Notes under the pieces: model-generated
Told to the model about the DNA's origin: nothing
What the model saw: only the letters and a program-made list of their open reading frames with translations
Databases searched by the model: none
Assembly: GCA_016214465.1 (NCBI GenBank)
Contig: JACROI010000025.1
Location: 1 to 37,954, forward strand
Source: Candidatus Magasanikiibacteriota bacterium
GTDB lineage: Bacteria > Patescibacteriota > Patescibacteriia > Magasanikbacterales > UBA10003
Direction of reading: 5' to 3'
DNA length: 37,954 bases
Part shown: piece after piece, positions 1 through 37,954 of the stretch
Layout of the letters: each line of letters starts with the position of its first letter
Numbering within the stretch: the first letter of the stretch is position 1
Translations under genes and position numbers: made by a program

Positions 1-128
1 CCGCTCCTCCGTCTTGCGAAAGATAATCGTGAACCAGAGCGACTCTCATAATTTCTAGGGATGAGCCAAGCCAAAAATTTATTTTTGGCTTGCGAAGCCC
101 GACGAAATTTCAAGCTCCGCTTATAAAA

Positions 129-1556
129 CTACAATGCCTTCCTCGCTTTAAACAATATAAACGGCGTTTTCAATAAAATTATCAAATCCAACAATACTGT
201 CCAATGCTCCAAATATAATGTATCCAACCGCACTTCTTCTTCAAACTCCAAATCACTGCGACCGGAAATCTGCGCCAAACCAGTGATGCCCGGCTTGATA
301 TTTAAAACACGGCGATGATGCTTGGCGTATTTAGCCACTTCGCGCGGCTGGTGCGGCCGTGGCCCGACAAGTGACATTTCGCCTTTCAAAACATTAAACA
401 ATTGTGGCAATTCATCCAAACTCAAACGACGCAAAACCCGACCTACCAGCGTCACTCGCGGATCATCTTTAATTTTATACACAGGCCCTTCTTTAATGCT
501 TTTTTTCGCGATCAATTCTTTTTCCACAATCAAGGCCTTTTCCTGATTGCCAAACTGCGGCCCGATGCAATACTTTTGGCGCATTGACCTGAATTTCAAA
601 GTAAAAAATTTCTTGCCCGCCTCACCCACTCGTTCATTTTTGTAAATAATAGGCCGGCCACTTTCCAAAGCCACTGCCAAAGCTGATAAAATCGTCAAAG
701 GACTGGTGATAATGATTATCATAATTGAGCCAATAATATCCAAAATTCGTTTGATCACTCTTCCCCAAATTTGCAAACGGGTTTTCTGCATTTCCACCAC
801 CGGAATTCCGGCCATTGCCGTTACCGACATATTGGACATATATGTTGAAAACAAATCAGCCGAGTATTTGAAAGTCAAGTGATTTTCATCGCAAAAATCA
901 ATCAAGGCCAATGTTTCCTGCTGGTCGGCTTTGGGATCAGTTAACAAAATTTCGTCAATCTTTTTTTGTTTGACCAATTTTAAAATTTCCGTTCGCGCGT
1001 TATCATTAAATTTCACAAATTGCGCCGCGAGCACATAACCAAATCCTTTGCGCTGTAAAATCGTTTCGCGCAAAATGTCAGTCACATGGCCATCGCCGAT
1101 AATTGCCACAAAGCGCACGCCAACGCCAAGGCGATGCAATAAATTTTTAACCAGCCGCATAATCGCGCGCTCAACACTTACAAAAACAATAGCCAAAATC
1201 CATCCAATTATCACAATAAAACGCGAATCAAAAAGTTCGCGTTGAAAAAAAATGTAAATGGTGACAGCGGCAATGCCGGTGGAGCAAGCGAAAACCACGC
1301 GCGATAAATCATTTACCAAACGCCTGTTGGGATTGACTTTGTAAAGTCCGGAGAAAACAAAAAGAACCATCCATCCGGCTGCCACAGCCAGCATCAAAGG
1401 CAAATATTTTTCAAATTTTAAATCAAACAGAACCGGCTTAATGGAGGTAAAAAAAGATGAAAAACGCAAAAAATACGCCGCCAAACCGGCTAAAACCAAC
1501 ATTAAAAAATCAAGCGGAAAATGAATGGTGGTTAAGATTATTTCCGATTTTTTCAT
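129..1556 (-). CDS. Exopolysaccharide biosynthesis polyprenyl glycosylphosphotransferase (WcaJ-like bacterial sugar transferase)
   Basis: N-terminal TM segments; C-terminal sugar transferase motifs (KRILDIIGS, KNERVGEAGKKFFTLKFRSM, RRLSLDELPQLFNVLKGEMSLVGPRP, KPGITGLAQISGRSD). ORF opens at 1568 inside a repeat; MKKSEI at 1556 is the more likely start. Confidence 0.88.
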   Translation of the reverse strand: MKKSEIILTTIHFPLDFLMLVLAGLAAYFLRFSSFFTSIKPVLFDLKFEKYLPLMLAVAAGWMVLFVFSGLYKVNPNRRLVNDLSRVVFACSTGIAAVTIYIFFQRELFDSRFIVIIGWILAIVFVSVERAIMRLVKNLLHRLGVGVRFVAIIGDGHVTDILRETILQRKGFGYVLAAQFVKFNDNARTEILKLVKQKKIDEILLTDPKADQQETLALIDFCDENHLTFKYSADLFSTYMSNMSVTAMAGIPVVEMQKTRLQIWGRVIKRILDIIGSIMIIIITSPLTILSALAVALESGRPIIYKNERVGEAGKKFFTLKFRSMRQKYCIGPQFGNQEKALIVEKELIAKKSIKEGPVYKIKDDPRVTLVGRVLRRLSLDELPQLFNVLKGEMSLVGPRPHQPREVAKYAKHHRRVLNIKPGITGLAQISGRSDLEFEEEVRLDTLYLEHWTVLLDLIILLKTPFILFKARKAL

Positions 1557-1563
1557 ACAATTT

Positions 1564-1600
1564 GTCATTGCGAGCGAAACGAAGTGGAGCGTGGCAATCT
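1564..1600. repeat. Half copy of a palindromic repeat (GTCATTGCGAGCGAAACGAAGTGGAGCGTGGCAATCT)
   Basis: Shares GTCATTGCGAG...GCAATCT with copies at 10541-10632 and 35431-35505. Confidence 0.75.
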
Positions 1601-1634
1601 AGAATTACTCTAATTGTACCCCAATCTCACCCCC

Positions 1635-1663
1635 TTGACAAGCATCATATTTTATGCTAAAAT
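1635..1663 (+). promoter_or_regulatory. Sigma70-type promoter for rnpB: TTGACA - 17 bp - TAAAAT, with TGC before the -10
   Basis: TTGACA 1635-1640, TAAAAT 1658-1663. Confidence 0.85.
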
Positions 1664-1669
1664 ACCCGT

Positions 1670-2071
1670 GTCTTTGATTTGTCGAATGATCGCCTCGAAT
1701 CAAATCGGGGAGGAAAGTCCGAACGCCCCTTTAATAAAATAGAGGAAGTGGGTACCACCTAACGGGTGGGCAAGCTGGCAGGATATATGGTAAACCTGCC
1801 TGACGGACAGTGCCACAGAGACAATACTAACCCCGCAAGGGGCCAAAGGTGAAAAGTGAAGCGGTGTATCGCAATAATGACCCTAAAGGTCAAAATTACG
1901 TTTGCTACGCTTCTCATGTTTAGGCAACTAAACATTGTGGAAAACCCTACCTGGCGCAATCTCAAATACGAGAGCTTGAGCTCTGGCGCGAGCCACGGCC
2001 CAGATAGATGATCATTTCCCCGCTTTTGCAGGCGGCAGAAACAAAATTCGGCTTACGAGCAAATCAGAGAC
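1670..2071 (+). ncRNA. rnpB: RNase P RNA, bacterial type
   Basis: Conserved GAGGAAAGTCCGAAC, ACAGTGCCACAGAGACAATAC, AGATAGATGATCAT, CAGAAACAAAATTCGGCTTACGAGC; 5' GTCTTTGATTTG (1670-1681) pairs with 3' CAAATCAGAGAC (2060-2071) as helix P1. Confidence 0.94.
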
Positions 2072-2074
2072 AAA

Positions 2075-2107
2075 AACAACGCCTCAGAAATCGGGGGCGT
2101 TGTTTTT
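2075..2107 (+). terminator. Intrinsic terminator of rnpB (proximal copy)
   Basis: AACAACGCC...GGGCGTTGTT followed by a T-run. Confidence 0.8.
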
Positions 2108-2218
2108 TGCAAAAATACATTCTGGAAATGATGTACTTGTCAAACATTCGACTCCGTACTTCACTTTGATAGCCTTTTGTTCTTCCGTATGGTAAAATAG
2201 CGTCAACGGTCTATATTT

Positions 2219-3226
2219 ATGAAAAAAATGCCGGACAATCAAATAACTTTCTATCAATCACCGGACGGCTCGGTGAATATTGAAGTATTATTTGCCGAAG
2301 AGAACATTTGGCTAACTCAAAAAAAAATGGCTGAACTTTTTAGCATTGACAGAAGCGTGGTCACAAAACATCTTAAAAATATCTTTAGCGAAAAAGAAAT
2401 TGAAGAAAAATCAGTTAGTGCAAATTTTGCACATACTGCCGAAGACGGAAAAACTTATGAAACACAATTTTATTCCCTCGAAGCCATTATAGCGGTCGGT
2501 TATCGCGTGAATTCCGAGCGCGGTACGCAATTTCGTCAATGGGCCACGAGAATTTTAAAGAATTATATCCACAAGGGTTATACTTTAGATGTTAATCGGA
2601 TGAAATATGGCTCTCGCTTTAGCACTAGATATTTTGACGAGCTTTACGAAGAAATCAAAGATATCCGCACGAGCGAACGGATTATTTATCAAAAAATAAC
2701 TGACATTTACGCGACATCGATTGACTATTCGCCCAAAGCGTATGAGAGCAAAAAATTTTTTGCTACGGTGCAAAACAAACTTCATTTTGCCATAACCGGT
2801 AAAACCGCGGCAGAAATTATCACGAATCGCGCCAACAGCAAAAAAGACAAAATGGGATTAACTTCGTGGAGACGCTCTCCGCATGGGAAAATAATGCCGA
2901 GCGACACGGTGATCGCCAAAAATTATTTGGACAAGAAAGAAATAGAGCACCTGAATCGCATCGGCAATATGTATTTGGATTATGCCGAGATGCAAGCGGC
3001 GCGAGGCAAAGCGATGTCAATGAAAGATTGGACGGAAAAACTCAATGCCTTTCTAAAATTCAGCGAATACGAAATTTTGACAAATGCCGGCAAAATCAGT
3101 CGCGAGGTGGCGGAGGCGTTGGCGCTAAAAGAATATGAAAAATTTAGAAAAATTCAAAATAAAAACTATATATCCGATTTTGACCGCGAGGTTAAAAAAC
3201 TTTTAAAATCTAGAAAAGACAGATAA
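2219..3226 (+). CDS. rhuM: RhuM-family protein (Virulence_RhuM)
   Basis: FYQSPDGSVNIEVLFAEENIWLTQKKMAELFSIDRSVVTKHLKNIF...QFYSLEAIIAVGYRVNSERGTQFRQWATRILKNYIHKGY...HFAITGKTAAEII is characteristic of the RhuM family. Confidence 0.92.
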   Translation: MKKMPDNQITFYQSPDGSVNIEVLFAEENIWLTQKKMAELFSIDRSVVTKHLKNIFSEKEIEEKSVSANFAHTAEDGKTYETQFYSLEAIIAVGYRVNSERGTQFRQWATRILKNYIHKGYTLDVNRMKYGSRFSTRYFDELYEEIKDIRTSERIIYQKITDIYATSIDYSPKAYESKKFFATVQNKLHFAITGKTAAEIITNRANSKKDKMGLTSWRRSPHGKIMPSDTVIAKNYLDKKEIEHLNRIGNMYLDYAEMQAARGKAMSMKDWTEKLNAFLKFSEYEILTNAGKISREVAEALALKEYEKFRKIQNKNYISDFDREVKKLLKSRKDR

Positions 3227-3286
3227 TCATCCCCCGCGAAAGCGTGGGTAGAAACAAAATTCGGCTTACGAGCAAATCAAAGACAA
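3217..3286 (+). pseudogene. Duplicated rnpB 3' tail, distal copy
   Basis: AGACAGATAATCAT...AGAAACAAAATTCGGCTTACGAGCAAATCA...AGACAA; 30 nt identical to rnpB (2037-2066 = 3250-3279), with flanking structural similarity. Confidence 0.9.
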
Positions 3287-3288
3287 TT

Positions 3289-3320
3289 CAACAACGCCTC
3301 CGGAATCGGAGGCGTTGTTG
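3289..3320 (+). terminator. Second rnpB-type terminator hairpin, perfect 14-bp stem with GAAT loop
   Basis: CAACAACGCCTCCG-GAAT-CGGAGGCGTTGTTG, homologous to the hairpin at 2075-2107. Confidence 0.75.
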
Positions 3321-3433
3321 TTTATAAAATAAAAAGACAATCATCTAGACATATGTTTGTTGCACACAGTCGAGACAATGGTTAGAAGTTATTGACCAAT
3401 CACTTGAGCAGAGATCACAGGCATACAGAATCT

Positions 3434-4063
3434 CTACTCACACACGAGGATGCCGTGACTCTGCCTATTGAGCGGATTGTTAAAGAAAAAAAGTTTGAAT
3501 TCACGGTGCGCGCCGCGCACACTAGCAAAGGGTACAAAAGTTTTACCCATACCATCATCCGCCCACCGAGAACTGACACTTATGGCAAAGACCCACTCCC
3601 ATCTTCTCATTTCTCCTGGATAATCGTACATAAAACAGGCAAGGTCGCCAACATCAGCCAAAGTACGGCCAGCGGCCACGAGACGCGCCGCAGCTTGTTC
3701 ACCGGTCTCATCATCCAATAATGGTTCAACCCGCAAATTTACCGCACGGATACCTGTCCACGCCAACTTGAAATGCTCCGGTGTTAAATGCCGATTTATA
3801 TTCACGACATTTTTTTTCCCCACCGCCATCTTGATTAGAGCTCGAAGGCCGATCGCCTGATTGTAGATGGTTCGGAATGGGCCCCGCTTGATCACTTTCA
3901 AGTTACCATTGCGAAGCCCGGCGATAAGATCAAGGTGGGTAACTGCCCATCGGATGATTTCCGGATGGTCAGCAGCCCATCCCAACTCATCCGCCGTAAA
4001 GTGTCAGGCACGACGTTTCTCGAGTAAGTCGAACAGAATCCCTTCGTCAATCCTCTGGCCCAT
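3434..4063 (-). pseudogene. Hypothetical CPR-type small protein, interrupted by in-frame TGA at codon 20
   Basis: SD-like GGCGAGGAGG then ATG at 4063: MGQRIDEGILFDLLEKRRA-TGA(4006-4004)-HFTADELGWAADHPEIIRWAVTHLD..., continuing in the same frame to the TAG at 3434. Confidence 0.65.
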
Positions 4064-4164
4064 AGTATCCTCCTCGCCAGCAGATAATTCATCCCAACAA
4101 TCAATATTACTTAATATTGACCGCCAACAATGATACATTCTGCTGACAAACTGGCCGAGACCAA

Positions 4165-4221
4165 TTCCCGGCCTTCTTTCTAGCTTATTTAACCTAAATT
4201 AAGCAAAAAGAAAGCCGGGAA
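4165..4221 (-). other. Long imperfect hairpin in the 5' leader of the 3434-4063 gene
   Basis: TTCCCGGC/GCCGGGAA outer stem with inner CTTTC/GAAAG and GCTTA/TAAGC pairings; AT-rich palindrome TCAATATTAcTTAATATTGA at 4101-4120 lies downstream in the same leader. Confidence 0.6.
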
Positions 4222-4245
4222 CTTAAAAAGAACGATCAACTTAAT

Positions 4246-4274
4246 TTTATACCACACATTATTAATTATGTCAA
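4246..4274 (-). promoter_or_regulatory. Promoter TTGACA-17-TATAAA, overlapping the glnA stop codon
   Basis: Minus strand: TTGACA 4274-4269, TATAAA 4251-4246. Confidence 0.75.
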
Positions 4275-5638
4275 TACACCTCCAAATACCTCTCTTTTTC
4301 CCACTCGGTCACAGCGATTCTGAATTCATCCCACTCTCGCATCTTAATTTCATAATACTTTTTGAACACTTCTTCGCCCAATGTGGCTCTCACTACCTCA
4401 TCTTTATCCAAAGCGCGCAGAGCGCCATATAAATCCGGCGGCAAGGTCTCAATGCCGCGACTGACTTTTTCCATTTCATTCAATTCATAAACATTTTCTT
4501 CAATGGATGCGGGACAAACACTCTTTTTTTCAATGCCGTCCAAACCGGCCGCGAGCATGCTGGCAAATACCAAATAAGGATTGGCTGATGGGTCTGGCGA
4601 GCGTAGTTCACAGCGCGTGGCTTTAGGTTTTTGAGGATTAATGCGCGGCACGCGAATCAAAGCAGAACGATTGGTGCGGCCCCAGCTCAAATATACCGGC
4701 GCTTCATAGCCGGCCACCAGCCGCTTGTAAGAATTCACCAGTGGATTCAAGATGGCGGACAAAGCTTTCACATGATTTAATTGTCCGGCAATAAAATATC
4801 GAGCCAAAGACGACAATCCATATGAATCGACCGGGTCAAAGAAAAGGTTTTGGTTGTCCTGAAACAAACTTTGATGCACATGCATGCCCGAGCCATTGAT
4901 TCCAAAAAACGGTTTGGGCATAAAAGTTGCGTGTAGCCCATAATGCGCGGCAATATTTTTCAACGCGTATTTTAGAGTAACCACGCTATCGGCCGCATTC
5001 AGGGCGTCGGTATATTTAAAATCAATTTCCTGCTGGCCATTGGCCACCTCGTGATGCAAGGCCTCCACATCAATGTTCAATTCCTGAAGCGCGCGCGTCA
5101 TTTCTTTTCTAACCTCGCCGGCTTTATCCAGAACTTGGTCAAAATAGCAGGCCTGATCGTGCGGCTCTTTCACCAATCCACCATCAAAATTTCGTTTCAA
5201 AAGAAAAAATTCCATTTCCGGGCCGACATAATAGGTGTAGCCGATATTCTTGGCGCGAACAATTTGTTTTTTTAAAATATATCGCGGGTCGCTCGCATAT
5301 GGCTCGCCGGCCGGTGTAAAAACATCACAGATAACGCGCGCGGTGACAGAATGCTTGATGGAATCATCTTTGAACAAGCCGTTGGTCCACGGTACAATCG
5401 CGAAAGTGCTCAAATCCAATTTCAAATACATATCGCTTTCAAAAATTCGCGCGAATCCTTCAATTGACGAACCGTCAAACCAAATGTTGTATTCAATGGC
5501 TTCGGGCAGTTTGGAAACCGGAATTGTCACGGCTTTTAATTGCCCCAATAAATCCGTGAACTGCAAGTCAATAAACTTGACATTGTTTTTTTGGCAAAGC
5601 GCCAATACTTCCTCCTTGTCCAAAGTATGGTCTGGCAT
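4271..5638 (-). CDS. glnA: Glutamine synthetase, type I
   Basis: FTDLLGQLKAVTIPV, WFDGSSIEGFARI, GPEMEFFLL, EVANGQQEIDF, FMPKPFFGINGSGMHVHQSL, KRLVAGYEAPVYLSWGRTNRSALIRVP. Start set at MPDHTL (5638) because the longer ORF runs into tRNA-Asn. Confidence 0.95.
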   Translation of the reverse strand: MPDHTLDKEEVLALCQKNNVKFIDLQFTDLLGQLKAVTIPVSKLPEAIEYNIWFDGSSIEGFARIFESDMYLKLDLSTFAIVPWTNGLFKDDSIKHSVTARVICDVFTPAGEPYASDPRYILKKQIVRAKNIGYTYYVGPEMEFFLLKRNFDGGLVKEPHDQACYFDQVLDKAGEVRKEMTRALQELNIDVEALHHEVANGQQEIDFKYTDALNAADSVVTLKYALKNIAAHYGLHATFMPKPFFGINGSGMHVHQSLFQDNQNLFFDPVDSYGLSSLARYFIAGQLNHVKALSAILNPLVNSYKRLVAGYEAPVYLSWGRTNRSALIRVPRINPQKPKATRCELRSPDPSANPYLVFASMLAAGLDGIEKKSVCPASIEENVYELNEMEKVSRGIETLPPDLYGALRALDKDEVVRATLGEEVFKKYYEIKMREWDEFRIAVTEWEKERYLEVY

Positions 5639-5689
5639 ATGTTTGTGTGGATTGCCCACATTAAATAAATAATTTATTTTGCGACAAAT

Positions 5690-5761
5690 CTCTCGGGGAA
5701 GGAATCGAACCTTCACTATCCTCGTTAACAGCGAGGCGTTTTACCATTAAACTACCCGAGA
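5690..5761 (-). tRNA. tRNA-Asn (anticodon GTT)
   Basis: TCTCGGG...CCCGAGA acceptor stem; CCTCG-CTGTTAA-CGAGG anticodon arm; GGTTCGATTCC T-arm. No encoded CCA. Confidence 0.95.
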
Positions 5762-5778
5762 AAATTGACGCAAAGCCA

Positions 5779-5812
5779 TAAAATTAAAACACCCTCCAAG
5801 CGGTCGGAGGGT
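5779..5812 (-). terminator. Attenuator terminator upstream of tRNA-Asn/glnA
   Basis: Minus strand: ACCCTCC-GACCGCTT-GGAGGGT-GTTTTAATTTT, stem GGAGGGT(5812-5806)/ACCCTCC(5797-5791), then a T-tract. Confidence 0.85.
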
Positions 5813-5838
5813 ATCTGATGCTATGATTTTCAGCGCAA

Positions 5839-5907
5839 TCAGAAAGCCCTCCGGCTCAAAGCGGAGTTATTATTATTGTTATTCAAGTTATACACAGTTC
5901 TTTTCAT
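5839..5907 (-). CDS. Asn-rich attenuator leader peptide MKRTVYNLNNNNNNSALSRRAF
   Basis: ATG at 5907, TGA at 5841-5839; AAC TTG AAT AAC AAT AAT AAT AAC; begins about one TSS spacing after the -10 and is followed by mutually exclusive hairpins. Confidence 0.82.
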   Translation of the reverse strand: MKRTVYNLNNNNNNSALSRRAF

Positions 5908-5913
5908 AAATAT

Positions 5914-5942
5914 ACTATACAATATCGGCTGGCCGCGGTCAA
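5914..5942 (-). promoter_or_regulatory. Promoter for the leader/tRNA-Asn/glnA transcript: TTGACC-17-TATAGT
   Basis: TTGACC 5942-5937 (overlapping the trpS stop codon), TATAGT 5919-5914. Confidence 0.78.
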
Positions 5943-6919
5943 ATTAAACCAACTTTTTCTCTCACTTCCTTAATCTTTTTTTCTGCCAATTTTTGGGCGC
6001 GAACTTGCCCATCAGACAAAATTTTCAACACCGCTTTGTTATCAAAGGCGGATATTTTTTTCTGAATCGGTTGCAAAAATTTATTAATCTCTTGCGCCAA
6101 AGATTTTTTAAAATCCGCGTAACCCTGGCCGACAAATTCTTTTTCAGATTGCGCGATAGTTTGATTGGTTAATAAAGAATAAATTGTCAGAAGATTGGTG
6201 AGCGCCGGTTTGTCTTGGCCTGAAACAACATCTCGGCCGGAATCAGTGACGGCGCGAGCGATTTTTTTCTCCACTGTTTTAGTATCATCGGTCAAAGCGA
6301 TAAAATTAAAAGATGAAGCCGCGCTCTTGCTCATTTTCTTTAATGGATCATCCAATCCCATAATACGCGCGCCTTGTTTTTGCACCAAACATTCTGGCAC
6401 GACAAATGTCTCACCAAAATTTTCGTTAAACCGCCGCGCCAAAACGCGCGCCAATTCCACATGCTGTTTCTGGTCTTCGCCAACCGGCACAACGGCCGTG
6501 TCATACAGCAAAATATCAGCCGCCATTAAAACCGGATAAATGAACAAACCAGCATTGATATTTTCTTTATGCACAAGAGATTTATCTTTAAATTGCGTCA
6601 TTCGTTCCAATTCAGGCAGTTTAGTTATGGTATTTAAAATCCAAGCCAAATCGGCATGCTGCGGCACTTGCGATTGAACAAAAATTGTTGATTTTTGAAA
6701 ATCAAGCCCCAAAGCCAAATATATTTTCGCCAATTCAATTGTATTTCTCCTTAATTCTTCCGGCTTTTGACGCACAGTCAGGGCGTGCAAATCCACAATA
6801 CAAAAAATACTGTCGTATTTCTTGACCAATTCCAGCCACTGCTTAATGGCTCCCAAATAATTGCCCAAATGAATCATGCCGGACGGCTGAATGCCTGAAA
6901 AAAGACGAGGTGTATTCAT
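5939..6919 (-). CDS. trpS: Tryptophan--tRNA ligase
   Basis: RLFSGIQPSGMIHLGNYLGAIKQW (HIGH region), PVGEDQKQHVELAR, KKMSKSA (KMSKS). Confidence 0.96.
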   Translation of the reverse strand: MNTPRLFSGIQPSGMIHLGNYLGAIKQWLELVKKYDSIFCIVDLHALTVRQKPEELRRNTIELAKIYLALGLDFQKSTIFVQSQVPQHADLAWILNTITKLPELERMTQFKDKSLVHKENINAGLFIYPVLMAADILLYDTAVVPVGEDQKQHVELARVLARRFNENFGETFVVPECLVQKQGARIMGLDDPLKKMSKSAASSFNFIALTDDTKTVEKKIARAVTDSGRDVVSGQDKPALTNLLTIYSLLTNQTIAQSEKEFVGQGYADFKKSLAQEINKFLQPIQKKISAFDNKAVLKILSDGQVRAQKLAEKKIKEVREKVGLI

Positions 6920-6928
6920 ATTGGTATA

Positions 6929-8755
6929 TTATACCTCAATAATCACCGGCAAGACCATAGGGCGGCGTTTGGTTTGGGTATAGAGAAACTGTCCGAGATC
7001 ATTGCGGATTTTGTTTTTAATGAATTCGGCAAAAGCCGGGGAACGAGGATCGCCATCGCGCAATAATTTCTTGGCGCGCATTCGCGTCTTTTCCACCAGC
7101 TCTTTGTTTTCTTTCATATAAATAAATCCTCGAGAAATCAAATCAGGATTGCCTATCAAACGGCCGGTCTTTTTTTCAATAGTGGCGATGACCACGAGCA
7201 TGCCATCCTCAGCCATTACGCGCCTGTCACGCAAAACAACATTGGACACATCGCCCACTCCCAGTCCGTCCACCATTACATATTCAGACGGAACATATTC
7301 AGTTGTAAGCCGTGCGCCTTTTTTATCAAACTCCATCACTTGTCCATTGTCGGCGATAAAAATATTTTCTTTGGGAATACCAATTGAGATAGCCAAATCA
7401 GCGTGCGATTGCAACATAAAACGATTACCGTGAATTGGAATAAAATATTTTGGTTTGGTCAGGCGCATCATTAATTTCAAATCCTCTTGTTTGGCATGGC
7501 CGCCGGCATGCACATCCATCATTTTGGAATGTACAACCCGCGCGCCATGGCGCACCAAAGTATCTTTCAAACTTTGCACCGTTCGTTCATTGCCAGGAAC
7601 AACGGAAGAAGAAAAAATAATAGTGTCATTTTGTTTTATCTTTAAAAATCGATGTTCTTCGTTGGCAATACGCATTAAGACAGCGTTTTTTTCGCCCTGC
7701 GCGCCGGTGCAAACAACAATTAAACTTTCATCGGGAATTTTCCTAACCTCGCCTTCTTCAATAATAGTGCCCGGTTTGTATTTCATATATCCAAGCTCGT
7801 GAGCAATCTCAATGTTGTTAATCATGCTGCGGCCGTCAATAAAAACCTTGCGGTTGTTTTTTTCCGCCAAAGTCATAATTTGCTGAGCGCGAGTTAAAAG
7901 CGACGCGAAAGTTCCAATAATAATGCGGCCGGGAGCTGCGGCAATAATTCTGTCTAATTCCTCGCCCACAACTTTTTCAGAAGTTTGGTGCCCCGGGCTT
8001 TCCGCGTCAGTTGATTCAGACATCAATGCCAAAACATTTTTCGTGCCAAACATGGCAATGCGATGCAGGTCGGCCGGCTCGTCATTTACCGGCGTAAAAT
8101 CAAATTTAAAGTCCCCGGTGTGCAAAACCAATCCCAAAGGAGTGGATAGGGCCACGCCAAACGCGTCCGAGATATTGTGATTGATGTGAAACGGCTCAAA
8201 AACAAAATTCTGACCCAATGGCACTTTGGTTTGGCCATTAACTAAAACAATGCGCAATGGCGGGGCGTCGCGAAATTCTTCCTGTCGTTTGCGCATAATG
8301 CCGGCGGTCAAAGGCGCGGTGTAGATAATCGGATTGCCCAATTTGCCCACCAAATGCGGCACGCCGCCAATATGGTCGTAGTGACCGTGCGTAATAATCA
8401 CCCCGCGAATATTTTTTTCTTTACCTTTCAGATAATTAATATCCGGAATAATGTAATCAATGCCAGGCATGTCTTCTTCGGGAAATTGCAAACCGATGTC
8501 CACAATCACAATATCATTACCATATTCAAAAATGGTCATGTTACGGCCGACTTCTTCCAAACCGCCCAAAGGAATAATTCTAAGACGATCGCTGGCTGGT
8601 TCAGAATGATGCAATGGCGCCGGAACCTGATGAGACGCTGGACGCGGCCCGGCCAAGGGCCGTATATGAGCTCCGCCGGTTTTGGCGTGAGCTGTTGCTG
8701 ACGGACGAACGCCGCTGTGGCGCGGTTTTTGTCCAGACCAAAAATGAGTTGTCAT
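6929..8755 (-). CDS. rnj: Ribonuclease J
   Basis: IPLGGLEEVGRNMTIFEY, THGHYDHIGGVPHL, HTGDFKFD, GTFASLLTRAQQI, VHAGGHAKQEDLKLMMRLTKPKYFIPIHG. Probable ATG at 8755 (MTTHFW); the longer ORF uses TTG. Confidence 0.93.
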   Translation of the reverse strand: MTTHFWSGQKPRHSGVRPSATAHAKTGGAHIRPLAGPRPASHQVPAPLHHSEPASDRLRIIPLGGLEEVGRNMTIFEYGNDIVIVDIGLQFPEEDMPGIDYIIPDINYLKGKEKNIRGVIITHGHYDHIGGVPHLVGKLGNPIIYTAPLTAGIMRKRQEEFRDAPPLRIVLVNGQTKVPLGQNFVFEPFHINHNISDAFGVALSTPLGLVLHTGDFKFDFTPVNDEPADLHRIAMFGTKNVLALMSESTDAESPGHQTSEKVVGEELDRIIAAAPGRIIIGTFASLLTRAQQIMTLAEKNNRKVFIDGRSMINNIEIAHELGYMKYKPGTIIEEGEVRKIPDESLIVVCTGAQGEKNAVLMRIANEEHRFLKIKQNDTIIFSSSVVPGNERTVQSLKDTLVRHGARVVHSKMMDVHAGGHAKQEDLKLMMRLTKPKYFIPIHGNRFMLQSHADLAISIGIPKENIFIADNGQVMEFDKKGARLTTEYVPSEYVMVDGLGVGDVSNVVLRDRRVMAEDGMLVVIATIEKKTGRLIGNPDLISRGFIYMKENKELVEKTRMRAKKLLRDGDPRSPAFAEFIKNKIRNDLGQFLYTQTKRRPMVLPVIIEV

Positions 8756-8762
8756 AAATAAG

Positions 8763-8782
8763 AGTTGGGAAAACAGTTGTTT
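8763..8782 (-). other. Hairpin GGGAAAAC-AACT-GTTTTCCC just upstream of the rnj start
   Basis: Perfect 8-bp stem in the 5' leader. Confidence 0.55.
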
Positions 8783-8866
8783 TCCCTTAAACAAGAGATT
8801 AAATAGAGATTATTTCCACTATTGGACGCAATCTTCATTTAACCATAACTCTACCCGCCTGAAATA

Positions 8867-8895
8867 AGTATACCACAAAACTGAAATTCTGTCAA
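8867..8895 (-). promoter_or_regulatory. Promoter for rnj: TTGACA-17-TATACT, overlapping the stop codon of the AEC transporter gene
   Basis: TTGACA 8895-8890, TATACT 8872-8867. Confidence 0.82.
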
Positions 8896-9827
8896 ATCTG
8901 GTGTAGTATTGAAATCCAAAACGGCAGCGAGATAACTGATAAAATTGTGCTTAAGACAATGGAACGTGCGATAAATTCTTTATGCAAGCCAAACTTGTCG
9001 GCTAAAGCAAATGGAGTAATAGCCAAAGGCATGGCGGCTTGAATTATTGACGGCAAAAAAGCCGAAGGAGAAAATCCTAAAAATTTTACGCCAAAATAAA
9101 ATGCGGCCGGTAAAAAAATAAGTGTTGCCAGTGAAAATAACAATGCTGGAACCCAATCCATTACTTTTCCAATTCTAGATTTGCCAATAAAAAGTCCGAT
9201 GACAATCAGCACGGTCGGTGTTACTGATGCGGTAATCATATCCAGCGACTTAGTTAAAACAGCTGGCAAAATTATTTTAAAACTCGCAACCAGTATTCCC
9301 AATACCACCCCTATCAACAGCGGATTTTTTACCAAATCAACAAAAATAGTTTTAAAAATATCTCTTTTTCTTTTTTGCTTATCATTAAATTCTAAAAATC
9401 CAATGCCAATGGTAAAGAGCCAAAACAAATAAATCGCCACAATCAAGCTGGCCGAAGAAAGAATTTTTTCGCCTAATATTTGAATGAGCACCGGAATACC
9501 GAGATAAGCCGTGTTTCCGAAAATAAGACAAAGAAAAAAAGTCCTGAACATTTTATTTTCCAATCGCAAAATTTTTCCCAATAAAAAAGCGAAAATAAAT
9601 GTCGCGATGATAAAAATGGAATTTGAAATTATCAACGATGATTGCTCGAAAAAAGAAAAAGATGTCTGGGCTAAGGCGGAAAAAATCAATACCGGCAAAC
9701 CAATTTTTAAAGCCAGATCATTTAAAACTTGCGACCAGTTTTCCCCTATTTTCAGCCAGCGCTGAAGAGCGGCGCTGACAAAAATTATTAAAAACAACGG
9801 CGCGATGATGGAAAAAATTTGAGACAT
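8892..9827 (-). CDS. AEC (auxin efflux carrier) family transporter
   Basis: Ten-TM-like protein; GIPVLIQILGEKILSSASLIVAIYLFW, LVKNPLLIGVVLGIL, MPLAITPFALADKFG. Confidence 0.85.
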   Translation of the reverse strand: MSQIFSIIAPLFLIIFVSAALQRWLKIGENWSQVLNDLALKIGLPVLIFSALAQTSFSFFEQSSLIISNSIFIIATFIFAFLLGKILRLENKMFRTFFLCLIFGNTAYLGIPVLIQILGEKILSSASLIVAIYLFWLFTIGIGFLEFNDKQKRKRDIFKTIFVDLVKNPLLIGVVLGILVASFKIILPAVLTKSLDMITASVTPTVLIVIGLFIGKSRIGKVMDWVPALLFSLATLIFLPAAFYFGVKFLGFSPSAFLPSIIQAAMPLAITPFALADKFGLHKEFIARSIVLSTILSVISLPFWISILHQI

Positions 9828-9840
9828 AAATTTTAATTTT

Positions 9841-9912
9841 TGCCTCCAAGAGGAGTCGAACCTCTATTACAAGATCCGGAATCTTGCGTCCTATCCATTG
9901 AACGATGGAGGC
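9841..9912 (-). tRNA. tRNA-Arg (anticodon CCG)
   Basis: GCCTCCA/TGGAGGC acceptor stem; CAAGA-TTCCGGA-TCTTG anticodon arm; GGTTCGACTCC T-arm. Confidence 0.94.
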
Positions 9913-9913
9913 A

Positions 9914-11017
9914 TTAAATCAGTTTTCGTATTTTTTTTATTTGCTGAAATAATTTATACACTTTCGGCTGGAACGGCAGTTCGTAAGCGCCGGCAAAACT
10001 GTGCGTCTCTCCGCCAAAACCGCGCTTAAAACGGGTAATCCCGGTCCAGCTCGTTTTAAAATCAAAATCATTTTCATCATCCGGATTAATTCCCCCAAAA
10101 TCATAATAATGATAACCGTTCTGTTTGGCAAATTGAATCGCTTGCCAGTGCAAAAAATATGGAGCCATTAAATCGCGGCATTCTTTGGAAGATGCGCCGT
10201 GAACATAAATGAACGAATCGCCGAAACCGATAAAAATGCCGCCGGCTAACATTTTGTCTTGATAATTTACTAACAAAAGACGACAAACGGGAATTTGTAA
10301 CATTAATTGATAATATTTTTTTGCGTGTAATTTGATTTTATCGCGGCGAGAGGTTTCTTTCATCAAATTCCGAAAAACATCAAACCCAGTTTTACTGTCA
10401 CTGAATTTCAAATCTTTTTTTTCCGCCAATCGGATATTGTATCTGGTTTTTTGATGCATTTCCGTGAGTAATTGCTCTTCGGATTTGTTCAAATCCAACA
10501 ACAAGGTATGCGTCGGCTGAATGGAAGGCACTCGGTAATGCGTCATTGCGAGCGACCCCGACGGCAGTCGGGGAGCGTGGCAATCTCGTATATTATCAGG
10601 ATTGCTTCGTCGCTCCGCTCCTCGCAATGACGATTCTTGCGTCGTTTGTTCACTAAAATGGGGCTCAAACCGAAAAAAAACATGCCCATAATTAACAATA
10701 TTTTTTTTAATAAATTCAAACAATCTATTTATTCCTGGTTCATTATCGTTGGAGATTCCTCGCTCCGCTCGGAATGACAAGAAAAAAATCGGCCCGCGCG
10801 GACAATACAAATAACCCATTCCAAAGCCCAAATAATGTTCAATAATTTGCGCAACGCCAATTAATTCCATGCTGTCAAACACGCCAACACGCCACACTCT
10901 TCGGCCAAATTCCTTTTGAAATTCTCCCCAATCCCATGATTGCAAAAACTGGGCATGCGATTGCCCAGCCACAAATTTATTCCATTGTTCTTTATCATCA
11001 ATCAATCGGCATTGCAT
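9914..11017 (-). CDS. FemAB-family aminoacyltransferase (peptidoglycan bridge formation, GNAT fold)
   Basis: FLQSWDWGEFQKEFGRRVWRVGVFD, GMGYLYCPRGPIF, LLTEMHQKTRYNIRLAEKKDL, YYDFGGINPD, KRGFGGE. Contains two repeat-derived insertions. Confidence 0.87.
   Translation of the reverse strand: MQCRLIDDKEQWNKFVAGQSHAQFLQSWDWGEFQKEFGRRVWRVGVFDSMELIGVAQIIEHYLGFGMGYLYCPRGPIFFLSFRAERGISNDNEPGINRLFEFIKKNIVNYGHVFFRFEPHFSEQTTQESSLRGAERRSNPDNIRDCHAPRLPSGSLAMTHYRVPSIQPTHTLLLDLNKSEEQLLTEMHQKTRYNIRLAEKKDLKFSDSKTGFDVFRNLMKETSRRDKIKLHAKKYYQLMLQIPVCRLLLVNYQDKMLAGGIFIGFGDSFIYVHGASSKECRDLMAPYFLHWQAIQFAKQNGYHYYDFGGINPDDENDFDFKTSWTGITRFKRGFGGETHSFAGAYELPFQPKVYKLFQQIKKIRKLI
10541..10632. repeat. RPE-like palindromic repeat, full copy, inside the FemAB-like gene
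   Basis: CGTCATTGCGAG ... CTCGCAATGACG perfect terminal arms; encodes SSLRGAERRSNPDNIRDCHAPRLPSGSLAMT in frame. Confidence 0.88.
10751..10778. repeat. Half copy of a related palindromic repeat inside the FemAB-like gene
   Basis: GGAGATTCCTCGCTCCGCTCGGAATGAC; encodes SFRAERGIS in frame. Confidence 0.7.
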
Positions 11018-11019
11018 AT

Positions 11020-11595
11020 CTATTTTTTATTCAACACCTTCAACGCCTCTTTCAAAACTTTTGACGCGTCTCCATCGGTTTTGACACACTTCACCGCGTC
11101 CCGCGCCTGATTTAATGAATAGCCCATTTCCACCAAGGCCTCCACGACATCACCCAATTTGGAAGAATCCCGCGCTCCGGCCACGCCTTCTGTTTTTTCC
11201 AATTTATCTTTCAACTCCACGACAATTCGTTCGGCAATTTTTTTGCCAATTCCAGAAACTTTTGTCAAATAGGTAAGGTCGCCGTGAACAATAGCGCTTT
11301 TGATTTCCGTCAATGACCCCAAAGCCAAAATATGCAAAGCGCTTTTGGGGCCAACACCACTAACGGAAATCAAAATTTTAAAAAAATCCAATTCTTCACC
11401 GGAAGAAACACCATACAAATCATGATTGTCTTCGCGTACTTGCAAATAGGTGAAAATTTTAATTGAGTCGCCAACACTGTGTTGCAATAACAAACCAGGT
11501 GCGACTTTTACCTCGTAGCCCACACCACAAGCGGTCAAAATCACAAAAAAATTTTTCCCGCGTGAAATAATTTTGCCCTCCAAATATGAGATCAT
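11020..11595 (-). CDS. ruvA: Holliday junction branch migration protein RuvA
   Basis: MISYLEGKIISRGKNFFVILTACGVGYEV, REDNHDLYGVSSGEELDFFKILISVSGVGPKSALHIL, LTKVSGIGKKIAERIVVELKDKL. Confidence 0.95.
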   Translation of the reverse strand: MISYLEGKIISRGKNFFVILTACGVGYEVKVAPGLLLQHSVGDSIKIFTYLQVREDNHDLYGVSSGEELDFFKILISVSGVGPKSALHILALGSLTEIKSAIVHGDLTYLTKVSGIGKKIAERIVVELKDKLEKTEGVAGARDSSKLGDVVEALVEMGYSLNQARDAVKCVKTDGDASKVLKEALKVLNKK

Positions 11596-12020
11596 ACATC
11601 TTTTATTCCTATTCTATCCAAAGCCTTGTTATCAAAACGCTTTTTCACTTCAGCCACAATTTCTTGATAACGCGCCTGTTGTTCATCATTTAATAAATCT
11701 GGATGATTTTTTACCACATCATGCAAATTCACAAACGCCAACAAATCAAACGACATTCCCTTTTCTCCCAAATTCGCCGGCTGGGCTGGTGACGGCTCTT
11801 GCTTCCAACGCGCCATAATTTGATTTATCCGTTCAAATTTTTGATCCAATACTAATCTGACCGGCAATTTTTCCGACTTGGCCTCTTGCTTCATTCCTTC
11901 ATCTTCTATTGGCGGCGGGACTAATCTTAATTCCACTTTTTTTGCTTGTTGCCCACCTTCCTGTTCTGCTTCCGGCAACTCTCTAAATTGTTGACGCGCT
12001 TCCACTGGCATTGCGCACAT
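11592..12020 (-). CDS. Hypothetical protein
   Basis: 142-aa ORF, ATGA overlap with ruvA start. Confidence 0.65.
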   Translation of the reverse strand: MCAMPVEARQQFRELPEAEQEGGQQAKKVELRLVPPPIEDEGMKQEAKSEKLPVRLVLDQKFERINQIMARWKQEPSPAQPANLGEKGMSFDLLAFVNLHDVVKNHPDLLNDEQQARYQEIVAEVKKRFDNKALDRIGIKDV

Positions 12021-12024
12021 ACAT

Positions 12025-12987
12025 TTATTTCTTCACCCTGCTCACGCGAATCAAACCGGAGCAAGGAATAATTTTTATGCCTTTTTTCTCCAACTCATCC
12101 AAAAATAAATTCAAACCCAAAGAATCCGACGCCATATGGCCGGCAATAATAATGTTCAAAAATGCGCCTTTGGCTTCGGCAAAACTTTTTTCATTCAGAT
12201 GCATGCCCACGATTGTGCTAATGCCCGCTTTGGATAATTCCTGAAAAATTTTCTCCGAAGGATTGGTGCCGCCGGTCATATCCACATACACTTTGCCGGC
12301 GCGATTGCCAACCCGGCCGCTCGTAATTTGCGGCCCGCCAGCGCGCCGTTTGGCCTCTTGATATTCCGGCAATTCCAACAACGCATCAACCACATCGCCT
12401 ACTGTTTCCATTTTTTTCTTTTTGAAAAAATCAGTTAAAAATTCCTGCACCAAATTATCAGTCAAAGTGTGAATGTTCATCAAATTCAGTCCGAGCAATC
12501 GTGCCGCGTCAATTTCGCGATAATGATTGGCCGCGTGCACACTGCGCCCAACTTCGCTAATGCGATCCTGCATCAAACTTTCAGCCACATGCACCGGCAC
12601 GCCTTGTTTGGCAAAACTGTCCACCTGCAAATCCATTACCTCGTGCAATTCAGCCAAGGGTTTGCCAATGGGATGATGTGCCAATACCAAATCAATTTTT
12701 TCTCCGCGATCGCGCAATTCTTCTGCCAACAATAACTCACTCACGCCAATATCCACGCCCACCATTACTCCGCGTACTTCAGAGGCTGGCTTATCAGCTA
12801 AATGAATGCTGGAATCAGCATACGGATCAACCAGCTTGCTCTGGTCAAAATATTTCTTCTCATTGGCCGGCAGTGCCTCATACTGTTTTTTAACCTTAGC
12901 CAAATACTTTTTAACTCCTACTTCGCCGCGCGGGTCGGCCTTCAGGCCCATTTTCAGAGCCAAATCGTAGATTTGTTGTATGGTCAT
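12025..12987 (-). CDS. NIF3-like metal-binding protein
   Basis: DKPASEVRGVMVGVDIGVSELLLAEELRDRGEKIDLVLAHHPIG; C-terminal GISTIVGMHLNEKSFAEAKGAFLNIIIAGHMASDSLGLN. Confidence 0.65.
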   Translation of the reverse strand: MTIQQIYDLALKMGLKADPRGEVGVKKYLAKVKKQYEALPANEKKYFDQSKLVDPYADSSIHLADKPASEVRGVMVGVDIGVSELLLAEELRDRGEKIDLVLAHHPIGKPLAELHEVMDLQVDSFAKQGVPVHVAESLMQDRISEVGRSVHAANHYREIDAARLLGLNLMNIHTLTDNLVQEFLTDFFKKKKMETVGDVVDALLELPEYQEAKRRAGGPQITSGRVGNRAGKVYVDMTGGTNPSEKIFQELSKAGISTIVGMHLNEKSFAEAKGAFLNIIIAGHMASDSLGLNLFLDELEKKGIKIIPCSGLIRVSRVKK

Positions 12988-13070
12988 AGTGAATTGATTT
13001 TAACAAAAAAAGATGAAAAAAGCAACCTGCACTGCCACAAACCATCACTTTCTGCTAAAATACACTCACT

Positions 13071-15491
13071 ATGTCCCAAGAACTTTTAACCCAAATCATC
13101 CATCATCGGCACGAATACAAAGGCCTGACTTCAGCACAGGCCGAGGCGCGATTGCGCGAATTCGGCCACAACAGCCGCAAACCAACAAAAAAGAAAAACA
13201 GCTGGCAGAGGGCCTGGCACATTGCCACCGAACCCATGATGCTATTTTTAATCGCCGGCGCCGCTGTGTATTTTTTTGTTGGCAAATTTTTGGAAACCGC
13301 TATCTTACTTGGTTCCATCATACCAATCGTGCTCATGGAATTTTTCCAAGAACAGCACGTAGACAAGACATTGGAGGCCTTGGATAAAATCATGGAAACC
13401 TACTGCATGGTTTGGCGCGATGGAAAAACGCAAAAACTGGAAATTAAATTTTTAGCGCCCGGGGATTTGGTGTATCTGACTGCCGGAGATAAAATCCCGG
13501 CTGATGGAATATTACTTAAATCGCCCGGACTCATGATTGACGAATCAATGCTCACAGGCGAATCATTAGCCGTGGCCAAATCAGAAACGCCGGTCGCGCA
13601 AGAAAAAATCAATCGCGAACATCAGCTTTGGCAAGGAACTGTGGCGGTGCAAGGTGAGGGCGAGCTACTGGTTCTCGCCACCGGTGAAAAAACCACTTAC
13701 GGGCATTTGGAAACATTGGTTGGCCGCATCAAATCAGAGACAACTCCATTGCAGAAAAAAATCAATCAGCTGGTGCGTTATGTGGCGGCTGGCGCCATCT
13801 TTGTTGCTCTAAGCGTGGGGATTTTGCTTTCTTTTAAACACGACCTGGTGGCAGGACTTTTGGGCGGCATTACCATGGCCATTTCTTTGATTCCTGAAGA
13901 ATTCCCAATTGTTTTCAACGTCTTTTTAATTATGGGCGTATGGCGGCTGGCTCGCAAACAAACATTGGTGCGCGACATGGCCAAAGTGGAAATGCTTGGT
14001 TCAGCCACAGTGATTTGCTCTGACAAAACCGGCACTTTGACACAAGGTCAAATGTCTCTGGAACAAGTCTACACTCACGGCCGTTTGTATAATGTTAAAG
14101 ATAAAGAACAAGACGGCCATTTTACGCATTTGATAAAATCCGCCCTACTGTCTTTGGAACAAGTGGCTGTTGACCCGATGGAGGTGGAAATTCAACGATT
14201 TGCCAAAACCCTGCGACTGGACGCGGCCGGAATTTATGACGAACATGTTTTGATTCAAGACAGCACTTTCAGCACCCAGACCAAAATGGTGCATCATTTA
14301 TGGCAGGAAAAATCCGGCGCTTGTTTTCAATACACTGCCGGCGCGCCGGAAGCTGTACTGGCACATTGTAATTTGCCAAAAGAGGAAAAAGATAAAACTG
14401 AAAATGTTTTATCAAAGATGACTGAAAAGGGTTGGCGCGTGATTGCGATTGCTGAACGGCCCTGCGCGGTTGGAGAAAAAATCGCCGCGCGTGAAATGCG
14501 ATTTGTCGGACTTTTGGCCATGAGCGACCCGCCGCGCGAGGGAGTTAAAGAGGCCTTGGCTGCGTGCCAAACCGCAGGCATTCGCGTAATTATGATTACG
14601 GGCGACAACAAACTGACGGCTCACACCATTGCCGAGCAGATCGGCTTGGCGCATCATGAAGAAATTATTACCGGAGATGACTTGAAAAAATTATCGCCAG
14701 CGGCGTTGAAACAAGCTGTCTTACGCCATGAAATTTTCGCCCGCATTGAACCGGAGCAAAAATATCTGATTGTGGAGGCCTTGCAATCAGCGGGCGAAAT
14801 CGTGGCCATGACCGGCGACGGAGTGAATGACGCGCCGGCGTTAAAAAAAGCCCACTTGGGCATTGCCATGGGCCAGCGAGGCACGGAAGCCGCGCGAGCG
14901 GCCGCCAGCATGGTGCTGTTGGATGATAATTTTGCCACAATTGTCACAGCTGTAAAAGAAGGCCGCCGCATTTATGACAATCTGCGCCAGGCGTTTGTAT
15001 TTTTATTCTCATTTCATTTGCCGATTGTCGGACTCGCGATTTTGCCGCTATTTTTCGGCCAGCCCCTGATTTTCTTTCCAATTCACGTAATATTTTTGGA
15101 ATTGATTTGCGATCCAGCCGCGGTCTTGGGTTTTGATAGGGAAAAAGCGCGGTATGGCCTGATGAACGAACCGCCGCGGTCGACAAACGAACCAATTATC
15201 AACCACAAGCACATTAAACAAATCCTTCTGCGCGGCTTGGGAATTTTAACAATTAGTTTTGGCTTATATTATTGGGCGGCTATATATGGGAGCAATATCG
15301 TGCTCGGCCGCACCCTGGCTTTCAGTTCGCTGGTGATTTCTCAAGTCCTACTAATTTTACTGTCTCGCGAGTGGCAACAGGTCAAAAGCAATCCCCTGCT
15401 TTTAAGCATTTCCGGCCTAACTTTAGTCGCGCTCGCCGCGATTCTGTTTATCCCGACATTGCGGGAAGTGTTTTATTTTGGATTAAAATAA
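13071..15491 (+). CDS. Cation-translocating P-type ATPase (P2-like)
   Basis: MLTGES, ICSDKTGTLTQGQM, ITGDNKLTAHTIAEQIG, MTGDGVNDAPALKKAHLGIAMGQRGTEAAR. Confidence 0.94.
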   Translation: MSQELLTQIIHHRHEYKGLTSAQAEARLREFGHNSRKPTKKKNSWQRAWHIATEPMMLFLIAGAAVYFFVGKFLETAILLGSIIPIVLMEFFQEQHVDKTLEALDKIMETYCMVWRDGKTQKLEIKFLAPGDLVYLTAGDKIPADGILLKSPGLMIDESMLTGESLAVAKSETPVAQEKINREHQLWQGTVAVQGEGELLVLATGEKTTYGHLETLVGRIKSETTPLQKKINQLVRYVAAGAIFVALSVGILLSFKHDLVAGLLGGITMAISLIPEEFPIVFNVFLIMGVWRLARKQTLVRDMAKVEMLGSATVICSDKTGTLTQGQMSLEQVYTHGRLYNVKDKEQDGHFTHLIKSALLSLEQVAVDPMEVEIQRFAKTLRLDAAGIYDEHVLIQDSTFSTQTKMVHHLWQEKSGACFQYTAGAPEAVLAHCNLPKEEKDKTENVLSKMTEKGWRVIAIAERPCAVGEKIAAREMRFVGLLAMSDPPREGVKEALAACQTAGIRVIMITGDNKLTAHTIAEQIGLAHHEEIITGDDLKKLSPAALKQAVLRHEIFARIEPEQKYLIVEALQSAGEIVAMTGDGVNDAPALKKAHLGIAMGQRGTEAARAAASMVLLDDNFATIVTAVKEGRRIYDNLRQAFVFLFSFHLPIVGLAILPLFFGQPLIFFPIHVIFLELICDPAAVLGFDREKARYGLMNEPPRSTNEPIINHKHIKQILLRGLGILTISFGLYYWAAIYGSNIVLGRTLAFSSLVISQVLLILLSREWQQVKSNPLLLSISGLTLVALAAILFIPTLREVFYFGLK

Positions 15492-15504
15492 ACATTATAT
15501 TCTA

Positions 15505-16206
15505 TCATCTATTCTCCGATTCTCTGATTTTTTGTTGAAGTAAAAATAAAAATTCTTTGACCAAATTTTCTTTAATCCAAATTTTTTGCTTTTCCAATAC
15601 CAATTCGCCAATACCTTGCAAAATATTATTCACTTTTTTATCATTGATAAAATCATACAAATATCTATAATACGCCGTCAAATCCTTACCTGTTTTTTCT
15701 TTTATGATGTCCGCGCTAATCGGCAAATTATTTTTTAGAAAAAAATACGCGTCAAATAAATCGCGATTGACAAATTTTTTTCTAGAAGATAAAGCGACTA
15801 ATTTATTGGCCACTAGCGCTGACTGTTCCATAACTAAAAAAGGGAAACCAAACAAACTCTTTACCTCATATTTTTCAAATTTCTCCGGTCGCGTGGAAAC
15901 CTCAATTTTAATATTGTGATCTTTGAGCGCATAAGACGACAGCAAAAAAATAGTGTGCTTTTTAATATATTTGTCTTTAACTTCTCCAAACTGTTCAACG
16001 ATCGTTGATAATTTGGCAAAAACATCTTTGGCCTGTGCTGGAGCCAAGAGATTAAAATCCAAATCCACTGAAAAGCGCGGCAGATTGTAAAAAAGATAAG
16101 CGGCAGTTCCGCCTTTAAAACCTAAAATATTTCGCAAGCTGTGGTCGCCGTAGATACTGATCAGGATTCTTTCCATTATTTCCTGATGTTTTAATTTATT
16201 TAACAT
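15505..16206 (-). CDS. AbiEii/AbiGii-family nucleotidyltransferase toxin
   Basis: LGFKGGTAAYLFYNLPRFSVDLDFNLL (GG..L....R.S.DLDF nucleotidyltransferase signature); overlaps its upstream partner. Confidence 0.88.
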   Translation of the reverse strand: MLNKLKHQEIMERILISIYGDHSLRNILGFKGGTAAYLFYNLPRFSVDLDFNLLAPAQAKDVFAKLSTIVEQFGEVKDKYIKKHTIFLLSSYALKDHNIKIEVSTRPEKFEKYEVKSLFGFPFLVMEQSALVANKLVALSSRKKFVNRDLFDAYFFLKNNLPISADIIKEKTGKDLTAYYRYLYDFINDKKVNNILQGIGELVLEKQKIWIKENLVKEFLFLLQQKIRESENR

Positions 16207-16771
16207 AAGTTTGATACAAATTTTGCAAACGGTTTTCTAATTTTTTATTCTGATAAATCTTCACAAATTCAAAACACATATCCCAATTTATCGGCCGGAT
16301 ATTGTCAAAATAACAATCTTTTTGCAAATATAAAGTATCTAAAATTGCCCGCTCCAAAACGGCGCTGGTGCAATCATTTGTTATTTTTAATCCGGTGATA
16401 TTAAAAAGTACCTCGTTTTTTATTTTCTGATAAACAAATTTTTGTTTACCGACTGTGACAACTCTGCTATTTTTAGCGATTGAGTATATTGTTGAATCAT
16501 ATTGAAAAATGACCCCGCTGGCGGCTAACACTGTTCTTAAACTTACATAAGACGGGGAACACAATTTATTGGCCAATTCCCAAACATTATAATTATCATC
16601 AAAAGCAAAAAACCCTTTTTTAATTCTTTTTAAAGCCCCGCTTTTTACCAGACGATAAACCTTTACTTTCAAATAATTAAGATCATCAATCTTCCACAAC
16701 ATTGCTAAATCCTTGGTGGAAAACACGGTTCTTTTAGTTTTAAGTAAAATTACAATTGAATTGTCAGACAT
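16196..16771 (-). CDS. AbiEi-like antitoxin/transcriptional regulator
   Basis: N-terminal wHTH-like region (VFSTKDLAMLWKIDDLNYLKVKVYRLVKSGALKRIKKGFFAF) directly upstream of the AbiEii-type gene, 11-nt overlap. Confidence 0.85.
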   Translation of the reverse strand: MSDNSIVILLKTKRTVFSTKDLAMLWKIDDLNYLKVKVYRLVKSGALKRIKKGFFAFDDNYNVWELANKLCSPSYVSLRTVLAASGVIFQYDSTIYSIAKNSRVVTVGKQKFVYQKIKNEVLFNITGLKITNDCTSAVLERAILDTLYLQKDCYFDNIRPINWDMCFEFVKIYQNKKLENRLQNLYQTYVK

Positions 16772-16773
16772 AG

Positions 16774-16807
16774 AGTTATCACCTAAAAGTTATCATATTT
16801 GATAACT
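16774..16807 (-). promoter_or_regulatory. Candidate AbiEi operator: AGTTATCA (16774-16781), AGTTATCA (16788-16795), TGATAACT (16800-16807)
   Basis: Perfect palindrome AGTTATCA-TATT-TGATAACT plus a direct half-site between promoter and start codon. Confidence 0.78.
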
Positions 16808-16810
16808 CCT

Positions 16811-16839
16811 AGTATACCATAAACCAATAAAAATGTCAA
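16811..16839 (-). promoter_or_regulatory. Promoter for the AbiE-type operon: TTGACA-17-TATACT
   Basis: TTGACA 16839-16834, TATACT 16816-16811. Confidence 0.85.
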
Positions 16840-16870
16840 ATTTAGCTCTAAACAACAAAATTTTATACAT

Positions 16871-16910
16871 AAAAAGAGGAGCGAACGGATGTGCAATCCA
16901 ACAGCTCCTC
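16871..16910 (-). terminator. Terminator of ileS
   Basis: GAGGAGC ... GCTCCTC-TTTTT on the minus strand. Confidence 0.85.
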
Positions 16911-16916
16911 AAAAAG

Positions 16917-19796
16917 TTATATTTTTTCAATCTTAATCTCCACCGACACCCCATCAATTTCTATTTTTTCACCTTCGCCTTCTTCCAACTTTTTCGCCAA
17001 CACGCTCTTTTTTATTTCCTCACTAAATTCCGTAAATACTTCTCGCAATAATTTATCATCGGTTTGATATTTAATAATTACTTGGTCATGAATAGTCAAG
17101 CCGATTTCTTTGCGTTTTTGATTGATAGCGCGGATAATTTCGCGCGCCAAGCCCTCTTTTTTCAACTCCTGTGTTATCTCAACATCCAACTCCACTTTCA
17201 ATTCACTGCCTTTTTTATTTATCTCAACTTTTTTCACATTCAATTCATCAGCCACAATTTGTCGCATGGCCTCGGACAATTCGCCACCCGCCACCAGCAG
17301 ACGCGGCAATGGTTGGCGCACTTTAACACACTTGGCCGCTCGCAAAGCCAAACCCATTTCCACAATTTTTCGCGCCGTTGTCATTTCGGCCAACAATTTT
17401 TCATCAATCAATTTTTCATCCGCTTTCGGCCAATCCTCCAAATGCACACTTTCTTTTTCTCCACCCAATGCCAAATAAATTTTTTCCACGATAAACGGCG
17501 TGAATGGCGCCATTAATTTTGAAAGCGTCATCAAAACCTCGCGCAAAGTAACCAAAGCCGCCTGCTTGTCCGCTTCATCATCGCCCTTGAATCTATCGCG
17601 CGACCGGCGCAGATACCAAGTGGACAAATCATCAATAAAATCCTTAATCGACCGGCTGGCTTTTACCGTGTTGTAATTATCCATTTGCTCGGTAATTTCT
17701 TTAATCAATAAATTCAATTTGGCCAAAATCCATTTATCCAATATATTATCGGATAATTGCTTGCCACTAACCGCACCGTCCTTTTCCGCGTACATTTTGT
17801 AAAACTCCACGACATTCCATAAGATATTGATGACTTTATTGTAAATTTCTTTTACTTCTTTATCGCTAAAAAATAAATTCTCGGCATCCATCACCACGCT
17901 ATTCATCATATAGTATCGCATCGCGTCCACGCCATATTGCTCAATAATCACCCACGGGTCAGTGTAGTTTAGTTTGGATTTGGATAATTTTTCGCCTTTG
18001 GCATTTAAAATCGTACCAGTAGTAACACAATTTTCAAAACTAACATCATCAAACAAAAGAGCGGACACCACATGCATATAATAAAACCAAGCGCGGGTTT
18101 GAGCAATGTATTCGGCAATGTACTGCCCTGGAAATCGTGATTTAAACACCTTTTTGTTTTCAAACGGATAATGCCACTCTGCAAATGGCATTGCGGCCGA
18201 CTCCATCCAGCAGTCAATCACCTCTGGAATACGAGCCATCTCTTTCCCGCAGGCGCATTTTAATTTAATTTTATCCATCTGGTCTTTGTGCAAATCCAAA
18301 TCTTCAACTTTTTCCGTATTATATACCGCATCAAAATTTATGGCCTGCGCTTTTAATTCTTTGACACTGCCGATACACTTGGTCTGACCGCATTCACATT
18401 TCCAAAAAGGCAAAGGCGTTGCCCAATAGCGATTGCGCGAGATGTTCCAGTCCGGCGCGGTCTCCAAAATGTTTAAAAATCTACCGTGTTTCAGATGCTC
18501 CGGATACCAATTTATTTTTTCATTTAACTCAATCAACCGCGATTTTATTTTTTGAATATCAATAAACCAAGCGGAAATGGCATTGTAAAAAAGCTGGGTG
18601 TCGCAACGCCAGCAATGAGGATAAGAGTGGGTGTATTTTTCTTTGGTAAACAATAAACCGCGCTTTTCCAAATCTTCTTTTATGGCTTTTTCCGCTTTTT
18701 TAAAATATTGGCCACGGATTAACTCTGGCGCGTCTTCATTAAAATGCCCTTTTTCATCCAACAACGGCACCATTGGCAAATCAAGCTTCACGCCTAAATT
18801 ATAGTCGTCTTCGCCATAAATTACAGCAGTGTGCACAATACCCGTGCCTTCTTCTGTGGTTACAAAATCGGCCGACGCCACATACCAGGCATTTTTGCCG
18901 GAATTTTTTACAGCCGGAATATCAAACAATGGTTCATATTCCAGGCCAATCAAATCCGCGCCTGATAATTCCTTAAACACTTCATATTTTTCACTTAAAA
19001 CATTGGTAACACGATCTTTGGCTAAAATATAATTTTCCGCGCCTGATTTTACCAACAAATATTCAATCTTCTCGCCCACTGCCAACGCCACATTGCCAGG
19101 CAAAGTCCAAGGTGTCGTAGTCCAAGCCAAAAGATAAGTATTTTCCGACAAACCATGTTTGGTCGGATTTTTCACTTTAAACTTCACTGTCACCGCTTCC
19201 TCAATAATATCTTTGTAACTATTATCCATGGCAATTTCCGCTTTTGAAACAGGAGTTTCGCAACGCGGGCAGTACATCAACACTTTTCGGCCATTATAAA
19301 TCAAACCTTTATCCCAAATGGTTTTCAAAGCCCACCACACCGACTCCATATATGTTGAGTCCATTGTTTTATAAGCATTGTCAAACTCCACCCAACGACC
19401 AATACGATCAATCATCTTTTTCCAATCATGCGTGTATGTTAAAACTTTTGAACGGCATATCTCATTAAATTTTTCTACGCCTAATTTTTCTTCAATATCT
19501 TTCTTGCCCGATATTTTCAATTCCTTTTCCACTATATTTTCAATCGGCAAGCCATGACAATCCCAACCCCAACGCCGGCGCACGCGCCAACCCTTCATGG
19601 TTTGATAGCGCGGCACCACATCTTTTATAACCGAACCCAAAATATGCCCGTAATGCGGAAGTCCGGTCGCAAACGGCGGGCCATCATAAAAAACATAGGG
19701 CTTGCTCACAGACCGGCTTTCCACTGATTTCTCAAAACACTTATGCTCCTCCCAGTATTTAAGTATTTCTTGTTCTTCTTTATTGGCATTATACAT
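16917..19796 (-). CDS. ileS: Isoleucine--tRNA ligase
   Basis: YDGPPFATGLPHYGHILGSVIKD, RRWGWDCHGLPIE, WTTTPWTLPGNVALAVG, NAKGEKLSKSKLNY. Confidence 0.97.
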   Translation of the reverse strand: MYNANKEEQEILKYWEEHKCFEKSVESRSVSKPYVFYDGPPFATGLPHYGHILGSVIKDVVPRYQTMKGWRVRRRWGWDCHGLPIENIVEKELKISGKKDIEEKLGVEKFNEICRSKVLTYTHDWKKMIDRIGRWVEFDNAYKTMDSTYMESVWWALKTIWDKGLIYNGRKVLMYCPRCETPVSKAEIAMDNSYKDIIEEAVTVKFKVKNPTKHGLSENTYLLAWTTTPWTLPGNVALAVGEKIEYLLVKSGAENYILAKDRVTNVLSEKYEVFKELSGADLIGLEYEPLFDIPAVKNSGKNAWYVASADFVTTEEGTGIVHTAVIYGEDDYNLGVKLDLPMVPLLDEKGHFNEDAPELIRGQYFKKAEKAIKEDLEKRGLLFTKEKYTHSYPHCWRCDTQLFYNAISAWFIDIQKIKSRLIELNEKINWYPEHLKHGRFLNILETAPDWNISRNRYWATPLPFWKCECGQTKCIGSVKELKAQAINFDAVYNTEKVEDLDLHKDQMDKIKLKCACGKEMARIPEVIDCWMESAAMPFAEWHYPFENKKVFKSRFPGQYIAEYIAQTRAWFYYMHVVSALLFDDVSFENCVTTGTILNAKGEKLSKSKLNYTDPWVIIEQYGVDAMRYYMMNSVVMDAENLFFSDKEVKEIYNKVINILWNVVEFYKMYAEKDGAVSGKQLSDNILDKWILAKLNLLIKEITEQMDNYNTVKASRSIKDFIDDLSTWYLRRSRDRFKGDDEADKQAALVTLREVLMTLSKLMAPFTPFIVEKIYLALGGEKESVHLEDWPKADEKLIDEKLLAEMTTARKIVEMGLALRAAKCVKVRQPLPRLLVAGGELSEAMRQIVADELNVKKVEINKKGSELKVELDVEITQELKKEGLAREIIRAINQKRKEIGLTIHDQVIIKYQTDDKLLREVFTEFSEEIKKSVLAKKLEEGEGEKIEIDGVSVEIKIEKI

Positions 19797-19812
19797 ATTG
19801 ACTTATTGTAGA

Positions 19813-19844
19813 CCAAAAACTCCCCTGACGCAAGCCAGAGGAGT
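19813..19844 (-). terminator. Terminator of the giant surface-protein gene
   Basis: ACTCCTCTG-gcttgcgt-CAGGGGAGT-TTTTGG on the minus strand. Confidence 0.78.
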
Positions 19845-19857
19845 TTTTTGTTTTTCG

Positions 19858-22800
19858 CTATTTCAATTCAATGCTGAAAAACAAACTATTTTCCGTCAAT
19901 AATTCTTTTGTCTTCCAATCATAGGCAACAATACGAATGGAATAATTGCCGGCTGATAAGTTGACCGCCACCGGCTGTTTGACATTCAACGAGTCATTTT
20001 CACCCGCTTTCATCGTCCATTTGCCGCTTCCGGTCTGCATAATCTTTCCGTCAGCGCCCAACAATTGCCGCACCATTTTCACCACCTGTTTTGCTTCGGT
20101 GTTATTCGTATAACTATAATGGAAGTTCACCATGGTCGGCACCGGCACATTGGATTTTATCTTAGCCAAAATTGTCTCATCAAAAGCAATGTCAGAAGCA
20201 CTATTGCTCACTCCGCCCATAATAAACATTTTCTTTTTCAGCTTTTCCACTTGAATGTTAAAACTGTTTTCATCAATTAGCTTACCTGTCTTAGCATTCA
20301 AAATCTTAACCTTAACAATATACTCACCGGCTGTTAATTTTTTGTTAACTGCCTCTGATATATCTGCTTGAAATGATTTGCCGGTTTTTATTGTTTTAAC
20401 AGCTGAGGCAGTACTGACCACCTTGCCTTTGCTATTTAATAATTGGCGGACAATTTTAATGGATACTGCTTTGGCGCTATCATTTTGATATTCATAACTG
20501 AATTTCAGTATATCACCAGGCTGATAAGAAGAAGCTACGACATCGGTAATCGCCACCTTGGAAGAAGGCGTGGAGATGGTAATTTCTCCGGGCACAGACG
20601 ACGCGACGGTTTTTGGCTGAACAGTCGCGGTCGAGGCAACGGGAGCTGTTGCCGGCACAGTGGCCGGTGTTGCGGAAATACTCGCTATATTCAAATCCAA
20701 AACCGTGGCTTCGCTTACTCCGCCCAAAGATGTACGAAATTTAATGTACAATTTCTTCGCGCCCAGACCATCAGATAGTTTGAAACTTTTGGTCGTAACA
20801 TAACTTTCCCAAGAGGATCCTGAAAAATCCGTTTTTTCCGAAATGGCCATTTGCACGGCATCAGTAACATTGAACTTCAACACCACATCCAGAGAAGTTA
20901 AAGCATTTGCATTGCCACCGACTATGACAGAGGTGGTAGTAACTTTGGGAGCCGGCTGAACAATCGTGGCTCCGGCGCCGCCAGTGGTTGGAGCAACCGG
21001 AGCAGCGGAGTTGGAGGCAGAAGAAAATTCAGACTCTAAACCACCGGTGTCAGTGGCTGTGATTCTGTAATAATAAGTACTTCCATTGACAGCCGATGAG
21101 TCGGTATAACTATTGGTAGTGGCAGAACCAAGAGAAGAAAAAGTGCCATTGGCAGTACTGGAACGATAAATATCATAACCCTGTAAATCGCCTTCGCTAT
21201 TGGCTGTCCATGTAATGGAAACAGTGGCGTTGCCGGCAACCGCCGCCACATTGGCCGGAGCGCTTGGAGCCATGCCGTCAGACGGAGCGATTGGATTGAA
21301 TGAGGAAAAGTGAGATGTCTGGCCGGTATAAGCCAAAGTGGAAGCGCTGGCTGATGGTTCAATAAATTTACCACTGGAATCCTTGTAACCAATGGTGGTT
21401 GGCAAGGTTTGCCAATTGTCAGCCGTATCGTCCCAAGAAGCCATATTTACTTTTTCCAATTTAACCAAAGTCAATGCGCCCAAGGCAGTTGTCATAACGC
21501 TATTGGAATAACTGGCGCCGACAGAAACATCACTATTTAACAAGGTTACGGCATTGCCATCATTATCATAACTGCTAACTGTCTTGGCCTCTCCGCTAAC
21601 GGGCGTGCCGGCATTGCCGCCCACCACATTGGAAACCTCTTTTTCATTAAGAGAATACGGATTGGCTGAGTTAGCCAACGCGCCTTCCGAGGAATTGACC
21701 GAAACGCCGGCGGAAGAATCATTCATAGAGCCGCCATTCTGCGGAGTAAGCGATTGAGAAGTGGATCCGGAGAGCGAGGTGGCAGTGGTAGAAAGAGTAA
21801 TATCTTTGCCGCTCACATTGGCGCCACTGACAGCCACAATAGAACTGTAAGTGCTTTCAGTGTATCCATCTGCCGCGGCGGAAATTTTCCAATTACCATT
21901 AATGACTTTCAAAGAATAAGTACCGTCAGTGGCGGTGGTTGCAGTCACAATTCCTCCGCCCAATTTTTCCGCGCGCACCGTGGCGCCGGATGCCGCCGAA
22001 CTGCCAGCAGTAATCGTACCGGAAATGGTATAGGCGGCCGCGGTCATTGTTGTGGCTGAATCAGCCAACGCGCCGCTTGCGCTAATAGCCACGCTGGAAG
22101 CCGTATCAATGTAGCCGTCTTTGGTGGCGCTTACTAAATAGGTCGCGTTGGAAACTTTAGCGGAATAATTGCCGCTGGTGTCGGCCAAAACATCAACTTT
22201 TTCATTGGTTGAAGAATTTTCCAAATGCACCGTAGCTCCGGGCACAGCTGTACCGTCAGCATCTTTCACTGTCCCGCTTACATAATTAATGGCCGGCAAT
22301 CTTATATTAATTGATTCCGTGTTGGCATCCACTTCCACTTTCCAATAACCGCTGGCCGCGGTGGAGGTGGCCAGCACAGTATTACTGTCCGCACCAGACA
22401 CATTTAAACTGCTGTCGGAAACACCGGGAATAGTCACATTCATTAAATACATGTTGGTCGGATTGGTGCTGGTGACTGCATTTAATGCATTAGCTACATC
22501 ATATTGCGGCAACGATATTGTACTTGAAGCAACACCACTCCACGATTCCACTTTGTCGGTCTTCCCGCCGATTTGCATAAATTCCACCACTGCCTGAACA
22601 CTACTCGTGGCATTACCGCTGGAATCTAAGATATTAATTGTAACGGCGCCGGTTTTTGGAGCCAAAATATCATAAGGAGCTGTGGCAACAGTCCCGGCTC
22701 CATTAACCACAATACTTTGAGTGGAAGAAGACATTTCGCCTTGCGTTGGAGAAAAAGCAGTCATAGTATAAGTGCCTGGAGGAAGTTTCAAAGTGGAACT

Positions 22801-25659
22801 ACCGTTGGTGTCGGTCATTACACTATTGATATAGCTCGTGTTTTCGCCGGTATCGCTGGTATCCCCATCATTATTCAAGTCCCCGGTCGTACCCTGAACA
22901 ATTATTTGCACATTGCTCGTTCCCTCTCCGGAATCAAACACACCATCAGCATCGGCATCATTGCCAACACTCTTGGTGATCGTGGCATAATTAACAGAGC
23001 TGGTGTTGGGCTCAAAATTTTGTCCACTAGAACTGGAACCGCTAATAGTCACTGTTTTTTCAGGCAATTTTCCATAGTCAGGAGCAAACGCCTGAACTTT
23101 CCAAATACCATTTGCCACATACAAAGTATAATTTCCTGAAGAATTCGTAAATGTTTCTGAATGGCCCGGCCCATCGGTGCGATAGGCGTTGACCGGCGCG
23201 TTAGCAACCGGATTTGTGCCGTCAGTAACTTGACCTGAAATTGTGTAAGATGGCTTGCTGATAGTCAATGTCAAACTGGCGCTGGTCATGCTGGATAAAG
23301 CAATACCGGTGCTTGAACCATCAACGAACATTTTATCAGCGCCGCCATCATCTTTAATAAGAATTGACCTCTCCACGCCACCTGGCATGCCGGAAACGCT
23401 CGCACCTATTTTATACGAACCATAAGACAAATTTAGCGAACCTGTTCCATCGGCATTGGCTGCGGTATCGTTGCCAGATCCGCCTGCCGGAGAATACGCA
23501 AAAACATTGGCATTGGCAATTGCATTGCTTGACGCGTCTTTAACTGTAAATTTAATTGTCTTATTAGCCGCTGAGATATTGAAAGTTAAAGTTGATGGAT
23601 TTACAGAACAAGAAGATGGACAGCCGCTCACCTGCACTTCTTGCGGTTTTGGCGGCATCCAAGCTGTTGGAGCTGACGGCCCACCCTTGCCAAACATTTC
23701 CGTGGACATTTGCGGTCCAAAACCAACCATCCACACGCCATTGGTATTTAATTTTATGGAATTGGAAGTATTACCGGCAAGCGTACCATTCAAAGTGGAA
23801 GTGGCTTTTCTAAACGAACCTGGTCCTCCTGCAAAAATATCAATTGCATCATTGCTGAATGTGCCGCTGATATTCAAAGTGACAGTGGCACCGGTGGAAG
23901 CATCCACAACCGAGATATTCTGACTGCAAATGTTGGAAGAACAATTAGTTGAGTTAACATTGATTGGGCCTGGAAATCCTGCAGTGTAGCTCGTGCCGCC
24001 TGATTTTGCAAATTGTTCGGCTCCCAACATATATGTTCCAGCCACCAAATTTTGAAACATGAATTCTCCATCTTGTGCGTTAAAACGACCATTGGCAGTT
24101 GAGGAAGATTGCGGGCCGGTCATTGGCGACATTAAGAAAACATTAATACCATTGACCCCGCTAGCCCCGGACATCACGCGGCCGCGCACGGTGAAACTGC
24201 CGGCGGCCGAAGTGGAAAAAGAACTGGAAGACAATGTTTCTAAAACAGTGCCATCTGCTTTTTTAGTGGAAACAGTGGCGGAATTACCACTCATACCAAC
24301 TTTTGTCGCGTTGGAAGGATTAACTATTTGCGCGATGTCCATTCGCAAGAAATCATGCTGGTCGCCATCGCCGGAAGTCAGATTAGCTGTGCCGCGACGC
24401 GTAGCCACCGCTCCTAAAATAATCCTCACAGTACGCGAGTCTGTATTCACTATCACGCCATCACTAGCCGCGCCGCCAGTTGTCCAGCCGGATGGTAAAG
24501 TCCCTTCGCTTGTGCCAAAAACAACCGTGCCCGAACCAGGCCCGTTCAAATCATTATTCGGCGGACTGGCAGTGTCTTTTTTAGCATTAACAACATCGGT
24601 TCCATCCGGGAAAGCAATATCAATAAATCCGGCATTGGGAACTTGATAAGACAAAGGAATCTCCACGCCATAAATTGTACTCACACTAGCCATTGAATTA
24701 AATGGATAAACTTTAACGCCCGGAGCAAAACCGATTCCTGAATCAATAAAAGTTCCAACCATTGCCGGCGGCCCGCCCATCATTCCGCCCTGCATCATGT
24801 TGCCATCGGTGCCAAACATCGGCCCGGTCATACCGCCGCCGGTAAAATTACCGGTCTTGCCGCTGGATTGCGCGGTAGTGGTCGCGGCCGCGGCCGTGCT
24901 GGCGGCAATATCATTAAAACCAATATCCTTGGCGCTGGCCACACTGATGTTGACCAAATTATTGGCAACGATGCCAGTGATGCCATTCAAAGCCACGCTA
25001 CGACTGGGCGCGTCATAAGTGATGGTCGCCGCGGAAGTGGAAATGGTGGACTGTGTGGCTCCAGCGGAACTGACTAGATGAACAGTATAATTGGCCGGTT
25101 TCAAAACGCTATTGGCATAATTCAAATCACTGACCGAACCGGCCAACATTGGCTTGGAAAATACCACTTTCAAGGCGTAATCATTGGCTTGAGCGGAAAC
25201 TACTGTTGGAGAAGAAGTATCGGCGTTACCGGTGGTGAAAGTGCGCAAAAGAGTTGATGCCAAAGCATTGCCGGCTAAATCTTGTACGCCGGTCGTAACT
25301 GTGATGGTATAGGTGCTGGTGGCGGCCAAAGAATAATTTGGAATAAAAGTAGCTGTCCAATTATTGGAATCATAAGTTAAACTGCCGGCCACAGCCGAAG
25401 ACCCCAGTTTCACTAACACAGAATTCTCGGTGACGGTCGTTGGGTTCATGGCCTCGGAAAAACTAAAAATAATCGGCTTCAAAGTTGACACGCCGGTCGC
25501 GGTATCAGCCGGCACAGTATTATCAACAGTCGGAGCGGTAAGATCCCCGGTCGCGCTGGAACTGGTGTCAAAATCCGATTGATATTTAACACTGGTCAAA
25601 TAACCGGATGTTCCCGGATTTCCCAATGGGATTCCTTTGGAAGATGTCATTCCGCCCAA
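19858..25659 (-). CDS. C-terminal part of a giant multidomain surface protein (SbsA-type Ig-like, CarboxypepD_reg-like repeats, FN3, paired C-terminal Ig-like domains)
   Basis: PTVDNTVPADTATGVSTLKPIIFSFSEAMNPTTV (Big_5-like); several ISGTITAGSSAASGATVRAE...DGTYSLKV repeats; SAPANVAAVAGNATVSITWTANSEGDLQGYDIYRSS (FN3). Confidence 0.85.
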   Translation of the reverse strand: MGGMTSSKGIPLGNPGTSGYLTSVKYQSDFDTSSSATGDLTAPTVDNTVPADTATGVSTLKPIIFSFSEAMNPTTVTENSVLVKLGSSAVAGSLTYDSNNWTATFIPNYSLAATSTYTITVTTGVQDLAGNALASTLLRTFTTGNADTSSPTVVSAQANDYALKVVFSKPMLAGSVSDLNYANSVLKPANYTVHLVSSAGATQSTISTSAATITYDAPSRSVALNGITGIVANNLVNISVASAKDIGFNDIAASTAAAATTTAQSSGKTGNFTGGGMTGPMFGTDGNMMQGGMMGGPPAMVGTFIDSGIGFAPGVKVYPFNSMASVSTIYGVEIPLSYQVPNAGFIDIAFPDGTDVVNAKKDTASPPNNDLNGPGSGTVVFGTSEGTLPSGWTTGGAASDGVIVNTDSRTVRIILGAVATRRGTANLTSGDGDQHDFLRMDIAQIVNPSNATKVGMSGNSATVSTKKADGTVLETLSSSSFSTSAAGSFTVRGRVMSGASGVNGINVFLMSPMTGPQSSSTANGRFNAQDGEFMFQNLVAGTYMLGAEQFAKSGGTSYTAGFPGPINVNSTNCSSNICSQNISVVDASTGATVTLNISGTFSNDAIDIFAGGPGSFRKATSTLNGTLAGNTSNSIKLNTNGVWMVGFGPQMSTEMFGKGGPSAPTAWMPPKPQEVQVSGCPSSCSVNPSTLTFNISAANKTIKFTVKDASSNAIANANVFAYSPAGGSGNDTAANADGTGSLNLSYGSYKIGASVSGMPGGVERSILIKDDGGADKMFVDGSSTGIALSSMTSASLTLTISKPSYTISGQVTDGTNPVANAPVNAYRTDGPGHSETFTNSSGNYTLYVANGIWKVQAFAPDYGKLPEKTVTISGSSSSGQNFEPNTSSVNYATITKSVGNDADADGVFDSGEGTSNVQIIVQGTTGDLNNDGDTSDTGENTSYINSVMTDTNGSSTLKLPPGTYTMTAFSPTQGEMSSSTQSIVVNGAGTVATAPYDILAPKTGAVTINILDSSGNATSSVQAVVEFMQIGGKTDKVESWSGVASSTISLPQYDVANALNAVTSTNPTNMYLMNVTIPGVSDSSLNVSGADSNTVLATSTAASGYWKVEVDANTESINIRLPAINYVSGTVKDADGTAVPGATVHLENSSTNEKVDVLADTSGNYSAKVSNATYLVSATKDGYIDTASSVAISASGALADSATTMTAAAYTISGTITAGSSAASGATVRAEKLGGGIVTATTATDGTYSLKVINGNWKISAAADGYTESTYSSIVAVSGANVSGKDITLSTTATSLSGSTSQSLTPQNGGSMNDSSAGVSVNSSEGALANSANPYSLNEKEVSNVVGGNAGTPVSGEAKTVSSYDNDGNAVTLLNSDVSVGASYSNSVMTTALGALTLVKLEKVNMASWDDTADNWQTLPTTIGYKDSSGKFIEPSASASTLAYTGQTSHFSSFNPIAPSDGMAPSAPANVAAVAGNATVSITWTANSEGDLQGYDIYRSSTANGTFSSLGSATTNSYTDSSAVNGSTYYYRITATDTGGLESEFSSASNSAAPVAPTTGGAGATIVQPAPKVTTTSVIVGGNANALTSLDVVLKFNVTDAVQMAISEKTDFSGSSWESYVTTKSFKLSDGLGAKKLYIKFRTSLGGVSEATVLDLNIASISATPATVPATAPVASTATVQPKTVASSVPGEITISTPSSKVAITDVVASSYQPGDILKFSYEYQNDSAKAVSIKIVRQLLNSKGKVVSTASAVKTIKTGKSFQADISEAVNKKLTAGEYIVKVKILNAKTGKLIDENSFNIQVEKLKKKMFIMGGVSNSASDIAFDETILAKIKSNVPVPTMVNFHYSYTNNTEAKQVVKMVRQLLGADGKIMQTGSGKWTMKAGENDSLNVKQPVAVNLSAGNYSIRIVAYDWKTKELLTENSLFFSIELK

Positions 25660-28382
25660 ATATTGCGCGCCACGCTCTGTTTGCCCGGAGCTGGCTGACT
25701 GCCAACCACATACGCCGGAAAGGCGTTACCAGTACCAAAATTTCCACCAATATCCGACACACTACTGTACATTCCCCCACCGGTTGAAAAAGGCAAAACA
25801 TATTTACCATCAACATTATTGCCCATGATCGGATTGCCGGCCGGATCTTTAATTCCGGTAGTCAAAGAAAAAATATAATTCTTGCCTGAGGTCAAGGCCG
25901 AAGTCGGAGTGAATTTTAATTGAGTTGTTGAGCCAACCGAGACCGAACCGGCAACCGCGCTGCCACCGACTTCGGTTAAAGAAACATTAGCGGACAAAAA
26001 AGTGGTGATATCCATGGCTTTGCTGAAATTCACTTCTATGGAAGAAATTGTGCCATCGCCTTTTAATGTTGGGAAGCCCATCATGTTGGGAGCCGGAAAA
26101 GAATTGGTCACTTTTGGCTGATTATAATCCCCGCCAGCGCCCATGGCGCCGCTAACCAATGTCAATGCTGGCAAAGAAACCACTCCGGAAGCTGGAATAT
26201 AAAAAGCCATAGAAAGATCGCCATAGCCGTCTTTCGCTATTTTCAAAGTGGCGCCGCCGGACGGACCGACATTGGCAAAACTGAAAGAACCGTCACTGCC
26301 GGTAGTCGCGGCGAATTGCGTGCCTTCAATCCAAACAGTGGCGCCGCTAATGGCCACGCTGGAACTATCATTAATCGTACCCGTAATGGAGGCGCTGCCC
26401 AAATTGCCGGAACTTAAAGTAACTGATATGGATTTACTTAGTTGCAGAGCCGTGGTTTGAATGCCGGTGCCAGTGGTGTCGTAAGTAACAGTATCAAAAG
26501 TTGGGTCAATGGTATAAACCTTGGTCTTGGCTGGCGTGGCTGAATCAGCCGCTTGCAAATAATATTTCAAAAGCGTTTTTCCCGTTCCCCAAGCAGTGGA
26601 GGTAGTGCTGAATTTATACCAACCGGAACCGATACTCGTGCCATAAATCGGTGTTGACGACGCCGGCGTGCAAGAAGCCGCGGCCGTAACGCAATAAATC
26701 AACTGAGTGTTACCGGCAGGTAAAGTGCCGCCATCATCATAAATTCTCGCTACCAAATTAAAAGTGGAATCAACACTGGCTTTGAAAATAGACGCGTGTT
26801 GAATGTTGGGCGCTTGGTTGTTTGATCCACCATAAGAACCGCCGGTGGGATTTTCCGCTGAAACAATGCGGCTATTTTGCGGTTCAGGAATCGTCCGAGT
26901 CACAAAATCAAAATTGTTGTTTTGTGTGTCCACACCATTGCCATCATCAGCGTCTTGCCAGGGATTAGAACCGCTAACCAGCATGCTGGCCGAAGTGGAA
27001 TCATTAAATGCCTTGCGTTCAATTGAAATTCCATCATTAGTACTTAAACCACTCGCTGCGCTACCTTCGCAATCTGCCAACACAGCATGGCCACCCCAAC
27101 AAACTTTGTCCATTACCGCGGTGGAACTGGCCGCGCTATTACTAATGTAAGCCGCTCCGCCAGGCACTAAAGAAGCAATGGTTGAGGTGGTATACACCGC
27201 GTCAGCACTGGAAGAAGCGGAAGAAGTAATCGGCGCTATCAATAAAAATTTATGGGATGGTATATTGGGCACCATACTTTCATTCAGCCATGTTAAAGGA
27301 ACATTGGTGTCAACAGTGCCAGCAGTATTTACAAAATGCAATTTTACGGTGGAAGTTGGAATATTCCCGCCGGAACGATTATACACTTCAATAAACTCGT
27401 CATATTGATCCGTGGCCGAACCGACTTTAACCTCTGAAATCAGCAACGGCACCTGCGCGCTCATAATGGAAAAAGCGGTAGTTCCAAAATTGGCCTGGCC
27501 AAAAGTATTTTTAACTCCATTGGACACAGTTACTGAATAGGTTCCGTCAGATGGGATGGTAACTCCGCTAGCCGCGGTCAGACGAACTGATTTATTATCC
27601 GGTAAAACAACAATGGAATTGATTGTTTGAGAAACGCCGGAAGCATTCTTCAAAATATAATTGGCAGATGATGTGGCATTGCCGGTATTCAAATCCAAAT
27701 TATCCGTAAAAGAAACATCCGCATTGGACGCGTTAACAAAAGAAACACTGCTAACGCTAAAACCACTCCACCCGCCACCGCCGCCAAAAGAAATCGCCCG
27801 GCTACTGGTTATGGCGGAAACTGTCGGTGAATTGCCTGACGGATTAACCACGATGCCATTAGTTGGAAAATTAACATAAATGGAATCTCCGGCCGCCCAA
27901 CCGGATGCTGTTTTAATCGCCACAAAAAAACTTGTGGGCAAAGAGCCATTGTCAGCCAAGGTATTATTGCTTCCGGTGGTAATGGTGGTGGCCGAACCAA
28001 CATTTACTGTGCTTTGCGAACCGGCAAACCCATCATTTTGCGGATCAAAATAATTATTGTTGTTAGAATCTTTAAAAACAACCAATTGAGAAATGTGTGA
28101 AGCCAGAGTGGCGTTGTTGGTTGGCACAGTGCTCGTAACAGTAACCGTGATGCTGGTCAAAGTCTCGCTGCCTCCAACACTCTTGTTCAAAGCAATACGA
28201 AAAACCGGAATATCATAACTGCTTGCCGTGGCCGACATGCCGCCTGTTGGCAAAAGTTCGTACGGACCGCTGGCTGTGACTACAGCGGCTTGAACAGGTT
28301 GAGAAATAAAAGCGGAAATTCCCAGCGACCAAAGTATGGTGCTGGCGACAGTGAACATCGTAAAACATTTTTTGAAAGACAT
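25647..28382 (-). CDS. N-terminal part of the giant surface protein: signal peptide, lamin-tail-like domain, Ig-like domains
   Basis: MSFKKCFTMFTVASTILWSLGISAFISQPVQA signal peptide; LLISEVKVGSATDQYDEFIEVYNRSGGNIPTS (LTD-like); SIEVNFSKAMDITTF (Big_5-like). Confidence 0.85.
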   Translation of the reverse strand: MSFKKCFTMFTVASTILWSLGISAFISQPVQAAVVTASGPYELLPTGGMSATASSYDIPVFRIALNKSVGGSETLTSITVTVTSTVPTNNATLASHISQLVVFKDSNNNNYFDPQNDGFAGSQSTVNVGSATTITTGSNNTLADNGSLPTSFFVAIKTASGWAAGDSIYVNFPTNGIVVNPSGNSPTVSAITSSRAISFGGGGGWSGFSVSSVSFVNASNADVSFTDNLDLNTGNATSSANYILKNASGVSQTINSIVVLPDNKSVRLTAASGVTIPSDGTYSVTVSNGVKNTFGQANFGTTAFSIMSAQVPLLISEVKVGSATDQYDEFIEVYNRSGGNIPTSTVKLHFVNTAGTVDTNVPLTWLNESMVPNIPSHKFLLIAPITSSASSSADAVYTTSTIASLVPGGAAYISNSAASSTAVMDKVCWGGHAVLADCEGSAASGLSTNDGISIERKAFNDSTSASMLVSGSNPWQDADDGNGVDTQNNNFDFVTRTIPEPQNSRIVSAENPTGGSYGGSNNQAPNIQHASIFKASVDSTFNLVARIYDDGGTLPAGNTQLIYCVTAAASCTPASSTPIYGTSIGSGWYKFSTTSTAWGTGKTLLKYYLQAADSATPAKTKVYTIDPTFDTVTYDTTGTGIQTTALQLSKSISVTLSSGNLGSASITGTINDSSSVAISGATVWIEGTQFAATTGSDGSFSFANVGPSGGATLKIAKDGYGDLSMAFYIPASGVVSLPALTLVSGAMGAGGDYNQPKVTNSFPAPNMMGFPTLKGDGTISSIEVNFSKAMDITTFLSANVSLTEVGGSAVAGSVSVGSTTQLKFTPTSALTSGKNYIFSLTTGIKDPAGNPIMGNNVDGKYVLPFSTGGGMYSSVSDIGGNFGTGNAFPAYVVGSQPAPGKQSVARNIWAE

Positions 28383-28499
28383 ATTCAAAAAAATTAAAAT
28401 CTTAATAAATTAAACTGTCTTCATTTTAACACTTTTCTAAATTAATTGACAGGTAGTTATTCACATGTCAATACACTTAAAAATAGTATGATTATCCGC

Positions 28500-28528
28500 T
28501 TGGCACAAGCCCTATCATCTGATAGAAT
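28500..28528 (+). promoter_or_regulatory. Promoter for the rpiB operon: TTGGCA-17-TAGAAT
   Basis: TTGGCA 28500-28505, TAGAAT 28523-28528. Confidence 0.6.
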
Positions 28529-28553
28529 AAAAGAAACACTAACACACAAAAAT

Positions 28554-28991
28554 ATGCCTCAAATAATATATTTAGGCGCGGACCACGCCGGTTTTGAATT
28601 AAAGGAGAAAATAAAGGACTTTTTGAAACTTAATGAATACTTGCCGGAGGACTTGACACCCGGGCCGATTGACCCGCAAGATGATTATCCTGACGCGGCC
28701 GCCAAAGTCGCGGCCAAGGTTTTGGAAACAGGTGGTTTGGGAATTTTGATTTGTGGCTCGGGCAATGGCATTTGCATGGCGGCGAATAAAATCAAAGGAA
28801 TTCGCGCGGCCTTGGGCTACAACACGCGGGCTGGAAAATTGGCGCGCGAACATTTGAACGCCAACATACTGTGTCTGGCCGGCAGTGTGTTACAATCTGA
28901 TTACGCGCAAGCCATCACGCGACATTTTTTGGAAACGCCGTTTTCCGAAGATGAAAGACATAAAAGAAGAATTGAAAAATTAGGATCTTAA
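28554..28991 (+). CDS. rpiB: RpiB/LacA/LacB-family sugar-phosphate isomerase
   Basis: IIYLGADHAGFELKEKIKDFL, GILICGSGNGICMAANKIKGIRAAL, HLNANILCLAG. Start at MPQIIY. Confidence 0.92.
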   Translation: MPQIIYLGADHAGFELKEKIKDFLKLNEYLPEDLTPGPIDPQDDYPDAAAKVAAKVLETGGLGILICGSGNGICMAANKIKGIRAALGYNTRAGKLAREHLNANILCLAGSVLQSDYAQAITRHFLETPFSEDERHKRRIEKLGS

Positions 28992-28992
28992 A

Positions 28993-29165
28993 AGAGTGGC
29001 GGTTAGTTGTTTTTTCGGACAGGCGACGCACGTTGAGCGTCGCCTCTATCCTCGCTCGCTGTCACTTCGTATTATCTTTAATTTGTTTGGATTATTTTTT
29101 TTCAATTTAAACCTTCTTTCCCCAGCTCGCTCCGGACGTCCTCAAAAACAACTAACCGCCACTCT
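28993..29165. mobile_element. MITE-like 173-bp intergenic element with 22-bp perfect inverted repeats
   Basis: AGAGTGGCGGTTAGTTGTTTTT (28993-29014) / AAAAACAACTAACCGCCACTCT (29144-29165), with internal hairpin AGGCGACGC-acgttga-GCGTCGCCT. Confidence 0.6.
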
Positions 29166-29172
29166 ATAATAT

Positions 29173-29811
29173 ATGCCGAAGATTATTCCGGCGATTCTAA
29201 CAGACAATTTAGAAACATTTAAAACCCAAATAAAACAAATGGAAGGCGCGACTGACTGGGTGCAAATTGATGTTTCCGATGGTATTTTTGTCTCGCAAAA
29301 AACTTTGGCGGCTGAAAAAATCAAAACCGTAATCACCAACTTAAAATATGAACTGCATTTAATGGTGGCCGACCCGACAACAGAGATTGAAAAATGGTAT
29401 GATTTATCCAACGTCAAAAGGATTGTATTCCATTATGAAGCAGTAAAAATTCCTTTGGCCGTGGTCAAACATATTGAGGCCTATGGCTTTGACGCCGGCG
29501 TGGCTGTTAATCCCGACACCGGACTGGAAAATTTAGAGGCCTTGGCCTATCAAGCGGATTTAATCCTTTTTATGGCGGTAACTCCTGGCAAACAAGGCCG
29601 AAAATTCATTCCCGATACATTTAATAAAATCAAAGAATTTAAAATCAAGCATCCAAATGTGCCGGTCGCGGTTGATGGCGGAATTCATCAAGAAGAAATC
29701 AAACAACTGGCAACTCTGAGCGTGGAATATCTGGATGTGGGCAGTGAAATTTTTGCCCACTCCAACCCGCGCGAACATTTAAAGGAATTGCAACATTTAA
29801 TCTATGCCTAA
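29173..29811 (+). CDS. rpe: Ribulose-phosphate 3-epimerase
   Basis: KIIPAILTDNLETFKTQIKQMEGATDWVQIDVSDGIFV, YELHLMVADPTTEI, AVDGGIHQEEIKQL. Confidence 0.9.
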   Translation: MPKIIPAILTDNLETFKTQIKQMEGATDWVQIDVSDGIFVSQKTLAAEKIKTVITNLKYELHLMVADPTTEIEKWYDLSNVKRIVFHYEAVKIPLAVVKHIEAYGFDAGVAVNPDTGLENLEALAYQADLILFMAVTPGKQGRKFIPDTFNKIKEFKIKHPNVPVAVDGGIHQEEIKQLATLSVEYLDVGSEIFAHSNPREHLKELQHLIYA

Positions 29812-30223
29812 TTTTGAAACTAATCCTGATTTGAAACTTCTTGGCACGGAAACCGCTTTTGACTTTGGGGCTGAAGTAATGGCAGTTGAAAAAACCAAAA
29901 AATTTTTACAAATTTACAAATTTCACATTGGCGACACCGGGCCAAAAACACCGGAACCAATTATCAACACCGCTATTCAGGCCTTGAAAGACAAACAAAC
30001 AAAATACGCCCATTTCCAAGGGTATTTACAAGTGCGCGCGAATATTGCCAAACATTGGACCAAAACGCGCGGAGTGGAAATAAAACCGGAAAACATTATC
30101 CCGGGTGTGAAACATTTTATTAAAATTGTTATTGATTTAATCGCCAAATCCGGCCTGACCCCACCATTATCAATGGAGGAAGTGGAGGAGAAAGTGGAAA
30201 AAATTAAAAATAAATATTTTTAA
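29804..30223 (+). CDS. Truncated class I/II PLP aminotransferase (N-terminal fragment)
   Basis: FHIGDTGPKTPEPIINTAIQALKDKQTKYAHFQGYLQVRANIAKHWTKTRGVEIKPENIIPG resembles the aminotransferase N-terminus; the Lys-containing catalytic core is missing. Confidence 0.7.
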   Translation: MPNFETNPDLKLLGTETAFDFGAEVMAVEKTKKFLQIYKFHIGDTGPKTPEPIINTAIQALKDKQTKYAHFQGYLQVRANIAKHWTKTRGVEIKPENIIPGVKHFIKIVIDLIAKSGLTPPLSMEEVEEKVEKIKNKYF

Positions 30224-30224
30224 T

Positions 30225-31142
30225 ATGCATGATATTGTTATTTTAGGCGGTTCAGCCGCCGGCGTCACCGCCGCCATTTACGCCGCTCGCCGCCAGTTGG
30301 ACATTAAATTAATCGCAGGTAACATTGGCGGAGAAATCGCTACCACAGACATTATTGAAAATTATCCCGGCTATGTAAAAGTGGGCGGTTTGGAATTGGC
30401 GGAAAAATTCAAAGAACAATTGAAATACAATAATGTTTTCGTAGATGATGGCTGGCTCGCAAAAAAAATAGAAAAAAAAGATAATCTTTTTGTCGTCACT
30501 GCCAAAAATTTTTCCGGCGAAGAAAAAATCTATGAAACCAAAGCGGTGATTGTTGCCACTGGTGTTCATCCGCGCCGTTTGGGTGTGCCCGGTGAAAAAG
30601 AATTATTCCATCGCGGGGTCACTTACTGCGCGGTTTGCGACGCTCCGCTGTTCAAAAATAAAATCGTGGCGGTGGTGGGCGGCGGCAACAGCGCTTTGGA
30701 ATCGGCTTTGATGCTCGGAGAAATTGCCTCGCAAGTGTTTCTCTTAAATCGCAATCCGCAATTCAAAGGCGAAGCGGTTTTAATTGAAAAAGTAAAAAAT
30801 CATTCCAAAATTACTATTCTAACGCAAGCCGCGACACAAAAAATTCTCGGTGAAAAATCCGTGACCGGAGTGGAATACAAAGACGCGGACGGCCAAACAC
30901 AACAAATCACTGTCAATGGCGTTTTTGTTCACGCCGGCTGGGAACCTAACGCCGACTTTATTGATCTAGTGAAAAAAAATACCAAAGGAGAAATTATGGT
31001 TGACCAAAATAGCGCGACTGATATGCCGGGAATTTTTGCCGCCGGAGATGTTACTGACACTGCTTACAAACAAATTATCGTGGCGGCCGGAATGGGTGCA
31101 ACCGCCGCCTTATCAGCCGTGAATTTTCTAAACAAAAAATAA
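30225..31142 (+). CDS. trxB: Thioredoxin-disulfide reductase
   Basis: ILGGSAAGVTAAIYAARR, GVTYCAVCDAPLFKNKIVAVVGGGNSALESA, GIFAAGDVTDTAYKQIIVAAGMGATAALSA. Confidence 0.93.
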   Translation: MHDIVILGGSAAGVTAAIYAARRQLDIKLIAGNIGGEIATTDIIENYPGYVKVGGLELAEKFKEQLKYNNVFVDDGWLAKKIEKKDNLFVVTAKNFSGEEKIYETKAVIVATGVHPRRLGVPGEKELFHRGVTYCAVCDAPLFKNKIVAVVGGGNSALESALMLGEIASQVFLLNRNPQFKGEAVLIEKVKNHSKITILTQAATQKILGEKSVTGVEYKDADGQTQQITVNGVFVHAGWEPNADFIDLVKKNTKGEIMVDQNSATDMPGIFAAGDVTDTAYKQIIVAAGMGATAALSAVNFLNKK

Positions 31143-31143
31143 T

Positions 31144-33285
31144 ATGCCCAACACTGACCCGATTCACCTCAATCTTCAAAATTCTTCCGCCTCGCTTTTT
31201 ACGCGGCTGGATGAAGATAAAAACACCAAACTGGCATCGCTTATCCGCGCTTTGGCGTTTATTGCCATTGAATCAGCACGTTCAGGACATCCTGGTGGTT
31301 CATCTTCCAAAGTGGAGCAACTGTTAGCTATGCTATTGAGCGGACTCTTTGCTTTTGACCCGCTTAACCCGAAAAATCCCAGTCGCGACCGCTTGGTTTG
31401 GTCTGCCGGCCATTGCACTCCTCTGCTTTATGGCACATTGGCTCTGATTTATGAATCTCTAAAACGCACTGGCATTAATTTTGATAAAGAAAAACTCAAT
31501 GCTATTCTTCCGGAATGCTTGCTTAAATTTCGACATTGCGATGGTCTTTCCGGGCATGTAGAATCAATCTATCCCCTGGCTGATGTTTCCACTGGCTCAT
31601 CAGGACACGGACTGTCTGCCGCCGCGGGAATTGCCGCTTTGCACCGTTCTTGCGGACTAGCCACCAAGATCTGGGTCTTAATGGGCGACGCGGAAACAGA
31701 AGAAGGCATTACCTATGAAGCGCGCAACATTTTGGATTACAATCATTTTGGCATTGATGGCAACATTAATGAAGTAATTTCCACTCCATATATCAATCAC
31801 TGGCTTGGACTGGGCTGGAATGTGATTGAGGTGAACGGACACAATATCGCGGAATTATTGGAAGCGTATAAAAAAGCCAAAGAAGGATTTAAAAACGACC
31901 ATCCGACAGTGGTGCTGTGCCACGGCACCAAAGGCCTGCATTATGGCAAAAACGAAAACAAATCCGACTCGCACGGCACTCCAGCCAAGCATGGCGAATA
32001 TGTGGAAATAATGAAAGCCATGAGATTTGATATTCCCGGAGTTGATAAAAAAGCCCAAGACGATTTGAATTTTGTTTTATCATCGCTAGACAAGGATTTA
32101 GCCGAATACTTTTTGGAAAAATTAAAAAAAGGACAAGAACTTTTACCTCAAGAAAAACACCAAGTTGAAAAAATGAAAGAAACTTTGCCGGGGCGGCCTT
32201 TGACCAAGCCAATTGCCATCACCCGTCCAGCGCAACTGCCGCCAGAACTGGTTTTTGCCCAAGGAACCGAAGTCACCACGCGTAAAGCCACCGAGGCCTG
32301 GTTTAAATGGCTGATGACGCAAAGCGCATTTTTCTATTTGGGCGCCGGTGATTTGATGAAATCAATTTTGACCGGCGCGGCGGAAAATATTTATGGAATT
32401 ATTAATAAAGATAACCCGTTGGGTCGCGGATTTAGATTTGGCATTGCTGAACAAAATATGGCTATGCTCTCCGCTACTCTTACACAAGATGTTTTGCCGG
32501 GCGGATTTCAAGCTGTTTCAGTCTTTGCTTCTTACGGTGTCTTTACATCAATAATGGCCAATTCCGTGCGCATGGCTTTAATTAACAACGCGGTGAATCC
32601 GACAAATAAAGGATTTTTCATTATGCTCGCGGCGCATGACGGCCCGGAAACAGGCGAAGACGGCCCGACTCATCACGGCCTGTTTTGGATGTCGCTTTTT
32701 AACGCCTATCCTGGCATTAAAGCGTATAAACCATTGGATGCCAATGAAACAATTGAAATGCTTTTTTACGCTTTAAACAAAGGCGAACCGATTGCTTTGT
32801 CAATAATGCGCCCAAATACTTTGGTATTCAAACGCGATGATGGCATACCGCCCGCGAGCGAGGCAGTGAACGGCGCGTATGTTTTTATCAAGCACGCGGA
32901 TAATGGCAAGAAAAAAATTGTATTGGCAGTGTCAGGCGGACAAACCATGGTCAATGTTTTGAAAATTTTGCCGGAATTGGAAAAAAATTATGATGTTAAA
33001 ATTTTAGCTGTCACTTCTCCGGAATTATTTGAAGAACTGCGCACCGCTAATCAAAAAAAAGCCGAAGCGATTTTCTCTAATGAAGAAAGAGCACACACTA
33101 TCGCCTTGCACAATGGCTGGCCCGGATTTCTTTATCCGTTTCTATTGCCGGCCGGCTACCCTGCTCGCTCCATCGGCGTAAATAAATTTCTCAAATCCGG
33201 CCCGCCAACAGAGGTGTATGAAATGGCCGGACTTGATCCCCAAGGAATTAAAAATAAAATAATAAATGCCATAAAATATGTTTGA
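31144..33285 (+). CDS. tkt: Transketolase
   Basis: ARSGHPGGSSSKVEQLLAMLLSG, TGSSGHGLSAAAGIAAL, WVLMGDAETEEGITYEAR, FRFGIAEQNMAMLSATL, HDGPETGEDGPTHHGLFW. Confidence 0.94.
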   Translation: MPNTDPIHLNLQNSSASLFTRLDEDKNTKLASLIRALAFIAIESARSGHPGGSSSKVEQLLAMLLSGLFAFDPLNPKNPSRDRLVWSAGHCTPLLYGTLALIYESLKRTGINFDKEKLNAILPECLLKFRHCDGLSGHVESIYPLADVSTGSSGHGLSAAAGIAALHRSCGLATKIWVLMGDAETEEGITYEARNILDYNHFGIDGNINEVISTPYINHWLGLGWNVIEVNGHNIAELLEAYKKAKEGFKNDHPTVVLCHGTKGLHYGKNENKSDSHGTPAKHGEYVEIMKAMRFDIPGVDKKAQDDLNFVLSSLDKDLAEYFLEKLKKGQELLPQEKHQVEKMKETLPGRPLTKPIAITRPAQLPPELVFAQGTEVTTRKATEAWFKWLMTQSAFFYLGAGDLMKSILTGAAENIYGIINKDNPLGRGFRFGIAEQNMAMLSATLTQDVLPGGFQAVSVFASYGVFTSIMANSVRMALINNAVNPTNKGFFIMLAAHDGPETGEDGPTHHGLFWMSLFNAYPGIKAYKPLDANETIEMLFYALNKGEPIALSIMRPNTLVFKRDDGIPPASEAVNGAYVFIKHADNGKKKIVLAVSGGQTMVNVLKILPELEKNYDVKILAVTSPELFEELRTANQKKAEAIFSNEERAHTIALHNGWPGFLYPFLLPAGYPARSIGVNKFLKSGPPTEVYEMAGLDPQGIKNKIINAIKYV

Positions 33286-34243
33286 CATCATTTCCATCGG
33301 CGACTGCACCATTGACACGCTGCTCCAAATTCACGACGCGGAAATAAACTGCAAATTGCATCCGGACCGCTGTGTTATCTGCGTTAATTTCGCGGACAAA
33401 ATTCCGGTGGACAGTTTTCACCGCAAAGTGGCCGGCAACGCAGCCAATAATGCCGTGGGCAGCGCGCGGCTGGGACTCAAAACCGCCATTTACACCATAC
33501 TTGGCAATGACGGCAATGGCGAATTTATCAAAGAGACATTGAAAAAAGAAAATGTCTCGGATGAATATCTGATTTATGACCCCAAAAAAGAAACCAACGC
33601 ATCGGTCGTGATTAATTTCCAAGGCGAACGCACAATTTTTGTCTATCACGCCAAACGCGATTACGCCCTGCCGATGAAAGCGCAAACCAAATGGGCCTAT
33701 TACACCTCTGTCGCCGCTCATCACGATGGTTTGAACAATCAAATCGCCAAATGGGTGGCAAAGAATAAAATAAAATTGGGATACAATCCGGGAACATTTC
33801 AATTGCGCGCCGGTTTGGCAAAAATGAAACCACTTTTAAAAATTTGCGAAGCGCTGTTTGTCAATAAAGAAGAGGCGGCGCGCATGGTTGGCGCACAACA
33901 CGACATCCGCCGCTATCTTTTGGCTTTGCATAAAATCGGACCGAAAATTATCATTATTACCGACGGCCAAGCCGGCTCGTTTGTGTTTGATGGTGATAAA
34001 TTTTGGCAAATGGGCATTTTTGACACGCCCAACATTGAACGCACCGGAGCCGGGGACGCTTTTGCAACCGGATTTTTGGCCGCTTTGCAATATAGCAAAA
34101 AAATCCCTATGGCTATGTGCTGGGGATCGGCCAATTCTTCGTCGGTGATAATGAAAATCGGCCCGCAAGACGGTTTGCTTTCCAAAAAAGGCATTGAAGA
34201 TTTTCATAAAAAATATAAACATAAATGCCCAACTAATTTTTAA
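33278..34243 (+). CDS. PfkB-family carbohydrate kinase
   Basis: VAGNAANNAVGSARLGLKTAIYTILGNDGNG, IIITDGQAGSFVFDG, ERTGAGDAFATGFLAAL. Confidence 0.92.
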   Translation: MFDIISIGDCTIDTLLQIHDAEINCKLHPDRCVICVNFADKIPVDSFHRKVAGNAANNAVGSARLGLKTAIYTILGNDGNGEFIKETLKKENVSDEYLIYDPKKETNASVVINFQGERTIFVYHAKRDYALPMKAQTKWAYYTSVAAHHDGLNNQIAKWVAKNKIKLGYNPGTFQLRAGLAKMKPLLKICEALFVNKEEAARMVGAQHDIRRYLLALHKIGPKIIIITDGQAGSFVFDGDKFWQMGIFDTPNIERTGAGDAFATGFLAALQYSKKIPMAMCWGSANSSSVIMKIGPQDGLLSKKGIEDFHKKYKHKCPTNF

Positions 34244-34247
34244 TTTT

Positions 34248-35225
34248 ATGCCGAAAAAACTTCTCTCTTTAAAAAACTCAAAACAAATTCTCGCTCCCGC
34301 GATTGAAACCACCCGCGTGGTTATCATTGGCACGGGTTTTGTCGGCTCCACTTCCGCTTTTGCCATTATGATGAGCGGCATTGCTTCGGAAATTGTCTTG
34401 GTTGATGTGAACAAAGACAAATGTCTGGGCGAGGCCTGGGATTTGGAACACGGCATTTCTTTTGTACCGCAAACCAAAATCTGGGCCGGTGATTATTCTG
34501 ATTGTAAAGACGCTGATGTGGTGGTGATTACCGCAGGCTTGGGACAAAAAGTCGGACAAACGCGATTGGAGTTGGCCGCGGCCAATGCTAAAATAGTTGG
34601 AGATATTATTGAAAAAATAAAACGCTATACTAACAAAGCCGTGATTCTGACAGTGACAAACCCTTTGGACGTAATGACTTATGTTGCTTTGAAAAAATCC
34701 GGCCTGCCTGATTACCAAGTGTTTGGCACAGGCACCACTTTGGACTCAGCCCGTTTTAGATTTTTATTGGCGCAAGAATTTGGCGTCGCGCCGGACAGCA
34801 TGGGCGCGTATTTGATCGGCGAACATGGCGATTCCGAAGTGCCGGTTTATTCGCATGTAAATTTAATGGGCGAAAACATCTCGGCTCTGCCGGAATATGA
34901 CAAAAAGGCCGTGGAACAGGCATACACAAAAACCAAAACCGCCGCTTACGACATCATTTGCAAAAAAGGCGCAACATATTATGCCATTGCCCTGGCAGTG
35001 GAACGGATTGTTCGAGCAATTTTATATGATGAAAATCACATTTTTCCAGTTTCTTCTTTGCTTACCGGCCAATACGGACTTAAAGATGTTTGCCTGTCAT
35101 TGCCGGCTGTAATCGGCCGTACCGGAATTAAAAAAGTAATGGAAATAAAACTGTCGCCCGATGAACTGGCCAAATTGCGCCAGTCAGCTAAAACAATCAT
35201 GGACACAATTGAAAAAGTAAAATAA
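34248..35225 (+). CDS. ldh: L-lactate dehydrogenase (LDH/MDH family)
   Basis: VVIIGTGFVGSTSAFAIMMSGIASEIVLVDVN, VVVITAGLGQKVGQTRLELAAANAKI, VFGTGTTLDSARFRFLLA, LIGEHGDSEVPVYSHVN. Confidence 0.9.
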   Translation: MPKKLLSLKNSKQILAPAIETTRVVIIGTGFVGSTSAFAIMMSGIASEIVLVDVNKDKCLGEAWDLEHGISFVPQTKIWAGDYSDCKDADVVVITAGLGQKVGQTRLELAAANAKIVGDIIEKIKRYTNKAVILTVTNPLDVMTYVALKKSGLPDYQVFGTGTTLDSARFRFLLAQEFGVAPDSMGAYLIGEHGDSEVPVYSHVNLMGENISALPEYDKKAVEQAYTKTKTAAYDIICKKGATYYAIALAVERIVRAILYDENHIFPVSSLLTGQYGLKDVCLSLPAVIGRTGIKKVMEIKLSPDELAKLRQSAKTIMDTIEKVK

Positions 35226-35237
35226 ACATTAAATCAA

Positions 35238-35270
35238 AACACCCGCAACATGAATCGCGGGTGTTTTTAA
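35238..35270 (+). terminator. Terminator of the rpiB-ldh operon
   Basis: AACACCCGC ... GCGGGTGTTTTTAATTTTT. Confidence 0.85.
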
Positions 35271-35277
35271 TTTTTGG

Positions 35278-35349
35278 AGCGGGTAAGGGGAGTCGAACCC
35301 CTGTCACGAGTTTGGAAAACTCGGATAATAGCCGTTATATGATACCCGC
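35278..35349 (-). tRNA. tRNA-Gly (anticodon TCC)
   Basis: GCGGGTA/TACCCGC acceptor stem; CGAGT-TTTCCAA-ACTCG anticodon arm; GGTTCGACTCC T-arm. Confidence 0.95.
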
Positions 35350-35430
35350 AGTGAGTGAAAAGTGAAAATTTATTTTCACTTTTCCGAGCAAGGGTATTAT
35401 ATACCTTAGTATATGATACCAGCATTGTAT

Positions 35431-35505
35431 GTCATTGCGAGCAAAGCGAAGCAATCTCGTGATCCAAATATGAGATTGCTTCGTCGCTTCGCTCCTCGAA
35501 ATGAC
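35431..35505. repeat. RPE-like palindromic repeat, full copy, intergenic
   Basis: GTCATTGCGAGCAAAGCGAAGCAATCTCGTGATCCAAATATGAGATTGCTTCGTCGCTTCGCTCCTCGAAATGAC. Confidence 0.88.
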
Positions 35506-35524
35506 AAAACAAAAATTCTATTTT

Positions 35525-35935
35525 TTATTCTTGGTCTTTCTTTTTCGCGCCCATCCAGTGCAAAGCAAACAAAGGCAAGCCAACCACAATCATGGAAATG
35601 TCCCGCACCAAATCCTGTTCGCGTTGAGCCAGACGGTCTTCCTCGGCTCTTTTTTTGTTTTCCGCTTCTTGCTTTTCGCAATCTTCTTTGGAAATCGGCG
35701 TTACCTCGGGCGCTGTTTTAACATTGGGATCTTTTATTGCCGCCACTGGCACATTGCAAGACATTGCCTGATAATAAGAAAAATTATCAGCGCGTTTAAA
35801 AATATACATCCTCAATGCTGTATTGACCAAATCAGCCAAAGAAAAAACGACCATCATTAAGGCCACGAAAGAGACCAGATAAAAATAGATTTTTTTGATC
35901 AACAAAATTTTGTTTATCGCGCCGGCATTATCCAT
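35525..35935 (-). CDS. Hypothetical membrane protein (DUF5671-like)
   Basis: IKKIYFYLVSFVALMMVVFSLADLVNTALRMYIF and a second C-terminal hydrophobic segment. Confidence 0.65.
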   Translation of the reverse strand: MDNAGAINKILLIKKIYFYLVSFVALMMVVFSLADLVNTALRMYIFKRADNFSYYQAMSCNVPVAAIKDPNVKTAPEVTPISKEDCEKQEAENKKRAEEDRLAQREQDLVRDISMIVVGLPLFALHWMGAKKKDQE

Positions 35936-36006
35936 AATGAATAAAGATTAAGAATTAAATACACTGTTATGATAATTGAAAAAACCAAAACAGTCAAGAT
36001 ATGTGA

Positions 36007-36046
36007 TAAAAAAGTGGTCCGATAGGCAGGGGTACCTACGGACCAC
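36007..36046 (-). terminator. Terminator of the 36090-36509 gene
   Basis: GTGGTCCG...CGGACCAC-TTTTTTATC on the minus strand. Confidence 0.85.
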
Positions 36047-36089
36047 AGGGCTGTAGTTCACAGCCCAAGAACTTGTTGCCAAGAATCGG

Positions 36090-36509
36090 CTAGGACGCGA
36101 CGCTCGGCCGCAGCAAAGCGTTCATGGACCCGATGCCGCGCAGGAACTTGACCCGCTCATCGCCACCGCTCATGCAGCGACGCACATCACTGATGTAGCG
36201 CTTCAGGAAAGGAAGCCGCTCCGTCAGCTGATGAACATCCTGCTCCGGACGCGTGGCCGCGAATGTCTGAAAGTTAAAGACCCTGATCGACGGGCTTTTG
36301 CGGCTGCCGAGCTCAATTCCGGGAATCCGGCCGTTTCTGCCGAAGCTGGACACACGGCTGTTGAAAGCCGAGCCGCTGATGCGCGCGACCTCTTTCAGCT
36401 CCCACGGACCATCCGAACCATCGGGCGAGTACGGAACCATGATGATCACCTGCTCCTCCGAAACCCCCAGAGCAATATTCGTCAACGCACAGACCTTGTT
36501 ACCTTTCAA
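36090..36509 (-). CDS. Hypothetical protein, TTG start
   Basis: Strong SD (AGAAGGAGTGATACT-TTG), own promoter and terminator; composition more GC-rich than the neighbourhood. Confidence 0.65.
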   Translation of the reverse strand: MKGNKVCALTNIALGVSEEQVIIMVPYSPDGSDGPWELKEVARISGSAFNSRVSSFGRNGRIPGIELGSRKSPSIRVFNFQTFAATRPEQDVHQLTERLPFLKRYISDVRRCMSGGDERVKFLRGIGSMNALLRPSVAS

Positions 36510-36602
36510 AGTATCACTCCTTCTTAGAACTTGAATGTTGTTTTTCGCGAACTCCTTGCTCGCGAAATCCGAAAGGACTCCCCACTGTCCTTTATGAGGA
36601 AT

Positions 36603-36631
36603 ATATTAATCGAAAAGAGTCAAAAAGTCAA
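36603..36631 (-). promoter_or_regulatory. Promoter TTGACT-17-TAATAT for the 36090-36509 gene
   Basis: TTGACT 36631-36626, TAATAT 36608-36603. Confidence 0.7.
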
Positions 36632-36644
36632 GAGGCTGTCAATC

Positions 36645-37172
36645 TTATTCCTCAACTTCATTGATTAGAGACAAATATTTTTCAATTACCGCGCGGCCGA
36701 ATTTTTCTTCTTCTACATGTCGGAATTGTTCCAACATCGCCGTTTCAACTTCCTTGGTTAAAGCAGTCTCAGCCATTGGATACAAAATGTTATCTTCTTT
36801 AAAAATATGCTCCTGCAACAGTTGCGCGTAATTGCGCGCGTTCTCCATAATTTTAACCGCGTCTTCCACTGCCAACCCTTCTTCCAACCCTTTTACAAAT
36901 CCCCGCCCCAAATCATGCTCATAAAGCATCTGTCCGATCGGATTGCAATGCATATTGGCCTCGGGCTTGTTTAATTCCACGAATAAAATATCCTCTTCTT
37001 TGGCATGATGAAATTTATCGGCGTAATGTTTGATAAAATCCACCGCTCTTTCAAAAAATGATTTCTTCAACGGCTGGCCAGATTCCAAAGTCGTACATTC
37101 TTTGAGCAACAAATCCAACATCTTTAAAATGTTTTGATGTTCGGCCGAAAGTATTTTGGTTGTCTCTCTCAT
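36645..37172 (-). CDS. Hemerythrin domain-containing protein
   Basis: LSAEHQNILKMLDLL, FIKHYADKFHHAKEEDILFVEL, MLYEHDLGRGFVKGL, LLQEHIFKEDNILYPMAE. Confidence 0.9.
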   Translation of the reverse strand: MRETTKILSAEHQNILKMLDLLLKECTTLESGQPLKKSFFERAVDFIKHYADKFHHAKEEDILFVELNKPEANMHCNPIGQMLYEHDLGRGFVKGLEEGLAVEDAVKIMENARNYAQLLQEHIFKEDNILYPMAETALTKEVETAMLEQFRHVEEEKFGRAVIEKYLSLINEVEE

Positions 37173-37173
37173 A

Positions 37174-37839
37174 TTATTGTATTTGAATATGTTTGTTAAA
37201 TAATTTTTGAAAATAAATCAAAATGGCGAAAATCAAGCAACTCGCGCCGAACATTTCCAATCCCTCCTCCGCCACAATCAATATGTAATACAACGGCACA
37301 TTGATGATAATCTGCAAAAGCAAGTAGCGGCCAAAAAACTCCACGCCCAAGCTACCGGCTAACAAAACAACGCCAATCAAAAACCACCAAAATGCTTCAC
37401 GACAATCTTTTCGCAATTCAAGTATCAAACCAAAAAACACCAAGAGTCCAGCAATGATAAAAGGCGTATAAAAAATCAGCCAATTGAACGACTCGCCATA
37501 AAATCCGCCAAAACCAAAAATGTTATTTAACACAAACCCCATACGCTCGTGAATGACCATCATATCGTCTAGGCCGATGTATGCCAGTCCCAAAGCCAAA
37601 AACAAAAAAAGCGCTTGTTTAAAACGCGAACTTTTTAATCGGCGCAAAATATAAAAACTTATCAAAGCGATTGTGGCCCCACTCCATAATTTAATGCCGG
37701 CGTAAAGCGAGCCGAGATTTCCTTCTTTATCCAAATCAAAAAAACCGAATTTTTTGCGCAGAAAAAAATGTAACAAAATAAGGGCCAGGTCAGCCCCAAA
37801 AAATATAAAAATAATATAATTTTTTCTAAAAAAGGACAT
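37174..37839 (-). CDS. Hypothetical multi-pass membrane protein
   Basis: Several hydrophobic segments. Start moved to MSFFRKN (37839) because the longer ORF is translated tRNA-Pro. Confidence 0.7.
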   Translation of the reverse strand: MSFFRKNYIIFIFFGADLALILLHFFLRKKFGFFDLDKEGNLGSLYAGIKLWSGATIALISFYILRRLKSSRFKQALFLFLALGLAYIGLDDMMVIHERMGFVLNNIFGFGGFYGESFNWLIFYTPFIIAGLLVFFGLILELRKDCREAFWWFLIGVVLLAGSLGVEFFGRYLLLQIIINVPLYYILIVAEEGLEMFGASCLIFAILIYFQKLFNKHIQIQ

Positions 37840-37853
37840 ATTGGGTTTAAAAA

Positions 37854-37929
37854 TCGGGCTGGTGGGACTTGAACCCACGACCTTCTGGTCCCAAACCAGA
37901 CGCTCTAGCCAACTGAGCCACAGCCCGAC
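37854..37929 (-). tRNA. tRNA-Pro (anticodon TGG)
   Basis: CGGGCTG/CAGCCCG acceptor stem; TCTGG-TTTGGGA-CCAGA anticodon arm; GGTTCAAGTCC T-arm. Confidence 0.95.
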
Positions 37930-37954
37930 CAATATCTATCAATTTACAGTATTG

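Follow-up and report, generated by a model that had tools for sequence, protein, structure and literature searches.

Hairpin repeats resembling CGTC-tagged REPs lie in frame inside single-copy genes of a Candidatus Magasanikiibacteriota bacterium

The genome of this bacterium (826 kb, 97.6% complete) carries many copies of a short hairpin repeat, some between genes and others in frame within conserved genes. These repeats are very likely non-autonomous REP-like elements, a divergent relative of the CGTC-tagged REP super-family, which have multiplied here and inserted both within genes and between them, with the in-gene copies persisting in loops that tolerate them. This reading draws on the number of copies, covariation of the hairpins, the in-frame placement of copies in conserved genes present only once, orthologues without the segments and gains in both lineages, all as judged from sequence. 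The copies discussed for the window, that is, the whole stretch of 37,954 nucleotides analysed here, are listed below with the FemAB-like gene; the repeat units were placed by sequence.

9914-11017, minus strand: FemAB-like ORF of 367 aa with both segments in frame (Pfam PF02388, E 1.1e-44)
10542-10587, plus strand: first unit of a dimer, with GTCATTGCGAG, the variable stem CCCCGAC/GTCGGGG and GCAATCTC
10598-10631, minus strand: inverted partner of that unit, GTCATTGCGAG...GCAATC, completing a dimer whose tags both point outward
10753-10778, minus strand: single unit of the ATTCC/GGAAT subfamily, encoding SFRAERGIS
1564-1601, plus strand: single unit overlapping 1568, where the sugar-transferase-like ORF 129-1568 has its first in-frame ATG
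35431-35457, plus strand: one of the two units of an intergenic dimer, which has tRNA-Gly on one side and the end of the 35525-35935 ORF on the other
35472-35505, minus strand: second unit of the intergenic dimer, with one stem base mutated and the tag GTCATTTCGAG

The original prediction held that a palindrome at 10541-10632 adds a peptide, in frame, to the FemAB-like protein, and this is borne out. The segment has a predicted fold of -46 kcal/mol (z = -5.8), matched by none of 200 shuffles, and encodes SSLRGAERRSNPDNIRDCHAPRLPSGSLAMT, residues 129-159, exactly as given. It consists of a 90-nt inverted hairpin pair (10542-10631), in frame and stop-free. The second segment, SFRAERGIS, likewise reads in frame as residues 81-89; the repeat at 10751-10778 had been described as a half copy, and here the in-frame repeat stands, but it is a complete unit of a sister subfamily (ATTCC/GGAAT) and not half of the other palindrome. 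An alignment with FemAB homologues, which had been proposed as a check, revealed that both segments are absent from them. All residues invariant among 12 homologues fall outside the two segments. The loop at site 2 measures 49 residues here and 16-27 in 28 homologues, and that at site 1 measures 40 residues here, 21-38 in the 28 homologues and 26 in a congener (G001). The congener's protein lacks both host segments, and a CCT/AGG-type unit (CATCCTGAG...AGGAT, encoding CHPERSEG) occupies the loop of the host dimer. The loop position of the segments is read from the homologue alignment only; a single-sequence AlphaFold2 model of the protein had a pLDDT of 38.6, too low to interpret, and viral contigs, searched for relatives to deepen the alignment, contributed one locus. 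In a FemAB homologue from another genome (L045), the site 1 loop carries CLPAGR, encoded by a CTGCC/GGCAG palindrome; different palindrome families thus use one FemAB loop.

The two further copies that had been predicted, between genes at 35431-35505 and near the start of the 129-1556 gene, are both real, the former with one tag mutated. The ATG at 1556 is probably the true start of the sugar-transferase-like ORF, which would place the unit at 1564-1601 just upstream of it. Allowing at most one mismatch, the window contains six sites matching GTCATTSCGAG (1.06 expected; none of 100 shuffles reached six), and exact tags number 77 across the host genome, compared to one for the reversed control. 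Grouping the units found in host stretches around tag sites gave 92 units in 59 elements, a count restricted to the surroundings of exact tag matches and excluding decayed copies elsewhere. Elsewhere in the window, a RhuM-like ORF (2219-3226) is flanked by near-identical direct repeats of ~80 nt (2034-2114 and 3247-3329), each with a terminal hairpin, which are possible ends of a mobile unit.

Copy number is patchy across the class, ranging from 0 to 189 per genome; the congener has 16 tags and a member of the same family (G002) has none. A pattern that allows gaps and fixes 22 bases matched records labelled Chloroflexi, Bacteroidetes, Proteobacteria, Omnitrophota, Nitrospirae, Planctomycetota, Gemmatimonadetes, Elusimicrobia, Armatimonadetes and Patescibacteria, among others, many of them metagenome bins, which may be mislabelled or hold the wrong sequences. 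Rfam families gave no match down to E 1 for 10400-10900, and searches for the repeat DNA and its peptides in a partial literature collection, which does not include the original Rickettsia papers and is thus no proof against a prior report, returned nothing relevant. Two host dimers on one contig (C13, 23720-23795 and 39011-39086) are identical over their full length and in their immediate flanks, with differing neighbour genes, and represent either a recent duplication or an assembly repeat. In one copy-rich genome (G144), many copies (L272-L289) form part of a more extensive repeat, TAGAAAAATACCCACGCG...ACTACTTATCCACTTTTTCT, which seems to be a larger miniature element into which the unit was incorporated.

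The units follow the layout (T/C)GTC-AT-NNN-GAG-[variable interior]-N'N'N'-AT-C(T/C). They are hairpins of ~26-60 nt, used singly or as inverted pairs, in which a 5-bp outer stem is followed by a GAG bulge and then by 8-46 nt of interior that include a further, variable stem. The NNN/N'N'N' positions take six forms: TGC/GCA (62), TCC/GGA (9), TCT/AGA (5), CGC/GCG (3), CCC/GGG (2) and CCT/AGG (1). The exact complementary partner is present in 82 of the 92 units, whereas a mismatched partner, taken from another subfamily, fits in only 5 of 460 comparisons. The interior usually forms a second stem whose sequence varies from copy to copy; its mean longest run of pairs is 3.52, compared to 2.69 after swapping of the 3' halves (sd 0.12, maximum 3.0), and across 234 units from many genomes the interior fold energy averages -3.33 kcal/mol, compared to -1.92 kcal/mol for swapped halves. 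Given that both stems pair better than swapped or mismatched partners, it is the tag and the pairing that are kept. Among 80 units, the first bases are TGTC in 58, CGTC in 12, AGTC in 8 and GGTC in 2, and the 3-nt tail is CTC in 47, CTT in 20 and CCA in 2. Neighbouring units form 21 pairs with tags outward, four in tandem and none with tags inward. A second palindrome, CCTGCCTGCCGGCAGGCAGG, lies within the interior of about nine units and encodes CLPAGR in proteins (host loci L061, L062, L065, L071, L073 and L076), as if a small palindrome had entered another.

Short hairpins, dimers with outward tags and patchy copy numbers are also the style of classic GTAG-type REPs and REPINs, non-autonomous elements amplified as hairpin units and inverted dimers by a RAYT, a Y1 tyrosine transposase. 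A resident or recently lost RAYT could have mobilised the host repeats in the same way, and Y1 transposases are indeed loosely associated with them, being present in 14 of 20 copy-rich and 9 of 20 copy-poor genomes. We nevertheless regard this explanation as improbable: the tag reads (T/C)GTC and not GTAG, Y1_Tnp, and with it any cognate RAYT gene flanked by the repeats, is missing from the host genome, Y1_Tnp is likewise missing from five further copy-rich genomes (six in all), and of 20 Y1 loci from relatives only two lie within 500 bp of a unit.

As anticipated, genome-wide copies are numerous and often in frame in coding sequences: in the host stretches around the tags, 31 of the 59 elements lie within ORFs of 200 aa or longer, 25 ORFs in total. 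Elements are found in ORFs less often than chance would place them there, with 27 of 52 inside when a margin of 40 residues is required on both sides, compared to 66% of random segments. TGC-type units lie in ORFs more often in the host (18/43) than at loci of other organisms (16/132), a difference (Fisher p = 8e-5) that is indicative, the two sets having been sampled differently. Going by the translated sequences, in-gene copies are expected to lengthen loops of single-copy proteins by 9-33 amino acids. FemAB alone among the named carriers was identified by Pfam; from reading their sequences, we recognise among the others LeuRS, ValRS, MnmA (with two), LepA, RecJ, GatA, TsaD, QueA, an Elp3-like protein, an RluD-like protein, Lgt and an RfbD-like protein. 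When 14 fragments, drawn from 13 of the carriers, were searched against the host genome, each gene was found once. In a few N-terminal cases, such as that of an AlaRS-like ORF, translation may in fact begin downstream of the element.

In-gene units use all three sense frames (4, 7 and 9 units) and two antisense frames (23 and 4), and the sixth, antisense, which would read the TGA of AATGAC, is never used. We also considered that the element might be specially stop-free and dropped the idea, as its 2.8 open frames compare to 2.7 in dinucleotide shuffles. Stop-free frames are thus no commoner than base composition predicts and give no sign of an element adapted for coding; that it can code at all seems to follow from that composition. 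An alternative is that the inserts are transcribed and then skipped by the ribosome, adding no peptide. Such translational bypassing has a reported precedent in the palindromic elements of Magnusiomyces mitochondria, as cited in PMC6649704, and the strong hairpins predicted in the mRNA would suit it. However, bypassing needs neither a kept frame nor the absence of stops, and the in-gene copies have both (in part by construction, long ORFs being a search criterion); moreover, inspection of the 26 elements that are not in long ORFs showed no recognisable gene interrupted by any of them. Bypassing is therefore highly improbable.

We compared the host with the congener (G001, same genus) and the family-mate (G002, same family) at 14 in-gene segments, which belong to 13 proteins; FemAB was treated separately. 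With the exception of LeuRS, the segments are absent or swapped for ordinary loop sequence in the orthologues of one or both. The LeuRS dimer is common to host and congener, differing at several bases, and is absent from the family-mate. In Lgt, the same loop holds a different unit in the congener, and a MurC-like protein contains a unit in the congener and none in the host. The LeuRS of Parcubacteria GW2011_GWB1_42_6 (L208), 41% identical, has three such elements, one of them in the same loop and in another frame; a further stretch of this protein, VIPAQAGIQ...LDPRFHGDD, has the look of a relative of the Neisseria dRS3 unit. Absence from most orthologues and gains in both lineages indicate that the insertions are mostly recent relative to the genus and repeated, and that they revisit tolerant loops. 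An exact empty site or target duplication could not be defined against the congener, which is too diverged (the FemAB and Lgt loops differ on both sides), and copy-rich G144, tried as another source, offered no usable site, many of its copies lying inside the longer repeated unit. Distant homologues conserving the segments as protein were not found. That the segments are ancestral variable loops, alike by convergence or low complexity, is scarcely credible: they do sit in loops of variable length among homologues, and the FemAB and Lgt loops of the congener are replaced and not simply shorter, but the same hairpin is found, as DNA, in intergenic positions and, within unrelated genes, in five reading frames, a diversity of frames that refutes this reading, and it is the DNA pairing and not the amino acids that is kept.

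An enzyme acting in trans most likely recognises the hairpin and would mobilise the units. Out-of-frame insertions and insertions into protein cores would be removed by selection, and the in-gene survivors would be those copies that keep the frame, are without stops and lie in tolerant loops. These segments would then be translated as extra loop pieces, presumably with little effect on the enzyme. A broader proposal, which we offer tentatively and consider rather doubtful, is that a hairpin-recognising mobility system other than RAYT spreads units across many phyla, keeping tag and pairing as the stem drifts or is rewritten, and that through it some Patescibacteria continue to acquire new protein loops in essential genes on a considerable scale.

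CGTC-tagged REPs are without a known transposase (PMC3733652), and the host and its congener constitute a dense natural experiment: single-copy genes have received recent in-frame insertions by the dozen, both lineages show gains, and the units fall into six subfamilies. That the stems of these subfamilies have changed together points to selection or copying acting on the hairpin. The mobilising enzyme thereby becomes searchable by co-occurrence. It is also notable that a streamlined genome tolerates so many added peptides in its translation enzymes, and annotation and phylogeny can both be led astray by segments of this kind.

Several known systems resemble the host repeats to different degrees. 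Coding palindromes in Nematomorpha mitochondria (PMC6649704) are likewise inverted repeats within coding sequence, but they are long, perfect and found in mitochondrial genes, whereas the host's are a dispersed family of short hairpin units. Another is RPE1 of Rickettsia (Ogata et al., 2000), which, as cited in PMC6649704 and PMC2229807, is a palindrome found in frame in many unrelated conserved genes and read as an added peptide. The host repeats share this behaviour; their units are shorter, modular and different in sequence. RPE1 itself is not the match: its protein model TIGR01045 finds nothing at E <= 1 in the host genome, and six repeat peptides have no match in NCBIfam. The parallel with Rickettsia palindromic elements drawn in the original prediction is instead supported through RPE-4 and RPE-6 of Rickettsia conorii, which belong, like Neisseria dRS3, to the CGTC-tagged REP super-family and have its main features in common with the host repeats (PMC3733652); we consider the host repeats closely parallel and probably related to both. 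Members of this super-family carry a CGTC or TGTC tag, have AT first in the stem, form dimers with tags outside, have no known transposase and sometimes lie inside genes (Di Nocera et al., 2013; PMC3733652). The host repeats agree in the terminal, unpaired CGTC or TGTC (70 of 80 units), the complementary AT at the first and second stem positions (82 of 92 units, the search pattern itself having demanded AT on the tag side), tags-outside dimers (21, compared to 4 tandem and none inside), the lack of an associated transposase gene (Y1_Tnp class only) and the presence of some in-gene copies. In contrast, the described families, four in number and spread over five phyla that do not include the host, have an 8-9 bp stem, a 4-5 nt loop and a 3-nt tail that is mostly CCA (PMC3733652), whereas the host repeats have a 5-bp outer stem, a GAG bulge, a second hypervariable, covarying stem and a CTC or CTT tail. 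Tag, AT and dimers thus fit and stem and tail do not, which makes the host repeats a divergent relative of the super-family and a member of none of its four families. In-gene CGTC-tagged REPs have been reported before, in Rickettsia and other species, including the recB genes of two Xanthomonas species at about the same site (PMC3733652); the phenomenon is therefore not new, and what is new is the host group and the anatomical detail.
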